Shown here one piece after another: positions 1 to 64,000 of a DNA stretch of 64,000 bases. Source of the DNA: Candidatus Angelobacter sp. Gp1-AA117 (GTDB lineage: Bacteria > Acidobacteriota > Terriglobia > Terriglobales > Acidobacteriaceae); assembly GCA_003223515.1 (NCBI GenBank), contig QHVI01000078.1:62001-126000 (forward strand), written 5' to 3'. Within the stretch, counting starts at the first letter, position 1. Each line of letters begins with the position of its first letter. Both the position numbers and the translations under genes were made by a program. Below the pieces are notes generated by a model. That model saw only the letters and a program-made list of their open reading frames with translations, was not told the DNA's origin and made no database searches.

Positions 1-1
1 G

Positions 2-1378
2 AAATACGGAACTGATGAAGTACATGAAGGTGGTCTGCGCGTCTATACCTCGCTTGATGTCCAGTTGCAAAAGGCCGCAAATCAGGCTGTGCTGGATGGC
101 CTGGCGGCCTATGAGCGCCGTCATGGCTGGCAGGGAAATCTCAAGAATATTATGAGTTCCGGCGGAGTTCTCGAGAAATACCAGCATCCGGATTGGAGTC
201 AGCCGCCGCCCCCAGGCAGCTACATTCATGCATTGGTACTCGCGGCGACTCCGGAGACAGCTACATTGAAATTCGGCAGCTACACCGCCGAGATTTCGGG
301 GGCAGAGGTCGCATGGACGCACCATAAGTCCCCCAGGGAAATTCTCAGCCCCGGCGACATTGCCTACATGAAGATTCTCTCGCTGAATCATGAAGAGCAC
401 ACTGCCAGGGTTTCCCTTGAACAGGATTCCGGCGCGCAAGCGGCGCTGCTGGCCATCGACAATGCAACCGGCGAGATCAAGGCTATGGTCGGCGGGCGCG
501 ATTTCCAGGAGTCGAAATTCAACCGCGCCACGCAGGCCGTGCGCCAGGTGGGCTCTTCTTTCAAACCGTTCGTATATACGGCCGCAGTGGATCAGGGCGC
601 TGAACCCGATGACCTGATCCTTGATGCGCCCACCACCTTCAATAGCGGAGGCGTTCCTTACAGCCCGCATAATTTCGATTACAAATTCCTGGGAAACATC
701 ACTCTGCGGTATGCGCTGGCGGAGTCGCGCAATGTTCCCGCAGTCAAGCTGGCGCAAAAAGTGGGCATGGCCAGCGTGGTGGATTACGCCCGCCGCTTCG
801 GCATCACCTCGCCCATTCCGGCTCTTCTTCCTGTGGCCCTGGGGGCCGCTGACCTCAGTCTTTATGAGCAAACCTCTGCTTACTCCGTGTTTCCCAATGA
901 TGGCGTGCGCATTGAGCCGCACTACATCGTGAAAGTGATGGATTACGAAGGGCACGTCCTGGAGCAGACTTTTCCTGACGCAAAGGACGTCGTCAGCGCC
1001 CACACGGCGCGCACCATGGTCTCGCTTCTACAGAGCGTGGTGCAGTATGGCACAGCCGCTTCTGCCGCAAAGCTTAAGCATCCTTTGGCGGGCAAGACCG
1101 GCACCACCAATGATTACACTGATGCCTGGTTTGTCGGCTTCTCTCCTGGCATTACCTGCGGCGTATGGACCGGCTTTGACGAAAAGAAAACTCTAGGGCC
1201 GAAGGAGACCGGCGGACAGGCCGCCCTGCCCATCTGGATAGATTTCATGCGTACCGCCATTGCCGACCCTGCCCGCAAGGATGAAGCGTTTCTTACAGGG
1301 GATGAGAAAACCGCCCCGGTGCTGGCCGTCAAAAAGCCTGAAACTGCTGCTCCGATCGCCGACGCGGAGGCCCATTGA
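2..1378 (+). CDS. Penicillin-binding protein 1A, C-terminal part (5' end outside window)
   Basis: This is the 3' portion of a class A penicillin-binding protein, which polymerises and cross-links peptidoglycan at the outer face of the inner membrane. The frame is open from base 2, so the glycosyltransferase half lies upstream of the window. The first codons read GGLRVYTSLDVQLQ, the typical linker into the transpeptidase. All three acyl-serine motifs are visible: SSFK (codons at 554-565), SRN (725-733) and KTG (1094-1102). An OB-like insert of about 80 residues precedes the SxxK motif, as in PBP1A. The TGA at 1376 lies 3 bases before the GTG of the PASTA gene, so the two are probably co-translated. 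The family call is firm; whether it is ponA/mrcA-like in detail cannot be told from a fragment. Confidence 0.93.
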   Translation, partial: KYGTDEVHEGGLRVYTSLDVQLQKAANQAVLDGLAAYERRHGWQGNLKNIMSSGGVLEKYQHPDWSQPPPPGSYIHALVLAATPETATLKFGSYTAEISGAEVAWTHHKSPREILSPGDIAYMKILSLNHEEHTARVSLEQDSGAQAALLAIDNATGEIKAMVGGRDFQESKFNRATQAVRQVGSSFKPFVYTAAVDQGAEPDDLILDAPTTFNSGGVPYSPHNFDYKFLGNITLRYALAESRNVPAVKLAQKVGMASVVDYARRFGITSPIPALLPVALGAADLSLYEQTSAYSVFPNDGVRIEPHYIVKVMDYEGHVLEQTFPDAKDVVSAHTARTMVSLLQSVVQYGTAASAAKLKHPLAGKTGTTNDYTDAWFVGFSPGITCGVWTGFDEKKTLGPKETGGQAALPIWIDFMRTAIADPARKDEAFLTGDEKTAPVLAVKKPETAAPIADAEAH

Positions 1379-1381
1379 GCT

Positions 1382-2092
1382 GTGCGCAGGCTGATTAAAT
1401 ATTTTCTGCTTGGCCTGGTGCTCCTGCTGGTTGGTCTTTCTTCGGCGCTGCTCTCCATGCGCTTCGCCATTCATGGCCGCGAGGTGCGTGTGCCCCGCTT
1501 CGCAGGACTTGCCCCCGCGGATGCCGAGCGGCTCGCCAGTTCACAAGGGTTGGTCCTCGCCATTGAAAGTCATTTCTACAGTGCAGACGTTCCCGCAGGG
1601 CATATTCTTTCGCAATATCCTCCGCCGGGTACCAAGGTGAGACGCGGATGGAAGATTCGTCTTGCCGAGAGTCTTGGTACGCAACGCGCGTCCGTTCCCA
1701 ACGTGGTCGGCCAAAGCGAGCGCGTAGCTGAACTCAACATCACCCGCCACGGCCTGGAGGTTGGCAGTGTGACAACTATTCACTTGCCAGGCGCTCAGCC
1801 CTCGTCGGTGATCGCCCAGAGCCCCACTGCGGACAACAAGAACGCTGCCTCGCCCAAAGTCGGCCTGGTGATCTCGGCTCCGGAGAACGACCGCATGTTT
1901 GTAATGCCCAATTTTGTAGGACAGCCGCTGACCGACGCCACCGCAGCCATCAAACAGGCAGGCTTTACGCTGGGCAAAATAGACCTGCTTCAGGATACTT
2001 CCGGTCCCTCAGGCATCATCCTCCACCAGTCTCCCGCCGCAGGGCAGAAAATCAACACGGAGACAACGATCAGCTTCGCAGTGCGTAAGTAA
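1382..2092 (+). CDS. Membrane-anchored PASTA-domain protein
   Basis: A 236-residue protein with a short cytoplasmic N-terminus, one transmembrane helix (about residues 8-28) and three PASTA repeats (about 36-98, 102-166 and 172-236), each starting with the usual V-P-x-hydrophobic-x-G pattern (VPRFAG, VPNVVG, MPNFVG). PASTA domains bind muropeptides or beta-lactams and normally sit at the end of PBPs or Ser/Thr kinases. Here they form a separate protein with no kinase or transpeptidase domain. The GTG start at 1382 follows the PBP1A stop directly, with GGAGG inside the end of that gene as ribosome site. An accessory or sensing role for PBP1A is inferred from the coupling. Confidence 0.85.
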   Translation: MRRLIKYFLLGLVLLLVGLSSALLSMRFAIHGREVRVPRFAGLAPADAERLASSQGLVLAIESHFYSADVPAGHILSQYPPPGTKVRRGWKIRLAESLGTQRASVPNVVGQSERVAELNITRHGLEVGSVTTIHLPGAQPSSVIAQSPTADNKNAASPKVGLVISAPENDRMFVMPNFVGQPLTDATAAIKQAGFTLGKIDLLQDTSGPSGIILHQSPAAGQKINTETTISFAVRK

Positions 2093-2150
2093 GTACATCT
2101 CCCAATCGAAGCTTTGCGGTCCACTAAAATGTTTAGGGATTGAGGGCTGA

Positions 2151-3311
2151 ATGCCGAGTGCTAAGAATTACGATTTCGTAGTCATCGGCGCCGGCGTCTT
2201 TGGCGCCTGGATCGCCTATTTTCTCCGGCAGAGCGGCGCCCGTGTTTGTCTTCTTGATGCGTATGGGCCTGCCAATAGCCGCGCCAGCTCTTCAGGCGAG
2301 ACACGAATCATGCGCATGGGATATGGCCAGGATGAGCTATACACGCGCTGGGCCGCCCGTTCGCTTCCATTGTGGCAGCAACTCTCCGAACAAACCGGTG
2401 TCGAACTGTTTCGCAAAACGGGCGTGCTGTGGCTCAGCAATGACGCTGATACTCACGTCGAGACAATGCTGTCAGTCTTGCAACGCTGCGGCATCTCTGC
2501 AAACAGGCTCTCCGCCGGGGAAATTGCTCAGCGGTATCCACAGCTTTCTTTTGCTGACATTACCGGCGGGGTGCTGGAACCGGAGAGCGGCGTATTGATG
2601 GCGCGCCGGTCCGTTCAGCTTCTGGTCAGGGAACTGATCAAAGATGGAGTTGAATACTTAACTGGGGCTGTGATTCCGCCGCAGGGCCAGGGAAAGCTCA
2701 ATCACATTGAAACCATTCAACATGTTTCTGTCTCCGGTGGCGCATATATCTTTGCCTGTGGCGCGTGGCTGCCAAAACTGTTTCCTGCTTTGCTGGCGGG
2801 CCACATTCATCCTACCTGGCAGGAAGTCTTCTTCCTGGGTGTTCCTGCAGGCAGTCGTGAATTCGAGATTGGCTGCATGCCGGCGTGGCTGCATCATAGC
2901 CATACTGAACGGCCCTATGTTCTGCCCGACATCGAGAACCGGGGATTGAAAATCTCATTTGATCGTCACGGGCCGCAGATCGATCCCGATACGGCTCTTC
3001 GCGTCGTATCGCGGCAATCCATTGAACTCGTACAGCAATATCTCAGCGAGCATGTTCCTGCATTGCGCCATGCTCCCATCGTGGAAACGCGGGTGTGCCA
3101 GTACGAGAACACTGCCAATGGTGATTTTCTGATCGACCTTCATCCAGAACTGGAAAACGTGTGGCTCGTGGGCGGCGGCTCTGGACACGGTTTCAAGCAT
3201 GGACCTGCTGTAGGCAATTATGTAAGTGGCCGAATTCTACACAATGCTTCTCCGGAACCACGCGTTTCCCTGGCAGCGAAACCTTCTATGACGCTGAGAA
3301 CCGTATTTTAA
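2151..3311 (+). CDS. FAD-dependent oxidoreductase, monomeric sarcosine oxidase-like
   Basis: A 386-residue DAO-superfamily flavoenzyme. The N-terminus has the dinucleotide-binding GAGVFG (residues 13-18), followed by SSGETRIMR, a signature of monomeric sarcosine oxidase/N-methyltryptophan oxidase. Near the C-terminus, Cys316 in VCQYENT and the later SGHGFKH match the region where sarcosine oxidase attaches FAD covalently (Cys315 in the Bacillus enzyme). It likely oxidises a secondary or N-methyl amine to aldehyde or imine with O2 as acceptor; the actual substrate cannot be read from sequence. No partner gene is adjacent: it starts 58 bases after the PASTA gene and may be transcribed alone. 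Confidence 0.85.
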   Translation: MPSAKNYDFVVIGAGVFGAWIAYFLRQSGARVCLLDAYGPANSRASSSGETRIMRMGYGQDELYTRWAARSLPLWQQLSEQTGVELFRKTGVLWLSNDADTHVETMLSVLQRCGISANRLSAGEIAQRYPQLSFADITGGVLEPESGVLMARRSVQLLVRELIKDGVEYLTGAVIPPQGQGKLNHIETIQHVSVSGGAYIFACGAWLPKLFPALLAGHIHPTWQEVFFLGVPAGSREFEIGCMPAWLHHSHTERPYVLPDIENRGLKISFDRHGPQIDPDTALRVVSRQSIELVQQYLSEHVPALRHAPIVETRVCQYENTANGDFLIDLHPELENVWLVGGGSGHGFKHGPAVGNYVSGRILHNASPEPRVSLAAKPSMTLRTVF

Positions 3312-3449
3312 GAACCTGGACGGAATTCTGATGTATGCATTATGGTGGTTATATCCATCCTTATATGCATAAGATCGGGATACGACCTTTATAAACAGAA
3401 GGCGTTTCTCGTTTTGGGAATCGAATCATCTATTCTCCGTATTTCTTCC

Positions 3450-3478
3450 TTGACTAGGCCCATTCTGGAACTTAGTGT
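3450..3478 (+). promoter_or_regulatory. Possible sigma70-type promoter
   Basis: TTGACT (3450-3455) and TAGTGT (3473-3478) are separated by 17 bases, about 60 bases before the ATG at 3539. The -10 element matches only three of six consensus positions, so this is a weak candidate. Confidence 0.25.
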
Positions 3479-3538
3479 ATGCCTCCTGCAAGCCGCTCGT
3501 CACTTTATCGCTAAAGTGAAAAAACTGGAGAAAATCTG

Positions 3539-5347
3539 ATGAGAAAATTATGTCGTAGATTGTTGCCCTCTCTCGTTGTTCTCTGTTGTGGACTGGTTGC
3601 TTCCCAGGCCCAGACACTGCTCACAGCCCCAGCCACCCCTAACTTCTGGCCACAATGGGCCCAGAACGCTCAGCACACGGAATTTTTGAACACCACAACA
3701 GGCCAGCCGTTGAATCAGAACGCCGTCAACCTCATTTATGACTTCAATGTGGACGCCGAAAAAAATGATCCCAATGCTCTTGGCGGTCTTAGCGTTCACT
3801 ATCAGGTGCCACTGATAGATGGGAATGACGTATACATAGAATCGAAGGACGGCACGTATAGTCCCAGCACCTACAGCACGCAACGCTGGCACCAGAACAA
3901 ATACACCTGGCAGGGCAGCAATTTCGTGAAGGTATGGACCTTCAACACTGACTGGTTTGCGGCAGGGTCTCTGAATGACTTCTGGGAGCCGGTCTATCAC
4001 GCTGTTCTGGCCAATGGCGTTCTCTATGATCCCGGCCAGGGCGGAACGATCTTCAAGATCAACAAAACCAATGGCGCGGTGATTAAGCGCATCAACCCTT
4101 TTGGCACCACCATTGATCCCAACACTTACACTGCTTCGCCATTGAGCACAGACGGTCATGGAAATATCTTCTACAACGTCATCCAGATCTCTACTCCTCC
4201 CACTCAAAGCTTCTACACCAGTGATGTAGTGAATTCATGGCTGGTAAGAGTTGGAGCGGATGACTCTATTACTAAGGTCAGCTATACCACACTGCTCTCA
4301 CAGGCAGTCATCAAAGGCGATCCGGTTCCTGCGGGCAATGGCCGCTGCAGTGTTTCCTTTCTGGACTCCCAGTTGCCTTGGCCCCCGCAGCCGAATGCCA
4401 ATCCTCAGACAACGCCCTGCGGCACACAGCGTGCTGCTATGAATATTGCCCCGGCCATTGCTGCCGATGGCACAATCTATACAGTCAGCAGGGCGCATTT
4501 TGCGACCCGTTACAACTACCTTATTGCAATCAATTCGAATATGACCGGTAAATGGGCTGCCTCGATGCGCAACCGCCTGAATGACGGCTGCGGCGTGAGC
4601 TTCCCCATCGGCAATCCCGGCGGCGCAGGAGCCAATGGCGGATGCCGCGCAGGAGCGACTTTCGGCGTTGATCCGGCCACCAACGAACCTCCTCCAGGGC
4701 GCGTGCTGGATGATTCTTCCGCCTCCCCCACCATAGCTCCGGACGGCAGCATCTTTTTCGGCGCTTACACTCTTTACAATTTTGCGCAGGGACATATGCT
4801 GCACTTCAGCGCTAATGGAGACTTCCTGAACTCCTTCAACTTTGGCTGGGACAACACCCCTGCCATCTACCCGCATGGCAACACCTACTCCGTGGTGTTC
4901 AAGAACAACCACTACGGCGGCGCGAACTTTGGAGATTATTGCGACGATCCTAACTGGTGTCCGGATCGCTCCAACCCCAACGCATCGTTCCTGGGACCCG
5001 AGCAGTATTTCGTGACCCAGTTCGATCCCAATCTGAATATGGAATGGACCTTCAGGAATACCAACACCAATAGCTGCACCCGCCAACCGGATGGCTCTAT
5101 CACTTGCACCTCCGATCATCCCGTGGGCTTCGAGTGGTGCGTGAATGCTGCGGTAGTGGATGCCAACGGTACCGTGTATGCCAACAGCGAAGACGGCAAC
5201 CTGTATGCAATCGGGCAGGGCGGCGTCTTACTGCAGAATATCTTCCAGCAACTCGCCATCGGGGCGGCTTACACGCCTGCCTCTATGGACAGCAAAGGAA
5301 GAATCTATTCACAGAATGACGGTCACCTCTTCGTCGTGACGAAGTAA
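3539..5347 (+). CDS. Secreted beta-propeller-like protein of unknown function
   Basis: A 602-residue protein with a clear Sec signal peptide (basic MRKLCRR, hydrophobic stretch, cleavage likely after SQA at residues 22-24). The mature part is rich in Asn, Gly, Thr and aromatic residues and has repeated blades of the type 'DGTIYTVS', 'DGSIFFGAY', 'NGTVYANSEDGNLYAIG', which resemble PQQ-enzyme/quinoprotein propeller repeats. Several Cys pairs in the middle and C-terminal half would suit disulphides in the periplasm or outside the cell. No catalytic motif is evident. The upstream gap carries a weak promoter, and a strong hairpin terminator follows the stop, so it is probably monocistronic. Function is unassigned. 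Confidence 0.8.
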   Translation: MRKLCRRLLPSLVVLCCGLVASQAQTLLTAPATPNFWPQWAQNAQHTEFLNTTTGQPLNQNAVNLIYDFNVDAEKNDPNALGGLSVHYQVPLIDGNDVYIESKDGTYSPSTYSTQRWHQNKYTWQGSNFVKVWTFNTDWFAAGSLNDFWEPVYHAVLANGVLYDPGQGGTIFKINKTNGAVIKRINPFGTTIDPNTYTASPLSTDGHGNIFYNVIQISTPPTQSFYTSDVVNSWLVRVGADDSITKVSYTTLLSQAVIKGDPVPAGNGRCSVSFLDSQLPWPPQPNANPQTTPCGTQRAAMNIAPAIAADGTIYTVSRAHFATRYNYLIAINSNMTGKWAASMRNRLNDGCGVSFPIGNPGGAGANGGCRAGATFGVDPATNEPPPGRVLDDSSASPTIAPDGSIFFGAYTLYNFAQGHMLHFSANGDFLNSFNFGWDNTPAIYPHGNTYSVVFKNNHYGGANFGDYCDDPNWCPDRSNPNASFLGPEQYFVTQFDPNLNMEWTFRNTNTNSCTRQPDGSITCTSDHPVGFEWCVNAAVVDANGTVYANSEDGNLYAIGQGGVLLQNIFQQLAIGAAYTPASMDSKGRIYSQNDGHLFVVTK

Positions 5348-5363
5348 GTAACCGGTCGAAATA

Positions 5364-5397
5364 AAAATGCAGGGCCGTTCCGGTCCTGCATTTTTTT
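5364..5397 (+). terminator. Rho-independent terminator
   Basis: A 12-bp stem (AAATGCAGGGCC at 5365-5376 against GGTCCTGCATTT at 5382-5393, one G-U pair) with a 5-base loop runs straight into a T tract. It sits 17 bases after the stop of the secreted propeller protein. Confidence 0.88.
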
Positions 5398-5587
5398 CAT
5401 CGATCCCCAATGTTCAGTGCGCCCGGTTTCGAACTGCTGCGATCTGTTGTTTGTGCCGTGCCGTGGTGCATCCATCAATGAATCGATCAGTGTGAATCAG
5501 TTTCATCGGTGTCATCGGCAGCGGGTAAGTTTTTGGTGATGTTCGAAGATTTTGCCTTTTTCACCACGGTTGCGGTAAAAACTTCCA

Positions 5588-6376
5588 ATGAGAACTGCAC
5601 TTATGCTGATCGGTGCATTGCTGCCGGTGCTGGCGATGGCCCAAAGCTCCCAAAAAGCCCAGCCGCAGCGGGTCCCGGAGTACACCTACAAAGTCGTTCG
5701 TGAGTTTCCCCATGATCCTTCAGCATTTCTTCAGGGACTGGTTTACTACGATGGCTTCTTCTATGAAGGCACCGGTCGGCATGGTGAATCTTCGTTGCGC
5801 AAGGTGCGAATGGAAACCGGTGAGGTGGTGCAACGGGTAAACCTGCCGCGCGAATATTTCGGCGAGGGCATCACGATTTGCAACAACCAGATTGTGCAGA
5901 TTACCTGGCAGTCGCAAACCGGGTTCGTTTACAACCTGAAAGACTTTCACTTCCTGCGGCAATTCACCTATCCGGGAGAAGGATGGGGACTGACCACGCA
6001 TGGCAGCGAGATTTATATGAGCGACGGCACACCTGAAATTCGTGTGCTCGACGGCAACACGCTTCAGGAAAAACACCGGATCAAAGTTCACGATGGCGCC
6101 ACACCCATCACAGAATTGAATGAACTGGAATATGTGGAAGGGGAAATCTTCGCCAACATCTGGCATACAGACCGGATTGCACGCATCTCGCCTCAGACCG
6201 GCAAGGTACTGGGATGGATCGATCTCACGGGGCTGCTGAGCCCAATTTACAGACGTGACGAGGAAGCTGTTTTGAACGGAATTGCCTATGATCCGCAGAA
6301 GAAGAGATTGTTTGTCACCGGGAAGCTGTGGCCAAAGATTTTCGAGATCAAAATCGTGCCGAAGAAAACCTCCTGA
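5588..6376 (+). CDS. Glutaminyl-peptide cyclotransferase (bacterial/plant-type, propeller)
   Basis: A 262-residue protein of the glutamine cyclotransferase family, which cyclises N-terminal glutamine to pyroglutamate. The first 19 residues (MRTALMLIGALLPVLAMAQ) form a signal peptide, so it acts in the periplasm or outside. Family hallmarks are FLQGLVYYDGFFYEGTGRHG, the GEGITICNNQIVQITWQ blade, GEGWGLTTHG, MSDGT, ELEYVEGEIFANIWHTD and the final LNGIAYD..KRLFVTGKLWPKIFEI. Length fits the family. It stands alone between a terminator and a repeat-filled spacer. Confidence 0.9.
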   Translation: MRTALMLIGALLPVLAMAQSSQKAQPQRVPEYTYKVVREFPHDPSAFLQGLVYYDGFFYEGTGRHGESSLRKVRMETGEVVQRVNLPREYFGEGITICNNQIVQITWQSQTGFVYNLKDFHFLRQFTYPGEGWGLTTHGSEIYMSDGTPEIRVLDGNTLQEKHRIKVHDGATPITELNELEYVEGEIFANIWHTDRIARISPQTGKVLGWIDLTGLLSPIYRRDEEAVLNGIAYDPQKKRLFVTGKLWPKIFEIKIVPKKTS

Positions 6377-6385
6377 ATTTACTTG

Positions 6386-6409
6386 TTACCAAATTACTCA
6401 TTTACCCAT
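6386..6409. repeat. GGTAAATGGGTAA-family repeat (reverse orientation)
   Basis: TTACCAAATTACTCATTTAC and the following CCAT match the dispersed family also seen at about 11291, 26344, 28059, 34122, 44555, 47173 and 49262. It lies 10 bases after the stop of the cyclotransferase gene. Confidence 0.7.
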
Positions 6410-6430
6410 TCTCGCTACCTTGGCGCCGGT

Positions 6431-6620
6431 TGCGTCCTTTGCATTGCTAACGTTCGAATTCTTCTCTGCTTGCGACGAATTCTCCCGCGCAGCCAAGGGC
6501 GGGTGCGGTCCATAGGGAGCAACACACCGCCAAATTCAATACACATCACCTACTTTTGTTACCTCTGCGTCCTTTGCGTCCTCTGCGGTTAAAGGTTTTT
6601 GGTTGTGACTTCGCTACTTT
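6431..6620. repeat. 190-bp dispersed intergenic element, copy 1
   Basis: Aligns without gaps to 31921-32110 (constant offset 25490). By hand count 15 of 190 bases differ, about 92% identity. Contains CGTTCGAATTCTTCTCTGCT, GGGAGCAACACACCGCCAAA and, at its right end, the shorter CCTTTGCGTCCTCTGCGGTT motif that recurs elsewhere in the window. Fills most of the 322-base spacer 6377-6698. No start codon or ribosome site supports translation. Confidence 0.9.
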
Positions 6621-6698
6621 GCGGTTAATGTTTGACACCTCTCGAACTGCACCCTAATATCTTTCCAAGCTCTTACTCAAACGCACCCAGGAGAAATT

Positions 6699-7826
6699 GT
6701 GCCCGGCGAATCGGCTGATCCCAAAACCACTGCACCTCAGACTTCAGAAAGCAAAAGAGCCGAGCGGTTTTTGTGCTCGGGCTGCGCCTCGGCCATGCAG
6801 TTCGATCCTGATTCAGGCAAGCTGAAGTGCCCTTACTGCGGCCATGTGGAAGACCCGCCCAAAGAAGCCGGGGCCGCTCCACATCCCTACCTGGAAGCCC
6901 TGAATTCCGCCTCTGCACGCGTGCAGATTGCCGACAATGCGCAGGAGATTCACTGCCAGGGCTGCGGAAGCGTGGTAGCGTTTGTTCCTCCGCAAGTCGC
7001 AGGAGTGTGCTCGTTTTGCGGCACGGCTATCGTGGCTGAGCCGAAAGCCGCCGACCCGCTGATCGCGCCTGATGGCGTGCTCCCGGCCAAGATCTCAAAG
7101 AGAAGCGCGCAGGAGCAGGTGCAGAAGTGGCTGCAGACGCGCTGGTTTGCCCCCAATGCTCTGAAACGGCTCGCGCACCAGGAAGGAGTGAATGGAGTCT
7201 ATCTTCCTTTCTGGGCGTACGACTGCGATACAGACAGCACGTATACCGGCGAGCGCGGCGAGTACTACTACACGGCTGAAACCTACAAAGACAGTTCCGG
7301 GCAGGAACAGACCCGCCAGGTTCGCCACACAGCGTGGTATCCAGCCTCCGGACGGGTGGAGCAGGCTTTTCAAAACGTGCTGGTACCAGCAACCAAAGCT
7401 GTGGCAGAGGCGCGGCTGAACAAGCTTGCTCCGTGGGGGCTGAGTGCGGTGTGCGCTTACGAACCTGCATACCTGGCGGGATTCAAAGCCCAGCGCTACC
7501 AGGTTGAATTACCCCAGGGATTCGAGCGGGCCAAGGTCATGATGGCGCCTGTCATTGAAAGCGACATTCGCGGCGACATTGGCGGCGATGAGCAGCGCAT
7601 CTCATCTGTTCATAGCGATTACATGAACATCATGTTTCGTCATCTGCTGCTGCCGGTGTGGATCGGCGCATATCGGTTCAGCAACAAGGGCTATCAGGTG
7701 GTGGTCAATGCCAGCACCGGTGAGGTCCAGGGTGAACGTCCATACAGCGCAGTCAAGATCTTCTTCTTCTGCCTGTTTATCTTTTTTGTAGTGCTGTTCA
7801 TCCTGTATTTAAAGGGGCAGAGCTAA
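6699..7826 (+). CDS. Zinc-ribbon protein with C-terminal membrane helix
   Basis: A 375-residue protein beginning at GTG 6699, with AGGAGA 7 bases upstream. It has two zinc ribbons: CSGC..CPYC (about residues 26-48) and CQGC..CSFC (about 87-108). A globular region follows with W-rich segments (LPFWAYDCDTDSTYTGERG), then one transmembrane helix close to the C-terminus (about 350-370, IFFFCLFIFFVVLFILYL). Proteins of this shape are sometimes labelled as helicase-like because of the ribbons, but no helicase motif is present here. It sits divergently from the neighbouring SpeE/DUF350/DUF4178 block, whose proteins also carry Cys4 ribbons and membrane segments, so a shared membrane-associated role is possible (inference). 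Exact function unknown. Confidence 0.75.
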   Translation: MPGESADPKTTAPQTSESKRAERFLCSGCASAMQFDPDSGKLKCPYCGHVEDPPKEAGAAPHPYLEALNSASARVQIADNAQEIHCQGCGSVVAFVPPQVAGVCSFCGTAIVAEPKAADPLIAPDGVLPAKISKRSAQEQVQKWLQTRWFAPNALKRLAHQEGVNGVYLPFWAYDCDTDSTYTGERGEYYYTAETYKDSSGQEQTRQVRHTAWYPASGRVEQAFQNVLVPATKAVAEARLNKLAPWGLSAVCAYEPAYLAGFKAQRYQVELPQGFERAKVMMAPVIESDIRGDIGGDEQRISSVHSDYMNIMFRHLLLPVWIGAYRFSNKGYQVVVNASTGEVQGERPYSAVKIFFFCLFIFFVVLFILYLKGQS

Positions 7827-7942
7827 GCTGCTGGCAGACGGTTTATTGTCAGGCAGGAGATCACTGGCGGCTGGTCATTTGTTACTTGACCATGACTTCA
7901 AATACAGAGAGAATCAGGATATCTCTGGTGAGGTAATCCCAT

Positions 7943-8173
7943 ATGGCTACTGTAACGCGTGTAGAACAAGGTGATGCAATGATTCCGGCGGGTAAGACTC
8001 TCATTGATTATGAGGAAGCCATGGAGAAGCTGAGCCAGGATGAAGCATTTCGGGCCACCGTATATGCCATGAATACAGTGCTCATTCAAAAAGGCTTCTA
8101 TACGGCGGAAGAGTTCCGTTTTCAATTCCGTCAATCTGCACAAAAACAATTGAAAAAAAGAAAATCCCGCTAG
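7943..8173 (+). CDS. Small hypothetical protein
   Basis: A 76-residue, charged, helix-prone protein (about residues 18-70) with no membrane segment or Cys motif and a Lys/Arg-rich end (KKRKSR). The ATG at 7943 has a fair ribosome site (GAGG, 9 bases upstream), and a small hairpin spans the stop codon. I do not recognise a family. It lies between the zinc-ribbon gene and the convergent amine oxidase remnant. Confidence 0.55.
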   Translation: MATVTRVEQGDAMIPAGKTLIDYEEAMEKLSQDEAFRATVYAMNTVLIQKGFYTAEEFRFQFRQSAQKQLKKRKSR

Positions 8174-8189
8174 CGCGGGCGCGGTTTTT
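8166..8189 (+). terminator. Weak terminator-like hairpin
   Basis: CCCGC/GCGGG stem of 5 bp around the TAG stop of the small gene (8166-8179), followed after CGCGG by five T. The short stem makes it a tentative call. The rest of the spacer to 8418 shows nothing recognisable. Confidence 0.4.
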
Positions 8190-8418
8190 CATCTTTCTTC
8201 CACGTTTTGGGCATCCCACATTTTTCGGTGTCGCGACAAATGTGATGATCGCCTCTTTCGCAAAAAGGCATTCACACTCGCACCATCCCCAAAACTTATC
8301 CTGTTGCTCAGATGTCTTTTTTTCGACCATTTCCGTTAGACCGTTTGCTCCCTAAATTGCGCTGAATAATTTACGTGAAGAACGGTTAAAGCACAAATTA
8401 TATGCGTTGGTTCCGGGC

Positions 8419-9806
8419 TCAAGGTTTTCCCAGCACATGCAGTACGTGGTTCGCAGCGGTCACCCCTCTGAATTGCGCCTCTTCGAAAATCGAGATGCCG
8501 CTCAAGTCAGAGTTGGCGAAAAACAAGCGTCCTTGAGCAGCTTTCAGCTTTTTGCGTTCCGGCGAGAAGATGGCTCCCGGAACAGGGCGCACCATCGCGT
8601 GCCCCATGCGCATCACATCGATGCGTGAAACGCATTTGCGAATGTCTTTATGCACTCGTTCCAGATCGTGGAGGATGGCCTCTTTCCAGTAAGCCCAGTC
8701 TTTTTCCAGCAGCATCTGGCGGTTGGCCGCGGGTGGGCCTTCGGCCAGCGCCCAATAGAAAGTCCAGACAGTCTTGTCGGCAAAGGTGCGCAGGGACTGA
8801 TGCATGGCGTCCACATAACCCAATGTGGGAGAGTCCATGAAGACGTTGTCCCAGGCGGCTTCTGTGCGGGAATCAGGCATGGATTCAAGTGTAAGGTTGG
8901 CAGTAAGCCAGGGAGAGCCATCTGGCCGGTGCGCGCGAACTTGCCCAGGCGCGCCAGCAGTTGCCTGGTGATCCAGCCATTGCCTTCCGGCCAGGTGATC
9001 GGCCCTTTTTCTTCCGGGGCTCGCGACGAAAAGTAATGCACGCCCGCCCATGCTGATGTATCAGCGGCCAGCGCGCCATAATCGTCACGGCAGGCATAAT
9101 TCAGATACCAGAGCAGCAGTTTCGAGTTGAAGCTGTTCTGCTGCAACCATGCGGCAAAAGACATCTTGTCCAGGTCAGCATATTTGCTGGACCAGCCGCG
9201 TTCCATGGGAACAGTGAAACTGCCGCTGGCGCGGAATGCTCGCACCGCGTCATTGAAGCGTTGAAACTGTTCCCGGTCTGCCGGCGTGAGGCCGATTTCA
9301 GGCTCGATGCCATCCTGCCAGCGGCCATAAAGAAACAGGTGTTCCTGCGGAGCAAAGCAGAGATAACGCTCGTCCCATTTGCCATCTTTCAAAACACCGA
9401 GATCCGTAAACAGTTCTCGCACATACTCAGCCTGCTTGTCCGGGACAGGAACGTAGTGCGCGGCCCAGGGATAAGACGTGATCTGGTTTTCACCCCAGCG
9501 CGCATTTCCGCCGGCTTGGTTGTTCATTTCCAGCAGGACGAAATCGGAGAAACCGCGCTTTTGAAAGCGCCATGCCGCGCTCAGACCAGCAATGCCTCCA
9601 CCCACAATCACCGCAGGAATGCGAACCACCTCACGCGCCGCAGGGAACTGTGACCGGTCGCGAAGCAGATGGCCCATCTGAAACGAATCGTTCACGAATG
9701 AGCCGGAAATGGCGCGGTCCGCTTTGACCGAGAGACCCATGAGCGCAGCAGAGCCGAAGGCGCAGAAGTCGCGCCGTGTGATCTTCAATGGCTGATCTCC
9801 CGCCAC
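8419..9806 (-). pseudogene. FAD-dependent amine oxidase, frameshifted with probable internal deletion
   Basis: The N-terminal frame (9806 down to about 8915) has a twin-arginine-like leader (ITRRDFCAFGSAALMG), FAD-binding VIVGGGIAGLSAAW and the second flavin motif LLEMNNQAGGNARWG. The C-terminal family sequence (WDNVFMDSPTLGYVDAMHQS ... FFANSDLSGISIFEEAQFRG) continues in another frame, ending at TGA 8419. The join lies at about 8900-8935, where the first frame runs 'FARTGQ' and the second resumes at 'SPWLTANLTLES'. From memory of the family, a stretch of several dozen residues, including a second FAD-contacting segment, is normally found between these points. This suggests a deletion not divisible by three rather than a simple base error. 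The start overlaps the 3' end of the spermidine synthase gene by 22 bases, so the intact ancestor was the last gene of that operon. Confidence 0.75.
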
Positions 9807-11281
9807 TCCTGATCGTAGGTGCGCACCAGCACCTGGTCATTGAGATGGTTGGCCGGCATAGTGACCTGGGCCATGTCAGGAGGGAAGTCAAACATCGAGG
9901 GTAGCCCGGCTAGGGTAAGAAACCTCATGCCGCCGGGCAAGGACGTTGGAGGTGTGTAGTCATGTTGTGAGGCCAGCACGTATCCCCATTCGCCGAACGA
10001 AGGCACGTAGGTGTGATACGGATACACCTTGAATCCAGCCTGCTTCACCGTTTCCACAATGCACCAGAAAGATTTGCGCGCGAACATGGGCGAGGTGCTC
10101 TGCACCACGAACATGCCCTGGCGGCTGAGATGGTGGGCCAGCGTGGAATAAAACACAGTGGTGTAGAGCTTGCCGAGGGAGTAATTCGTGGGATCGGGAA
10201 AGTCCACGATGATGAAGTCAAAAAAATCCTGCGATGAATCGAGCCACAGGAAAGCATCGGCATTGATGATGTGAACCTTGGGAGACAGGAACGACCGCTG
10301 GTTCAGCCCGGTGAGAAATGGATTGGTGGAAAAAAGCCTGGTCATCTCCGGATCGAGATCCACCAGCGTAAGGCTTTCCACCTGCGGATATTTCAGCACC
10401 TCCCGCACGGCCAACCCGTCACCGCCGCCCAGCACCAGCACGTGCCGGGGTACCGGAACAGCAGCCAGGCCGGGATGCACCAGCGCCTCGTGATAACGAT
10501 ACTCGTCGCGAGAACTGAACTGCAGATGCGAGTTGAGGAATAGACGCAGATCGTCTTTCCATTTAGTAAGCACAATGTGCTGGTAATGCGTATCGCGGGA
10601 GAAGATGATCTCATCGGCGTAGATGTTGTCTTCGGCCAGCCCGGTAATGCGCTTGCCTTCCACCAGCCCCACACTGAGAAGAATGATCACGGCACAACAG
10701 ACGGCTTGCAGCCTGCGCGCGACGCTCAAGTGCTCTTTAAACAGGAAGGTGCTCCACAGAGCCACCGCGCCGTTCACAATTCCGAAGAAGAGCGCCGAGC
10801 GCACCAATCCGAGTTGCGGCACCAGCACCACGGGAAACAGGATGGAGGCGAACAACGCGCCGATGTAATCAAAAGTGAGGACGTGCGAGACCACCTCATG
10901 GAAATGGTAGCGGTGGCGGATAATGCGCATGAGCAGCGGAATTTCCAGTCCGACCAGAATGCCCAGCACGATCACAATCAGGTAAAGAAAAAGCTGAAAC
11001 CCCTGGGTAAAGGCAAACGCCAGAAATAGCAGGCTGGAAGAGAAGCCGCCCACTACAGCCACGATCAGTTCAATCCAGATAAAACGATAGGCAAGACCCC
11101 GCCGGATGAAGCGGGAAAGAAAACTGCCGATGCCCATCGCAAACAGGTAGCTGCCGATGACGGTGGAGAATTGGAAGATGCTGTCACCCACAAGATAGCT
11201 GGCGACAGCTCCGGCGATCAGTTCATAGATCAGCCCGCACGCGGCAATCAGCAGGATGGAGATGAAGAGAAGAATGGCCAT
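9785..11281 (-). CDS. speE: Membrane-anchored spermidine synthase-like aminopropyltransferase
   Basis: A 498-residue protein. The first ~205 residues form six or seven transmembrane helices; the rest is a spermidine-synthase fold with the SAM-type loop VLVLGGGDGLAVREV, the acidic strand end LVDLDPEM, then NADAFLWL and the catalytic-region VDFPDPTNYSLGKLYT. The family transfers an aminopropyl group from decarboxylated S-adenosylmethionine to an amine. Long forms with an N-terminal membrane domain are common in bacteria and their acceptor is usually unknown. speD lies in the same gene block and would supply the donor. Start: ATG 11281. The 203-base spacer to the DUF350 gene holds repeats, so it may have its own promoter. 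Confidence 0.85.
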   Translation of the reverse strand: MAILLFISILLIAACGLIYELIAGAVASYLVGDSIFQFSTVIGSYLFAMGIGSFLSRFIRRGLAYRFIWIELIVAVVGGFSSSLLFLAFAFTQGFQLFLYLIVIVLGILVGLEIPLLMRIIRHRYHFHEVVSHVLTFDYIGALFASILFPVVLVPQLGLVRSALFFGIVNGAVALWSTFLFKEHLSVARRLQAVCCAVIILLSVGLVEGKRITGLAEDNIYADEIIFSRDTHYQHIVLTKWKDDLRLFLNSHLQFSSRDEYRYHEALVHPGLAAVPVPRHVLVLGGGDGLAVREVLKYPQVESLTLVDLDPEMTRLFSTNPFLTGLNQRSFLSPKVHIINADAFLWLDSSQDFFDFIIVDFPDPTNYSLGKLYTTVFYSTLAHHLSRQGMFVVQSTSPMFARKSFWCIVETVKQAGFKVYPYHTYVPSFGEWGYVLASQHDYTPPTSLPGGMRFLTLAGLPSMFDFPPDMAQVTMPANHLNDQVLVRTYDQEWREISH

Positions 11282-11290
11282 GGATCACAA

Positions 11291-11366
11291 TTGGTAATCG
11301 GGTAATTTGGACAAATGAGACCAGTTATTCCTAAACTTGTTCAATCCACCGAAATTACCCAATTCC
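11291..11366. repeat. GGTAAATGGGTAA-family repeats flanking a short spacer
   Basis: TTGGTAATCGGGTAATTTGG (11291-11310) and, in opposite orientation, GAAATTACCCAATTCC about 40 bases later. They lie between speE and the DUF350 gene and resemble the inverted pairs seen at 28059-28170 and 44555-44622. Confidence 0.55.
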
Positions 11367-11484
11367 TTTGCAATGTCTGCGTTTGATGAACTTTGAATCA
11401 GTGTTTATCTGTGTTGATCTTAGGTGAAACCTTCCGCAATCAGCGTTCATCAGCGGCAAGAATCGGTTTTAGTGCGCTTAAATG

Positions 11485-11694
11485 TTAGTGTACGGCGGCG
11501 GCGATGATGATGCAGATGCCGATCGACATCGCGCCTACCAGGATCGCCAGCGCCGTATTATGTTCCTGCACGATCTCCTTCCATAGATGATACGGCGTGA
11601 GTTTGTCGATCAGCACAAACGCAACTACAAAGATGAGGATCCCTGCAGCAGCAAACACCAGGGCGGCAACTATATTGTGCAGCATCCCGTTCAT
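11485..11694 (-). CDS. DUF350 family small membrane protein
   Basis: A 69-residue protein with two hydrophobic helices (about residues 6-28 and 46-68) separated by a polar loop (DKLTPYHLWKEIVQEHNTA), the pattern of DUF350/YjfL proteins. Molecular function is unknown; DUF350 genes often occur near genes for polyamine or glutathionylspermidine-type metabolism, as here (recollection of comparative genomics). Its ATG overlaps the stop of the upstream 61-residue gene as TAATG, with GGAGG inside that gene's last codons, so translation is coupled. Confidence 0.85.
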   Translation of the reverse strand: MNGMLHNIVAALVFAAAGILIFVVAFVLIDKLTPYHLWKEIVQEHNTALAILVGAMSIGICIIIAAAVH

Positions 11695-11879
11695 TATTTT
11701 CCTCCGGTGTAGTGATGGTAAGAACTGTAAACAGAGCGATAAGAGCCGGGGTTGTCACGGACAGAGCGGGGCACGTTCTTGACTTCGTTGACAGTAGCCA
11801 GGTTCCAGCCCCGGAATTGTGCGGTGGCCATGAGCCCCAGGATAGCAATGCCGTAGAGCAGATACATTTTAGGAATCAT
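11694..11879 (-). CDS. 61-residue membrane protein inside the SpeD/DUF4178/DUF350 operon
   Basis: A short protein with one N-terminal transmembrane helix (MYLLYGIAILGLMATAQF, about residues 5-22) and a polar tail rich in Tyr, Ser and Arg ending HHYTGGK. It could be an inner-membrane anchor or a secreted short peptide. The start at 11879 overlaps the DUF4178 gene's stop by 11 bases and its own TAA overlaps the DUF350 ATG. Such tight packing on both sides argues strongly that it is real despite its size. I recognise no family. Confidence 0.7.
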   Translation of the reverse strand: MIPKMYLLYGIAILGLMATAQFRGWNLATVNEVKNVPRSVRDNPGSYRSVYSSYHHYTGGK

Positions 11880-13221
11880 TCTTGTCTCCAGAAGATTGAT
11901 GAACTAAGGATGAAAGCACACTGGCCACGCCAGGCTGCCCGCTGTCGCTCTCCTCCCATCGCCGGTGCTCAAAGCTTATGGAGCGCCATGAAAGCATGAT
12001 GGCGGGAACGAGCAGCAGACCGCAGGCGATTACGAACCATATAGGCGTCGGCACTCCGCGAGTGAGTTTCACGCTGTAATTGATAGCGCCGGTATTTTTG
12101 TCGCCTTCCGGCTCAACACGCAAGTAATATCTGCCTGATGGAACGGCAGGAAGCGTGACTGAATCGTTCCTGTCGCCTTCACTCCAGGCGCCGTCATCAT
12201 AACCCGAGTAATAGCTGACTTCACGGCTAAAGTCCCAGGCTTGCCCAGTGTCTACATTGATGAGCGCATAGTTCAGGTAAATCCAGTTATTGTTGAGATC
12301 GGCCTGGGTTTCTACCTTGACCGGAGAGTCCGGGCTCTTGAGATAAAACTCTTCGGTCACAAAGGAAGGCTCTCCGGTAGCTTGGGTATCAAAAGTATAG
12401 GAATGAGTAAAGACTGCCTGCTCGGGAGAGGTCACTGAGTTATAGACTTGCAACACGAGAGCAGCGAGAAACAGAAAAAACCAATAACGCCAGATTTTTT
12501 TCGGTGTGTCACCCAGCGGCGATGGCTGATTTTCATAGACACCCACGGCCGGCGGGGGCGCGCCGGGCAATGAGAATGCCTTCCAGATGTCTTTGCCGGA
12601 CATGTACTCGCCCAGCGACCATGTAACTTCCTTTTCACTTCCTTCTGAAGAGAGCACGCGCGGCGGACAGACATAATCGGTAACCTGGTAAGTCTCTCCG
12701 AATCGCACCTGCCAGGGAAACTCGCCAATCACATACGCAGTTTTTGCATTCGCAGTCTGGAAGCGTTTGTAAGTCTCATTCAGATACCTGACCGTATTGA
12801 GGCCGGTGCTCCTTGCTTCCGGAAGCGATCGCAGAGGTGAGACATAATTCCAGTGACCGTCATACTCAGTGAGATAGCGAAAGCCTTGGTACGGATTGAA
12901 TAGAAGATACTCGCCCCATCCGTAAGTCACGTCGTCCACTTCGATTTCGCGGCGCTGAAAGCCAATCACTTCCCACATCGTGCCCCGCAGCTTGCCCCGG
13001 CTTCCCAGCGGAATGAGCGGGTCCCATTTCATCTTCACCTTGAACTGCTGCAGTACCTGCACCTGGGGGTTTTGTGCGTCAAGGATGGAATGGCACCCTG
13101 AGCAAACTACATTGATGGCCTGCCCAAACGAACGCAGTGTAACCGTGGCCCCGCAATTCGGACAATTCAGCGAGCGAACGCTTACCGCCGGAATTTGTTT
13201 CTTAGGGCCGGATTCCAGCAT
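11869..13221 (-). CDS. DUF4178 zinc-ribbon membrane protein (long paralogue)
   Basis: A 450-residue protein. An N-terminal zinc ribbon (CPNCG at about 20-24 and CSGC at about 40-43) leads into a DUF4178 domain (about 60-220; LGSRGKLRGTMWEVIGFQRR and the WGEYLLFNPYQGFRYLTEYDGHW type of strand pattern). Two predicted membrane helices bracket an extracytoplasmic beta-rich segment: one about residues 252-265, the second about 393-412 (PIWFVIACGLLLVPAIMLSW). The ATG follows the TAG stop of the shorter DUF4178 gene without a gap. Function is unknown; the context ties it to SpeD, DUF350 and the SpeE homologue. Confidence 0.85.
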   Translation of the reverse strand: MLESGPKKQIPAVSVRSLNCPNCGATVTLRSFGQAINVVCSGCHSILDAQNPQVQVLQQFKVKMKWDPLIPLGSRGKLRGTMWEVIGFQRREIEVDDVTYGWGEYLLFNPYQGFRYLTEYDGHWNYVSPLRSLPEARSTGLNTVRYLNETYKRFQTANAKTAYVIGEFPWQVRFGETYQVTDYVCPPRVLSSEGSEKEVTWSLGEYMSGKDIWKAFSLPGAPPPAVGVYENQPSPLGDTPKKIWRYWFFLFLAALVLQVYNSVTSPEQAVFTHSYTFDTQATGEPSFVTEEFYLKSPDSPVKVETQADLNNNWIYLNYALINVDTGQAWDFSREVSYYSGYDDGAWSEGDRNDSVTLPAVPSGRYYLRVEPEGDKNTGAINYSVKLTRGVPTPIWFVIACGLLLVPAIMLSWRSISFEHRRWEESDSGQPGVASVLSSLVHQSSGDKNDS

Positions 13222-13857
13222 CTACCATCCTTCAAACTTACGGACATTGGTGAGCCGCAAATCGTCAAAATCGACTGCTTTGCCGATATACAGCGCCGGC
13301 TTTTCCGGTTCGCTGTAATCCAGTGTGGCGAAGTCGCCCTGTTCCGAACGAAGATCGATGAAAATTACATCTTCCTTGTCCCAGTATTCGAAAGGCAGCT
13401 CGCCTTCCACTCCAGCGTAGTGAGCATTGGTGCGCGAGGTCACCGCGAAGCGGATCTTTTTCCATTCAAATTGCGTTCCCACGGGTGCCTTGTCAGGGGG
13501 CGGAAGATTGCCGATGTCCTGCTGGAAGGAAATGACGTATTCATCCTGGGCATCGGAGAGCCAGCCGTCTTTGCCGTCATTGAAAACGATGTGCCACTCA
13601 TTCCAGTTGCCCTGTTCGTATTCGTAAATGATCCTGCCCACCACAACGAAGGCGCGGTCGCCATACTTGCCTTCGGTAGTGATCTGGATGGGAGAGGCGT
13701 CCGGCGGCAGATCGGCAACTTGGCCTACCTTCTTCAGGTCGACATCCGTGCGCACCAGGATTGATTTGCAGTATTCGCAGACGGTTTGCACGCTGCTTGA
13801 CCAGCGAAATGCAACAGGAGCGCCGCAGTTTGGACAATTCGAGGTGCGTTCAGTCAC
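13222..13857 (-). CDS. DUF4178 zinc-ribbon protein (short paralogue)
   Basis: About 211 residues from the GTG at 13857, chosen because GGAGG lies 11 bases upstream and because it overlaps the speD stop by only 8 bases; a longer frame is open to 13959 but would lie deep inside speD. The N-terminus carries a Cys4 ribbon (CPNCG...CEYC) followed by a DUF4178 domain (YGDRAFVVVGRIIYEYEQGNWNEW...DGWLSDAQDEYVISFQ). No membrane helix is visible, so it may be the soluble partner of the following long paralogue. Two DUF4178 proteins in tandem suggest a hetero-complex (inference). Confidence 0.8.
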   Translation of the reverse strand: MTERTSNCPNCGAPVAFRWSSSVQTVCEYCKSILVRTDVDLKKVGQVADLPPDASPIQITTEGKYGDRAFVVVGRIIYEYEQGNWNEWHIVFNDGKDGWLSDAQDEYVISFQQDIGNLPPPDKAPVGTQFEWKKIRFAVTSRTNAHYAGVEGELPFEYWDKEDVIFIDLRSEQGDFATLDYSEPEKPALYIGKAVDFDDLRLTNVRKFEGW

Positions 13858-14254
13858 CGGTGCGCAATCCTCCGGTAAAAGAGTGCGTGGCAGCAGCCAT
13901 GCCTGAGGATGCAGAATACGGACGTTCAAGGCGGCGCACGCTGACTGTATCCGCCGCAAACATCTCTTTCAGGCAGGCAGCAAAATCCCAGTCAGCACGC
14001 GGACGGCAGCAAAACAGGTTCAGGCAGAGAGAACCATGTTCAGGAAATGTGTGACAGGTAAGGTGCGATTCGGAAAGAAGGCACAGCCCGGTAATTCCAC
14101 CTGAATCAGGAAATTGTTGCCACTGATCCTGACCACAGGGGTGGAGACCCAACTCCTGCACCATGCGCGCGAAAAGGGCCTGCAATGTCTCCAGGCTGCT
14201 CAGCGATTCGGGAGCGCAACCGTAAGCTTCAACAACCCATTCAATGCCAGTCAT
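13850..14254 (-). CDS. speD: S-adenosylmethionine decarboxylase proenzyme
   Basis: A 134-residue class 1b (Thermotoga/Bacillus-type) AdoMet decarboxylase, which makes the aminopropyl donor for polyamine synthesis. The self-cleavage site is intact: Glu62-Ser63 in SESHL, where Ser63 would become the pyruvoyl group. His68 (in CHTFPE) and Cys83 (in FCCRP) stand at the same numbers as the processing His and catalytic Cys of the Thermotoga enzyme. Two positions differ from the usual 'SIHTWPE' string (Thr66-Cys67, Phe70). Extra Cys residues are unusual. It is the first gene of the tightly overlapping block, 124 bases downstream of the SPFH gene. Confidence 0.9.
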   Translation of the reverse strand: MTGIEWVVEAYGCAPESLSSLETLQALFARMVQELGLHPCGQDQWQQFPDSGGITGLCLLSESHLTCHTFPEHGSLCLNLFCCRPRADWDFAACLKEMFAADTVSVRRLERPYSASSGMAAATHSFTGGLRTGD

Positions 14255-14350
14255 TGGCAGGTTCGTTTTCTTTTGTCAGCAAGAATTTTGGTTGTCACTA
14301 TTCTTCTGCGCAGCCGGGATTCTCGTTGCACCTCGGAACCCAAGCTTTTG

Positions 14351-14383
14351 CTAAGTCCTAACTACTAATTACTAAGTACTAAG
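14351..14383. repeat. CTAAGT/ACTAATTACTAAGTACTAAG repeat
   Basis: A short AT-rich quasi-repeat (CTAAGTCC-TAACTACTAATT-ACTAAGTACTAAG) in the speD/SPFH spacer. The TAG stop of the SPFH gene (14379-14381) falls within it, so the repeat has run up to the end of the coding sequence. Confidence 0.5.
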
Positions 14384-15416
14384 ATTGCGGCTTCCCGCAT
14401 TCAGGACAAAACTTGCCGGCGCGCGGCATTGGCTTACCGCACTCCACGCAGAATTTGCTCTCAGCACCGGCAGCAGCACCACCGCCGCCACCACCAGGAT
14501 TTAGCCCACCTCCGGCAGCGGGAGTGACTCCACCGCTTCCGGGGTCAGCACCAGCGGCGCGATTCATGCTGCCCATCATCGCCTGCGCCATGCCCAACCC
14601 TGCACCCAATCCGGCGCCGATGCCGGCAGCACCGCCGCCCTCATTGGCAGCAGCGATGGGCACAGATTGTGCCACCTGAAATTGCGTGTAGCGGTTCATG
14701 TCGCCGATCATATTCATGCCAATGCGCTGATCGAGAATCTTCTGCAACTCGTCCGGCATGGAGAGGTTTTCGACCACGAACGTATCCAGCGCGATCCCCA
14801 GGTCCTTGAAGCCGGGCTGAAGCAGTTCGGCAACTTTCTGTCCCAGTTGCATCTGGTTGGCCGCCATATCAAGGAAGGGAACGTTGCTCTGGGCAAACGT
14901 GTTGGTCAGAGTGCCGATAATAGTGTTGCGCAACTGCCCTTCAAGATCGGCCACCATGTAATGGTCGCGGGTGCCGCTGATCTTCTCGTAGAAAGTCTTG
15001 GGATCGGCAACGTGGTACGAGTAGATGCCGAAAGCCCGGATGCGGACAGCGCCGAATTCCTTGTCACGAATGGTGATGGGCTGCGGCGTCCCCCAATGCT
15101 GATCCACCTGAATGCGCGTGGAGAAGAAATAGACGTCAGATTTGAACGGGGATTGAAAGGCCTTATCCCAGTTCATGATGTACGTGAGGATGGGCAGCGT
15201 GGCCGTAGTCAGCCGATAACGTCCCGGCCCGAAAACGTCAGCAATTCTGCCTTCGTTTACGAAAACCCCCATTTGCGAATCGCGAACGGTAAGCTGGCCG
15301 CCGTTCTGGATTTCACGATCCTGCATGGGGTAGCGGTAGGCAAGAATGCCGTCCTCGGGTTCTACCCACTCAATGACATCAATAAACTGCTTGGAAATGA
15401 ATGACCGTAAACTCAC
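14379..15416 (-). CDS. SPFH/band-7 domain protein with C-terminal zinc ribbon
   Basis: About 345 residues from the GTG at 15416, which has GGGAGG five bases upstream; the frame is open further but with no ribosome site. The N-terminal two thirds is an SPFH/band-7 domain of the YdjI type (FIDVIEWVEPEDGILAYRYP at the start, then GVFVNEGRIADVFGPGRYRL). A coiled region follows, then a low-complexity Gly/Ala linker, and finally a double-CxxC ribbon (CVECGKPMPRAGKFCPECG). No transmembrane helix is obvious. SPFH proteins build membrane-associated scaffolds; with speD, DUF4178 and DUF350 downstream on the same strand, a membrane stress or remodelling role is plausible (inference). Confidence 0.85.
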   Translation of the reverse strand: MSLRSFISKQFIDVIEWVEPEDGILAYRYPMQDREIQNGGQLTVRDSQMGVFVNEGRIADVFGPGRYRLTTATLPILTYIMNWDKAFQSPFKSDVYFFSTRIQVDQHWGTPQPITIRDKEFGAVRIRAFGIYSYHVADPKTFYEKISGTRDHYMVADLEGQLRNTIIGTLTNTFAQSNVPFLDMAANQMQLGQKVAELLQPGFKDLGIALDTFVVENLSMPDELQKILDQRIGMNMIGDMNRYTQFQVAQSVPIAAANEGGGAAGIGAGLGAGLGMAQAMMGSMNRAAGADPGSGGVTPAAGGGLNPGGGGGGAAAGAESKFCVECGKPMPRAGKFCPECGKPQS

Positions 15417-15535
15417 AACTCCCTCCCTCGGCTGGCCCTTTAGGATATTCTGGCGCTTATCGGAATCGTATGGGGAAGCGCGCCGGAATGTCAATCAATA
15501 CGCGAAAAATCTGCATTGTAGATCGCAATTGAGTA

Positions 15536-16107
15536 TTACTGATTTGTAATTATGAGTTGGTGAGTCTGCGCCGCAACCTCGTCATACCAATAGACAGCGG
15601 CGGACTGGTTCACCGTGTGGAACATGGAATAAGTGCGCTCACAGGCGTCTGCCAGCAAGTCGCCGTAGCCGTCAGAGAGCCAATCGCGTGCCAGTGATGA
15701 GAGGCGCGCAAGGGACAGAGACCCCAGCCTAAGGGTGGGGACACCTCGTGCGTCAATGGTGTGACCGAGCCGTCAGCTCCTATTACAAGGATTGGGGCAA
15801 CGTCGACTAGTTCCTTGACCGGTGGCTCAGGAACCAGGTACTCGCGATACGTAACTATCTGCTGGCGAGTAAGAGCATCCACTTGGACGGCTACGCCCAA
15901 TTCGTCGCCAAGCCTTGCTGCCTCAAAGATTGCAATAGCAAGCTCCGTGCTATCTGGCCGCGCACCGGGCAAGGACGTGACGGCCCGGCCATGCATTGTG
16001 AGGGGATGTACCTGGACACTGCGCGCGCCTTGCTCAGCCGCTTGCCGGACCACAGCCGTTGTAACTAAAAACGGCAGGAAGGCACGTTGCAGCAAGAAAC
16101 TGATCAA
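15536..16107 (-). pseudogene. Radical SAM protein remnant (C-terminal part, frameshifted)
   Basis: The readable frame begins near 16107 without a proper N-terminus (no CxxxCxxC) and contains EQGARSVQVHPL...LPGARPDSTELAIAIFEAARLGDELGVAVQVD, then ILVIGADGSVTPLTHEV, which I recognise as the C-terminal half of a radical-SAM family. After V the frame is lost in a C-rich run (about 15735-15750). The natural continuation (RLGSLSLARLSSLARDWLSD...) is found in another frame and ends at TAA 15536. So the gene is both 5'-truncated and frameshifted. The flanking DNA past 16080 becomes AT-rich, which may mark the recombination joint. Confidence 0.65.
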
Positions 16108-16260
16108 AAATATATTTTGCTGTCTAGCTGTTAATTGTTGCGGGAACCAGCGGGTATCCTCGTTAATAAATATGACAGGATGTGTCCCGAACTATTTCTT
16201 AGAACTATCAAATAATCCCAGATATTGAGGAAGAAGCCAGGGAGGAAGGGAAGATTGATT

Positions 16261-16977
16261 GTGTCTGGAAGCCTGGAACTGGCAGATAAATTCGTTCAGC
16301 AGACGGAAAATGGGGTTAGAATTCCGTCCACTATTCTTTCTCCCATGGGACTAAATGAGCTTTCAATCCGGGAACTGCTGGAATACTGCCTGCGTACGAA
16401 TCTTGACGCGGGCTGGAAAGCGTTCTTCTGCAGGACGCGGAAGACCATTGAAGGCACCTTGGCTAGAAGACTGCGCTCGTGGTGCACTTCCTATCACGAT
16501 CGGATTGAGGATTTGCGGCAAGAGACCTACGCCAAGTTACTCAATAACGAAAAGAGGCTTCTGCTGAACCTGAAGTGCGAGAGCGACGGTCAGCTATGTA
16601 ATTACATAGCCATGACCGCAGGCAGCGTAGCAGAAGATTACAGGCGCAAAGAGCAAAAGATGAGGCAGAACACCGACAGCATCGATGATGCAGCGTACCC
16701 GGAGTTGCCGGCAGAAGAACTGCTCCATCGCCATGCTGAATTCCAAGAAGCATGGGATTCAGTCGAACGATGCCTGGACAAGATGGAATGCGGGCCGCGG
16801 GACCGTGCTATTTTTTATTTTTTCTATAAACAGGGCTATTCAGCCAGGGAAGTTGGGGAGCTTCCTTCTATCCAATTACCGATCAGGACTGTAGAGAACA
16901 TATTGCTGCGCCTGGTTCGTCGAGTTAGGTCAGAATTGGACCGGGGTAAGTCTCGTGGTAAAGGATCAGGCGCATAA
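16261..16977 (+). CDS. ECF-like RNA polymerase sigma factor
   Basis: About 239 residues with a sigma-70 region 2-like core (ARRLRSWCTSYHDRIEDLRQETYAKLL, about residues 70-100) and a C-terminal region 4 helix-turn-helix (YSAREVGELPSIQLPIRTVENILLRLVRRVRSEL). It would direct RNA polymerase to a small regulon. The start is uncertain: GTG 16261 and TTG 16255 both follow a long purine stretch, and the frame stays open to TTG 16225. It is directly followed by a zinc-finger anti-sigma candidate, the usual arrangement for ECF pairs. Divergence from well-known ECF groups is considerable. Confidence 0.75.
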   Translation: MSGSLELADKFVQQTENGVRIPSTILSPMGLNELSIRELLEYCLRTNLDAGWKAFFCRTRKTIEGTLARRLRSWCTSYHDRIEDLRQETYAKLLNNEKRLLLNLKCESDGQLCNYIAMTAGSVAEDYRRKEQKMRQNTDSIDDAAYPELPAEELLHRHAEFQEAWDSVERCLDKMECGPRDRAIFYFFYKQGYSAREVGELPSIQLPIRTVENILLRLVRRVRSELDRGKSRGKGSGA

Positions 16978-17030
16978 GATTTGTAGGGTTTTGGCTATGT
17001 TCCTCGTTATCAGTTTCAAGGAGCCTGAAA

Positions 17031-18257
17031 GTGAAGCAGCTAAGCAGTCATTTAACAAGTCGGGAAATTGAGGAATATATACGAGATGGATACGGCGAGA
17101 ACGCCAGTCCACAGGCTGTGGCCATTGAGTCCCATATTGAAGATTGCAATTCATGCCGGGAGCGTCTTCTTGAGTCGTCACGGCAGGACCTGCGCCTGAC
17201 TCTGGAGGTCCCGCAGGAAGCCGGAATAGAACCCAGGCGCACCATGGAATGTCCGGATGAAGAAACCCTGATCAGATTTTCAGCTGGCGTGATAGCAGAT
17301 GAAGAACTGCAACTTACCGCCCACGTGGCGCGTTGCGAATATTGTGCCTCAAAGGTGAAGAATTATCTGGAAGATCCGGAGGAGGAACCCAGCCGCCCTT
17401 TTAAATGGGGTTCCGTCGATTTAAGAGCAGCGATGCGCAGAATCCGGGGATTGCTGCAAACTAAAGTCCTTGTGCCTGCTTGCGCAGCGGCCCTGGCGAT
17501 TGGCGGCTTCGTGGAGGGCCCTGCCATTGTTGCCGGGTACAAACTAAACCGCGCAAATAAAGCGGTCATGGCGGCATTTATCCATCAACGGCCTAACGAG
17601 CTACGGGAAACCTGGTCTCCTTACGCGCCATACAACCCACCACTCGGGGATGATCAGGATGTCTTGAACAATCCTAAACTGGTCGCGGCAATGAACTCTG
17701 TGGCCCAGGAAGGCAATTCCTCAGATCCACGATGGATCCGAATACGCGGACAGGTGGAACTCCTGCGCAAGCGCAACCAAGCTGTTGATGTTCTGACAAG
17801 GGCCAGGGCGGCGGGCCTGGACGATCCGGCCACAGAAATTGATCTTGCAGCAGCATATTTTCAACGAGAGATCCAAATGGCAGCTTCGAAAACGGTTGAG
17901 CAGAAGGCGAACCCGCCATCCAGCGGCGGCACTGAAGATAAGAACACTTACCCGCAGTTGCAAGACACGCTGAAACTGCTGCACAACGTGCTGCAAGACC
18001 CGCGGACGACACAGGAGCAGCGTGCCGTTGCTCTCTTTGATCTTGCCATCACCTATGAAAAATCACAGCGCCGGGATGAAGCAGCCAGAACATGGGACGA
18101 CTACCTGAAGATTGACAGTACAAGCCCATGGGCAGAAGAAGCCCGCCAACATCAAAACAGCGACAAACAGAATACCCCGCCTCCGAAGCAGCAAGGTTAC
18201 CGAGAACCTGTTTTTTTTTGTCCCATTCCTCAGATACTGACGTCCGGCAAAGCTTAA
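17031..18257 (+). CDS. Zinc-finger anti-sigma/TPR protein, probably the N-terminal part of a split TPR-CHAT protein
   Basis: GTG start at 17031 with AAGGAG seven bases upstream. Two HxxxCxxC zinc-finger motifs of the anti-sigma type are visible: HIEDCNSC (about 34-41) and HVARCEYC (about 98-105). A membrane helix (about 144-168, VLVPACAAALAIGGF) is followed by TPR-like repeats, the last ending 'YLKIDSTSPWAEEARQH'. The final 15 residues after a run of nine T (18211-18219) look unlike the family and end at TAA 18255. In related proteins as I remember them, the TPR region continues straight into a CHAT protease; here that continuation is in the -1 frame. Likely role: membrane-bound inhibitor of the neighbouring sigma factor, joined to a CHAT module. 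Confidence 0.75.
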   Translation: MKQLSSHLTSREIEEYIRDGYGENASPQAVAIESHIEDCNSCRERLLESSRQDLRLTLEVPQEAGIEPRRTMECPDEETLIRFSAGVIADEELQLTAHVARCEYCASKVKNYLEDPEEEPSRPFKWGSVDLRAAMRRIRGLLQTKVLVPACAAALAIGGFVEGPAIVAGYKLNRANKAVMAAFIHQRPNELRETWSPYAPYNPPLGDDQDVLNNPKLVAAMNSVAQEGNSSDPRWIRIRGQVELLRKRNQAVDVLTRARAAGLDDPATEIDLAAAYFQREIQMAASKTVEQKANPPSSGGTEDKNTYPQLQDTLKLLHNVLQDPRTTQEQRAVALFDLAITYEKSQRRDEAARTWDDYLKIDSTSPWAEEARQHQNSDKQNTPPPKQQGYREPVFFCPIPQILTSGKA

Positions 18258-20557
18258 CCGAGTATCAGGACATTGCGCTCCGCACCTGGATTCCTGAAGG
18301 CGCAGGAAACCCTGACAGTCCCGGACTCAAAGCTGCTCATCTATTAGCTGACCTGCTGAATGAACATGGAGATAACTGGCTGAATCATTTTCTCAAAGCC
18401 ATTCAACCCGGAGATGCTGCTGGGATACAAGCATTGAGTACGGCCATCACCAAAAATAAAAGAGGTCTGTACAACGCCGGACAGATCGAAGCTGAAAGAG
18501 CGGAAAAGATTTTTGGCAGCAGGAACGTGCCCGGGGCGCTCAGGGCGCGGTTTGAGTTTGTCTATGCCAGCCAGCGTTTGCTGGATCAGGAATTGTGCTT
18601 GAAGCGGGCCCAGGGACTGGAGCGCGAGCTTCGCGGCACCTCATACCGGTGGTTACAGATACAGATAGCGCTGGAGGAGGCTGTTTGCCTCAATTTCCAT
18701 GAGGAATTCGAAGCGGCCGATCAGCACGTGGAAGCTGCGCGTGAGGAGGCCAAGCGCGCCGATTATCCCTTATTGAAGCTGCGGGCGATTTCATTGGGTG
18801 CAGGCATGAAAGTGCCGCGTGACCCGGATGTAAGCGCAAGCTGGCAAGAAGCGCTGGAAGGGCTGGCACAGTATTGGAACGGTCCAAGCGCGCCAGACCG
18901 GCTTTATGAGTTCCTTACTGTCATGAAACGGTGCCTTATAAAAGAAGATAATCCAGATGCAGCACGGGCCTTTGAGGAAAGCATGGTCATGATACTCGAA
19001 AAGACTCATGTGGCTGACGAAAACCTGGTGCTCAAAGCCATAGCCCACGCTGACATGTCAGAAATTTATCTCAAATTAAATGACCCAAAAAGCGCTGAGA
19101 AGGAAGCGGACATCGCGCTTGGCATTTTGCAAAAGATCCCCCCTGGAGAAATTGCTGCCCGCAAGTATGAAGTGCCTATTGAGATAGAGAAAGCCGAACT
19201 TCAACTCGAGCGCAACGACGCAAAAAAGGCGGCAGAAATACTTGACGGCGCAAAGGAACTTCTGGATCTCATTCACGATGAATTGATCCGCTTAAGGTTC
19301 ATAAGAGTGCAAGGAGATGTCTGGCTCAGAATGGGGCAGCTTGACGATGCTGAAAGGACTTATAAAACAGGGCTGGAGCTTGCTGAACAGGCCCTGGCGA
19401 ATCTGCACCGGCGTGAAGACCGGCAGAAGTGGGCGGATGAGACTGGTGAGTTATATAGAGGCCTGGTCAATGTTTTCATGGAACAAAAAAAAGAATTGCA
19501 GGCTTTGCAACTCTGGCGGTGGTATCAGGCGCGCACCCTGGCCGCCAGCGGTGACGTTCAAACAGGTGGCATTTCCTGGGATGAGATTCAAGGGCAAGTC
19601 TCCACTGTTCCGCTGCCTGCCGAGGAGTCCGGCGTTCGCATTGTGTATGCAGCCATGAAGGACAACTTATACGCATGGACGATCAAGGGGACAGAAGTAA
19701 AAGCATTCTCAGTTGCAAAAAAGCAAAAGACTTTAAAGGAGATGGTCACACGATATGCAGAGAAATGCAGCACTCCCGGATATTCGAACCCAGCTCTCTT
19801 TGACGACGAAAGCAAAAAGCTGTTTGCAGTGTTGCTGCAGCCTTTCATAGCTGTACTTCAACAAAATAATACCGTGGCAGTCGAGTTGGATCCGGCCATC
19901 AATGGAGTATTCCTGGAAACATTGAAAAGTCCTGAAGGCTGGTACTTCGGCCAAAAATATCCGGTCATTTACTCTCCCGGCTGGGTACAGGAAAGCGTTC
20001 TTCGTCCATTCGGCAAAGCAGACCAGGGAGTATTCCTGAATGCCCAGCCCAGAGACATACCGGAGATGCAGGGTCTCGAAAAAACCGTCACCGGATTGTA
20101 TCCGGCCATAGAGTCCCTGGATCCATCTGACCTGGAAGCATGGCACCGCAGGCTTGCAACAAGTCAAATGCTCATTTTCTTCGGTCATGGCAAGGCACAG
20201 GGCCTGATCTATGCAGGCAACCAGGTTTTGAGGGCGCAGGATTTCCCGCCAGACTCACTCGCTCATTTGCAGATTGCGGCGCTGATAGCATGCTCGACTG
20301 GTTCCGCAGGACAGGGCCTAATCCACACTGATGATCTGGTACATGCTTTCCTTGCCGGAGGCACCCCGAATGTGGTCGCCAGCAACTGGGACGTGGATTC
20401 CAGGGCCACGGGACAGTTGATTGCTGTTTTTCTGCATTCTCTGAAAGCTGGCAAAACCCCGGCCAATGCCATGTACGAAGCCCGCAAGAGCATCTTCATT
20501 GCTTATGCCGAACCCTATTACTGGGCGGCCTTCAGCGTTGTTGGCAAAGCCAACTGA
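18128..20557 (+). CDS. TPR-CHAT domain protease (frame opens inside the preceding gene)
   Basis: The open frame gives up to 809 residues, but the first ~27 are an off-frame reading of the anti-sigma/TPR end; family-like sequence starts after the T run (about 18218, SLTEYQDIALRTWIPEG). TPR-type helical repeats fill residues ~30-480. The C-terminus is a CHAT domain (caspase HetF-associated with TPRs, a caspase-like peptidase) with the catalytic His687 in FFGHGKA and Cys722 in ALIACSTGSA, then NWDVDSRAT and PYYWAAFSVVG. If read with one extra T, the upstream gene and this one form a single 1175-residue zinc-finger/TM/TPR/CHAT protein. There is no ribosome site in front of ATG 18128, which supports that view. 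Confidence 0.75.
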   Translation: MGRRSPPTSKQRQTEYPASEAARLPRTCFFLSHSSDTDVRQSLTEYQDIALRTWIPEGAGNPDSPGLKAAHLLADLLNEHGDNWLNHFLKAIQPGDAAGIQALSTAITKNKRGLYNAGQIEAERAEKIFGSRNVPGALRARFEFVYASQRLLDQELCLKRAQGLERELRGTSYRWLQIQIALEEAVCLNFHEEFEAADQHVEAAREEAKRADYPLLKLRAISLGAGMKVPRDPDVSASWQEALEGLAQYWNGPSAPDRLYEFLTVMKRCLIKEDNPDAARAFEESMVMILEKTHVADENLVLKAIAHADMSEIYLKLNDPKSAEKEADIALGILQKIPPGEIAARKYEVPIEIEKAELQLERNDAKKAAEILDGAKELLDLIHDELIRLRFIRVQGDVWLRMGQLDDAERTYKTGLELAEQALANLHRREDRQKWADETGELYRGLVNVFMEQKKELQALQLWRWYQARTLAASGDVQTGGISWDEIQGQVSTVPLPAEESGVRIVYAAMKDNLYAWTIKGTEVKAFSVAKKQKTLKEMVTRYAEKCSTPGYSNPALFDDESKKLFAVLLQPFIAVLQQNNTVAVELDPAINGVFLETLKSPEGWYFGQKYPVIYSPGWVQESVLRPFGKADQGVFLNAQPRDIPEMQGLEKTVTGLYPAIESLDPSDLEAWHRRLATSQMLIFFGHGKAQGLIYAGNQVLRAQDFPPDSLAHLQIAALIACSTGSAGQGLIHTDDLVHAFLAGGTPNVVASNWDVDSRATGQLIAVFLHSLKAGKTPANAMYEARKSIFIAYAEPYYWAAFSVVGKAN
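18211..18219 (+). other. Run of nine T at the frame junction of the anti-sigma/TPR and CHAT genes
   Basis: Frame 0 reads GTT TTT TTT TGT across the run; a -1 slip (or one added T in the transcript) gives GTT TTT TTT TTG TCC and continues into the CHAT frame. Runs of this length are known sites for polymerase slippage, and also for sequencing error or disabling mutation. Confidence 0.8.
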
Positions 20558-20628
20558 CAATTTCAATCTTTTCCCGCATCTTGCAGGAAATGCGCTTATA
20601 TCTCGTTTTTATCTTTCAGGAGAAGGAA

Positions 20629-21633
20629 ATGAACAGGCGCAGATTACTGAAACAGTTGCTGGCTCTGCCGGTTGCAACGGCTGTTGGGGGATGCGGTTTT
20701 TTTCATCCTAAACAATCCCCAATCAAGAGTTTGAAAATTCTGCTGCAGGGGCCATTCGCTGTGCTCATACAGCAAAACCAGAAATACCGGATCAAGGCGT
20801 ATGTTCCGCATGACGATAAGTACATACATGAGTTCCGGTACAGGGACCCATCACGGAACCCTCTCGGCGAAGATAAAGGGCAGAACAGCTATGAGTTCAG
20901 TCTCGGCAATGACGGGTTGGAAATTTCTGAAGAGAGCCCTTACATTGACCATGGGTTCGATGATTTCAACCCGACTATTTCCAGGTACTATCCGCCTGAA
21001 AAGGCCTTTGTGTCTTTGGATCTTCCTGCACCCGATCTCATCAGCTATATTCCGCCTGCTGAGCCGGTGCGCTTTAATGATGGAACATATGGAAAGCTGC
21101 CATTGAATCACGTCCTTGAATACAGGGTAAAAGATGTATCGAAGGTGAAGATGGAATACAGGGTAAAAGATGGATCGAAGGTGAAGATGCATTCGAGGGA
21201 TCTGCCTGGTTTTTCTGGTCCGACGACTTGTGATGATCTGTATAAAAATTACAAGGCATATTGGAAGACAGAGAAGGAAGGTCTCGATGAAGGGCGGCAT
21301 CTAGACGATATGTTGGCGCGTTGCTCACAATCGAAAGTCGCAACCTACTTCTTTGGAGTGGGATTGCCTTACACGTCTGACCCGGAGCATGCACTCACAT
21401 TTTTCAATACGAAATTGCTCCCAATCCTTTACGGACAGGATGTGATTAAGAATCCGCCTCCCAATAGCTTAGTGGAGATCAAGCCTGCACCCTGTGGCCA
21501 GCAGAGAAGCACAGGAGCAATGCCAATGCTCATGCCGGCTGTTTACAGGCCTGCTGTAGCAACGCCGCGGTTATTTATGGCTTCTTCAACACAAGATTGC
21601 AACGCCCCCGCAGTAACGGCCACCGTCCAATGA
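20629..21633 (+). CDS. Lipoprotein of unknown function downstream of the CHAT gene
   Basis: About 334 residues from ATG 20629, preceded by AGGAGAAGG; the frame is open further upstream but without a ribosome site. The N-terminus MNRRRLLKQLLALPVATAVGGC has a paired-arginine leader and a lipobox ending at Cys, so it is predicted to be a lipid-anchored protein, possibly Tat-exported. A direct duplication of 12 residues (EYRVKDVSKVKM / EYRVKDGSKVKM) lies near the middle, caused by a 36-bp tandem repeat. I recognise no family. Located 71 bases after the CHAT gene on the same strand, it may belong to the same signalling unit. Confidence 0.7.
   Translation: MNRRRLLKQLLALPVATAVGGCGFFHPKQSPIKSLKILLQGPFAVLIQQNQKYRIKAYVPHDDKYIHEFRYRDPSRNPLGEDKGQNSYEFSLGNDGLEISEESPYIDHGFDDFNPTISRYYPPEKAFVSLDLPAPDLISYIPPAEPVRFNDGTYGKLPLNHVLEYRVKDVSKVKMEYRVKDGSKVKMHSRDLPGFSGPTTCDDLYKNYKAYWKTEKEGLDEGRHLDDMLARCSQSKVATYFFGVGLPYTSDPEHALTFFNTKLLPILYGQDVIKNPPPNSLVEIKPAPCGQQRSTGAMPMLMPAVYRPAVATPRLFMASSTQDCNAPAVTATVQ
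21118..21189 (+). repeat. 36-bp tandem duplication inside the lipoprotein gene
   Basis: Two 36-base units (21118-21153 and 21154-21189) differ at a single base (T/G) and keep the frame, duplicating 12 residues. The near identity points to a recent event. Confidence 0.9.
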
Positions 21634-21655
21634 GGTCTGAGTATGGGCCGTTATT

Positions 21656-23224
21656 TTACGGCCCTGCATTCTTGTTCTGGGCCGAAGTTCCCGGGTCCTC
21701 CAGTTCCACGATTGCCACCCATTCGGCTTGGGCGCGGGCGAGATACACGATCTTTCCCTCGAGTATGCTTGCGGCCAACTCCGGTTGAACGTCGGTGTGG
21801 TAATCGAAGTAGCGGACGTTGAACCTGTCCCAGAGCCGGGAGAAGAACCATGTCGGGTGGTCATACTTTGTAGAAAAAAGGTAGGCCACCTGGTATTGGT
21901 TGCGCATGGAACGTGCCTTGAGAATTTCCTCGATGGTGAAGTTCTCTACCTTGAGAACGCGCACTGGCTGCTTGGTATATCCAAGATAGGTGCGGGTAAG
22001 CTCGTCGGTGGCAGGCCAGGCGGTGAGCACGGTTGCGCCTTGCTCATGCTCCTGCAAAAAATGGGCGGCACGCGCGTGCAACTGTATAAATTCGCGGTAA
22101 GTCAGATTGTCCTCAGGCGCGATGCGGTAAGGTGGATCAAAGAAGAGTCCCAATGCAAAACAGATCACGATCACTGCTGCCGGCCATTCCCAGCGGAACA
22201 CTCTGCGCCGCAGCGTAGACATGCCAATCACAATGACCAGCGGGTATGCCGGAAGCATGTAGCGGGTGAGCAGCGCGCCGCCCACAATCGAAAAAGCGAC
22301 TACGTGCGCCAGCATGATAAAAGCAAACTTGAGCTGGATGGGAATAGCGATGCGCTGGCGTTCTTCTCCATCATCGCTGACCGGCGGCAGCCACATGGCA
22401 ACTACCGTGGCGGCGGTCAGGGCCAGCATATTCATGAATCCCAGCAGATGCCATAGTCTCAGGCCAAAGGCCAGCATGATCCGCAGCGGGTTCACCGCAT
22501 AGGTCACGTTGTACTGGTAGAAGTCCGCGTTGCCGAAAAATCTTCCCGTCACATTGTGGTGATACAGCAGCCAGAGCGCCAGCGGCAGCACTGGAATCAA
22601 CCGTATAAGTGCCATCCGCACTTTGCGGCTGAATGCCTGTGACTCGGGAGAAATCAGAAGTTCCCAGGCCGCCAGCGCGATGGGAGTAATGACTGCCGTC
22701 TCTTTGCTCAGGACAGCCAGTGAAAACGCCAACTGGCTGGACCACAACCGCCGTTCCACGCTGAGCCGTATGCCCCACAGAGTGAAAGCGGCGGCTGGAA
22801 GGTCAGCATGGGCCAGCGAGCTTTGCACAAAAACCACAGGGAACAGAGCAGTGGCAATAGTGGAGGCCACAGCAACGCCCAGGCTGGAGACACGGCGCGC
22901 GAGCAGAAAGACATTCGTCAAGCCAAAGGCCGCCACCAGCAGCATAGCGATGCGGGCGACTGCAGGTTTCCAGCCACTGATGCCCAGCCACAGGGCCAGA
23001 TATGCCGCGGGCAACGGAGGGTGTCCGGTATCCATGGTGGTTGTGGGAATCAACGAATGGAAATGGGCCAGATCCCAGGCGGCAGGCACGTAGAACCCAG
23101 CTTCATCCCAGAAGAACGGCAGCCGCAACAGTGGCGCGTGCAGAATCAGAATGGCGATAAAGATGATGGGAAAAAGCTGGAATGAAGAAAGACGAAAATT
23201 ACGGGTTGGTGAAAGAGATGGCAA
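21656..23224 (-). CDS. GT-C fold glycosyltransferase (family 39/ArnT-like)
   Basis: A 522-residue polytopic membrane protein with about ten predicted helices. The first extracytoplasmic loop carries the acidic pair in FFWDEAGFY and the later DTGHPPLPAAY, both typical of dolichyl/undecaprenyl-phosphate-sugar-dependent transferases of the PMT/ArnT class. Helices are followed by a soluble C-terminal part (about 390-520). It would transfer a sugar from a polyprenyl carrier on the outer face of the inner membrane to lipid or protein. The best visible start is TTG 23224, with no strong ribosome site, so the true N-terminus may differ by a few residues. No glycan cluster is adjacent. Confidence 0.8.
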   Translation of the reverse strand: MPSLSPTRNFRLSSFQLFPIIFIAILILHAPLLRLPFFWDEAGFYVPAAWDLAHFHSLIPTTTMDTGHPPLPAAYLALWLGISGWKPAVARIAMLLVAAFGLTNVFLLARRVSSLGVAVASTIATALFPVVFVQSSLAHADLPAAAFTLWGIRLSVERRLWSSQLAFSLAVLSKETAVITPIALAAWELLISPESQAFSRKVRMALIRLIPVLPLALWLLYHHNVTGRFFGNADFYQYNVTYAVNPLRIMLAFGLRLWHLLGFMNMLALTAATVVAMWLPPVSDDGEERQRIAIPIQLKFAFIMLAHVVAFSIVGGALLTRYMLPAYPLVIVIGMSTLRRRVFRWEWPAAVIVICFALGLFFDPPYRIAPEDNLTYREFIQLHARAAHFLQEHEQGATVLTAWPATDELTRTYLGYTKQPVRVLKVENFTIEEILKARSMRNQYQVAYLFSTKYDHPTWFFSRLWDRFNVRYFDYHTDVQPELAASILEGKIVYLARAQAEWVAIVELEDPGTSAQNKNAGP

Positions 23225-23410
23225 ACTTAGCCGCTGATAAATGCTGATAATGTTGAAAAATCAAGAAAAATTTACCACTGATGAACACAGATTGGGCAGA
23301 TAACAATTCGTCGAATGTAGATGTTTCCATCAGTTCTTCCGCCCAGGGATATTGATACCTGCATTAAGAATGTCCGGTTTAGCAAAAATAATGTCGCCCG
23401 CTTCGCTGGC

Positions 23411-23707
23411 TTAGTTCACTGATCCCTGTTGCTGCATGCTGGCATCCAGTTTGATCTCCCCGAAGGTCTTTTCGTACTGGATCACATTCTGTTCAAGAAT
23501 GGTCACCAGGGCTTTAGCCTGCTGCGGGCTGAGATAGACTCCCTGAAAATTGTGAATCTCAACTTCAGAAGCCGAAGGCTGCTGCAGACGCCCGAAGACC
23601 AGCAGGAAGTCCCACACGCTGGCGCGCACCTGTACGGAGTTGGCATAACCTTCGCGATATTCCTGGGTGCTGACCAGCTTGATGTTTGCCTGTGGTGGAA
23701 TGCCCAT
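23411..23707 (-). CDS. DUF3467 family protein
   Basis: A 98-residue protein from ATG 23707, with AGGAGAG six bases upstream (the frame is open to 23761 without a ribosome site). Features of DUF3467 are visible: a start with YANSVQVRASVWDFLLVFG and the later LSPQQAKALVTILEQNVIQYEKTFG. It is a small cytosolic alpha/beta protein of unknown role. It stands between the glycosyltransferase and a HEAT-repeat gene, all on the minus strand, but with spacers of more than 170 bases. Confidence 0.8.
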   Translation of the reverse strand: MGIPPQANIKLVSTQEYREGYANSVQVRASVWDFLLVFGRLQQPSASEVEIHNFQGVYLSPQQAKALVTILEQNVIQYEKTFGEIKLDASMQQQGSVN

Positions 23708-23881
23708 AATGCTCTCTCCTCGTGAATTCTCTACAGTAATTGAGCGGCTAGCATTTAGCAATTAGCGAACAAGCCTTTGGCTCTCAGCCTTTATTTCTTG
23801 GCTTGGTGATCTGGCGGACAATGTTTCTTCACAATGTGCAGCAATGGAAATGAACGGAGAGATGCGTGAGAGAAGAGTGAC

Positions 23882-24823
23882 TCATATGTTGCCCAAGAGC
23901 TGGTTCTGGTCCTGCTGGTGGAACTGCTGTGTACGCTCTGGGCCGTGGCTGTCATACCAGTTTTGCCATGCATTCACGTCATTGCCGATCTGCTCATCGG
24001 TAATTTCGCGCAGTGCCTGAAAAGCCCAACTCTGAGTGGCCTGGTCCTCTGATGGGTCTGCGGCGATTTCGATCAGGCCGGGCACAGCTTTCATCCGCTG
24101 TTCGCGTGTGAGCATGCCAGATTTGGCCACGCTGCATCCGCCGCGTTCCCGCACTTCGGGTGATGCGTCATGGCCCAGCACATCCAGAAGTTCAGGAATG
24201 GTGTCATCGGTGCCGATCAAGGCAGTGCCTTCCACGGCCCAGAACCGGGTCTGCTGGTCTGGATCGTGCAGCCACTCGCGCAATTTGTTGTGGATACGTT
24301 CGGTTTCCACTCCACGGTTGGCCAGCAAACCCAGTACCCATGCATCAAAGGGACGGTTGCGAGGTGTGGCTTCTCCACTCTCAATCAGGCGGTTTACCCA
24401 CTGCGGATCTTTTTCCAGGTGGTAGGTGAGAAGGTCTACTTCGATGGTTGCTGCTCTCACGCGCAGGTCATTGGAGTAAAGTGCGGTTTGCTCCAGAAAT
24501 TCCCATTTCCTGGTGCGTTCCAGGTGCCCCTTCCAGCTCTCCAGTTTTTCCAGAATCATGGCAGTGGCGCCGATATCGTGGTTGATGGCTGCCTGTACCA
24601 GTGCTTCAGCCTGTCCTTGCGGCGCGAGGCTGTTGATGTATTCAATTTCATGCTCAGAGAGTTTGGCGTGCGTGGCAGGGACGGGAGCGCCGGAAGCCGG
24701 GAGGTTGTGCCCGCTCAGGATCATCTCAATCACTGCCTGGAGCGCGCCGGATTTCGACGCAAAGGCCAGCAGCCCGGCAAACAGCACCAGCAGCAACATT
24801 GTGCGGAGCACTTTGGGATTCAT
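23882..24823 (-). CDS. Membrane-anchored HEAT-repeat protein
   Basis: A 313-residue protein with one N-terminal hydrophobic helix (VLRTMLLLVLFAGLLAFAS, about residues 4-22), a Pro/Ala linker, and then HEAT-like helical pairs (about 150-285: WAVEGTALIGTDDTIPELLDVLGHDASPEVRERGG; MKAVPGLIEIAADPSEDQATQSWAFQALREIT). Such repeats act as protein-binding scaffolds; the N-terminal helix places the domain in the periplasm. No enzyme motif is present. Function is otherwise unknown. Confidence 0.75.
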   Translation of the reverse strand: MNPKVLRTMLLLVLFAGLLAFASKSGALQAVIEMILSGHNLPASGAPVPATHAKLSEHEIEYINSLAPQGQAEALVQAAINHDIGATAMILEKLESWKGHLERTRKWEFLEQTALYSNDLRVRAATIEVDLLTYHLEKDPQWVNRLIESGEATPRNRPFDAWVLGLLANRGVETERIHNKLREWLHDPDQQTRFWAVEGTALIGTDDTIPELLDVLGHDASPEVRERGGCSVAKSGMLTREQRMKAVPGLIEIAADPSEDQATQSWAFQALREITDEQIGNDVNAWQNWYDSHGPERTQQFHQQDQNQLLGNI

Positions 24824-24945
24824 CAGGGTTTAATTATTATGGGTGTCGGACATGATAAAAAGTTACTTTGGTGAGGAATTCGAGTTGTTGCCTGTGACAG
24901 GTGTACAACAGCCTTCACTCACCAAACTCGAACCTGGAGGAAAGA

Positions 24946-25443
24946 ATGGCCTTTACTGACGCTCTCTTACCCGAATTTGATCAGGAAATGGCGAGTACGA
25001 GGAAGACGCTGGAGCGTGTTCCCGAAGACAAACTGGGATGGAAGCCGCATTCCAAGTCTTACAGCATGGGACAGCTCGCCAGCCACATTGTGAATATGCT
25101 GGGCTGGACGAAAGTCACTATGGAAGAAGATTCTTTTGACATGGCTACAAACCCGCAGCCGCCGGAATACAAGTCGCGCCAGGAGTTGCTGGAAAGCTTT
25201 GACAGGAATATTGCCGAAGCACGGGCCTCCATTGCCCGAGCCACTGACGATCAGTTGAAAATGCCCTGGAGCCTCAAGCGTGGCAGCCAGGTGTTTTTCA
25301 CGCACCCGCGCATCACCCTGCTGCGGACCTTCATTATGAATCACACCATTCATCATCGTGCACAGCTTGGAGTTTATTTGCGGTTGAATGACGTGCCGGT
25401 GCCCTCGGTTTATGGACCTTCGGCGGACGAAGGGAACATGTAA
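24946..25443 (+). CDS. DinB-family protein
   Basis: A 165-residue four-helix protein of the DinB/YfiT-like superfamily. The ATG at 24946 has TGGAGGAA just upstream; a longer frame to 24901 lacks this. Metal-binding histidines are in the expected places: the helix with SMGQLASHIVNMLGW and the C-terminal HTIHHRAQLGVYLR. Many members are metal-dependent thiol transferases or hydrolases, but most in this type of genome are uncharacterised. It is probably monocistronic: the upstream gene is divergent and the downstream one convergent. Confidence 0.85.
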   Translation: MAFTDALLPEFDQEMASTRKTLERVPEDKLGWKPHSKSYSMGQLASHIVNMLGWTKVTMEEDSFDMATNPQPPEYKSRQELLESFDRNIAEARASIARATDDQLKMPWSLKRGSQVFFTHPRITLLRTFIMNHTIHHRAQLGVYLRLNDVPVPSVYGPSADEGNM

Positions 25444-25482
25444 GGGGCGCCAAGGAAGCAAAATTCACTGCAAAATAGTAAC

Positions 25483-25502
25483 GGCCTCGGTTGCCCGAGG
25501 CC
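25483..25502. terminator. GC-rich hairpin between convergent genes
   Basis: GGCCTCGG and CCGAGGCC form a perfect 8-bp stem with a 4-base loop. No T tract follows on either strand, so its role as a terminator is tentative. Confidence 0.4.
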
Positions 25503-25610
25503 GGTCTATGTTATTGGCCTACCCTGATTGGCATGTTTCCCCCAAACCTGCCAACAGGGCTTGAAAACATGACCATTCTCGCCTGAGCCTGATGATCAGA
25601 CAAGAGTACC

Positions 25611-26057
25611 TTAGTAATGAGGTACAGCCTTTAGTTGTTCCAGCCTGCTGCCGGGAAGCACGGCTCGCCATACGGCCAGCCATCGTCCCTGCTTGCGGGC
25701 GAAGACGAAAAGATCATAGCCGCCTTCGTGATAGGTCTTGCGGTTCATGGTGTAGACCATGTCCCAGGAATAGGTGGCGGTGGCGGTGTCATCGAAAATA
25801 TCGATATCCGGCTCTGAGATCGTGCATTCACGTATGTCTGCCTGTTGCACAAAATCCTGGTAGCTCTTGATGCACATGCTTTTGCCGCGGCCCATATTTT
25901 TGAAAGCTGCGCCCTTCATGACAATTTCGTCGTCAAAATACTGACCCAGGATGGCGGCGATTTTCTGCGGCGGGCAATCGAGCCATGCATCATTGATCTT
26001 CTTTACCAGAAGCCGAATTTCTTCGCGCCCGTTATCGTACGACGGAGTGGTGGCCAT
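25611..26057 (-). CDS. SnoaL-like (NTF2-fold) protein
   Basis: A 148-residue NTF2-like protein. The N-terminal helix with IRLLVKKINDAWL, the short FDDEIVMKG strand and the strands DTATATYSWDMVYTMNRKTYHEGGYDLFVFARKQGRWLAVWRAVLP follow the SnoaL-like/DUF4440 pattern for a small cone-shaped fold. Such proteins bind small ligands or act as minor isomerases; substrate unknown. The upstream spacer is filled by repeats and there is no partner gene on its strand. Confidence 0.75.
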   Translation of the reverse strand: MATTPSYDNGREEIRLLVKKINDAWLDCPPQKIAAILGQYFDDEIVMKGAAFKNMGRGKSMCIKSYQDFVQQADIRECTISEPDIDIFDDTATATYSWDMVYTMNRKTYHEGGYDLFVFARKQGRWLAVWRAVLPGSRLEQLKAVPHY

Positions 26058-26559
26058 GGAATTTAGTGCGAGGAACCAGCGAGTATAGCACTGTGATTGA
26101 GTACAGCTTCGGCTGGAGCTTACTGTTCTCCCCCAACAAGCTCACTTGCTGAACAAGATAAATTTCGTTTCTTATGATGCAAGACAAAGCCAATGCTCTG
26201 CCTTACTTGGGCGAGTTTTCTTCGTCTGCGCTGACGCACCAACATGTCACGGACGTGAGTAGGCAGTAGTAGTACATCTTCTTCAGCAGGAACACTCAAA
26301 TCAGCACTCAGCAATCAGCAATCAGCATTCAGCCCCTGGACTGATTGGGTAAATGGGTAATCTGGTAAATGGGTAAATGTGTCTTGAACCAAGCTCTCTC
26401 ATTTTTTCTCTTTGTTCCTTCGCGCCCTTTGCGTCCATTGCGGTAAATCGGGAAATGACATCTGCTGGGATCGTCCTTGCGGTCCACGAGAGGATGTGCA
26501 GGGGCTGAATGCCGGGTTATGGCAAGATCGTGCAACTCTCTAGTAAGCTATAGAGATAC
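26058..26559. other. 502-bp repeat-rich spacer without a gene
   Basis: Holds, in order: undefined sequence to about 26290; CAGCACTCAGCAATCAGC-type repeats (26293-26335); a run of GGTAAATGGGTAA units (26344-26379); and the CCTTTGCGTCCATTGCGGTA motif (about 26428-26447). Open frames here have no ribosome sites and overlap the repeats, so none is called as a gene. Confidence 0.7.
26344..26379. repeat. GGTAAATGGGTAA-family repeat, three units
   Basis: TTGGGTAAATGGGTAATCTG followed by GTAAATGGGTAAATG: three near-identical units in a row. It is preceded by CAGCAATCAGC-type repeats and followed by the CCTTTGCGTCC motif, the same order as at 47155-47275. Confidence 0.8.
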
Positions 26560-27057
26560 ATGGCAGAGAATACATTCGACATCGTCAGTAAAGTTGATCT
26601 CCAGGAGGTCTCCAACGCCATTCAGAATGCGCTGAAGGAGGTCCACACCCGCTTTGACCTGAAGGACAGCAAATCAGACATTCAGCTTGAGGGCAAGGAC
26701 GCCATTGTGCTCAGCTCCGCCGATGAATATAAGCTCAAAGCGGTGAATGACATCCTGCAGAGCAAACTGGTGAAACGCGGGGTGCCGCTCAAGGCCCTAA
26801 CCTACGGGCCAGTTGAACCGGCGGCGGGTTCCACCGCGCGCCAGCGGGTGACCATGCAGCAGGGCATCCCGACGGAAAAGGCGAAGGAGATCGTGAAGGT
26901 GATCAAAGACTCCAAGAAGAAGGTGCAGGCCTCCATCCAGGGCGATACGGTGCGCGTAAGCGGCAAAGATCGTGACATTCTGCAGGAGATCATCAACCTG
27001 CTGCGCCAGAGGGATTTTGGGATAGACATGCAGTTCACCAACTACCGAAGCAACTAA
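26560..27057 (+). CDS. yajQ: YajQ family cyclic-di-GMP/nucleotide-binding protein
   Basis: A 165-residue protein matching YajQ/DUF520 throughout: start FDIVSKVDLQEVSNAIQNAL, RFDLKDSKS, then KLVKRGVPLKAL, and the final KVQASIQGDTVRVSGKDRD...QRDFGIDMQFTNYR. Members bind nucleotides or cyclic di-GMP and act as co-regulators in some bacteria. The ATG at 26560 is standard. The polyprenyl synthase gene follows after eight bases and is probably co-transcribed. Confidence 0.93.
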   Translation: MAENTFDIVSKVDLQEVSNAIQNALKEVHTRFDLKDSKSDIQLEGKDAIVLSSADEYKLKAVNDILQSKLVKRGVPLKALTYGPVEPAAGSTARQRVTMQQGIPTEKAKEIVKVIKDSKKKVQASIQGDTVRVSGKDRDILQEIINLLRQRDFGIDMQFTNYRSN

Positions 27058-27065
27058 GGGACGCC

Positions 27066-28055
27066 TTGAGCTCACCAGCCACATTCACTGTGAAAGAGTT
27101 CTTCGACCTGCTGCGTGACGATCTGGCAGCCATCGAGCGCGAGTTCGGGCGTGATACGGTCTCCAGCGTCCGCGCCATTACCGATATTGGTGAGCACTTG
27201 AGGGCCGGAGGGGGAAAGCGAATACGTCCGGCGCTGCTGCTGTTGTGCGCCAAGCTCTTTCCCCATGACGAGCGCAGCGCGGTCCGGTTGGGCGCGATGG
27301 TAGAGATCATTCATACCGCCACCCTGGTGCATGACGACATTATTGATGAAGCCAGGACCCGGCGCGGGCGTCCGGCGGCCAACACGCAATGGGGCAATGC
27401 CAAGTGCGTGCTGGCGGGCGACTGGCTCTACATGCAGGCCTTCAAGATTGCCGTGCAGGAGCGCAACTTCAGAATTCTCGATGTGCTGATCGAACTCACC
27501 CAGCAGATGGTTGAAGGCGAGCTGCTGCAGATGGAAAAGCTGGGCAAATGCATCACCCTGGAAGAGCACTTTGACATGATCTTCCGCAAGACGGCCTGCC
27601 TGTTCTCGGTTTCCATGCGTCTGGGTGCAATTCTGGGCAAAGCGACTGCTGAGCAGGAGGAGAAGCTCGGCGACTACGGCAGGAACCTGGGATTGGCTTT
27701 TCAGATCGTGGACGACGTGCTGGATCTCACCGCGTCGGAAGAAGTGCTGGGCAAGCCTCTAGCCAGCGACCTGCGTGAAGGCAAAGTCACCATGGCGGTG
27801 ATCCACGCTCTGGAACGCTGCACCCCTGCCGAACGCAAGCTGGTGGAATCCGTGCTGCAGGAACGCGCCTTTGAATCTGTGAAGCATGAGCAGGTTCTGG
27901 AGATGCTGCACCGCTACGGCTCCATTCAATATGCTCATAAGACCGCTGAGCAGCACGCCGAAATAGCCTGCCGCGCCATCTGCTCATTCCCCGATTCCGA
28001 GGTCAAACGTGCTCTGCTCTTTGCCCCGGAATTCGTGGTGGAACGAAACAGCTAA
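27066..28055 (+). CDS. Polyprenyl (octaprenyl/heptaprenyl-type) diphosphate synthase
   Basis: A 329-residue trans-prenyltransferase that extends allylic diphosphates with isopentenyl diphosphate, giving the side chain of menaquinone or ubiquinone. Both Asp-rich motifs are intact: the first in LVHDDIIDEARTRRG (about 94-98 for DDxxD) and the second in FQIVDDVLDL. GGGKRIRPALLLL near residue 41 is the usual diphosphate-binding region. The start appears to be TTG 27066, with AAGGGA upstream. A menaquinone-pathway-like gene (menC/racemase) lies 30 kb away, so no direct link is claimed. Product length cannot be read reliably. Confidence 0.9.
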   Translation: MSSPATFTVKEFFDLLRDDLAAIEREFGRDTVSSVRAITDIGEHLRAGGGKRIRPALLLLCAKLFPHDERSAVRLGAMVEIIHTATLVHDDIIDEARTRRGRPAANTQWGNAKCVLAGDWLYMQAFKIAVQERNFRILDVLIELTQQMVEGELLQMEKLGKCITLEEHFDMIFRKTACLFSVSMRLGAILGKATAEQEEKLGDYGRNLGLAFQIVDDVLDLTASEEVLGKPLASDLREGKVTMAVIHALERCTPAERKLVESVLQERAFESVKHEQVLEMLHRYGSIQYAHKTAEQHAEIACRAICSFPDSEVKRALLFAPEFVVERNS

Positions 28056-28058
28056 GAC

Positions 28059-28172
28059 ATTTGGTAAATGAGTAATTTGCTAAATGGGTAAAATGAAAGG
28101 CACACGATGGAGAGGGCTGATTTGCTCAATTACTCATTTACTCAATTACCAAATTACCCATTTACCAAATTC
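28059..28172. repeat. Inverted pair of GGTAAATGGGTAA-family repeats
   Basis: Bases 28059-28078 and 28151-28170 are inverted copies with 19 of 20 matching, and further units continue inward on both arms. The transcript of this spacer could fold into a long hairpin after the polyprenyl synthase gene. Confidence 0.85.
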
Positions 28173-28236
28173 GGCCATGATCTGAATTTGAGTCCAGGCC
28201 GCGCTCGCATCTATACTCTTATTCGAGGAACCCTGA

Positions 28237-29007
28237 TTGCCCCTTTCTGTAGTCATTGTTGATGATGAACAGCTCGCGCTGGAAGAGCTGAGTTATCTGC
28301 TGAAATCGGTAGACGATGTGGAGATCGTTGCCCAGGGACATAACGGCCTGGAAGCTGTAAACCTGATCAAAGAGCATTCACCTGATGTAGCGTTTCTTGA
28401 CGTTCAGATGCCGGGACTTGATGGCTTTGGCGTGATCAAGAAGCTGGTGGACCGCAAGATCAACCTGCCGCAGATCGTCTTTGCCACCGCTTTTGATCAG
28501 TATGCGGTGAAGGCCTTTGAAGTGAATGCAGTCGACTACCTGCTCAAGCCGTTCGACAAAAAACGAGTCGCGCAGGCGCTCGACAGGGCGCGTAAGAAGC
28601 TGCAAGGCGCTACCCCCAGCAGTGACAAGCTTGACTCGCTGGTGAAGATGCTCGAATCACAGCGTCCACAGAATTCCAAGGTGCTGCTGCGTTCCGCCGG
28701 AAGGCTTTTTCTGGTCGATCAGAAAGACGTCTGTTTCGCGTCGATTGAAGACGGCGTGATCAGTGTGGTGGCCACCAGCCTGGAAGGCCAGTCGAACTGC
28801 CGCACCCTTGAAGAACTGCTGGAGGGGCTGGACTCCGACATGTTCTGGCGCGCGCACCGCTCGTTTGTGGTGAACATTAACCGTATCAAGGAAGTGGTGC
28901 CCTGGTTCAAAAGCTCCTACCAACTGCGCATGGATGACCGCAAGCAGACCGAAATCCCCGTCAGCAGGGCACAAACCAAACGGCTGAGGGAATTATTCGG
29001 GCTCTAA
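28237..29007 (+). CDS. LytTR-type response regulator
   Basis: A 256-residue two-domain regulator. The receiver domain (1-~120) has the acidic pair Asp9-Asp10, the phospho-acceptor Asp55 in AFLDVQMPG, Thr84 and Lys104. The C-terminal domain (about 145-256) is a LytTR DNA-binding fold (VLLRSAGRLFLVDQKDVCFASIEDG...FWRAHRSFVVNINRIKEVVPWF). The start is TTG 28237 with GAGGAA upstream. No histidine kinase gene is next to it, so the partner lies elsewhere. Members usually bind direct repeats ahead of target promoters; targets unknown. Confidence 0.9.
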   Translation: MPLSVVIVDDEQLALEELSYLLKSVDDVEIVAQGHNGLEAVNLIKEHSPDVAFLDVQMPGLDGFGVIKKLVDRKINLPQIVFATAFDQYAVKAFEVNAVDYLLKPFDKKRVAQALDRARKKLQGATPSSDKLDSLVKMLESQRPQNSKVLLRSAGRLFLVDQKDVCFASIEDGVISVVATSLEGQSNCRTLEELLEGLDSDMFWRAHRSFVVNINRIKEVVPWFKSSYQLRMDDRKQTEIPVSRAQTKRLRELFGL

Positions 29008-29138
29008 TCTCTTCTGATTAAAGGATGCAAAGGGTTATTCCGTCATTATTACTGGACAGTAATGGGCTTCAGCCCTCACAATTTATCCATCACCTCTAGG
29101 CACTCAAGTCGGCCCGTTCTATAGAAAGGATTTCCGCA

Positions 29139-31838
29139 ATGAAGAAGTATCTCCAGCCTGTTTTGTGTCTTGTGCTGCTTGTCTCGATTCTCGGCGCACA
29201 AGATAAGAATCAAAAACCCGCCGCTTCCACTGGATTGCCGCCGCTGATCGACCGGGAAATTATTTTCGGCAATCCGGAGATTGCAGGCGCTCAGATTTCT
29301 CCTGATGGGAAGTATCTGGCGTTCCTGAAGCCATGGAAAGACACACGCAATGTGTGGGTGAAGGGCGTGGACGAGCCATTCAGCGCCGCCCGGCTGTTAA
29401 CGACCGAGGCCAAGCGCCCGGTGGCAGGTTATTTCTGGAGCCGTGACAGCAAGTACATTCTTTACATTAAAGATAATGACGGCGATGAGAATTTCAACGT
29501 ATATACCGTAGAGCCGCAGGCCAAGCCGGCTGCCGGGGCTGATGCTCCGCCGTCTCGCGACATGACGGGTGTGAAGGGCTCGCGGGTAATGATTGTCAAT
29601 CTTCCCAAGAACGATCCGGACACCATCTATATCGGCCTGAATGACCGTGATAAATCCTGGCATGATCTTTATAAGCTGAAGCTCTCCACCGGCGAAAAGA
29701 CGCTGGTGCGTAAGAATACTGAGAAGATTTCCGGCTGGGGTTTCGACCTGCAGGGGCAACTGCGGCTGGCCACCCGCGTAGCCGATAACGGCGATAATGA
29801 AATCCTGCGCGTGGATACCGATAAATTCACCAAAATCTATTCCTGCACCGTAGATGAAACCTGCGGACCGGCGGAATTCGCCAAAGACGGCAAGCGCGTT
29901 TATATCGAAACCAACAAGGGTGACAACGTCGATCTTGTAGGGCTGGCGTTGATGGACCCGGAGACCGGCAAGACAGAGATGGTCGAGTCGGATCCGTTGA
30001 AACGCGTAGACCTGGGAGGCGGGTACTTCTCCAATGCCACGGATGAGCTCGTCTTCACTTCTTATCTGGATGACCGCCAGAGAATCTATTTTAAAGACAA
30101 AGGGTTTGAGAGCGATTACAAGTGGCTGCAGAGCAAGCTGCCCGGTATGGAAGTAGCGCTTGGATCGCACACTCGTGATGAGCAGACATGGGTAGTTACG
30201 GCCTACAGCGATACCGAACCGGGGGTTACCTATCTCTTCCAGCGCAAGACTCACAAACTCGATAAGCAATTTGCCGTGCGCGAGAAGTTGCCGCGCGAGT
30301 CTCTGGCAAAGATGGAGCCGGTCCGCTACAAATCGTCTGACGGATTGGAAATTCCCGCGTACCTGACGCTGCCGAAAGGCGTTCTGCCGAAGAACCTGCC
30401 GACCGTGATCTTTCCGCATGGTGGGCCATGGGCCCGTGACGTGTGGGGTTACAACGGATACGCACAATTCTTCGCCAACCGTGGCTATGCAGTATTGAGT
30501 CCCAACTTCCGCGCCTCTACCGGATATGGCAAAAAGTTCCTGAATGCCGGCAACAAACAGTGGGGCCGCACCATGCAGGATGACATTACCTGGGGCGTGA
30601 AATACTTGGTCGCGCGGGGAATCAGCGATCCCAAGCGCATTGGGATCTTTGGTGGTTCTTATGGCGGCTATGCCACGCTCGCCGGGGTGGCTTTTACACC
30701 TGATGTTTATGCTGCGGCGGTCGATCTGTTTGGTCCTTCCAACCTGATCACGCTGCTTGAATCCATTCCCCCTTATTGGGAGGCAGGCCGCAAGATGTTC
30801 CACACCCGCATGGGCGATCCAACCAATCCTGAAGGCCTGGCACTGCTCAAGGAACGTTCACCGCTCAATGCGGCAGACAAGATCAAGACCCCGTTGCTGA
30901 TTGCCCAGGGAGCGAACGATCCAAGAGTGAATCATGCCGAGTCTGAGCAGATTGTGGTTGCTCTGCGCGACCGGGGCTTCCCGGTGGAGTATCTGCTGAT
31001 TCCGGATGAAGGTCATGGCTTCGCTCGGCCCGTCAACAACATGGCCTCACTTATGGCGACTGAGAAATTTTTCGCCAAGTACCTCGCCGGTCGTGACCAG
31101 GAAGGTGGTACTCCTGAAGTGGTGGCGCGCCTGAAAGAGGTCACGGTCGATCCCAAGAGCGTGGTGCTGGCCAAAAAAGTGGATGCGAACTTGATTGGCT
31201 CGCCCAAGCCTGCAATCGATCTGACACCGGGTACTTACAAGTACAAGGCAACACTTGAAGCTGGCGGACAAGAGATTCCTCTCAATGTCTCCACCACGAT
31301 TGCCGAAAACGGCGATGTGTGGATTGCCACCGATGTGATCGATACTCCCAATGGATCGGTAACCCAGGTTTCTTCCCTGGAAAAAGGAAGTTTACTGGCC
31401 CGCAAGCTGGAAATGAAGCAGGGGGCGCTCTCGATTGACTTGGCTTTCACCAATGAGAAAGCTACCGGCAACGTGAATATGAACGGACAGGACCGCGCGG
31501 TTGCCGTCGATCTGGGCGGCCCACTGTTCGCCGAAGGCGCAGGCGCGAAGCAGTCGCTCTCCTGCCTGCCTCTGGCGGAAGGCTACAGCGCTACCTACAG
31601 GAACTTCGACGTGCAGCAGCAGAAGGTGAAGCTGTTGCAACTCAAAGTGACCGGAGTGGAGAAAGTGACTGTACCTGCCGGAACCTTTGATGCTTACAAG
31701 GTGGAGATCACCTCCGCCGATGGTGGCCCGGACAAGCAGACTCTGTGGGTAGCCAAAGATTCCCACAAGCCTGTGAAGCAATCGTCTGTGCTGCCGCAAA
31801 TGGGCGGCGCTGTGCTCACCCAGGAACTGCTGGAGTAA
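29139..31838 (+). CDS. Secreted prolyl oligopeptidase-family (S9) peptidase with C-terminal extension
   Basis: An 899-residue S9 peptidase with a signal peptide (MKKYLQPVLCLVLLVSILGAQ). An N-terminal propeller (about 40-400) precedes the alpha/beta-hydrolase domain with Ser507 in GGSYGGY, Asp594 in GANDPRV and His626 in DEGHGF. Such enzymes cleave short peptides after Ala or Pro in the periplasm. The last ~220 residues, after the hydrolase, form an extra beta-rich domain (YKYKATLEAGGQEIPLNVST...VTGVEKVTVPAGTFDAYKVEITS), which looks like the lipid-binding-like DUF3108 fold. That fusion is not part of the usual S9 layout. A strong terminator follows. Confidence 0.9.
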   Translation: MKKYLQPVLCLVLLVSILGAQDKNQKPAASTGLPPLIDREIIFGNPEIAGAQISPDGKYLAFLKPWKDTRNVWVKGVDEPFSAARLLTTEAKRPVAGYFWSRDSKYILYIKDNDGDENFNVYTVEPQAKPAAGADAPPSRDMTGVKGSRVMIVNLPKNDPDTIYIGLNDRDKSWHDLYKLKLSTGEKTLVRKNTEKISGWGFDLQGQLRLATRVADNGDNEILRVDTDKFTKIYSCTVDETCGPAEFAKDGKRVYIETNKGDNVDLVGLALMDPETGKTEMVESDPLKRVDLGGGYFSNATDELVFTSYLDDRQRIYFKDKGFESDYKWLQSKLPGMEVALGSHTRDEQTWVVTAYSDTEPGVTYLFQRKTHKLDKQFAVREKLPRESLAKMEPVRYKSSDGLEIPAYLTLPKGVLPKNLPTVIFPHGGPWARDVWGYNGYAQFFANRGYAVLSPNFRASTGYGKKFLNAGNKQWGRTMQDDITWGVKYLVARGISDPKRIGIFGGSYGGYATLAGVAFTPDVYAAAVDLFGPSNLITLLESIPPYWEAGRKMFHTRMGDPTNPEGLALLKERSPLNAADKIKTPLLIAQGANDPRVNHAESEQIVVALRDRGFPVEYLLIPDEGHGFARPVNNMASLMATEKFFAKYLAGRDQEGGTPEVVARLKEVTVDPKSVVLAKKVDANLIGSPKPAIDLTPGTYKYKATLEAGGQEIPLNVSTTIAENGDVWIATDVIDTPNGSVTQVSSLEKGSLLARKLEMKQGALSIDLAFTNEKATGNVNMNGQDRAVAVDLGGPLFAEGAGAKQSLSCLPLAEGYSATYRNFDVQQQKVKLLQLKVTGVEKVTVPAGTFDAYKVEITSADGGPDKQTLWVAKDSHKPVKQSSVLPQMGGAVLTQELLE

Positions 31839-31853
31839 CTAAAGTTGCAACTC

Positions 31854-31890
31854 AAGAAGAAGCCTGTCCTGCGACAGGCTTCTTCTTTTC
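31854..31890 (+). terminator. Strong rho-independent terminator
   Basis: A perfect 15-bp stem (AAGAAGAAGCCTGTC / GACAGGCTTCTTCTT) with a CTGC loop ends in a T-rich tail, 15 bases after the S9 peptidase stop. Confidence 0.9.
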
Positions 31891-31920
31891 TATCTCTTCT
31901 TTGAATTCCTTTGCATTCTC

Positions 31921-32110
31921 TGCGGCCTCTGCATTTCTAACGTTCGAATTCTTCTCTGCTTGCGACGGATTCTCCCGCGCAGCCAAACGCGGGTGCGGCC
32001 CATAGGGAGCAACACACCGCCAAATTCAATACACATCAATTACTTTTGCTTCCTCTGCGTCCTTTGCGGCCTCTGCGGTTAAAGGTTTTTGGTTGTGGCT
32101 TCGCTACGCT
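31921..32110. repeat. 190-bp dispersed intergenic element, copy 2
   Basis: Ungapped counterpart of 6431-6620, in the same orientation. It fills the spacer between the S9 peptidase terminator and the convergent protease gene. Confidence 0.9.
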
Positions 32111-32123
32111 GTGGTAAAGGTTT

Positions 32124-33122
32124 TTATTGTTTTCGCAGTTGTGGGAAAACTCGAAGATGCAGTTTTCGCTGCCCGCGTAAGATCGTCAGCTCTGTGGCCA
32201 GGTTGATTCTGGTCTCGTCCAGCAGTTTGTGGAGCACGTCGACCCCTTCCACCGCTTCATTTTCAATAGCCACAATGATGTCGCCTTCCAGCACACCTGC
32301 TTTTGCTGCAGGCCCATCAGCTTCTACCGCCAATACCAGAGCGCCGGTTGCGAAACCAATGCCGTGGTAGCGGACAAGGTTGCGGTTGATGGAGGCGGTT
32401 TGCGCCTGAATCCCGATGTAGCTGCGCCGCACCACGCCATCGCGCATCAACTTCGAGGCAATAAACTTTACCGTATTCACCGAGATGGCGAAACACAGTC
32501 CCTGGCCAGGCAGGATCGTAGCGGTATTTACGCCAATGACTTCTCCAGAGGCATTCACCAGCGGCCCTCCGGAGTTGCCAGGATTCAGCGCGGCGTCAGT
32601 CTGAATCACATCATCGATCAGGCGGCCTGATTGCGAGCGCAGGGAGCGTCCCAGCGCACTGACCACTCCTGCGGTAACGGTGTACTGGAATCCGTAGGGA
32701 TTTCCGATAGCGACCACCAATTGGCCCACCCTGATTTTCCGTGAGTCTCCGAGTTTGATCGCGCGAACTCCGGGCGAATCCACGCGCAGCAGCGCCAGGT
32801 CGGTATCCGGGTCTTCACCGATAAGCTGGGCCGGAAACTCCCCCGCATCGAGAGTCCACACTTTGACCTTATCTGCTCCATGGACTACATGGCTGTTCGT
32901 GAGCACAAAACCATCCGGCGTAAAGATGAACCCTGATCCGCTGCCGCCATTCCGCTTCCCACTGTGGGTATGAATGCGCACCACTGACGGGCTTACCGAT
33001 TCAACCACCTGGGTCACAACCTTTGAATAAGCATCTAAAGCCTCGGCTTCGCGGACTTCAATTTCATGGCTTTGGCTGCTTTCAGGCTCTGATAACGAAA
33101 CAAAGGCAAGATTGTCCCTCAT
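32124..33122 (-). CDS. HtrA/DegP-like serine protease without signal peptide
   Basis: A 332-residue trypsin-fold protease with His78 in LTNSHVV, Asp108 in DPDTDLALLR and Ser184 in NPGNSGGPL, followed by one PDZ domain (about 235-325, GALVLAVEADGPAAKAGVLEGDIIVAI). Unlike typical DegP/DegQ proteins it has no signal peptide or membrane helix: the N-terminus (MRDNLAFVSLSEPESSQSHE) is polar. It should therefore be cytosolic unless the annotated start misses a leader, and the sequence upstream of ATG 33122 offers none. Role: quality control or regulated proteolysis. Confidence 0.88.
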   Translation of the reverse strand: MRDNLAFVSLSEPESSQSHEIEVREAEALDAYSKVVTQVVESVSPSVVRIHTHSGKRNGGSGSGFIFTPDGFVLTNSHVVHGADKVKVWTLDAGEFPAQLIGEDPDTDLALLRVDSPGVRAIKLGDSRKIRVGQLVVAIGNPYGFQYTVTAGVVSALGRSLRSQSGRLIDDVIQTDAALNPGNSGGPLVNASGEVIGVNTATILPGQGLCFAISVNTVKFIASKLMRDGVVRRSYIGIQAQTASINRNLVRYHGIGFATGALVLAVEADGPAAKAGVLEGDIIVAIENEAVEGVDVLHKLLDETRINLATELTILRGQRKLHLRVFPQLRKQ

Positions 33123-33184
33123 AGCAGCATTGGATAGTAAACCGGCAAAAAAGATTCAGATGAGCTGTGCAAGCAAATCCGTTC

Positions 33185-33368
33185 TTAACCGCGAAGACGC
33201 AAACGAAGCAGAGCCGCAGCCAAAGCAGCCCCGCAGAATTGCCAAAATTGCATAATTTGTAATTGCCATAATTGAAAATCGGTCACGGTCAAAATGAGCT
33301 TAGAAGTTGTGCGAAAAAGCACGATTTTAAGATTCCTAGTGGTACAAAGGACGCAAGGAAGCAAATGA
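33185..33368. repeat. CCTTTGCGTCC-family motifs (reverse orientation)
   Basis: TTAACCGCGAAGACGCAAAC (about 33186) and ACAAAGGACGCAAGGAAGC (about 33344) are reverse complements of the motif found at the right end of the 190-bp element. Both lie in the spacer upstream of the SDR gene. Confidence 0.5.
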
Positions 33369-33375
33369 GGTTCAT

Positions 33376-34122
33376 GTGTACAATGCAGCCGTGGCTGATT
33401 TGCGCGACAAGACTGTCCTGATTACCGGGGGAGCTATCCATTTAGGCCGCGCCATTGCGCTGGCGATGGGGCACGCAGGAGCAGGTGTTGCGTTCACCTA
33501 TCTGAACTCTGCCGAAGATGCGCAGAAAACCCTGAGCGACATTCAGGCGTGCGGCAGTGAAGGCCTTGCAGTGCATTGCGACGTGCGCCAGGGGCAGAGT
33601 ATTGCGGCTGCTGTGGAAGCCGTGAAGAACAGATTCGGAAAACTTGATGTGCTGGTCAACAATGCCGGGCTGTTCGAATCAGTGCCATTCACCGAATGTA
33701 CCGAGCAGCAATGGGACAACATGTTCGCCATCAACGTGCGTGGGCCATTTCTGGTTTCACAGCACTGCGTTCCCGAACTGCGGGCCCGGCAAGGAAGAAT
33801 CATCAACCTGGGCTCACTGGGTGGAGAGAAGCCCTGGGCCACCCATGCTCACTATTGCTCGTCGAAGGCGGCGCTGCACATGCTCACCAAAGTCATGGCC
33901 AAAGCGCTTGCTCCGGAAATCGCCGTGAACTGTGTGGCCCCCGGGATGATCGCTACCGGTGGCGAAGATCAGGCCCTTCTTAAACGCTTTGCCGAAAAGA
34001 CCCCGATGCAGCGCACCGGGACCGCCGCCGATGTGGTCAGCGCCGTTATGTTCTTTGCCACCGCTCCGGATTTTATTACAGGGCAGGTCATGACCGTGGA
34101 TGGAGGACTGGGACTGAGATGA
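33376..34122 (+). CDS. Short-chain dehydrogenase/reductase
   Basis: A 248-residue SDR with a TGGAIHLG cofactor loop (17-24), NNAG (95-98) and the catalytic Ser147, Tyr160 and Lys164 (HYCSSKAAL). The sequence is close to the pteridine reductase/3-oxoacyl-ACP reductase branch, with the C-terminal AVMFFATAPDFITGQVMTVDGG. Substrate not determinable. GTG 33376 has GAGG six bases upstream; GTG 33391 is the alternative start. It ends right at a repeat unit, and the following gene is convergent. Confidence 0.88.
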   Translation: MYNAAVADLRDKTVLITGGAIHLGRAIALAMGHAGAGVAFTYLNSAEDAQKTLSDIQACGSEGLAVHCDVRQGQSIAAAVEAVKNRFGKLDVLVNNAGLFESVPFTECTEQQWDNMFAINVRGPFLVSQHCVPELRARQGRIINLGSLGGEKPWATHAHYCSSKAALHMLTKVMAKALAPEIAVNCVAPGMIATGGEDQALLKRFAEKTPMQRTGTAADVVSAVMFFATAPDFITGQVMTVDGGLGLR

Positions 34123-34155
34123 ATGGGTAATTGGATAATTTTGGTAAATGAGTAA
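34122..34155. repeat. GGTAAATGGGTAA-family repeat
   Basis: AATGGGTAATTGGATAATTT followed by TGGTAAATGAGTAAG. It begins at the SDR stop codon. Confidence 0.75.
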
Positions 34156-34220
34156 GTTTAAGATCGGTACGCGAAAGATGCTTTTGATCTCAGCCTGGTT
34201 TACTCCCGCAGATAAAGACG

Positions 34221-35381
34221 TTATTTCTGGCTCACAAAAGCCTTCACCACGATGGCGCGCGGGCTGGCGCCCAGCGGCACCATGGTTTCCACCACCAGCG
34301 GTTGAAGCCGCGGTCGGCCTTTGCTATCAGTCAGCGCGACAACCGCCAGATCAGAGCTGACCGTATCCACCACCAGCAGGAAAAACTGGTTGGGAGAAAA
34401 GGCCATAGCTTCAGGATTTCTACCCACGGAAGCAGAACCGACTCGCCGCCCGGTATCAATGCTGTAGACCGCCACCGAATCGGAGCCGAAATTCGACACA
34501 AAGAGCAGGGAATCGTCGGGCGAGACCAGCCCGCGCACCGGATGATTGCCGATCAAAAAGCTGCTGTTGACTTCGTTGGAGCCGGTAATGATTTCGGAAA
34601 CCGAGCTGTCATCGAAGTTGCAGACAAACACCTCGCCTCCGTCGGGCTTCACCGCGATGTGTACTGGAGTCTTGCCCACATCGAGCAGGGTGAGCAGCTT
34701 GTCTGCTTTCAGATCAATCACCCCAATCTGGTTGGAGACAGCGCAGGCCACAAAAGCTTTGCTGGAGTCAGGCACAATGGCCAGTTCTGTGGGCTTGCTG
34801 CAGGCTTTTACTTTGCTGCGCAGCGCAAGTTTCTCGGTATCCACAATGGCTACGGAATCCTCGTCGCGAAGAGCGACCACCGCCAGTTTCCCGTCCGCCG
34901 TAACCCGGGCCAGGGTGCTGCCGTTGCCTACCTCGATCGTGCGGATAACCTTGCGCTGCTCCAGGTCGATCACGGAAAGATTGGCGGAACCTGAATTGGC
35001 CACGTAGGCGCGCTTGCCATCAGAGGAAACGTCAATGAGGTAAGGCGCGCGATGCACTCCGATGGTGGAGACCACCTGGTTGCTCTCGGCATCGATCACG
35101 CTGATGTTGTTGGAATCGGTATTGGCGACGTAAATCTCGTTTTTGCGTGGATTTATCGCCAGGCCGGTAGGACTCTTTCCCACATGGACGGTGGTCAGTG
35201 AACGCAATCCACGCAGATCGACAACCGTGACCGAATTGCTGCCGCCATTGCTGACGTAAGCATATTCGTGGTAGTTGTATGCCGGCTCAGGCGTGTGCGA
35301 ACAGCCGCACAGTGCCAAGACAAAGATCAGCCGGCTCAGCAGTAGCGTGATGATGGCTTTTGTGCCAATGAAAGGACGCAA
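34221..35381 (-). CDS. YVTN/YncE-type beta-propeller lipoprotein
   Basis: A 386-residue protein with a lipoprotein leader ending LALCGC (Cys about residue 26), followed by seven or more repeats of the YVTN type (AYVSNGGSNSVTVVDL, IYVANTDSNNISVIDA, AYVANSGSANLSVIDL, LFVSNFGSDSVAVYSI). It folds as a propeller in the periplasm and probably binds a protein or surface ligand; no catalytic residues are visible. It is followed on its strand by a repeat-filled spacer, and the DAHP synthase gene upstream ends nine bases before its start, so co-transcription is likely. Confidence 0.85.
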   Translation of the reverse strand: MRPFIGTKAIITLLLSRLIFVLALCGCSHTPEPAYNYHEYAYVSNGGSNSVTVVDLRGLRSLTTVHVGKSPTGLAINPRKNEIYVANTDSNNISVIDAESNQVVSTIGVHRAPYLIDVSSDGKRAYVANSGSANLSVIDLEQRKVIRTIEVGNGSTLARVTADGKLAVVALRDEDSVAIVDTEKLALRSKVKACSKPTELAIVPDSSKAFVACAVSNQIGVIDLKADKLLTLLDVGKTPVHIAVKPDGGEVFVCNFDDSSVSEIITGSNEVNSSFLIGNHPVRGLVSPDDSLLFVSNFGSDSVAVYSIDTGRRVGSASVGRNPEAMAFSPNQFFLLVVDTVSSDLAVVALTDSKGRPRLQPLVVETMVPLGASPRAIVVKAFVSQK

Positions 35382-35389
35382 GCTTCAGA

Positions 35390-36451
35390 TTATATTGCAA
35401 TCTTTGCAGCGACGGCTTGGGTCATGGTTTCCTGCACAGTGCGGTGCACCACAGCCGCAATCTGCCGCACTTCCTGCATCAACTCATCAAACTGGTCGCA
35501 GGTAATCGACTGCGCGCCATCGGAGAGCGCCCGGTCAGGGTCGTGATGGACTTCGATCAGCAGTCCATCGGCCCCGGTGGCTACAGCCGCGCGTGACATG
35601 GATAGAACTTTGTCGCGCTTGCCGGTTCCATGGCTCGGATCAACCACGATCGGCAGATGGCTGAGTTTCTGTACGGCCGGGACAATACTCAGGTCGAGTG
35701 TATTACGCGTATGATCGGCAAAGGTGCGAACACCGCGCTCACAGAGAATGACCTCGTAGTTGCCTTCGCTGAGAATGTATTCAGCCGCCATCAGGAACTC
35801 TTCCAGGGTAGCGGAGAGCCCGCGCTTGAGCAGGACGGGCTTGCGCAGGCGTCCAGCGCGTTTGAGCAGTGAATAATTCTGCATGTTGCGGGCGCCGATC
35901 TGAACCACGTCGGCGTATTCAGCAACCAGGTCGAGAGATTCGTAATCCAGGGCTTCAGTCACGATCCGCAGGCCAAAACGGTCGCGTATCTCCGCCATGA
36001 TCTTCAGCCCTTCTTCGCCCATGCCCTGAAACGCGTAAGGAGAGGTGCGCGGTTTGAATGCGCCGCCCCGGAAAAATCTTGCTCCGGCCCTGGCGACGCG
36101 CTCGGCAATCGTGAAGGCCTGCTGCCGTGACTCGACCGAGCATGGTCCGGCCACAATGCCTAAAGTGTGGCCTCCAAAACTGCCATCGCAATCAGGAAAA
36201 CGGACGATGGTATTTTCCTGTTTTACATCGCGACTGACCAGCTTGTAAGGCTTACTGACACGGATGACTTCCTGCACTCCGGTCATCTGTTCCAGAGTGC
36301 CGGCTTCTACGGCCCCCTGATTTCCAGTGATGCCAATGGCGGTGCGTTCTGCTCCGGGGATAGGATGAGGACGATAGCCGAGGGATTGAATCTTTTCGCA
36401 CACTGCGCGAACGTTTTCTTCCGTTGCATGTGCCGACATCACGACCAACAT
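35390..36451 (-). CDS. aroF: 3-deoxy-7-phosphoheptulonate (DAHP) synthase
   Basis: About 353 residues from ATG 36451, which has GAGAGG five bases upstream. An N-terminal ferredoxin-like regulatory domain (about 1-75) is fused to the barrel, the arrangement of Bacillus/Thermotoga-type enzymes. Visible motifs are [54 protein letters not shown] and [10 protein letters not shown]. It condenses phosphoenolpyruvate with erythrose 4-phosphate, the first step of the shikimate pathway. The N-terminal domain usually confers feedback inhibition by aromatic amino acids. The symbol follows common usage for this type. Confidence 0.93.
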
Positions 36452-36550
36452 AAGAACCTCTCTTAACAACTTACTGATTTTACTGTGATTTACCTTAAAA
36501 GACCAATCAAAACAACCTGTTTTAACGTGTTAAAATCAATAACTTAGCTC

Positions 36551-37555
36551 ATGCCGGACCACGCACCAGGGCAAAAACAGAAACTGATTAAGCCCAAGCT
36601 TAGCATGCCCGGACGTAAGCCCAGACTCAGTATGAAAGACGTACTGCTCTGGTCTAAGGGCGAGCCCCCCAAGCCAGGCCCACGGCGTATTGGCATTCAT
36701 ACCTCAACTGCGGGTGGAGTACAGATAGCGGCAGAGCGGGCTTACCGGCTGGGCGCGAATACGTTGCAGATATTCTCGTCGAGCCCACGCCAGTGGAAGC
36801 CGTACTTACTGGCGAAAACACAGTGCAACGAGATGCGCCGCCTGCGGGATAAATATGAAATCTCGCCGCTGGCCATTCATAGCAGCTACCTGGTGAACCT
36901 GGCCAGCGCGACGCCGGAATTTCATCGTAAATCGGTTGAGGCATTTCGGGGAGAACTGCAGCGCGGCATCTCCTTATGCGCAGAATATCTGGTGTTGCAT
37001 CCCGGCTCCTTTCGTGGCCGCAGCCGCGAAGAAGGCCTGGAACTGGTGGCGCGCTCGATTGCCGAGGCAGCCAGAGGGCTCGAACTGGAGAAGTCATCCC
37101 TCAAGGTCTTGATTGAGAACACTGCCGGGGCGGAGTTCTCTCTGGGCGGATCCTTTGATCAGGTAGCCCAGTTGCTCGAGTATCTGCGGCCCGTATGCCC
37201 GGTGGGAGCGTGCATCGACACGTGCCACACTCATGTTTCCGGGTATGACATTGTTTCCGAAGCCGGATGGCATAAGACCATGCAGCAGCTCGACGACACG
37301 GTCGGCCTGAAAAATGTTTGCGTGTGGCATTGTAATGATGCCAAGGACCCGTGTGGCTCCAAACGTGACCGGCATGAGCATATTGGCAAGGGAACCATCG
37401 GGTTGGAGCCGTTTCGGCGTTTGTTGAATGATCCGCGCACCGAACACGCGGCTTTCATTGCCGAAACCCCGATCAACGAACCGCAGGATGATTTAAAGAA
37501 TGTGGCGATGTTGAAATCGCTGGTGGAAGTACAATCAAAGAAGAGACGTGCGTGA
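36551..37555 (+). CDS. nfo: Deoxyribonuclease IV (AP endonuclease, family 2)
   Basis: A 334-residue TIM-barrel AP endonuclease that cleaves DNA 5' to abasic sites using a three-zinc centre. Family signatures are IGIHTSTAGGV, LQIFSSSPRQW, LAIHSSYLVNLAS, LVLHPGSFRG, LIENTAGAEFSLG, GACIDTCHTHVSGYD, WHCNDAKDPCGSKRDRHEHIGKGTIG and IAETP. There is an N-terminal extension of about 45 basic, Pro-rich residues not found in the bacterial model enzymes; it may help DNA binding, or the real start may be later (for example ATG 36605 or 36632). The leuS gene follows after six bases. Confidence 0.93.
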   Translation: MPDHAPGQKQKLIKPKLSMPGRKPRLSMKDVLLWSKGEPPKPGPRRIGIHTSTAGGVQIAAERAYRLGANTLQIFSSSPRQWKPYLLAKTQCNEMRRLRDKYEISPLAIHSSYLVNLASATPEFHRKSVEAFRGELQRGISLCAEYLVLHPGSFRGRSREEGLELVARSIAEAARGLELEKSSLKVLIENTAGAEFSLGGSFDQVAQLLEYLRPVCPVGACIDTCHTHVSGYDIVSEAGWHKTMQQLDDTVGLKNVCVWHCNDAKDPCGSKRDRHEHIGKGTIGLEPFRRLLNDPRTEHAAFIAETPINEPQDDLKNVAMLKSLVEVQSKKRRA

Positions 37556-37561
37556 TTTGAA

Positions 37562-40126
37562 ATGCCCGAAGTGATCAAGATGACCGAAAACCAGCCCGAG
37601 CAGCGGGAGCTTCGTTACGATCCCCGGCAGATCGAGGAGAAGTGGTTTGCCCAATGGCAGGCCGATCCGAATCTCTACGCTGCGGAACCGCATGATAGCA
37701 AACGCAAGAAATACTACGTGCTGGAGATGCTTCCGTATCCTTCGGGCGCGTTGCACATGGGACACGTGCGCAACTACGCCATCGGCGATGCGCTGGCGCG
37801 CTACATGTGGATGCGCGGCTACAACGTGCTTCATCCCATGGGTTGGGATGCCTTCGGCCTTCCCGCGGAAAACGCAGCGATCAAGAACAAGGTTCCACCC
37901 AAAGAATGGACGCTTCGCAATATTGAGCACATGAAGGCGCAGATGAAGCGCCTGGGGTTCACCTATGACTGGTCGCGCGAGGTTACCACCTGCCTGCCCG
38001 AGTACTACAAGTGGAACCAGTGGTTCTTCATCCAGATGTATAAGGGCGGGCTTGCGTATCGCAAGAAGAGCAAAGTCAACTGGTGCCCGGAATGCGCCAC
38101 GGTTTTGGCCAATGAGCAGGTGTTGAGCAATGGCTGCTGCTGGCGGCACGAAGAAACCACGGTCGAGCAGCGCGAGTTGGAGCAGTGGTTCGTCCGCACC
38201 ACCAGATATGCTGAAGAGCTGCTCCAGGATTTGGACAAGCTCGAAAACTGGCCGGAAAAAGTCCGCATCATGCAGCGCAACTGGATTGGCCGCAGCGAAG
38301 GCGCGCTCGTCGATTTCAAAATCGATGGTCCAGCCGGTCCGGCAGGCGACAAAATCACGGTTTTCACCACGCGTATCGACACCATCTTCGGAGCAACATC
38401 GATTCAGCTTGCGCCAGAGCACCCGATGATGGCCGATCTTATCGGCAATGATCACAGCCTTCACGCCAAGGTTGAAGACCTGATGCGCGAGCAGGGCAAG
38501 GCCAAAGAAGCGGGCGATATCGGCGGCATTGAAAAACATGGCGCCTTTACCGGACGCTACGCTATCAATCCGTTCAATGAGGAAAAGATTCCCATCTGGG
38601 TAGCGAACTACATCCTCATGGATTACGGCACGGGCGCGATTATGTCTGTGCCGGCCCATGACGAGCGCGACCATGAATTTGCGCAGAAGTACGGATTAGA
38701 GATTCGCGTGGTCATTCTTCCGCGCCGTACCGGCGAACCCGCCGGGCCGGACGATAACGAGAGGCCCGTGCTTCCTTACACGGAAAAAGAAAGCTTGCTC
38801 ATCAACTCAGGCGGCTTCAATGGACTCTCCAACAATGAAGCCATTGAGAAGATGTCCGCCTATGCCGAGCAGCATGGGTTCGGGAAGAAGACTGTCACTT
38901 ACCGGCTCAAGGACTGGGGCATCTCCCGCCAGCGCTACTGGGGAACGCCCATCCCCATGTTGTATTGCGAAAAGTGCGGCGTAGCGCCGGTTCCTGAAGA
39001 CCAGCTTCCGGTTTTGTTGCCGGATATGACTGAGATCACCTTGCAGGGCGGTTCGCCGTTGGCGCGTGTGCCGGAGTTTGTGAATGCCATCTGTCCACAG
39101 TGTGGCGGACGCACTCGCCGCGAGACCGATACCATGGACACCTTTGTGGATTCGTCTTGGTATTTCTACCGCTATACCAACGCGCGTCTTGCAGATCGCC
39201 CGTTGGACACCGCGACCGTGGATTACTGGTTTCCCATTGACCAGTACATCGGCGGCGTGGAGCACGCGATTCTTCATCTTATCTATTCGCGCTTCTGGAC
39301 CAAGTTCATGCGCGATCTTGGGTTGGTGCACAACAGCGAACCTGTGGAGCGTCTCTTCACCCAGGGCATGGTCATCAAGAACGGCGCAAAAATGTCAAAG
39401 AACAAGGGCAACGTGGTTTCGCCCGATGACATGGTGGCTCGCTTCGGCGCCGATTCCACGCGCATGTACGCGCTTTTTGCCGCACCGCCTGACCGCGATC
39501 TTGAATGGCAGGAAGCAGGTGTTGAAGGCGTGCATCGTTTCTTGTCGCGCACCTTTCGGTTCGTGATGCGCTATGGGAAGACGGCAAAAAGCTCGTCCGC
39601 TCATGACGGCGTTATTACCCCGGCAGGCCGGGCAATCCAGCGCAAGCTCCACCAGACCATCAAGCGGGTGACCGATGATTTCCAGGGACGCTGGCATTTC
39701 AACACCTGCGTGGCCGCCATCATGGAATTCATCAACGAGCTTTATGGAGTGGAAGAAGAGATTGCGAAAGGCAATTTCCCAGCCTCGGTATTGGCCGATG
39801 CGCAACGCAAACTTGTTTTGCTGCTCGCGCCTTTTGCGCCTTATCTGGCCGCTGAACTCTGGCAGGTATTGGGCGAGAAAGATACACTCTTGCGCCATCC
39901 ATGGCCGGAATATGACTCGGCCTTGGCCAGGGAAGATGAGATCGAATACGCCGTCCAGGTGAACGGCAAACTTCGCAGCCGCGTGGCTGTCCCTGCCGAT
40001 AGTCCTGAGGAAGTGGTGCGCGAACGCGTGATGGCCGACGAAAAAGTCCGGGCCTCGCTCGATGGCAAGCAGATCGTGAAAACCATTGTGATCCCGGGCA
40101 AACTGGTAAACGTGGTGATCAAGTAG
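37562..40126 (+). CDS. leuS: Leucyl-tRNA synthetase
   Basis: An 854-residue class I aminoacyl-tRNA synthetase charging tRNA-Leu. Nucleotide-binding HMGH is at 65-68. The CP1 editing domain occupies about 225-420 (TTRIDTIFGATSIQLAPEHP...DYGTGAIMSVPAHDERD), and the second signature is KMSKN at 610-614 instead of the more common KMSKS. Zinc-type CxxC pairs (CPEC; CPQCGG) are visible. The C-terminal domain ends IVIPGKLVNVVIK. Length is normal. It probably shares a transcript with nfo, with a six-base gap. Confidence 0.96.
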   Translation: MPEVIKMTENQPEQRELRYDPRQIEEKWFAQWQADPNLYAAEPHDSKRKKYYVLEMLPYPSGALHMGHVRNYAIGDALARYMWMRGYNVLHPMGWDAFGLPAENAAIKNKVPPKEWTLRNIEHMKAQMKRLGFTYDWSREVTTCLPEYYKWNQWFFIQMYKGGLAYRKKSKVNWCPECATVLANEQVLSNGCCWRHEETTVEQRELEQWFVRTTRYAEELLQDLDKLENWPEKVRIMQRNWIGRSEGALVDFKIDGPAGPAGDKITVFTTRIDTIFGATSIQLAPEHPMMADLIGNDHSLHAKVEDLMREQGKAKEAGDIGGIEKHGAFTGRYAINPFNEEKIPIWVANYILMDYGTGAIMSVPAHDERDHEFAQKYGLEIRVVILPRRTGEPAGPDDNERPVLPYTEKESLLINSGGFNGLSNNEAIEKMSAYAEQHGFGKKTVTYRLKDWGISRQRYWGTPIPMLYCEKCGVAPVPEDQLPVLLPDMTEITLQGGSPLARVPEFVNAICPQCGGRTRRETDTMDTFVDSSWYFYRYTNARLADRPLDTATVDYWFPIDQYIGGVEHAILHLIYSRFWTKFMRDLGLVHNSEPVERLFTQGMVIKNGAKMSKNKGNVVSPDDMVARFGADSTRMYALFAAPPDRDLEWQEAGVEGVHRFLSRTFRFVMRYGKTAKSSSAHDGVITPAGRAIQRKLHQTIKRVTDDFQGRWHFNTCVAAIMEFINELYGVEEEIAKGNFPASVLADAQRKLVLLLAPFAPYLAAELWQVLGEKDTLLRHPWPEYDSALAREDEIEYAVQVNGKLRSRVAVPADSPEEVVRERVMADEKVRASLDGKQIVKTIVIPGKLVNVVIK

Positions 40127-40139
40127 CATATTTCGAATC

Positions 40140-41117
40140 ATGACGTGGAAGCTTCGAGTATTCATTTCTTATTCGTCGGAGGACGAGGAGGCTGTTCGAA
40201 GCCTCTACTAACGCATGGTATTAGAAGGTCTTTTCGATCTTTGGTTCGACCAGGAGAGCCTACTGCCGGGGCAGGACTGGAGGCTGGAGATTGAAAAAGC
40301 CTTGGATATGACTGACGTCGTTCTAATCTGCCTGTCAAAGCGTTCCGTCACCAAGGACGGCTTCGTACAACGCGAAATGCACTACACTCTAGACCGGTCG
40401 GAAGAAAAGCCGGAAGGTGCCATTTTCCTCATTCCAGTCAAACTGGAACCATGTGATATCCCTTTGCGCCTGAAGCGGATCCACTGGGTCGATCTGTTTC
40501 AACATAACGGAGGATATCACAAACTTCTACGGGCCCTTTTTAAGCGCGCAATAGATCTGGGGATCTCCTCCGAGCCGGCAGCTTTCCTTCTGAACGATCT
40601 CCAAACATCGGCATTTACACCACTGGACAAGACAATGGCGAATCCACACTACGAAATCGATACCAAGGCATTGGAACAGCACCACTACAGCCTTTCTGCT
40701 GTTCTTAGCAAAGAGACAATTTTGATTGTTGTTGGCTGCTGGATTCCAGCAGAACTCTGTGACCGGCCAGTAGCCGAGATGGTTCGTGATGAAATTGACA
40801 AAAGAGGTCAGAAATATCCTCATCGGCGAGGGATCGTTGTAACAGATGCCGAGTGGTTTAAAAATCAAGATTTACAGCGGCACCCGGCGATTGCTATAGG
40901 CGGGCCTCAAGCCAATGCATTGACTGACGAGATCTACAGGAAAGCACCGCCCAAATCCACATGGAATCTAAAAGGGCTATCGGGAGCATTCCTTGCCGGT
41001 CCCCCGCTAAGAGTTGCATTATGGGGAACGAACGCCAGAGATACTCGAAGCTCTGCGGAAAAATACCTGAAAGATACAGAAGGCCTCAGAGACTTTCTGG
41101 GTATGTGCTGGCAATGA
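40140..41117 (+). pseudogene. TIR-domain protein with one in-frame stop and an unknown C-terminal domain
   Basis: From ATG 40140 the frame reads a canonical TIR start (VFISYSSEDEEAVRSLY) and meets TAA at 40209-40211. The same frame continues as a normal TIR domain: FDLWFDQESLLPGQDWRLEI, with the conserved Glu of the NAD-cleaving site in DWRLEIEKA, then DVVLICLSKRSVTKDGFVQRE and IFLIPVKLEPCDIP. At the stop position related TIR proteins usually have Glu (GAA), one base away from TAA. Reinitiation at ATG 40215 would give a 300-residue protein lacking the first strand and helix, so it is unlikely to fold as an active TIR. The C-terminal ~170 residues (ILIVVGCWIPAELCDRP...AIAIGGPQANALT...LWGTNARDTRSSAEKYL) form an unrecognised Rossmann-like domain. 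Recent loss, sequencing error and stop-codon use are all possible. Confidence 0.7.
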
Positions 41118-41173
41118 TGCCAGTCTCAGTTTTGTTCCTTTACACAAAGGCTTGAAATCGGGCACAATCTTTC

Positions 41174-42724
41174 GTGGAAGAACAATCCATTGTCATTCTT
41201 GACTTCGGCTCGCAGTACACGCAGTTAATTGCGCGCCGCATCCGCGAACTGAAAGTCTTCTCCGCTGTCCTGCCCTGTACCGCTCCGCTCGATGAAATCA
41301 GAAGCTACCGGCCTGCCGGAATCATTCTCAGCGGAGGACCCTGCTCGGTCTACGATGCGGATGCTCCACCCGCCGACGAGCGTGTTCTCTCTCTGGGTAT
41401 GCCGGTGCTGGGCGTCTGCTACGGACTGCAGTTCATCACCCACAAGCTGGGTGGAAAGGTGAGCCCGGCGGCGAGGCGGGAATATGGCCACGCCGAAGTG
41501 AATATCACCGGCCAGTCGCAGCTCTTCAAGGGATTGCCACAGTCCTTGAACGTTTGGATGTCACACGGGGACCATGCCGAGCAGTTGCCGCAGGGCTTCC
41601 GCAAGACGGCCAATTCCAGCAGCGCGCTGGCCGCCATTGAAGATGAATCACGGCGCATATTCGCCGTGCAGTTTCATCCTGAGGTGCACCACACCAAATT
41701 CGGCACCGACCTGCTGCGTAATTTCGTTTACGACATCTGCGGCGCCCGCGGCGACTGGACTCCGCAGCACTTCATCGATGAAACCATCCGGCAGGTGCGC
41801 GAAACCGTAGGAGAGCAGGGACGCGCCATCTGCGCGCTTTCCGGCGGTGTGGATTCGGCCGTGGCCGCCACCCTGGTAGACCGCGCTCTGAGCGACCGGC
41901 TGACCTGTGTATTTGTGAACAACGGCGTGCTGCGCAAGAACGAATTCCGCAAGGTGCAGCAGAACCTGAAAGAGAAGCTCAAGCTGAACCTGGTCGCCGT
42001 GGATGCCTCTGAGCGCTTCCTGAACAAGCTGGCAGGAGTGACGGACCCGGAGCGCAAGCGCAAGATCATCGGCAACGAATTCATTGAAGTCTTTGACGAA
42101 GAGGCCCACCGCATCGAACGCCTGATTGGCCGGGTGGATTTCCTGGTGCAGGGAACTCTCTATCCAGACGTGATCGAGTCGCGCAGCGTGCGCGGGCCGT
42201 CACAGACCATCAAGACACACCATAACGTCGGGGGTTTGCCGGAGAAGATGAAGCTCCGGCTCATCGAGCCTCTCAAAGATCTTTTCAAAGACGAAGTGCG
42301 CCGCATTGGGCGCGAAATGGGAATGCCAGAAGATATCCTGCAGCGCCAGCCGTTCCCCGGGCCCGGCCTTGCGGTCCGCATTCTCGGCGAGGTTACTCCA
42401 GAGCGCATCGCGCTGCTTCAGGAAGCCGATGATATCGTCGTAGGCGAAATCCGTGCCGCCGGACTCTATACTCAGATCTGGCAATCCTTCGCGGTGCTGC
42501 TGCCGGTAATGTCGGTAGGAGTCATGGGCGACCAGCGCACCTATGCCTATACCTGCGCCATCCGCGCCGTGCATTCCGAAGACGGTATGACTGCCGACTG
42601 GGTGCCCCTGCCTTACGAAGTGCTGAAGAAGATTTCCAGTCGAATCGTAAATGAGGTTCGCGGAATCAACAGGGTAGTGTACGATGTGACTTCCAAACCG
42701 CCCGGAACGATTGAGTGGGAGTAA
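41174..42724 (+). CDS. guaA: GMP synthase (glutamine-hydrolysing)
   Basis: A 516-residue enzyme converting XMP, ATP and glutamine to GMP. The GATase domain (1-~190) has the nucleophile Cys82 in GVCYGLQ and the later FHPEVHHT. The ATP pyrophosphatase domain has the P-loop [10 protein letters not shown], and the dimerisation domain holds [18 protein letters not shown] and the terminal [10 protein letters not shown]. The start is GTG 41174. It lies between two predicted NAD-consuming genes and 56 bases after the TIR remnant; both neighbours look like insertions around a core gene. Length and motifs are normal. Confidence 0.96.
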
Positions 42725-42857
42725 GCACTATGCAGCCGGAATAGATGAGGTAAATTGTTAGTATCAGAAAGTAGAAGAAATTCTAATCTGTATCTCAAAA
42801 TATTATCTACAATAGCTACTATTAATATATGATTTGATCCTTACTGTTAAGGAGTTT

Positions 42858-43841
42858 ATGGCAGAGAAAGATCATGCATCTATAGCAGTGATTTTAGGTG
42901 CGGGTGCGAGCCGCGGCGTTTCATATAGACATCAAAATTTCGCATCTCCACTAGATACAGATTTCTTTGATTTGCTGCAGCGGCTTCCTGGTGCCCGCCA
43001 CGATGATATTCAATATATTCTACGACAGGCATCTAACCATTCCGAATATGTATGGGAATCACTTGAGAAATGCTTTTACACGCTGGAAAATCGTGCTCAC
43101 ACTCGCACACGCTTCTTCAACAGCACAGAAGATAGCAGAGAACGTATTCACAGCTCATTTGTTAACTCCATTCACAGCTTGCTAGGGGCTGCGCATGCCG
43201 GCAAGCACTGCGATCATCATCAACATTTGTTCGATATTATGGGCTCTGAAGATATCATCATCAACTTTAACTATGATTTAGTGATTGAGCATGCACTTGA
43301 TAGATCAACTAAGCGACGCGGGCACCTTATTGGTCCTTGGCTCTACGGTTTTCCAGATCCACATGACCCTAAATTGGATATTCCTGCAATGTACAAGCTT
43401 CACGGAAGCTTGAACTGGCGCACCAGTGAAAATCACTTTGAGGCGGCTATGGGGCCAACATCTTACCAAGGCAAGGGAGGTGCTTTGCTACTTCCATTCT
43501 GGGATAAGAAAATAGAAGAACCACCTTGGTCTAACATTTGGGAACAGGCTGCGGCGCAATTGAAGAACATCGACGTCGCTGTAGTATGGGGATATTCTTT
43601 GCCTGTAACCGATCTTAAATCCCGTGAGTTGTTCCGCGCAGCACTTGAGCATCGAAATGTCTGTTTGTGTGTAATTGATCCATCCCGGGACACTCGACAA
43701 CGCTGGCGGGCATTGCTGCCGGACGCGCGATTCTGGATTTATTCTTCGATGGAAGATTTTCGGCTAAGCCCGCCAATGTGGTGGAAGGAGGCGGATACAC
43801 GAAGGATTCATTATGCCTGGAGACATTTAATCTATTACTGA
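42858..43841 (+). CDS. Stand-alone SIR2-domain protein (probable NADase)
   Basis: About 327 residues from ATG 42858, with AAGGAG four bases before it; a TTG eight codons upstream lacks this. The SIR2-like core shows GAGASRG near the N-terminus (NAD-binding loop), FNYDLVIEHAL (conserved Asn/Asp), KLHGSLNW (catalytic His) and VVWGYSLPVTDLKSRELF near the end. This is the SIR2_2-type found in anti-phage proteins that deplete NAD+, not a metabolic deacetylase (no zinc Cys4 module). The gene and its leader are visibly richer in A+T than neighbours, pointing to horizontal transfer. A TIR-type gene lies on the other side of guaA. Function as a defence effector is inferred. Confidence 0.8.
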   Translation: MAEKDHASIAVILGAGASRGVSYRHQNFASPLDTDFFDLLQRLPGARHDDIQYILRQASNHSEYVWESLEKCFYTLENRAHTRTRFFNSTEDSRERIHSSFVNSIHSLLGAAHAGKHCDHHQHLFDIMGSEDIIINFNYDLVIEHALDRSTKRRGHLIGPWLYGFPDPHDPKLDIPAMYKLHGSLNWRTSENHFEAAMGPTSYQGKGGALLLPFWDKKIEEPPWSNIWEQAAAQLKNIDVAVVWGYSLPVTDLKSRELFRAALEHRNVCLCVIDPSRDTRQRWRALLPDARFWIYSSMEDFRLSPPMWWKEADTRRIHYAWRHLIYY

Positions 43842-43947
43842 AGACGTATTCCGGCATGGTGGAATATTTCAAGCTGCTGTACGCGTTAGAATGCCAGAGA
43901 GCAAATAACAAGTTACTCACTGATGTAATATGTAGCCCAACTTGAGA

Positions 43948-44559
43948 ATGAGTCAATTCGATCAATCCAACGATGACCTGAACGAGATCCGCAATCGTGC
44001 CCGGCGGCTTGTTGAGGGGCTTACACCGGAGCAGCTAACCAGCCGACCCGATCCGGCGAAGTGGTCCATTGCTGAGTGTCTTGCGCACCTGAATTTATCA
44101 GCGGAGATTGTGCAGCCCAAAGTCGCGGCTGCCATGGAACGCGGCAGGAAAGACAATCTGCTTGCCAATGGTCCTTTTGGGCTGGGGTTCTTAGGAAAGG
44201 CGCTGGTGTGGTGGGCCGAGCCTCCGCCGAAAATCAGAATTCCTGCGCCCAAATCTATTGCGCCGAAAATTGAAGCCGCCGATCCTGCGAAGATTGTGGA
44301 TGATTTCTTCCGATTGCAGGATGAATGGGCGCGTCTGTTGCGTGATGCTGAAGGACTGGATCAGAAAAAAATCAAAGTGCCCGCCCTGTTTCCCGGTCTC
44401 CCGGCACTGCGGCTCTGTGCTCCTATTCCATGGATGCTGGCCCATGAGCGCCGCCATCTTTGGCAGGCGGAGAATGTGAAGAGAGAACTCAGCAGCCAGC
44501 CGTCCACGGCAAGCCGGAAGGACAGGTCAGCACTCAGCCAGTCAAATCAAAATGGATAA
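43948..44559 (+). CDS. DinB-superfamily protein
   Basis: About 203 residues from ATG 43948. It has the DinB-fold pattern: RARRLVEGLTPEQLTSRPDPAKWSIAECLAHLNLSAE (first metal His in CLAHL) and, near the end, PIPWMLAHERRHLWQAENV (His pair). These resemble the uncharacterised DinB-like proteins common in Acidobacteriota. The last ~20 residues (SSQPSTASRKDRSALSQSNQNG) coincide with CAGCACTCAGC-type repeat sequence at 44528-44538, so the native C-terminus may have been replaced by a repeat. Confidence 0.8.
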   Translation: MSQFDQSNDDLNEIRNRARRLVEGLTPEQLTSRPDPAKWSIAECLAHLNLSAEIVQPKVAAAMERGRKDNLLANGPFGLGFLGKALVWWAEPPPKIRIPAPKSIAPKIEAADPAKIVDDFFRLQDEWARLLRDAEGLDQKKIKVPALFPGLPALRLCAPIPWMLAHERRHLWQAENVKRELSSQPSTASRKDRSALSQSNQNG

Positions 44560-44625
44560 TTTAGTAAATTGGTAATTGGGTGATTGAACTGCAGTTATCA
44601 TCAATTTACCCACTTACCAATTTCC
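44555..44625. repeat. Inverted pair of GGTAAATGGGTAA-family repeats
   Basis: AGTAAATTGGTAATTGGGTG on the left (from about 44563) and, inverted, CAATTTACCCACTTACCAAT on the right (about 44602-44621), close to the stop of the DinB-like gene and ahead of the convergent permease. Confidence 0.75.
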
Positions 44626-44654
44626 CCCGATTCGTGCTATTTGCGGCGGCTTTT

Positions 44655-47084
44655 TCATTCCTGCCTGAGTGCTTCGGTTGGTGCGACCATGGCAGCACGC
44701 CGCGCTGGCACATAGCACGCCAGGATCGCAGTCAAGGTCAAGACCGAGGATGCAGCAATGAGTGTTAGAGGATCATTTACTCCAACACCATACAGCAGAT
44801 TGGAAAAGCTGGAGAGCACACGCGCCAGCAGCAAGGCGCTGCTGATCCCGATGGCAATGCCGGCCAGGTTCAGTTTGAGCCCGCGCGCGATCAGCATGCG
44901 AAAGACGTCCTGCCGCTGTGCGCCCAGGGCCATGCGAATGCCAATCTCCTGGGTTCTCCGCTGGACGAAATAAGCCAGCAACCCATAAATTCCAACCGTT
45001 GCCAGCACCAGCGCCAAACCTGCGAAAGCCATCAGCAGTACCATGGGGAAGCTCTGCGTCGCCATCGATGCAGAAACTGTTTCCTGCATGGTCTTGACAC
45101 CGTAGATCGGTTGTTCATTTCCAGCTCCGTAGACTGTCTTCCTGACTGCATCCAGTAAGCTACGTTCATCCAGCCGGGTGCGCACCAGCACCGTTGTAGA
45201 CGGTTGCATGACCGGCATCCATTCATCATTGATCTGATAAAAGCAGCCATAGACCTGCATCTGAGTCGTGGGTGTCAATTCACCCAGTCCCCAATGCTTT
45301 ACATGACCCACGACGCCAATAATGCGGAACTGGCCGACGCGGGCAACAGAAAAGGTTTTACCCACAGCATTCTGGCCGGGAAAATATTTATCGGCCAACC
45401 TGCTGTCAATGATTGCAACCTGCTCAGATTGCACTGTGTCTGCGGGAGTAAAGCTTCGTCCTTGCAGCAGCGGAATACCCATGGTGCGAAAATAATCCGG
45501 TCCTACGGAAAAGGTAAGTGCCCTCGGCGCTTCGGCAAGCGACTTAGGTTCATCCGGGCCTACCCAGAACGGTACTTCATTATGCATACCGGTGAGCGGA
45601 ACAAGAGTGGTCAGGTCGGCAGACTCCACGCCTGGAATCTTCTGTATGCGTTCAATCAATTGCCGGTCGGCAATGCGCAGGTTTTCTGGGGGTTGAGCAG
45701 GTGAAATTCCCACCTTGAAGGCAACAAGCTGGTGCGTATCAAAACCGGGGTTCACGTTCCCCAGATGACGAATCGTGCGGAGTAGCAGTCCGGCGCCCAC
45801 GAGCAGCACCAGCGTCAGCGCTGTCTGGATAACAACCAGGCTGCCGTGGATGCGGTGATGCGTGCCAATAGCGCCACGGCCACCGGCCTTGAGCGCGGTC
45901 TGCGGATGAACGCCGGAACTTTTAAGAGCGGGTAGCAGGCCGAAGAGAATTCCAACCGCGATCGAGACTGCAAAAGTGAACAGCAACACCGCAGGATTCA
46001 ATCCGGCGTTGATGGTGCGGGGAACGTCTCCGGGTACCGCCGCCAGCAGAGGCCTGACTCCCCATTTCGCAAGCAGGAGTCCCAGTCCGCCACCGGCCAG
46101 TGACAGAAGCACGCTCTCGGTCACCATCTGGCCAATTAACCGGAAGCGCTGCGCTCCCAGCGCTGAGCGGATGGCAAACTCTCTTTCCCGGGCAGCAGAG
46201 CGCGCCAGCAGCAGGCTGGCAACGTTGGCACATGCAATCAGCAGAACCACTCCTACGGAGCCCAGCAGCATCAGCAGCATTCCGCTTACGTCACCGACCA
46301 GCGCCTCTTTCAGGGGAACAATTCCGGCGGACAGGCCCTGATCGAATTTGGGATAGAGTTCGCCCAGCTTCTTTTCGACTGCCGCGGCATCGGCTTCCGC
46401 CTGCGCGATACTGGTTCCGGGCTTCAGTCGCGCAACCGGAACGAAGGCATGGGTGCGGCGGTCAGAGACAGTGAGTGGATTGCCCTGCAGCACGGGCGTG
46501 TAGACATCGATTGTGCCTCCAATGTCGATGGTGGATGGCGCGACTCCAATGACAGTGTAGCTGGCGCCATCCATCGTGATGGTCTTGCCCAGAGCGGCGG
46601 CGCTGCCGGTGAAATGGTTTTTCCATACGTGCTCGCTGATAATCGCAACCGGCGCCCCTCCGGCCCGGTTTTCCTCGGATGAAAAATCACGGCCCATGAC
46701 CAGGTTTACACCGAGCGTCCTGAAAAATCCCGGAGAGATTTGGCATCCGTCGAGATGTTCCGGCACACCGGGATGGGTCACATCATAGGCGTGCGAATTG
46801 AATGCGGCCATCTCCTGAAAGGAGTGCGTATCGCGCTGCCAATCTTGAAAGTCTGGATAGGAAGGAGCGATGTAGCGACCTGCCGGATTTTTCGCCCACA
46901 CAATCACCAGTTGATCCGGCTGGCGATAGGGCAATGGAGCCAGCACCACACTATTCACAACGCTGAAAATTGCGGTGTTTGCTCCAATGCCGAGCGCAAG
47001 CGTAAGCACAGCGATGATCGTGAATCCTGGTGATTTTGCCAGCGTGCGAATGCCGTATTTCAGGTCTCGCCAGAGTCTTTCCAT
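44655..47084 (-). CDS. FtsX/MacB-type ABC transporter permease (large, two periplasmic domains)
   Basis: An 809-residue permease with the duplicated layout MacB periplasmic core + FtsX, twice. The start 'LWRDLKYGIRTLAKSPGFTIIAVLTLALGIGANTAIFSVVNSV' is the signature of the Acidobacteriota-enriched permease family, followed by a periplasmic domain to about residue 265, three helices (~270-400), a further helix and periplasmic part, and three C-terminal helices. No ATPase gene is adjacent, which is common for this family; the ATP-binding partner must be elsewhere. Substrate unknown (lipoprotein, antibiotic or peptide export in relatives). Confidence 0.9.
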   Translation of the reverse strand: MERLWRDLKYGIRTLAKSPGFTIIAVLTLALGIGANTAIFSVVNSVVLAPLPYRQPDQLVIVWAKNPAGRYIAPSYPDFQDWQRDTHSFQEMAAFNSHAYDVTHPGVPEHLDGCQISPGFFRTLGVNLVMGRDFSSEENRAGGAPVAIISEHVWKNHFTGSAAALGKTITMDGASYTVIGVAPSTIDIGGTIDVYTPVLQGNPLTVSDRRTHAFVPVARLKPGTSIAQAEADAAAVEKKLGELYPKFDQGLSAGIVPLKEALVGDVSGMLLMLLGSVGVVLLIACANVASLLLARSAAREREFAIRSALGAQRFRLIGQMVTESVLLSLAGGGLGLLLAKWGVRPLLAAVPGDVPRTINAGLNPAVLLFTFAVSIAVGILFGLLPALKSSGVHPQTALKAGGRGAIGTHHRIHGSLVVIQTALTLVLLVGAGLLLRTIRHLGNVNPGFDTHQLVAFKVGISPAQPPENLRIADRQLIERIQKIPGVESADLTTLVPLTGMHNEVPFWVGPDEPKSLAEAPRALTFSVGPDYFRTMGIPLLQGRSFTPADTVQSEQVAIIDSRLADKYFPGQNAVGKTFSVARVGQFRIIGVVGHVKHWGLGELTPTTQMQVYGCFYQINDEWMPVMQPSTTVLVRTRLDERSLLDAVRKTVYGAGNEQPIYGVKTMQETVSASMATQSFPMVLLMAFAGLALVLATVGIYGLLAYFVQRRTQEIGIRMALGAQRQDVFRMLIARGLKLNLAGIAIGISSALLLARVLSSFSNLLYGVGVNDPLTLIAASSVLTLTAILACYVPARRAAMVAPTEALRQE

Positions 47085-47154
47085 GATGCATTCATCTTAG
47101 AAGCATTCATGCTCTGCTGGTCTGGCAATGGCATGTAAATTTTTGTAAAAGCAA

Positions 47155-47275
47155 CCACTCAGCCCTGAACTGATTGGGTAAACGAATAATTGGTAAACGG
47201 GTAAGTGTGTTTTGGAACCAGGAGCATTATTTCGCCTGCTTCCTTTGCGTCCTTAGCGCCCTTTGCGGTAAATAA
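47155..47275. repeat. Mosaic of three repeat families
   Basis: CACTCAGCCCTGAACTGATT (about 47157), GGGTAAACGAATAATTGG with GTAAACGGGTAAG (47177-47204), then TTCCTTTGCGTCCTTAGCGC and CCTTTGCGGTAAAT (about 47240-47272). The same three families occur in the same order at 26293-26448, including CTGATTGGGTAAA. Confidence 0.75.
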
Positions 47276-47335
47276 AAACGAAGATGTCTACCGGCTGATT
47301 GCTGAGTGCTCGGTGTAGGGAGTAAACTTTCCCGC

Positions 47336-48130
47336 ATGAAACGTACCCTGGCGTTAGCAATCGTTTTGCTGTTTTGCCTGATTCACGCGTTTGGCCAGGA
47401 TTGGGCCAAGCAAGCTTTGGAGAAATCTCCCCGTCATGCAGAATGGGTCCAGATCAACCACGATAACCGCACCGTGTCAGCGTTTATCGTTTATCCAGAA
47501 TCGAAAAACAAGGCCCCGGCAGTGGTAGTGATCCATGAGATTTTCGGGCTCTCCGACTGGGTGCGCAGCGTTGCCGATCAGCTTGCCGCTCAGGGCTACA
47601 TCGCCATTGCTCCTGATCTTCTTTCCGGGATGGGGCCGAATGGTGGAGGCAGCAGCGCATTCACCTCCCGCGATGACACCACCAAGGCCATTTCCGGCTT
47701 GGATGCCGACCAGGTCACCGCCGACCTGAATGCCGTTGCCGATTATGTGAAAAAGCTGCCGGCATCGAACGGCAAGCTCGCGGTAGGGGGCTTCTGCTGG
47801 GGTGGAACCCAGACCTTCCGCTTCGCCACTAACCGCAAAGATTTGCGCGCGGCTTTTGTCTTCTACGGGGCACCGCCCAAGGATGTAACCACCATCACGG
47901 CCCCGGTGTATGGCTTCTATGGCGGCAACGATGCCCGTATCGATGCCACGATTCCTGCAACCCAGGATGCCATGAAGCAAGCCGGGAAGAAATATGATCC
48001 GGTCACCTACGAGGGCGCGGGCCATGGTTTCATGCGTGCGGGTGAAGATCCCAATGACACGAATGACGCCAACAAAAAGGCACGCACGGAAGCCTGGAGC
48101 CGCTGGTTGTCCCTGCTGAAGAGCATCTAA
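47336..48130 (+). CDS. Secreted dienelactone hydrolase-family protein
   Basis: About 264 residues from ATG 47336, with a signal peptide (MKRTLALAIVLLFCLIHAFG). The alpha/beta-hydrolase core has HEIFGLSDWVRSVADQLAAQGY, the nucleophile Cys in GGFCWGG, an Asp in GGNDARI and His in GAGHGFM, the Cys-His-Asp triad of dienelactone hydrolases. Periplasmic members probably act as esterases or lactonases on unknown substrates. It stands alone, flanked by mosaic repeats on the 5' side. Confidence 0.88.
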   Translation: MKRTLALAIVLLFCLIHAFGQDWAKQALEKSPRHAEWVQINHDNRTVSAFIVYPESKNKAPAVVVIHEIFGLSDWVRSVADQLAAQGYIAIAPDLLSGMGPNGGGSSAFTSRDDTTKAISGLDADQVTADLNAVADYVKKLPASNGKLAVGGFCWGGTQTFRFATNRKDLRAAFVFYGAPPKDVTTITAPVYGFYGGNDARIDATIPATQDAMKQAGKKYDPVTYEGAGHGFMRAGEDPNDTNDANKKARTEAWSRWLSLLKSI

Positions 48131-48279
48131 TACGAATTGCAAATGGCATGGAGGCGCATGTGCCTGTGCGCCGTTTTGACGGTAATCACGGGATTTGTTC
48201 ACTGTCGGTGCTATGAACGTCTGCCTGATACGGTGGGTCATTTTGGCAAAATGACCCACCCGTGCAATACAATTCAGTT

Positions 48280-48594
48280 ATGGCAAAAGCGTCCAGCAAA
48301 GCAGAGCTTTTTGAAGTTGGCTGTCCCTGCTGTGGGGCGGTGCTGAAGGTAGACCCCGCTACCCGTGCAGTGATCTCCCACGTGGCTGCCGTCAAACCCA
48401 AAACTTTTGCCGATTTTGATGCGGCCGCCAAAGCCATGCGCGAGCAGGAAGGACGCAAGGAATCCCTGTTTCGCCAGGCTGTAGATGCCGAAAAGAACAA
48501 GGCTGACCTGCTGGAGAAGAAGTTCCAGGAGGCCGTCAAGAAGGCAAAAGAAACTCCAGACGAGCCACGAATCCGCGACTTTGACCTCGACTAA
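48280..48594 (+). CDS. Small zinc-ribbon/coiled-coil protein
   Basis: A 104-residue protein from ATG 48280. N-terminal CPCCGAVLKVDPATRAV looks like a half zinc ribbon, followed by a long charged helix (about 40-95) predicted as coiled coil (FRQAVDAEKNKADLLEKKFQ). Function unknown; similar short proteins are conserved in Acidobacteriota as far as I recall. Its stop overlaps the likely start of the glycerophosphodiesterase gene by 14 bases, so the pair is probably co-translated. Confidence 0.7.
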   Translation: MAKASSKAELFEVGCPCCGAVLKVDPATRAVISHVAAVKPKTFADFDAAAKAMREQEGRKESLFRQAVDAEKNKADLLEKKFQEAVKKAKETPDEPRIRDFDLD

Positions 48595-49273
48595 CCGCAT
48601 TCTGCTGCTCGGCCATCGTGGTGCCCGGCGTTATGCCCCTGAAAACACCCTCACCGCTTTTGATCTCGCTTTGGAGCATGGCGTGGATGGATTTGAGTTT
48701 GACGTCCGCTGCACCCGCAACCTGCAGGCCGTCATCTGCCACGATGCCAGGCTGAACCGTCTTTCCGTCCGGCGGCATACATTCAAGCAATTGCAGGCCA
48801 GTTTCGGCGGTGCAGACGACTCCCTGCCGTGCCTTGACGATGTGCTGGAGCGGTTCGCGCGCACCGCATTTCTGAATATTGAAGTCAAAGTGCGCGGAAT
48901 GGAGAAGGCGATCGTCCGTGCAGTAAAGCGGATGGCCCCACAGCAAGGTTACTTTATCTCTTCCTTCCTCCCCGGAGTGGTGCGCGAACTCCATGCATTG
49001 GATGATTCGCTGGTATTAGGCACGCTGGCGCAGACGCGCTGGCAATTGCGCCGCTGGAACAGGATGCCGGGCAAATACGTAGTGCCGCACTATCATCTGC
49101 TATCGCGCCGCCTGATCGAAGAAATTCATGATGCCGGAAAGCTGGCGGTCACCTGGACGGTGAACGAACCCAAACGCATGCTGCGCGTGGCAGACATGGG
49201 AGTGGATGGAATCATTTCAGATGACACAAGACTTCTGGTTAAGACTTTTTATCGAGCGGGCGTAAATGGGTGA
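48581..49273 (+). CDS. Glycerophosphodiester phosphodiesterase
   Basis: A 230-residue GDPD-family TIM barrel from TTG 48581, the most downstream start that keeps the first motif (the frame is open to 48485 inside the preceding gene). Motifs: LLGHRGARRYAPENT (catalytic His and metal ligands), GFEFDVRCT and CHDARLNR (second His). The end has the family's VTWTVNEPKRMLRVADMGVDGIISDD. It would split glycerophosphodiesters to glycerol 3-phosphate and an alcohol. A glycerol-3-phosphate dehydrogenase gene (glpD) lies 1.9 kb further on the other strand. No signal peptide, so cytosolic. Confidence 0.88.
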   Translation: MTSTNRILLLGHRGARRYAPENTLTAFDLALEHGVDGFEFDVRCTRNLQAVICHDARLNRLSVRRHTFKQLQASFGGADDSLPCLDDVLERFARTAFLNIEVKVRGMEKAIVRAVKRMAPQQGYFISSFLPGVVRELHALDDSLVLGTLAQTRWQLRRWNRMPGKYVVPHYHLLSRRLIEEIHDAGKLAVTWTVNEPKRMLRVADMGVDGIISDDTRLLVKTFYRAGVNG

Positions 49274-49596
49274 TTTGCTAAATGGGTAAATTGAACTCCT
49301 GGTTGTTGGCTCCCATACAATTCGTGCCAAGGCCAAGACTTATCGGAATCCATATTTCGTCCAGTAATACCGAAAACCGTATTACGGCATCTATTATTTA
49401 GAAGTTCTCCTCCCAGGATAAGAATTCCCCCATATGCGTTTTTGAATTATCTTCCACAATTTGAAACTAATTACTCTTGCCATCTCAGGGCACACGACGG
49501 CATGTAAAAAAAGACAGAAATTCGCAGTAATTTGTGTATATCCCGTGGCAATATATTGGGGGCCTTTGTACGCCACTAAAAGGAGTTCGAAACCGA
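49274..49596. other. 323-bp spacer without a gene
   Basis: Begins with GGTAAATGGGTAA-family units (49262-49292). Further on it holds an interrupted palindrome TAATAC...GTATTA (49365-49384) containing CCGTATTACGG, a possible operator. AGGAG about 11 bases before the ATG at 49597 is the ribosome site of the next gene. Nothing else is recognisable. Confidence 0.5.
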
Positions 49597-50940
49597 ATGA
49601 AGAAGATGTTTGCCCTCCCCCTCGGAATGCTTCTCCTATGCATGATGATGATCGGAAATGCGTTCGCAGACAAACCTAAAAACCAGCAAATACTACCGCC
49701 CGCCGATGCTACCCAGGCTGATTCCACGGCTACTGCAGATTTTCAGGAAATGCCTGTACTTGATCTCAGGAGCCCAATTGATTTCATGAATGATGAGACC
49801 GCCGGCGCCTCCAGCATTGCAGTAGATCCGCCGGGAGCAGTGCTCAATGTGGTCTCCGTTCCGAATTTCTCAGGCTCATTCGTATTCAACGGGACAACTT
49901 TTCCTTTCACCATCATGGGAAACGATCCATCGCAGGGACACAAAACCAACATTCCCGCGAAAATCGTTTCTGTTGACGTTCAGTTGCTGAATGCCGACGG
50001 AACCGTTTTTGCCAATGTTCCGGTAGCGCCCTTTGAAAACCTCACGCTGAATTCTCCCAACTTCCGGCGCGCCCACTACACGGTCGGAAACGTCCAATTT
50101 GGCGACGCAGTGCAGCGCGCCGAGTTCTTCAACCATATGAAAGACAACTGGCATACGAATCTCAGCCCGGTGAAAATCGTGGAGCACGTGACAGTGCCAG
50201 TGCCGTTTACGGTTACGGTGAGAATCAGGGGAGTGAATACACCGGTCAGGACCTGGTTTACGCGTACTTCCACAGACGGAAATACCGTAGTCTTCATGCT
50301 GCAGCAGTTCTTCAATGCGCAGTTCAGCAACATCAGTGTGAATGCGATCAATGCGGGCGACTGGACCACTGATGCAATGAACGTCCAGTTGTGGCCGAAT
50401 ACCTTCCTGTTTACTCCCAGCGCCACTCCGCTGGTGACCAGAGGTCCTTGTTGTGTGCTGGGTTTTCACACTTTGTTCCGTGATCCCACGGTGACGCCAC
50501 AGCCGCGCTGGATCGTGGCTTATGCAAGCTGGATCTCTCCCGGAACTTTTACCAACACCGAGGTGATAGACGTTACCCCAATCAGTCACGAGATTCTGGA
50601 ATCGTTCAACGATCCATTCCTGAACAACGCCACTCCACGCTGGCAGTTCCCCGTAGGCACCAGTTGTCAGAGAAACCTGGAGACCGGCGACCCTGTCGAG
50701 GTGCTGCCGCATCCTTCTTTCCCGGTTACGTTGAAAATCAGGCAGCCGGGCGATGATGGAGGAGACGCTGATGATGACGGAGGTGACGACGGCGATGGGG
50801 GCCAGCGGTTCACCTTCCATCCGCAAACGGAAGCGCTGATTCAATGGTTTACCCAGACCAGCCCCTCCGACGCGTTTCGTGGCGCCTTCAGTTATCCTGA
50901 TATCACGGCTTTGCCCACTCCGGCAAAGCCCTGCCCATAG
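49597..50940 (+). CDS. Secreted protein of unknown function with Asp-rich segment
   Basis: About 447 residues from ATG 49597, with a clear signal peptide (MKKMFALPLGMLLLCMMMIGNAFA). The middle part is beta-rich. Around residues 325-345 there is PISHEILESFNDPF, which resembles a metal-binding 'SHE..E' motif of some secreted metallopeptidase-like proteins, although the third ligand cannot be assigned. A low-complexity Asp/Gly stretch (DDGGDADDDGGDDGDGG) near residues 397-413 may bind calcium. No close relative is recognised. A strong hairpin follows. Confidence 0.75.
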   Translation: MKKMFALPLGMLLLCMMMIGNAFADKPKNQQILPPADATQADSTATADFQEMPVLDLRSPIDFMNDETAGASSIAVDPPGAVLNVVSVPNFSGSFVFNGTTFPFTIMGNDPSQGHKTNIPAKIVSVDVQLLNADGTVFANVPVAPFENLTLNSPNFRRAHYTVGNVQFGDAVQRAEFFNHMKDNWHTNLSPVKIVEHVTVPVPFTVTVRIRGVNTPVRTWFTRTSTDGNTVVFMLQQFFNAQFSNISVNAINAGDWTTDAMNVQLWPNTFLFTPSATPLVTRGPCCVLGFHTLFRDPTVTPQPRWIVAYASWISPGTFTNTEVIDVTPISHEILESFNDPFLNNATPRWQFPVGTSCQRNLETGDPVEVLPHPSFPVTLKIRQPGDDGGDADDDGGDDGDGGQRFTFHPQTEALIQWFTQTSPSDAFRGAFSYPDITALPTPAKPCP

Positions 50941-50953
50941 CAGTCTTTCTTTC

Positions 50954-50986
50954 AGCACGACGCCGGTACTTATCCGGCGTCGTGCT
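50954..50986. terminator. 13-bp perfect hairpin after the secreted protein gene
   Basis: AGCACGACGCCGG and CCGGCGTCGTGCT form a perfect stem with a 7-base loop. The following bases are CTAAAAAAT, so the classical T tract is absent on the plus strand. It lies between convergent genes. Confidence 0.6.
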
Positions 50987-51148
50987 CTAAAAAATATGCC
51001 GCCTGCTTCGCGGGCTCGGTCATTCTCTTTGTATGTATCCACAGCTTGCACTGTGAGCTAGAGGAATTTCGCCAGCTTCGCTGGCTTTGCCTTTATAGCG
51101 ATGTCTCTTCTGTAAACCTTTCTTGTGCAGTTTTCTTTGCGGTGGAAT

Positions 51149-52795
51149 TCAGCCGTTGACTACGGCAGGCGGGTGGGGAACGCGATAATCCCCTGGATGC
51201 AGGAATTTCTCGCGTTCGGCTTCGAAGCGTTCGAATTCAGTGTTGATGAGTGATTCATTCCAGCCCAGCGCGCAGCCGATTCTTGAAGCTGCCTGATAAC
51301 TGCAAGGTTCTGACCAGCATGCGCCCAGAGCGACAGGCACGCGGCGCAGAAGGATATCGGCAAGAGTCACTGCGAATTCATGCCTTACCGCTTCCGCAGC
51401 TTCAGCAACGATGTGGCAGGTGTGCTCGCAAAGCGGCAGCCGCAGTTTCGGATTGAATGAAGCAGTTTGCGCAATGGCCAGCGCGTGGCGTCCATGCCAG
51501 CCGGCTACTGCCTGGGCGCATGATTCAGGAATGCCGGCCTTGCAGGCCACCAGCCGCGCCCAATGCCTGAAACTCGACTCAACGCCATTGGCGGGAGCAG
51601 GCGCAGCAAAGATGTTCGCGGGCTCTTTTACGTGGATGCCCAGTTCGCGCGCCACTTCACGGGCAAGCGTCATAGCGGTGGTCAGCTTCCCGCCAATGAT
51701 CGAAAGCATGCCGCTCACACCGTCTTCACGATGGTTGTGAATGATGTGCCTGCGGGTGATAGAAGCCATCTTCTTACCGGGGCTGTAGGGCAGTGGACGA
51801 ACCCCGGCGAAGCTGTAACGGATATCGGCACGGGAAAGCCCGGCGTGCGGAAAAAGGCTGGAGAAGCTCTTAAAAAGATATTCAACTTCGTCTGCCGACG
51901 GCTGAGTATTGTCAGGATTGCCGGAATCAGCCACTTCGGTTGTGCCCGCCAGTACCTGTCCATTCCAGGGGATTACGAAGAAAGGCCGTCCATCCACCGC
52001 CTCTGTGTAGACGCCCGTACCGGAAATACCATGAAACTGCGGCAGGACAATGTGCGCGCCGCGGACTCCGCCGATCATCTGCGCCGACTTCAACCCGGAA
52101 GCCTTGGCCACCAGATCAACCCATGGCCCGGAGGCGTTTACAACCTGGTGCGCTATGATCTCAAATTCCTTTCCGGTCAGCATATCGCGCAGCCGGGCGC
52201 CGGTCACCCGCCCGTTGCGCACCAGCACCTGCAAAAGCCGGGTATAGTTGCGCGCGGTCGCGCCTGCGGTTACGGCTTCGGTGAGCCACTCGGCGATGAG
52301 GCGCTCGGGAAATTCGCATTGCGCATCTTCGTAAGAAAAAACCGACCACGAGCGCCCGGCATCGAGTTGCCGCTCCAGTTCATAGTTGGGAGTGACCTGG
52401 CGCTGTCCTCCGGCCCAACTATGGTAGAGCCATAAACCGGTTCGAATAGCCAGCGAACTGCGCATGAGTGGGCGGTGCTCGTTGGAGAGCGCCAGCAGAA
52501 ACTGCATTGGACGGACCAGGTGCGGCGACTGGCACAGAAGGCGCTCGCGTTCGCGCAGCGATTCGCGCACCAGGCCGATCTCCAGGTGTTCCAGGTAGCG
52601 CAGGCCGCCATGGATCATGCGCGTGGAGCGGCTGGTGGTGCCGGAAGCAAAGTCGTGCTGGTCGATCACCAGTGTCTGTTTGCCCCTGCAGGCACACTCA
52701 CGGGCAATGGCAACGCCATTCACACCGCCGCCAATCACCAGCACGTCGAAGTGCCGGCCTGCCAATGGAGCGCGTTCTGCAGTGCACACTGCCAC
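51149..52795 (-). CDS. glpD: Glycerol-3-phosphate dehydrogenase (FAD-dependent, aerobic)
   Basis: A 548-residue flavoprotein that oxidises glycerol 3-phosphate to dihydroxyacetone phosphate and passes electrons to quinone at the membrane. FAD site: DVLVIGGGVNGVAIARECACRGK (about 18-40). Family blocks are ASGTTSRSTRMIHGGLRYLEHLEIGLVRESL, VVNASGPWVD, RGAHIVLP, PFFVIPWNGQVLAGTTE, YSFAGVRPL and IIGGKLTTAMTLAREV. The C-terminal helical domain is present. The start is ATG 52795; the upstream spacer shows no clear operator. Confidence 0.93.
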   Translation of the reverse strand: MAVCTAERAPLAGRHFDVLVIGGGVNGVAIARECACRGKQTLVIDQHDFASGTTSRSTRMIHGGLRYLEHLEIGLVRESLRERERLLCQSPHLVRPMQFLLALSNEHRPLMRSSLAIRTGLWLYHSWAGGQRQVTPNYELERQLDAGRSWSVFSYEDAQCEFPERLIAEWLTEAVTAGATARNYTRLLQVLVRNGRVTGARLRDMLTGKEFEIIAHQVVNASGPWVDLVAKASGLKSAQMIGGVRGAHIVLPQFHGISGTGVYTEAVDGRPFFVIPWNGQVLAGTTEVADSGNPDNTQPSADEVEYLFKSFSSLFPHAGLSRADIRYSFAGVRPLPYSPGKKMASITRRHIIHNHREDGVSGMLSIIGGKLTTAMTLAREVARELGIHVKEPANIFAAPAPANGVESSFRHWARLVACKAGIPESCAQAVAGWHGRHALAIAQTASFNPKLRLPLCEHTCHIVAEAAEAVRHEFAVTLADILLRRVPVALGACWSEPCSYQAASRIGCALGWNESLINTEFERFEAEREKFLHPGDYRVPHPPAVVNG

Positions 52796-53186
52796 ACCTC
52801 CTTAGATGCATCCTGAATAGATGCCGTCTATATTTTGTTATTGACCGCAAAGCACGCAGCGCGGCAGGCCGCAACCAAAACGAGAATCTTTATGGAGCGC
52901 AGCCGCCCTCGGCCAATGTTACTTACTTTAAGGGACACCATGCTGTATCCCAATGAGAGATGTCATTCCGAACGCCCGTTAAGCTCACGCGCGTTTTCTT
53001 CAGCGCGTGAGTAGGGCGGAGGAATCTGCCCCGCTGCTGCCCGCCCATGCGAAAATTCTTTTAAATTCATGCTCAAATGTGCAAAGTAAGTGCCATTAGC
53101 CGCCCTCGGCTGCGGCGGATAAATCTTTCGTGAGTCGAGAAGAATTTGACGAATAGTAAGGCAAAGAGCGCAAAGGTAGCAAGCGA
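52796..53186. other. 391-bp spacer without a gene
   Basis: Contains a 9-bp hairpin (CTCACGCGC 52984-52992 / GCGCGTGAG 53003-53011, 10-base loop) and, near the right end, GGCAAAGAGCGCAAAGG (about 53160), a degenerate reverse copy of the CCTTTGCG family. Open frames here lack ribosome sites. No promoter was assigned. Confidence 0.45.
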
Positions 53187-53570
53187 TCATTTCACGGTTA
53201 CCACCGCCGGATGCAGTTCCCAGGGCGTGGCCACTTTGGGGCTGCCCCGGGAGTGATTGAAATCCTGAAACGCCATGCCAACTACATCCACCGCCACAGG
53301 CGTGGCCAGCTCAAGGCCAGTATTCGAGATAGTGATTCCGCGGGCTGTAAGGGCCTGGGCGAGTGCGCGGCGTTGGCCGCAATAACTGTTGTTGTGCGGT
53401 GTTTCCACGATGATCCGCTGGGCGTTTTTATCGGGAGAATCTGAAATTTCCAGGTGCAGATCGCAGTCGCCGGGATTGAGCCATACCAGTTGCAGAAACG
53501 CGTTGGCTATGTGAAATATCAGCAGTTCGCGTCCCTGGCGCGGTGCGTCCGATGCGGGATCGGCGCCCAC
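53187..53570 (-). CDS. Hypothetical protein lacking a proper start (possibly 5'-truncated)
   Basis: The only start codon in this open frame is GTG 53570, giving 127 residues, but the frame is open upstream to the stop at 53793-53795. The sequence before the GTG reads like protein (DLPQIPASDINVATVLGWPV), so the usual N-terminus seems to extend beyond the available start. Motifs: AQRIIVETPHNNSYC, FHIANAFLQLVWLN and the terminal WELHPAVVTVK, reminiscent of small secreted proteins of this phylum; a signal peptide is not visible. Either an unusual start codon is used or the 5' end was lost next to the GH57 gene. Confidence 0.4.
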   Translation of the reverse strand: MGADPASDAPRQGRELLIFHIANAFLQLVWLNPGDCDLHLEISDSPDKNAQRIIVETPHNNSYCGQRRALAQALTARGITISNTGLELATPVAVDVVGMAFQDFNHSRGSPKVATPWELHPAVVTVK

Positions 53571-53760
53571 CGGCCAGCCCAGTACCGTGGCTACATTGAT
53601 GTCACTGGCGGGAATCTGCGGCAGGTCTACATGCTTGGCTACGGTGCGATAGTCGGAGCTCGCGGGCTCCTGCTCAACGCAATTGCAGATATCCTGCGCC
53701 GAGAAGTGGAAGAAGCGCCGTTCTCTTGCGGGAGATAAAAATCGAGAGCTGTGGATTTGT

Positions 53761-55527
53761 TTAGAGCGATTTTGCCACGAGTTCGGGAACGGCTACCGTG
53801 GCCCAGTGCTCCGGCTCGATATCCGGGAATACGCAATCACGGTCTTCGATCTTCTGCAATTCGTGCTGCAACTCTGGAGAAATCCGCCGTGTGGCCTGAT
53901 AGCGGCGCCAGATGTCGAGCAACGTGCGAAGCTGCTCCAGGTGAGTATCGAAACGTTTCTCCGCATAATCGCGGGCATGCTTGGTAGTGATCAGGAACTG
54001 CCAATCGGAAGACTCCAGCAGCAGAAGCTCGCGGCAGACCTGCTTCGCCAGCTTTGTAGCGATCTGGTTTCCGCGCCACAACCCGCTGTTGGCCATCTGC
54101 TGCACGGCCAGTTCTGCGGGATAAATATGTTTCCATGTCCATGCGGTGTCATCGTTGAACCAGACACTGTTATCACTATTTGCACCCCAGGAGCCTTCCG
54201 GCAACGCAACAAAACCGGCTGGAGAGTAATGGTCGAGATATTCAGCAGAGCTGATCAACTTGACCTGCGATTCAGGGCGCGCATACTCCAGCACCACATT
54301 TTTCAGCCACTCCGGCCCCTCAAACCACCAGTGGCCAAACAACTCTGAATCAAAAGGAGCACAGAGCACCGGCATACCTGGGCCATTTCGGCCGTAATTT
54401 TTCAGGGCCTGGGCGGTGATGTGAGCGAAGTGTCCAGCGTGCTCGCGGGTGCGCTGCTGGGCCACAGCCGGGAAGTAGGGCAGCTTGTCGCCCAGATCAG
54501 CCTTTGGGCCGGTAATGCGCCAGTAGCGGTGTCCGCCGGGCCAGCGTTTTTTGTGGAACTCAAGATAGTTGGCATCCCCAGGGTAGCCATGTTCGCCGCT
54601 CCACACCTGAATTCCGGTGCGTGGATCGCGTGTAAAGAAGGCTGCTTGTGTGGTGCGCCGGTCGGGAGTATCGGCGTAATACGCGCGATAAAAATTCTTT
54701 TGCGGATGATCGGAAGGCATTTCAACGGCAACCGGCACATTTCCAGCCAGCAATTCATACGGCGTGAAATGGGTGGAACTGTCCACCAGGTGCGTGTCTA
54801 CATAGAAGAATTCAATCTCGTTTTCCGCCAGAATCTGCTCTACACCTTCACGGTAGAATGCACGCTGCTGAAAGACAGAACCGTGGCCGTTCACCGGCAC
54901 AGGAAAATGCCATTCTCCTGCCGGACGATAACCGCATTCCGGAAGCCAGATTCCGCGCGGACGTCTGCCGAAATAGCGTTTGTGAGTCTCTACTCCTGTC
55001 CTGACTTGCGCGCGGATCGAAGAATCGGTACCCAGAAGCGGGAAATATCCATGGGTAGCGCCGCAGGTGATGATCTCAATGGCGCCGCTGTCATAAAAAT
55101 GGCGGAACCCTTTGATGATGTCTCCGCCGAGCTGGTCATAGTGGTGCAGAGCCTGCTCGTAGAACCATTCCCAGTAATTGGCCACACGCAAGGCGTGAGT
55201 GTCACCCTGACGGCCAAAGTCTTCAGCATCTTTGCGGGCTGCAGCTATTTTGCGCAGCAGGTACTGCGGAAATTCTTCTTTGAAAACAGGATGCGAAAGC
55301 TGCTCCAGCAGAATCGGAGAGAGATTTACATTGGCCTTGAGCGCAAGATTCTGCTGCTCGAGCTCACCGAAAATCCTGAGCAGCGGAAGGTAGGTTTCTG
55401 CTGCAGCTTCGTGCAGCCACTCCATTCCGTGAGGCCACGTGCCGTGATTCACCACATAGGGCAAATGGGAATGCAGTGTAAACGTTACGTATCCGAGCTG
55501 ATTGTGAACAGAATTTTTCGGCGTCAT
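53761..55527 (-). CDS. Glycoside hydrolase family 57 (1,4-alpha-glucan branching enzyme-like)
   Basis: A 588-residue GH57 enzyme. It starts with YVTFTLHSHLPYV (a conserved HxH region) and carries the nucleophile Glu197 in GIWLPECGY and the acid/base Asp393 in APFDSELFGHWW, with ITCGATHGYFPLL and GSWGANSDNSVW as further signatures. This matches the branching-enzyme/AmyC branch with a C-terminal helical domain, which forms alpha-1,6 branches in glycogen. No other glycogen gene is in the window. The ATG at 55527 is the natural start. Confidence 0.9.
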   Translation of the reverse strand: MTPKNSVHNQLGYVTFTLHSHLPYVVNHGTWPHGMEWLHEAAAETYLPLLRIFGELEQQNLALKANVNLSPILLEQLSHPVFKEEFPQYLLRKIAAARKDAEDFGRQGDTHALRVANYWEWFYEQALHHYDQLGGDIIKGFRHFYDSGAIEIITCGATHGYFPLLGTDSSIRAQVRTGVETHKRYFGRRPRGIWLPECGYRPAGEWHFPVPVNGHGSVFQQRAFYREGVEQILAENEIEFFYVDTHLVDSSTHFTPYELLAGNVPVAVEMPSDHPQKNFYRAYYADTPDRRTTQAAFFTRDPRTGIQVWSGEHGYPGDANYLEFHKKRWPGGHRYWRITGPKADLGDKLPYFPAVAQQRTREHAGHFAHITAQALKNYGRNGPGMPVLCAPFDSELFGHWWFEGPEWLKNVVLEYARPESQVKLISSAEYLDHYSPAGFVALPEGSWGANSDNSVWFNDDTAWTWKHIYPAELAVQQMANSGLWRGNQIATKLAKQVCRELLLLESSDWQFLITTKHARDYAEKRFDTHLEQLRTLLDIWRRYQATRRISPELQHELQKIEDRDCVFPDIEPEHWATVAVPELVAKSL

Positions 55528-55739
55528 GGTGACTTACGGAACAGCCGTATGTATTCGGGGGCTCTACTAGTAGATGCGGCAATCGCCAACCCGAGCCTCA
55601 AGTCTACTATAAATTTTGTGCGCCGGAGTTGCGCCTGCTTTCGGGGCAGCGGCTTATCCTGGCGGTGCTTCGAATCCGCTGCAGTTCTGCCGGCGACGCC
55701 AGAGCAGTGTCGGCAGCGCGGAGATGATAAATTTACCTT

Positions 55740-56606
55740 GTGACTACCGGAGAGAGATTCGAGAAAGCTGTTGCCATCATGGCACGCCTGCGGGCTCCGG
55801 GCGGCTGTCCGTGGGACCGCGAACAGACCTTTGACACCATCAAGCGCTATACGCTCGAGGAAACCTACGAAGTTCTGGAAGCGATCGATAATCGCGACTG
55901 GCCCGAACTCACCAGCGAACTTGGAGATCTGCTGCTGCAAATCCTGTTCTATGCCGAAATGGCCCAGGAAGAAGGCCGGTTCTCCATCGATAATGTGATT
56001 GACGCTCTCAGCAACAAGCTGATCAGCCGGCATCCGCATGTATTTGGCGACGTAAAGGCGGATGATGCCGGCCAGGTGGTGAAAAACTGGGAGGCGCTCA
56101 AGCAGGAAGAAAGAAAAAAGAAGAAAAAAGAAGAGTCGGGAGCAGAGCACACCGAAACCCTGCTGGGCGGAGTCTCCAGCAAAATGCCCGCGCTCATGGA
56201 AGCTCAAAAGATCAGCTCCAAGGCAGCCCACGTGGGCTTTGACTGGCCGGAGATTGAAGGCCTCTTCGAAAAGCTTACGGAAGAAACCCAGGAGCTTCGC
56301 GCAAACATCAGCGAGCTTCCTGCTGAAGCCCTGAAACCAGGAAAGAAACCGCAAATCTCAGAAGAACTCCAGGCTCGAATTGAAGACGAAGTGGGCGACC
56401 TGTTTTTTGTTCTGGTGAACATTGCCCGCTATCTTTCGGTCGATCCGGAATCGGCGCTGCGCAAGACCAACCGCAAATTCCGCCGCCGTTTCGGCTGGCT
56501 GGAAGAACAATTGCGCCGGCAGGGTAAGAGCCTTGAAAATGCATCACTTGAAGACATGGAAGCATTATGGCAACAGGCCAAAACCATGGAGGAAATCAAC
56601 CAGTGA
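55740..56606 (+). CDS. mazG: Nucleoside triphosphate pyrophosphohydrolase
   Basis: A 288-residue protein with two MazG domains. The first has the family string RLRAPGGCPWDREQTFDTIKRYTLEETYEVLEAI and the metal-binding ELGDLLLQILFYA; the second has EEVGDLFFVLVNIARYL-type residues (EDEVGDLFFVLVNIARYL). It hydrolyses (d)NTPs to NMP and pyrophosphate, removing abnormal nucleotides. An insert of charged residues (EERKKKKKEESGAEH) links the domains. Start GTG 55740. Its TGA overlaps the GTG of the acetyltransferase gene, so translation is coupled. Confidence 0.93.
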   Translation: MTTGERFEKAVAIMARLRAPGGCPWDREQTFDTIKRYTLEETYEVLEAIDNRDWPELTSELGDLLLQILFYAEMAQEEGRFSIDNVIDALSNKLISRHPHVFGDVKADDAGQVVKNWEALKQEERKKKKKEESGAEHTETLLGGVSSKMPALMEAQKISSKAAHVGFDWPEIEGLFEKLTEETQELRANISELPAEALKPGKKPQISEELQARIEDEVGDLFFVLVNIARYLSVDPESALRKTNRKFRRRFGWLEEQLRRQGKSLENASLEDMEALWQQAKTMEEINQ

Positions 56607-57400
56607 CTTCTTCATCTCCCGCTGCCGGGCAGATCGTAATCCGGGATTGCCATACTCTCGATGAATTCAGGGCGTGTGTGGCTCTGCAGCAAGAAGTGTG
56701 GCAATACGAAGATGCGGATCTCGTTCCCGCGAAGATGTTCGTGGTCGCTGACAAGGTTGGTGGCCAGATCATTGGCGCTTACGAGGGTGACACCCTGGTA
56801 GGATACGCATTCTCCGTCCCCGGCACGCGCGCCGGACACTCTTATCTGCACTCGCATATGCTGGCGGTTCGCGAAAGCTACAGGAACTCCGGACTGGGAC
56901 GCCGCCTGAAGCTCGCACAACGCGAAGATGCGCTGAAACGCGGCTTCGAGCTGATCGAATGGACTTTCGATCCGCTGGAGATCAAGAATGCACACCTGAA
57001 TATCTTCCGCCTGGGCGTGGTCGTGCGCCGCTACAGCATCAACCATTATGGCTACTCGTCGTCTGTCCTGCATCGCGGATTGCCCACGGACCGGCTGGTG
57101 GCCGAATGGTGGCTGAAATCGAACCGGGTAAAAAACCTGCTGGAAAAAGGCCGCGAGCCATCCTTCCCGGTGAATAAGAAAATCAGCGTGCCGGCCGAAA
57201 TCTATGCCTGGCGCAACTCGGAGAGCGACCGGGAGAAAGCCGCAGCCGTACAGAAGAGAAACAGGGAAGAGTTCTTTGAGGCATTTTCACAGGGGCTGGC
57301 GGTGCTGGGCTACGAACGCGACAGCCACGGTAATGGATCATTTCTGCTGGGGCGCTGGGATGAAAATTGCTCCTACGCTTCGGAGGAGAACGACGAATGA
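56603..57400 (+). CDS. GNAT-family N-acyltransferase
   Basis: About 265 residues from GTG 56603 (overlapping the mazG stop as GTGA, with GGAGG about ten bases upstream). The GNAT core is visible: VGYAFSVPG, SHMLAVRESYRNSGLGRRLKLAQREDALKRG (acetyl-CoA loop R/Q-x-x-G-x-G/A as RNSGLGRR) and a C-terminal extension. Its own TGA overlaps the menC/racemase ATG as ATGA. In Geobacillus and relatives an N-succinylamino acid racemase is encoded beside a GNAT N-succinyltransferase for turning D-amino acids into L-forms; the same pairing here suggests that role (established context, inferred function). Confidence 0.85.
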   Translation: MTSSSPAAGQIVIRDCHTLDEFRACVALQQEVWQYEDADLVPAKMFVVADKVGGQIIGAYEGDTLVGYAFSVPGTRAGHSYLHSHMLAVRESYRNSGLGRRLKLAQREDALKRGFELIEWTFDPLEIKNAHLNIFRLGVVVRRYSINHYGYSSSVLHRGLPTDRLVAEWWLKSNRVKNLLEKGREPSFPVNKKISVPAEIYAWRNSESDREKAAAVQKRNREEFFEAFSQGLAVLGYERDSHGNGSFLLGRWDENCSYASEENDE

Positions 57401-58527
57401 GAATTGAAGCAATCACGCTGCGCGAAATCCAGATGCCCCTGGTGCATTTCTTCGAAACCAGTTTTGGACGCACGACTGAGCGCCGCATCCTGCTGATCAC
57501 CGTGCATACGGACGGCCCCGAAGGTTGGGGAGAATGCGTCGCCGGTGAAGATCCCTTCTACAGCGAGGAATCCATCGATACCGCGTGGTATGCCATCGAG
57601 CGTTATCTCGGCCCGGCGCTGCTGGGTAAATCGGTAGAGAAGGGAAGCGACGCACCCGCGCTCTTTGCGCGGGTGCGCGGCCACCGCATGGCCAAAGGCG
57701 CGGTTGAAAACGCTATCTGGGATGCTGAAGCCCAACTCCGGCAAACTCCATTATGGAAGCTGCTGGGCGGCACGCGCGAAAGTATTGCCTGCGGCGTCTC
57801 CATCGGCATTCAGAATTCCGTGGAGCAGTTGCTGGAAAAGATCGAAACGGAGGTGAACGCCGGTTATCAGCGCATCAAGGTGAAATGCAAGCCAGGGTGG
57901 GATGTAGAGGTCTTTGCCCGTATCCGCGAACGCTGGCCCAAAATTCTTTTGAGTTGCGATGCCAACTCCGCTTACACGCTGGAGCAGATGGAACATCTGA
58001 AGAAATTCGATCAATTCAACCTGCTGATGATCGAGCAGCCCCTCTGGCATGACGACTTTTATTTTCATGCCAGGTTGCAGAAGCAGCTCACCACGAAAAT
58101 CTGTTTAGATGAAGCCATTCGCAATCGCCGCGACGCAGCCGCTGCTGCTGAACTGGGGTCATGCAAGATCATCAACATAAAAGTTGGCCGTGTGGGCGGG
58201 CTGACTGAAGCCGTCGCCGTGCACGACGTGACTCATCGCGCCGGCATTCCTGTGTGGTGCGGAGGCATGCTGGAGGCTGGCATCGGGCGCTCCCACAACA
58301 TCGCGCTTTCCACGCTTCAGAACTTCTGGCTGCCCGGCGACGTCTCCGCGTCCAAGCGTTATTGGAAAGAGGATGTGATCGACCCGGCGGTAGAAGTTTC
58401 GCCTGAAGGTTTTATCAAGGCGCCAACCACGCCGGGACGGGGGTTTGCGATCAAGACAGAGTTGATCGAGAAGCTGACCACGCGCAAACAGACGCTGCGT
58501 TCAGGAGCAAAAACCGCTGGGGATTAA
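57397..58527 (+). CDS. menC: o-Succinylbenzoate synthase / N-acylamino acid racemase (enolase superfamily)
   Basis: A 376-residue enolase-superfamily enzyme with all catalytic residues: Lys161-x-Lys163 (IKVKCKPG), metal ligands Asp188, Glu213 (MIEQPL) and Asp238 (LDEAI), and Lys262 (NIKVGRVGG). This is the MenC type 2/NSAR family, which can make o-succinylbenzoate for menaquinone or racemise N-acylamino acids. Coupling with a GNAT gene favours the racemase role. No other men gene is present in the window. Start ATG 57397; the symbol is by family, not by proven reaction. Confidence 0.85.
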   Translation: MRIEAITLREIQMPLVHFFETSFGRTTERRILLITVHTDGPEGWGECVAGEDPFYSEESIDTAWYAIERYLGPALLGKSVEKGSDAPALFARVRGHRMAKGAVENAIWDAEAQLRQTPLWKLLGGTRESIACGVSIGIQNSVEQLLEKIETEVNAGYQRIKVKCKPGWDVEVFARIRERWPKILLSCDANSAYTLEQMEHLKKFDQFNLLMIEQPLWHDDFYFHARLQKQLTTKICLDEAIRNRRDAAAAAELGSCKIINIKVGRVGGLTEAVAVHDVTHRAGIPVWCGGMLEAGIGRSHNIALSTLQNFWLPGDVSASKRYWKEDVIDPAVEVSPEGFIKAPTTPGRGFAIKTELIEKLTTRKQTLRSGAKTAGD

Positions 58528-58607
58528 CCCACAAAGGGCACAAGGTTTCACAATGGACACAGAGGAAAGCATCTGATAGAAGAGCAAAAAGAAACCGCGA
58601 TTGAGGC

Positions 58608-58665
58608 AAACAACTTCCAATTCCTCTGCGTTCTCTGCGGCCTCCGCGGTTGAAGCCTTTAGCAT
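58608..58665. repeat. CCTTTGCGTCC-family motif
   Basis: TTCCTCTGCGTTCTCTGCGG followed by CCTCCGCGGTTGAAGCCTTT, in the same orientation as the right end of the 190-bp element, upstream of the aldo/keto reductase gene. Confidence 0.65.
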
Positions 58666-58698
58666 CACTGGGAAAGAATCTGGAGTTTAACAATATCC

Positions 58699-59514
58699 AT
58701 GCCTCCTGAATTTCTTTACGGTACCGCCTGGAAAGAAGAGCGCACGGCTGCCCTGACTGAAATGGCATTGCGCAACGGTTTTCGCGGCATCGATACAGCC
58801 AACCAGCGGAAGCATTATTTCGAAGCTGCCGTAGGACAGGGCCTGGCTGCCGCTTATCGTGATGGAGTGGTTTCGCGTCCGGAGGTTTTCCTGCAGACAA
58901 AGTTCACGTATCGGGAAGGACAAGATCATCGGCTGCCTTATGATCCGAGAGCACCGTTGGCAGTACAGGTGGCGCAGTCTCTGGCCAGTTCGCTTGAGCA
59001 TCTTGGAACTGATTATGTCGATGGTTACGTGCTGCATGGACCTTCCTATAACCAGAACTGGAGAGAGGAGGATAGCGAAGTCTGGGCAGCCATGATCGCG
59101 GAGCGCGATGCCGGACGAGCGCGTGCCCTAGGTGTGAGTAATGTCTCCCTGCGTCACCTCGAGCACATGGAAGCCGTGCATGCTGAGCTTCCGGCATTTG
59201 TCCAGAACCGCTGCTACGCGCGCCTGGGATGGGATCGCAGCGTGCGCGCCTTTTGCAGGCAGCGCAACATCATCTACCAGGGATTTTCGTTGCTCACTGC
59301 GAATGTAGAAGTGCTTCGACATCCGCCATTCCAGCAGCTTGCTGCACAACTGCAGGCCACCCCGGCCCAGGTGGTGTTTTGTTTTGCGCATAAAGTGGGA
59401 ATGCTGCCGCTCACCGGCACCTCGAATGCCGCGCACATGCAGCAGGACCTCGCCAGCCTGAAGCTGCCGTTGCCGCAGGAAGCCGTGCAGGCCATTGAGT
59501 CAATTGCCGGCTAA
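58699..59514 (+). CDS. Aldo/keto reductase
   Basis: A 271-residue AKR-superfamily oxidoreductase. Catalytic tetrad: Asp32 (GIDTAN), Tyr40 (KHYFEAAVG), Lys68 (LQTKFTY) and His113 (YVLHGPS). The NADPH-binding end LPLTGTSNAAHMQQDLAS is present. It reduces an unknown carbonyl substrate. There is no close operon partner; a spacer with a repeat motif precedes it. The ATG at 58699 is the first in frame. Confidence 0.87.
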   Translation: MPPEFLYGTAWKEERTAALTEMALRNGFRGIDTANQRKHYFEAAVGQGLAAAYRDGVVSRPEVFLQTKFTYREGQDHRLPYDPRAPLAVQVAQSLASSLEHLGTDYVDGYVLHGPSYNQNWREEDSEVWAAMIAERDAGRARALGVSNVSLRHLEHMEAVHAELPAFVQNRCYARLGWDRSVRAFCRQRNIIYQGFSLLTANVEVLRHPPFQQLAAQLQATPAQVVFCFAHKVGMLPLTGTSNAAHMQQDLASLKLPLPQEAVQAIESIAG

Positions 59515-59610
59515 AGTACGACTTACATCATTCCAGCCGCAGAATTCTCCGGCGCAGCCAGGGCGGCTGTGCCACACGTTCTTTCAGGCTACAGCAACTT
59601 TGGTTTTGCT

Positions 59611-60003
59611 CTAGACTTTCATTTCGCTCATAACCGGGTCATCGACGGTTTTGGTGTCGGGGTACAGCCAGCGCACAAACCTGTTTTGCTCGTCTACCAG
59701 GATCATCCGGGGAGTCATGGGCTGGTCGCAGAGTTCGAAGCCCATAATGATGACTTCGTCGCCCTTTTTGATCAGGTGTGCGGCAGCGCCATTCATGCAG
59801 ATAATGCCGGACCCTTTCTCTCCTTCGATCACATAGGTTTCAAGGCGCGCGCCTGAAGTGTTGCTGACCACCAGAACCTTCTCGCCCGCGATAAGGCCGG
59901 TCATCTCCAGCAGATCAGAGTCTATGGTGATGCTCCCGACATAAGACAGCTCTGCCTGAGTTACGATTGCTTTATGAATTTTCGATCTTAATACCCATCT
60001 CAT
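59611..60003 (-). CDS. panD: Aspartate 1-decarboxylase
   Basis: About 130 residues from ATG 60003, preceded by AGGAAA; the frame stays open to 60054 but without support. The self-cleavage site is Gly23-Ser24 in YVGSITID, giving the pyruvoyl-bearing alpha chain. Other conserved blocks are MRWVLRSKIHKAIVTQAEL (with the Lys of the active site), RLETYVIEGEKGSGIICMNGAAAHL and GDEVIIMGFE. It makes beta-alanine for pantothenate and CoA synthesis. No other pan gene is adjacent. The C-terminus is slightly longer than in E. coli. Confidence 0.94.
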   Translation of the reverse strand: MRWVLRSKIHKAIVTQAELSYVGSITIDSDLLEMTGLIAGEKVLVVSNTSGARLETYVIEGEKGSGIICMNGAAAHLIKKGDEVIIMGFELCDQPMTPRMILVDEQNRFVRWLYPDTKTVDDPVMSEMKV

Positions 60004-60194
60004 ATCGTTTTCCTGGTTTGGCGCCGCGCTCCCTTGAAGAGTGCCGGTTAGCAATATGCCTTTTCAGAAAGCAGGAGCGCAAGCTGTTGCGTTCAGCATT
60101 GATGCAAAGGTCAGGCCATAATTGCTACAAATAATTTAACAAATAAATTTAATGACTGTTCTAATTTAATGTCTGTTCGCTATAGGCGCGTGCC

Positions 60195-61553
60195 CTAGCA
60201 AAGCACGATCTTTTCCGACTTAATCCCCCGGGTCGCATTTCTGGAATCTACGACCAGTTGTGCCTCGTTCACAATTCTCTGGTAGGGATAATCGGAGTGG
60301 TCCGTGACAATCAGCACGCAGTCATACTGGCCGAGATTTTCGAGGGGAGTGCAGGTCATCTGCAGGTTGTATTTCCGCCCGCGCCCGACTTTGGGGAAGT
60401 AAGGATCGTTGTAGAAAACCTCCGCGCCCTGTTTCTGCAGTTCTTCAATGATGGTCAATGCGGGTGATTCACGCAGGTCATCGATGTCGCGCTTGTAGGC
60501 CACACCCAGCACCAGCACCTTGGAGCCGTTCAGAGCCTTCTTATGGCGGTTCAGGGCTGAAGCTACCGAACTGACCACGTGGTAAGGCATCGACGTGTTG
60601 ATCTCACCCGCCAGTTCGATGAAGCGGGTCTGGAAGTCCCATTCCTTGGCTTTCCAGGAGAGATAGTAAGGATCGACGGGGATGCAGTGTCCGCCCAGTC
60701 CCGGCCCCGGATAAAACGGATGGAACCCAAACGGCTTGGTTGACGCTGCCTGAATGACCTCCCAGATGTCGATACCCATGCGCAGGCACAGCAGCTTCAA
60801 CTCATTCACCATGGCAATGTTCACGCAGCGGTAGATGTTCTCCAGCAGCTTGGTCATCTCGGCCACTGCCGGACTGGAAACCGGCACCACGCGATTGAAG
60901 ATAGAGTTATAAAGCGCGCCCGCCAAGTCAGAAGCCGCCGGACTGAGCCCGCCGATCACCTTGGGAATGTCGCAACGCGCCACCGAATCATTACCGGGGT
61001 CCTCGCGCTCCGGAGAAAACGCTACCCGGAATGTCCCTGCCGGATCACTGCCCGCAGCAGCTTTCAAGCCAGCTTTGTTTCCCGCTTCCAGGATAGGAAC
61101 CAGCACCTCCTGCGTGGTGCCCGGATAGGTGGTGCTCTCCAGCACAACGAGTTGGCCTTCCCGCAGGTGGGGCGCAAACGCTTCAGCGGTCTTACGGATG
61201 TAGCTCAAATCAGGCTCACGGTATTCATCCAGAGGCGTGGGCACGCAGATAATGATCGCGTCCATCTCCGCGATATGGCTGTAATTGTCAGTGGCTGAAA
61301 AGCCTTTAGCCCGCGCCGCAGCTATTTCCGTTTTGGGAATCCGGTAGATATAGGAGCCGTTGTTGTTCAGTGTGCGCACCTTCCCGGCATCAATGTCAAA
61401 GCCGGTTACCGGAAAGCCCTGTTCATTGAAGAGCAGCGCCAGCGGCAGGCCAACATACCCTAATCCGATGATTCCTACCTTTGCGGTGCGCGCCTGGATA
61501 CGGGAGCGAAACTGCTCCACACTGCTGGAAAGCGGTTGTGCTTGTGGGGTCAT
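60195..61553 (-). CDS. wbpA: UDP-N-acetyl-hexosamine 6-dehydrogenase-type nucleotide-sugar dehydrogenase
   Basis: About 452 residues from ATG 61553 (GAGG three bases ahead; TTG 61562 is an alternative). The NAD-binding start is KVGIIGLGYVGLPLALLF; the catalytic Cys sits in PGLGGHCIPVDPYYLSWKA; further family strings are VVLESTTYPGTT, AFSPEREDPGN and LGVAYKRDIDDLRESPA. The enzyme oxidises UDP-GlcNAc or UDP-ManNAc to the uronic acid for polysaccharide synthesis. The symbol follows the closest named family and the exact sugar is inferred. Confidence 0.88.
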   Translation of the reverse strand: MTPQAQPLSSSVEQFRSRIQARTAKVGIIGLGYVGLPLALLFNEQGFPVTGFDIDAGKVRTLNNNGSYIYRIPKTEIAAARAKGFSATDNYSHIAEMDAIIICVPTPLDEYREPDLSYIRKTAEAFAPHLREGQLVVLESTTYPGTTQEVLVPILEAGNKAGLKAAAGSDPAGTFRVAFSPEREDPGNDSVARCDIPKVIGGLSPAASDLAGALYNSIFNRVVPVSSPAVAEMTKLLENIYRCVNIAMVNELKLLCLRMGIDIWEVIQAASTKPFGFHPFYPGPGLGGHCIPVDPYYLSWKAKEWDFQTRFIELAGEINTSMPYHVVSSVASALNRHKKALNGSKVLVLGVAYKRDIDDLRESPALTIIEELQKQGAEVFYNDPYFPKVGRGRKYNLQMTCTPLENLGQYDCVLIVTDHSDYPYQRIVNEAQLVVDSRNATRGIKSEKIVLC

Positions 61554-61843
61554 TGTCCTCAATTCTACATTCAGAGGCGCTTCCGGGGCGAAGTGCTTTT
61601 ACCGGCTTGGTGCCCTTTGCGGTTGCATTTGTTTGGGCCAAAGGCTAGAGACTACCCGGTACTGAGGTAACCCACGATGACCCAAAAACAGCATTCCTTG
61701 AATACAGCTTTTGCTTTAATTTACTGGTTTATAAAGGGTCTTTTTGGCTGGAAGATGCCCTCAGAACACCTTAACCAAGGGGAGTTCCAGGCATTTTACC
61801 GGCAAACTTTGTGGTACTCTGTACCCAATCCCCCTGAGCACGC

Positions 61844-63130
61844 GTGGCACAAACTCGAAAATCCGGTTTCCAGATTTCCTATGTAACCATCACCTACCGC
61901 AGTGTGGCGCTGGTGATCGTCTGTGTGCTGCTGCTTGCCTTTCTGTTGATGGAGTTACTGCTCCCTTCGACTGCCGACAAGATGCTGCGCTCCAGCGAGT
62001 CGCTTTTTGAAAAGGCGCTGGCCAAGGTGGGGCTCATCAATAACCCCGGCGATGGAAGCAACAACGGCACTGCCGGCCCCCAGCAGGCGCACTTCACCAA
62101 CATCGATGGCGAAGTCATGGTGCGCCGCGGCAGCACCTGGATTCCCGCCGATTACAACGTGGCGCTGGATACCGGCGATGTAATCCAGACCAAGTCTCAG
62201 GGAATTGCCAAGATCGTTTTTGCTGACGGCACCAACTACACTATCAAGCCCGATTCCCTGATTCGCGTGGAGGAAAACTCCGTCAATGCCGCGCAGCAGA
62301 CGGCGGTAAAGGTGGAAGTGAATACCGGAACCGTCGATCTGGCTACCTCCACCATGACGCAGGGATCGAAGTCGCAAGTCGTGGTTGCCGGGGCTACCGC
62401 CACCCTGGGCGGCGATACCAGGGCTGAAGTGATGAACGATCCCCGCAACGACCAGCATGAAATCATGCTGAAGAGCGGCAACGGCGTGGTGACCCGTGAG
62501 AGCACCAATGAATCCGTGACGATGGCCCCCTTCGAAAGGGTGTCGTTCAAGTCAGATTCGCAGATAACCAAAATCCGGGAAATCGGCCCGCCTAACCTGA
62601 TCGACCCGGCCAACATGTATCCCAAGGTGGTCGCCAGCAACTCCGAGCCGATCACTTTCTCCTGGACGCAGGCGGAAAACGCCAAACAATACCGGTTCAA
62701 GCTGTCCCGGAACCCTTATTTCTCCTCGCTGGTCTTGAACAAGATCATCGAGGGCAGCGAGATCCAGCTCTCTTTCCTGCCCGAAGGCTCCTATTACTGG
62801 GCGGTGCAGTCGGTGGGGTCGAATGGCAAGGAGTCGGTTGAAAGCGAAAAGAACCGCTTCACCCTAATCGTAAGAAAAGAAAGCCAGGTAGGCCTGATGC
62901 TGGAACTGGATGAGTTCGTCCAGCACGGCCACATCATCGAGGTTCGGGGCCACACGGAAAACAGCGCCCACGTCATGGTCAATGACCAGCAGGTAGCGAT
63001 GATTAACCCGGATGGTTCATTCCATCATTTCACTCCGCCGCTGCCCACCGGAGAGAACATAATTACCATTACGGCACAAAATGCCAAGGGTGGAGTGAAC
63101 ACCAAAACACAAAAAGTTGTAATCCAGTAG
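61844..63130 (+). CDS. FecR-domain membrane protein with C-terminal Ig-like segments
   Basis: A 428-residue protein from GTG 61844. One N-terminal membrane helix (about 20-40, ALVIVCVLLLAFLLMELLL) is followed by a FecR domain (about 80-230: GEVMVRRGSTWIPADYNVALDTGDVIQTKSQGIAKIVFADGTNYTI). The C-terminal part has two beta-sandwich-like segments (SNSEPITFSWTQAENAKQYRFKLSRNPYF... and GHIIEVRGHTENSAHVMVNDQQV). Proteins of this layout are surface or periplasmic sensors or cell-wall proteins; no sigma factor lies next to it. The neighbour downstream is mreB, so an envelope role is plausible. Confidence 0.8.
   Translation: MAQTRKSGFQISYVTITYRSVALVIVCVLLLAFLLMELLLPSTADKMLRSSESLFEKALAKVGLINNPGDGSNNGTAGPQQAHFTNIDGEVMVRRGSTWIPADYNVALDTGDVIQTKSQGIAKIVFADGTNYTIKPDSLIRVEENSVNAAQQTAVKVEVNTGTVDLATSTMTQGSKSQVVVAGATATLGGDTRAEVMNDPRNDQHEIMLKSGNGVVTRESTNESVTMAPFERVSFKSDSQITKIREIGPPNLIDPANMYPKVVASNSEPITFSWTQAENAKQYRFKLSRNPYFSSLVLNKIIEGSEIQLSFLPEGSYYWAVQSVGSNGKESVESEKNRFTLIVRKESQVGLMLELDEFVQHGHIIEVRGHTENSAHVMVNDQQVAMINPDGSFHHFTPPLPTGENIITITAQNAKGGVNTKTQKVVIQ

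Positions 63131-64000
<870 letters not shown>

What the first reader, a model, noticed from the sequence alone, without database searches (positions are those of the whole stretch)
16261..21633. Sigma factor, anti-sigma/TPR, CHAT protease and lipoprotein island
A divergent ECF-like sigma factor is followed by a protein with two anti-sigma zinc fingers, a membrane helix and TPRs, then a caspase-like CHAT peptidase with intact His and Cys, then a Tat/lipobox lipoprotein. A direct physical link between sigma-factor control and a CHAT protease suggests a stress-triggered proteolytic switch, possibly a cell-death or conflict system.
Basis: partly seen in the sequence, partly recalled or inferred. 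Interest (0 to 1): 0.7.

Follow-up and report, generated by a model that had tools for sequence, protein, structure and literature searches.

The report
Slippery anti-sigma/CHAT-protease gene beside sigma factor
What looked like separate anti-sigma and protease genes in a soil acidobacterium is most likely one gene, cut in two by a run of nine Ts on which the copying or reading machinery is expected to slip, so that the cell makes both a short membrane regulator and a long one carrying a caspase-like protease; related genes across the phylum repeatedly keep such runs at the same place.

Summary
In 72 of 80 related acidobacterial loci a divergent ECF-like sigma gene lies directly upstream of a single ~1200-codon gene: anti-sigma HxxxCxxC fingers, one membrane helix, TPRs, TPR superhelix, CHAT protease. 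The closest solved protein is DdvA, the transmembrane anti-sigma factor of Myxococcus. In the window this gene is split by a -1 frame change exactly at a T9 run (18211-18219); no usable start codon exists in the protease frame for the next ~70 conserved codons. Seven such split genes were found; all have the same -1 offset and all have a run of 9-10 A or T at the break. In another genus the gene is unbroken but keeps an in-frame C-T10-G close by in 17 of 19 members; this is the strongest synonymous-conservation outlier of the gene, and its motif occurs nowhere else in 398 genomes. Best reading: programmed slippage (RNA polymerase or ribosome) yields a short anti-sigma form and a long protease-bearing form, as for TssM and dnaX. 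The architecture is a known kind; the conserved slip site in it appears new. Cell death is unsupported.

The parts
16345..16977 (+). Divergent ECF-like sigma factor (210 aa from ATG 16345; the open frame reaches back to 16216)
   Evidence: Sigma70_r2 in 15/22 and Sigma70_r4_2 in 8/22 homologues; sigma profile hit directly upstream of the anti-sigma/CHAT gene in 72 of 80 loci
17031..18257 (+). Frame-0 product: anti-sigma fingers, membrane helix and first TPRs (408 aa), ending ...REPVFFCPIPQILTSGKA; GTG start with AAGGAG at 17018-17023
   Evidence: homologous to the N part of one fused gene in relatives; profile A4 hits DdvA at 4e-7
17133..17156 (+). First HxxxCxxC finger (HIEDCNSC)
   Evidence: conserved
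17322..17345 (+). Second HxxxCxxC finger (HVARCEYC)
   Evidence: H98, C102 and C105 invariant in 13 relatives
17466..17540 (+). Predicted membrane helix, with the finger side more positively charged (fingers inside, TPR-CHAT outside)
   Evidence: hydropathy, charge count over 72 homologues, helix 150-185 in the model
18211..18219 (+). T9 slip site (GTT TTT TTT TGT in frame 0; one added T or a -1 shift gives GTT TTT TTT TTG TCC = V F F L S)
   Evidence: A/T runs of 9 or more at the frame break in all seven split genes; rare in the genome (18 distinct runs in 6.48 Mb)
18220..20557 (+). Protease frame (-1): TPR superhelix and CHAT domain, reached only through the slip; with one inserted T the fused product is 1175 aa
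   Evidence: no start codon until 18434; 777-residue AlphaFold model, pLDDT 87.9, with helices from residue 5 onwards
20186..20188 (+). Catalytic His codon (FFGHG)
   Evidence: invariant in 17 relatives; coordinates
20291..20293 (+). Catalytic Cys codon (IACSTG)
   Evidence: invariant in 17 relatives; coordinates
20629..21633 (+). Exported lipoprotein with Tat-like signal (MNRRRLLKQL...VGGC, 334 aa); possible partner or substrate
   Evidence: homologue downstream in every complete own-genus locus; no Pfam family

Best explanation
The locus is a sigma factor followed by one DdvA-type transmembrane anti-sigma gene (zinc fingers in the cytoplasm, one membrane helix, extracytoplasmic TPR and CHAT protease), followed by an exported lipoprotein. 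The gene carries a programmed slip site, T9. Normal reading stops shortly after it and gives a short, protease-free, membrane-bound anti-sigma form. Slippage that adds one T to the mRNA (or a -1 ribosomal shift on U UUU UUU) gives the full TPR-CHAT form. The two forms, possibly as mixed dimers, would set how much sigma is simply held and how much is held by a sensor able to respond through its protease. Shown by sequence: fusion in relatives, the frame break at the run, the same offset in all split genes, conservation of such runs, selection on the shifted frame. Inferred: that slippage happens, its rate, the side of the membrane, protease activity, and sigma release.
For: Fused gene in most relatives. 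Seven split genes (window, L041, L048, L051, L156, L160, L238), all offset by -1 and all with an A/T run of 9-10 in the overlap; the tree needs at least 6 changes of the split state. No start codon downstream of the run for ~70 conserved codons. In L041 and L048, both broken, the shifted frame shows dN 0.09 against dS 0.82 over 70 codons. Runs of 9 or more: 24 in family genes against 1.9 expected from synonymous shuffling; 1 against 2.3 in control ORFs. In genus g29 the in-frame T10 is the strongest synonymous-conservation outlier: excess 0.38, next 0.12, mean 0.005. The motif GCNC-T10-GGCG occurs in 16 of 398 genomes, every time in this gene. Precedents: tssM makes full length from a broken frame in one species and a truncated form from an unbroken frame in another (PMC4256274); Thermus dnaX, Shigella spa13 and mxiE (PMC5009743).
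Against: No RNA, protein or slippage measurement exists. Most genomes are drafts or MAGs, where run lengths can be off by one. Many relatives carry no run of 9 or more in this gene, so slippage is not required by the family as a whole. No stimulatory RNA structure stands out (z near 0, mean z -0.4). The enrichment counts are not phylogenetically independent.
Confidence: 0.72

Rival explanations
1. Phase variation: the run is a contingency tract whose length changes at replication and switches the protease on or off between cells or lineages.
For: Orthologous tracts differ in phase: L238 T9 out of frame against its sister L239 T10 in frame; L041 and L048 out of frame against L042 in frame.
Against: In genus g29 all 17 tracts are exactly T10 and in frame, without length variation, over a deep clade. 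All seven broken copies are offset the same way, and the shifted frame is under purifying selection in both L041 and L048. T9-T10 is within the range known for transcriptional slippage.
Confidence: 0.14
2. Assembly error, or a recent inactivating frameshift without function (pseudogene).
For: Homopolymers are the usual place for indel errors; many genomes are drafts; the in-frame state is commonest.
Against: Same break with the same offset in seven assemblies of separate lineages; catalytic His and Cys kept; strong selection on the shifted frame; synonymous conservation of the in-frame T10 in g29 cannot come from assembly error.
Confidence: 0.12
3. Two separate proteins as first read: an anti-sigma/TPR protein and an independently started cytosolic CHAT protease.
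For: A continuous 813-codon frame exists.
Against: No ATG/GTG/TTG until 18434, inside the conserved TPR part; the model shows a folded helix from residue 11 after the run; relatives are fused.
Confidence: 0.04
4. Same programmed site, but acting by -1 ribosomal frameshifting instead of RNA polymerase slippage.
For: All split genes need exactly -1; the frame-0 codons form X XXY YYZ heptamers (U UUU UUU; A AAA AAG as in dnaX for L051 and L156).
Against: No downstream stimulatory structure. Runs of nine or more are not needed for ribosomal shifting but are for polymerase slippage (PMC1088944).
Confidence: 0.3

Closest known systems
DdvS/DdvA of Myxococcus xanthus (ECF sigma and transmembrane anti-sigma factor; PDB 8rot, 8rw5)
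   Same: DdvA is the best full-length structural match (VIA Z 22.3, 644 residues at 4.2 A, model 1-774 against DdvA 309-991), the best PDB sequence match to the CHAT part (2e-9, His and Cys kept) and a match to the finger/TM/TPR part (4e-7, DdvA 63-282). Same order of parts, with a sigma partner.
   Different: About 15% identity; no slip site is known to me in ddvA; lipoprotein neighbour here; regulon unknown here, whereas DdvS controls a CBASS/CRISPR island (PMC12288465). The DdvA papers themselves are not held.
Craspase / Csx29 (TPR-CHAT) with Csx30 and CASP-sigma, type III-E CRISPR
   Same: TPR-CHAT protease tied to an ECF-like sigma through its inhibitor (PMC10028731); high structural similarity (Z up to 26.5, rmsd 7 or more).
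   Different: There the protease is a separate RNA-guided protein that cleaves the inhibitor; here it is part of the membrane anti-sigma factor itself. CRISPR genes near the locus were not searched for.
tssM of Citrobacter rodentium and Yersinia pseudotuberculosis (transcriptional slippage on poly-A)
   Same: One gene, short and long form; broken frame in one species, unbroken in another, both making two products (PMC4256274).
   Different: Different protein; slippage was measured there and is only inferred here.
dnaX (tau/gamma) of Thermus and E. coli
   Same: In-frame slippery run with nearby stops in the other frames gives a truncated second product (PMC5009743), as expected for the g29 genes.
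   Different: DNA polymerase subunit; slippage shown there.

Membership tests
DdvA-type transmembrane anti-sigma factor | N-terminal zinc-finger anti-sigma domain, one membrane helix, TPR and CHAT in one chain | tested here: met
   HxxxCxxC motifs, TM, TPR and CHAT in one frame in most relatives; A4 and A5 profiles hit DdvA. In the window itself the chain is whole only after the -1 shift.
DdvA-type transmembrane anti-sigma factor | Overall fold of the extracytoplasmic part | tested here: met
   644 aligned residues, rmsd 4.2, Z 22.3 to 8rot_A
DdvA-type transmembrane anti-sigma factor | Binds and inhibits the neighbouring ECF sigma | not testable with these tools
   Only gene adjacency is shown
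zf-HC2 anti-sigma finger (Pfam PF13490) | Score over the curated cut-off | tested here: inconclusive
   Window 14.7 bits against a cut-off of 22.2; 1 of 13 relatives under 0.01; the N-part fold search found no match below 0.001
ECF sigma factor | Sigma-70 regions 2 and 4, no region 3 | tested here: met
   Regions found in relatives; the window copy is itself below detection
ECF sigma factor | Recognisable autoregulated ECF promoter | tested here: inconclusive
   Only an extended -10-like TGTTGTAAAATCC upstream of the sigma gene in g29
CHAT (caspase-like) protease | CHAT domain with catalytic His and Cys | tested here: met
   PF12770 78 bits over cut-off 24; His and Cys invariant
CHAT (caspase-like) protease | Proteolytic activity | not testable with these tools
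   No assay
Programmed slippage / frameshift gene | Slippery sequence exactly at the frame break, with the same direction in relatives | tested here: met
   Seven of seven split genes
Programmed slippage / frameshift gene | Nucleotide-level conservation beyond protein need | tested here: met
   g29 T10 synonymous outlier, motif specific to this gene
Programmed slippage / frameshift gene | Two products made in measured proportion | not testable with these tools
   Needs RNA and protein data
Csx29/Craspase module | Association with Cas7-11 (gRAMP) and Csx30 | not tested
   No search for these genes was made

The most novel reading that the evidence does not exclude
A bacterial sigma pathway in which programmed slippage inside the anti-sigma gene decides whether the membrane inhibitor carries its caspase-like protease, with slip sites gained repeatedly at the same joint across Acidobacteriota; the slippage rate itself could be the regulated step that sets the sensitivity of the switch.
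Probability: 0.4. Interest if true: 0.85.

Novelty: new variant of a known kind. Interest (0 to 1): 0.64.

Why it matters
If true, an anti-sigma factor would be made in two forms, with and without its protease, from one gene by slippage. Programmed frameshifting in an anti-sigma or CHAT gene did not turn up in the paper searches made here. It warns that annotation pipelines will list such genes as a pair or as a pseudogene, and it offers a direct handle, silent changes of T9 or T10, to test what the CHAT part of DdvA-type anti-sigma factors does, which is an open question for this family.

Tried and rejected
PADLOC gave only one marginal hit (HEC-08, 0.006), not used. RNA structure as a stimulator: no signal at five sites; the hairpin just upstream of T10 in many g29 genes looks terminator-like but averages z -0.4 over 17 sites, so it is left as a lead. 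The ECF promoter search upstream of sigma gave only an extended -10-like block. The zinc-finger fold could not be confirmed by structure search. The first genome-contig scan with alignment A1 failed for lack of conserved stretches and was replaced by A2. DdvA papers are not held; what is said of DdvA rests on PDB titles, alignments and a review. The first-look idea that the break is a simple assembly error was dropped.

Full report
WHAT IS THERE. The region 16345-21633 holds, on the + strand, a sigma-like gene, an anti-sigma/TPR frame, a TPR-CHAT frame and an exported lipoprotein. The genome is an acidobacterium: close relatives in named collections are Acidobacteriaceae MAGs. It carries nine CHAT matches. 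The CHAT domain is certain (E 1e-21) and its His and Cys are invariant in 17 aligned relatives. The window's sigma and fingers are divergent and fall below Pfam thresholds; their relatives identify them (Sigma70_r2 in 15/22, Sigma70_r4_2 in 8/22; conserved HxxxCxxC motifs).

ONE GENE, NOT TWO. In relatives the anti-sigma and CHAT parts are one open frame of about 1135-1263 codons, with a sigma gene directly upstream in 72 of 80 loci; six of the eight without it are open frames cut at or near a contig end. In the window the two parts lie in different frames that overlap over 18116-18257, and this overlap contains a run of nine Ts at 18211-18219. Downstream of the run the protease frame has no ATG, GTG or TTG until 18434, yet those codons encode conserved sequence and form the first helices of a confidently predicted TPR superhelix (pLDDT 87.9). 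They can be translated only by entry from the upstream frame. One extra T, or a -1 shift, gives ...YREPVFFLSHSSD..., a 1175-residue protein; the near relative L040 reads ...YRSPDFFLQHFSD... without a break.

RECURRENCE. Six more split genes were found: L041 and L048 (T9, same genus), L051 (A10, same genus but a distant paralogue), L156 (A10, titled Acidimicrobiia), L160 (A9, uncultured Acidobacteria) and L238 (T9, another family of the phylum). In all seven the protease frame is -1 relative to the anti-sigma frame, and in all seven an A/T run of 9-10 lies in the overlap. A tree of 101 sequences needs at least six changes for the split state and nine for having a run near the joint (FastTree, several long branches, so these counts are approximate). 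Sisters can differ in phase at the same tract: L238 T9 (out) and L239 T10; L041 and L048 (out) and L042.

SELECTION. L041 and L048, both broken, show dN 0.09 and dS 0.82 over the first 70 codons after the run in the shifted frame, so that frame is translated in both. In genus g29 the gene is unbroken but carries GCG CTT TTT TTT TTG GCG GAN about 35 codons after the position of the window's run, in 17 of the 19 members of its clade. Of all six-codon windows of the gene this site has by far the highest excess of identical synonymous codons (0.38; next independent window 0.12; mean 0.005), in genes of 61% GC. The motif GCNC-T10-GGCG is found in 16 of 398 family genomes, each time in this gene and never elsewhere. 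Over all loci, runs of nine or more number 24 in family genes against 1.9 expected by synonymous shuffling, and 1 against 2.3 in other ORFs of the same loci; 24 against 2 by DNA length. These numbers are not independent samples, because g29 alone gives 17 of them. Fourteen other CHAT ORFs have none.

MECHANISM. T9 and T10 are in the length range where bacterial RNA polymerase slips (PMC1088944), and no RNA structure stands out at the sites; this favours polymerase slippage. All split genes need exactly -1 and their runs form heptamers usable for -1 ribosomal frameshifting, so the ribosome is not excluded. Either way two products follow. In the window the default product is the short anti-sigma form and slippage makes the long one; in g29 the default is the long form and slippage makes a short one, since the frame reached by losing one T stops three codons later in 16 of 17 genes. 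The same pair of arrangements is documented for tssM in two species, where both forms and their ratio matter in the one that was tested (PMC4256274), and for dnaX, spa13 and mxiE (PMC5009743).

WHAT IT RESEMBLES. Foldseek and VIA-align place the predicted TPR-CHAT part with DdvA, separases and Csx29. DdvA is the match that covers the whole model with the lowest deviation among the full-length matches (644 residues, 4.2 A). DdvA is also the best PDB sequence match of the CHAT part (2e-9) and a match of the finger/TM/TPR part (4e-7). The slip site falls in the linker between DdvA residues about 282 and 309. The charge pattern around the membrane helix and two invariant cysteines on the facing helices of one TPR hairpin suggest that TPR and CHAT are outside the inner membrane, next to the exported lipoprotein. 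This topology is inferred. The likely pathway is: sigma held by the fingers; a signal at the TPR-CHAT part outside (perhaps the lipoprotein); a conformational or proteolytic change; sigma released. None of these steps was tested. DdvS controls an antiphage island (PMC12288465); whether this sigma does so is unknown.

DIVERSIFICATION. Between L041 and L048 the anti-sigma part is 91% identical, but identity falls from 88% to about 50% within some 80 codons after the slip site. The sensor/protease half evolves or recombines much faster than the sigma-binding half, as expected of a part facing a changing signal.

VERDICT. The finding worth keeping is a conserved, repeatedly gained slippery run inside DdvA-type anti-sigma/CHAT genes. 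Confidence that the two frames are one gene is about 0.9; that slippage is used to make two products, about 0.7.

Noticed in passing
L041 and L048 (locus coordinates 5852-9411 and 6941-10503, minus strand): The anti-sigma half is 91% identical while the TPR-CHAT half drops to about 50% soon after the slip site: mosaic or fast-evolving sensor/protease.
   Followed up: partly
L088:7265-8713 and L094:3717-5042: In Silvibacterium and Granulicella relatives a clostripain (Peptidase_C11, E 3e-24 and 2e-28) gene, a second caspase-like peptidase, lies next to the anti-sigma/CHAT gene in opposite orientation.
   Followed up: partly
L040 (A9 at codon 688) and L045 (A10 at codon 457): Two unbroken own-genus genes carry long A runs elsewhere in the TPR part, where slippage would truncate the protein.
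   Followed up: no
g29 genes just upstream of T10, e.g. L064:5581-5595: A GCGCC-N5-GGCGC hairpin directly before the T10 run in many g29 genes looks like an intrinsic terminator inside the coding region; mean z only -0.4.
   Followed up: partly
upstream of the sigma genes in g29 loci: Conserved TGTTGTAAAATCC block, like an extended -10 element, between hemB and the sigma gene.
   Followed up: no
window 11869-15494, minus strand: Operon of zinc-ribbon, DUF4178 and SPFH (Band_7) proteins next to the sigma locus.
   Followed up: no
L041, L042 and L048, N part: The first finger is missing or out of frame in these three related genes, with only the second HxxxCxxC kept; no slippery run was seen there.
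   Followed up: partly
own genome, contigs C29 and C80 (L044, L058): Two further TPR-CHAT paralogues with an anti-sigma-like N part in the same genome, without a run at the joint; a sigma gene was found upstream of both.
   Followed up: partly
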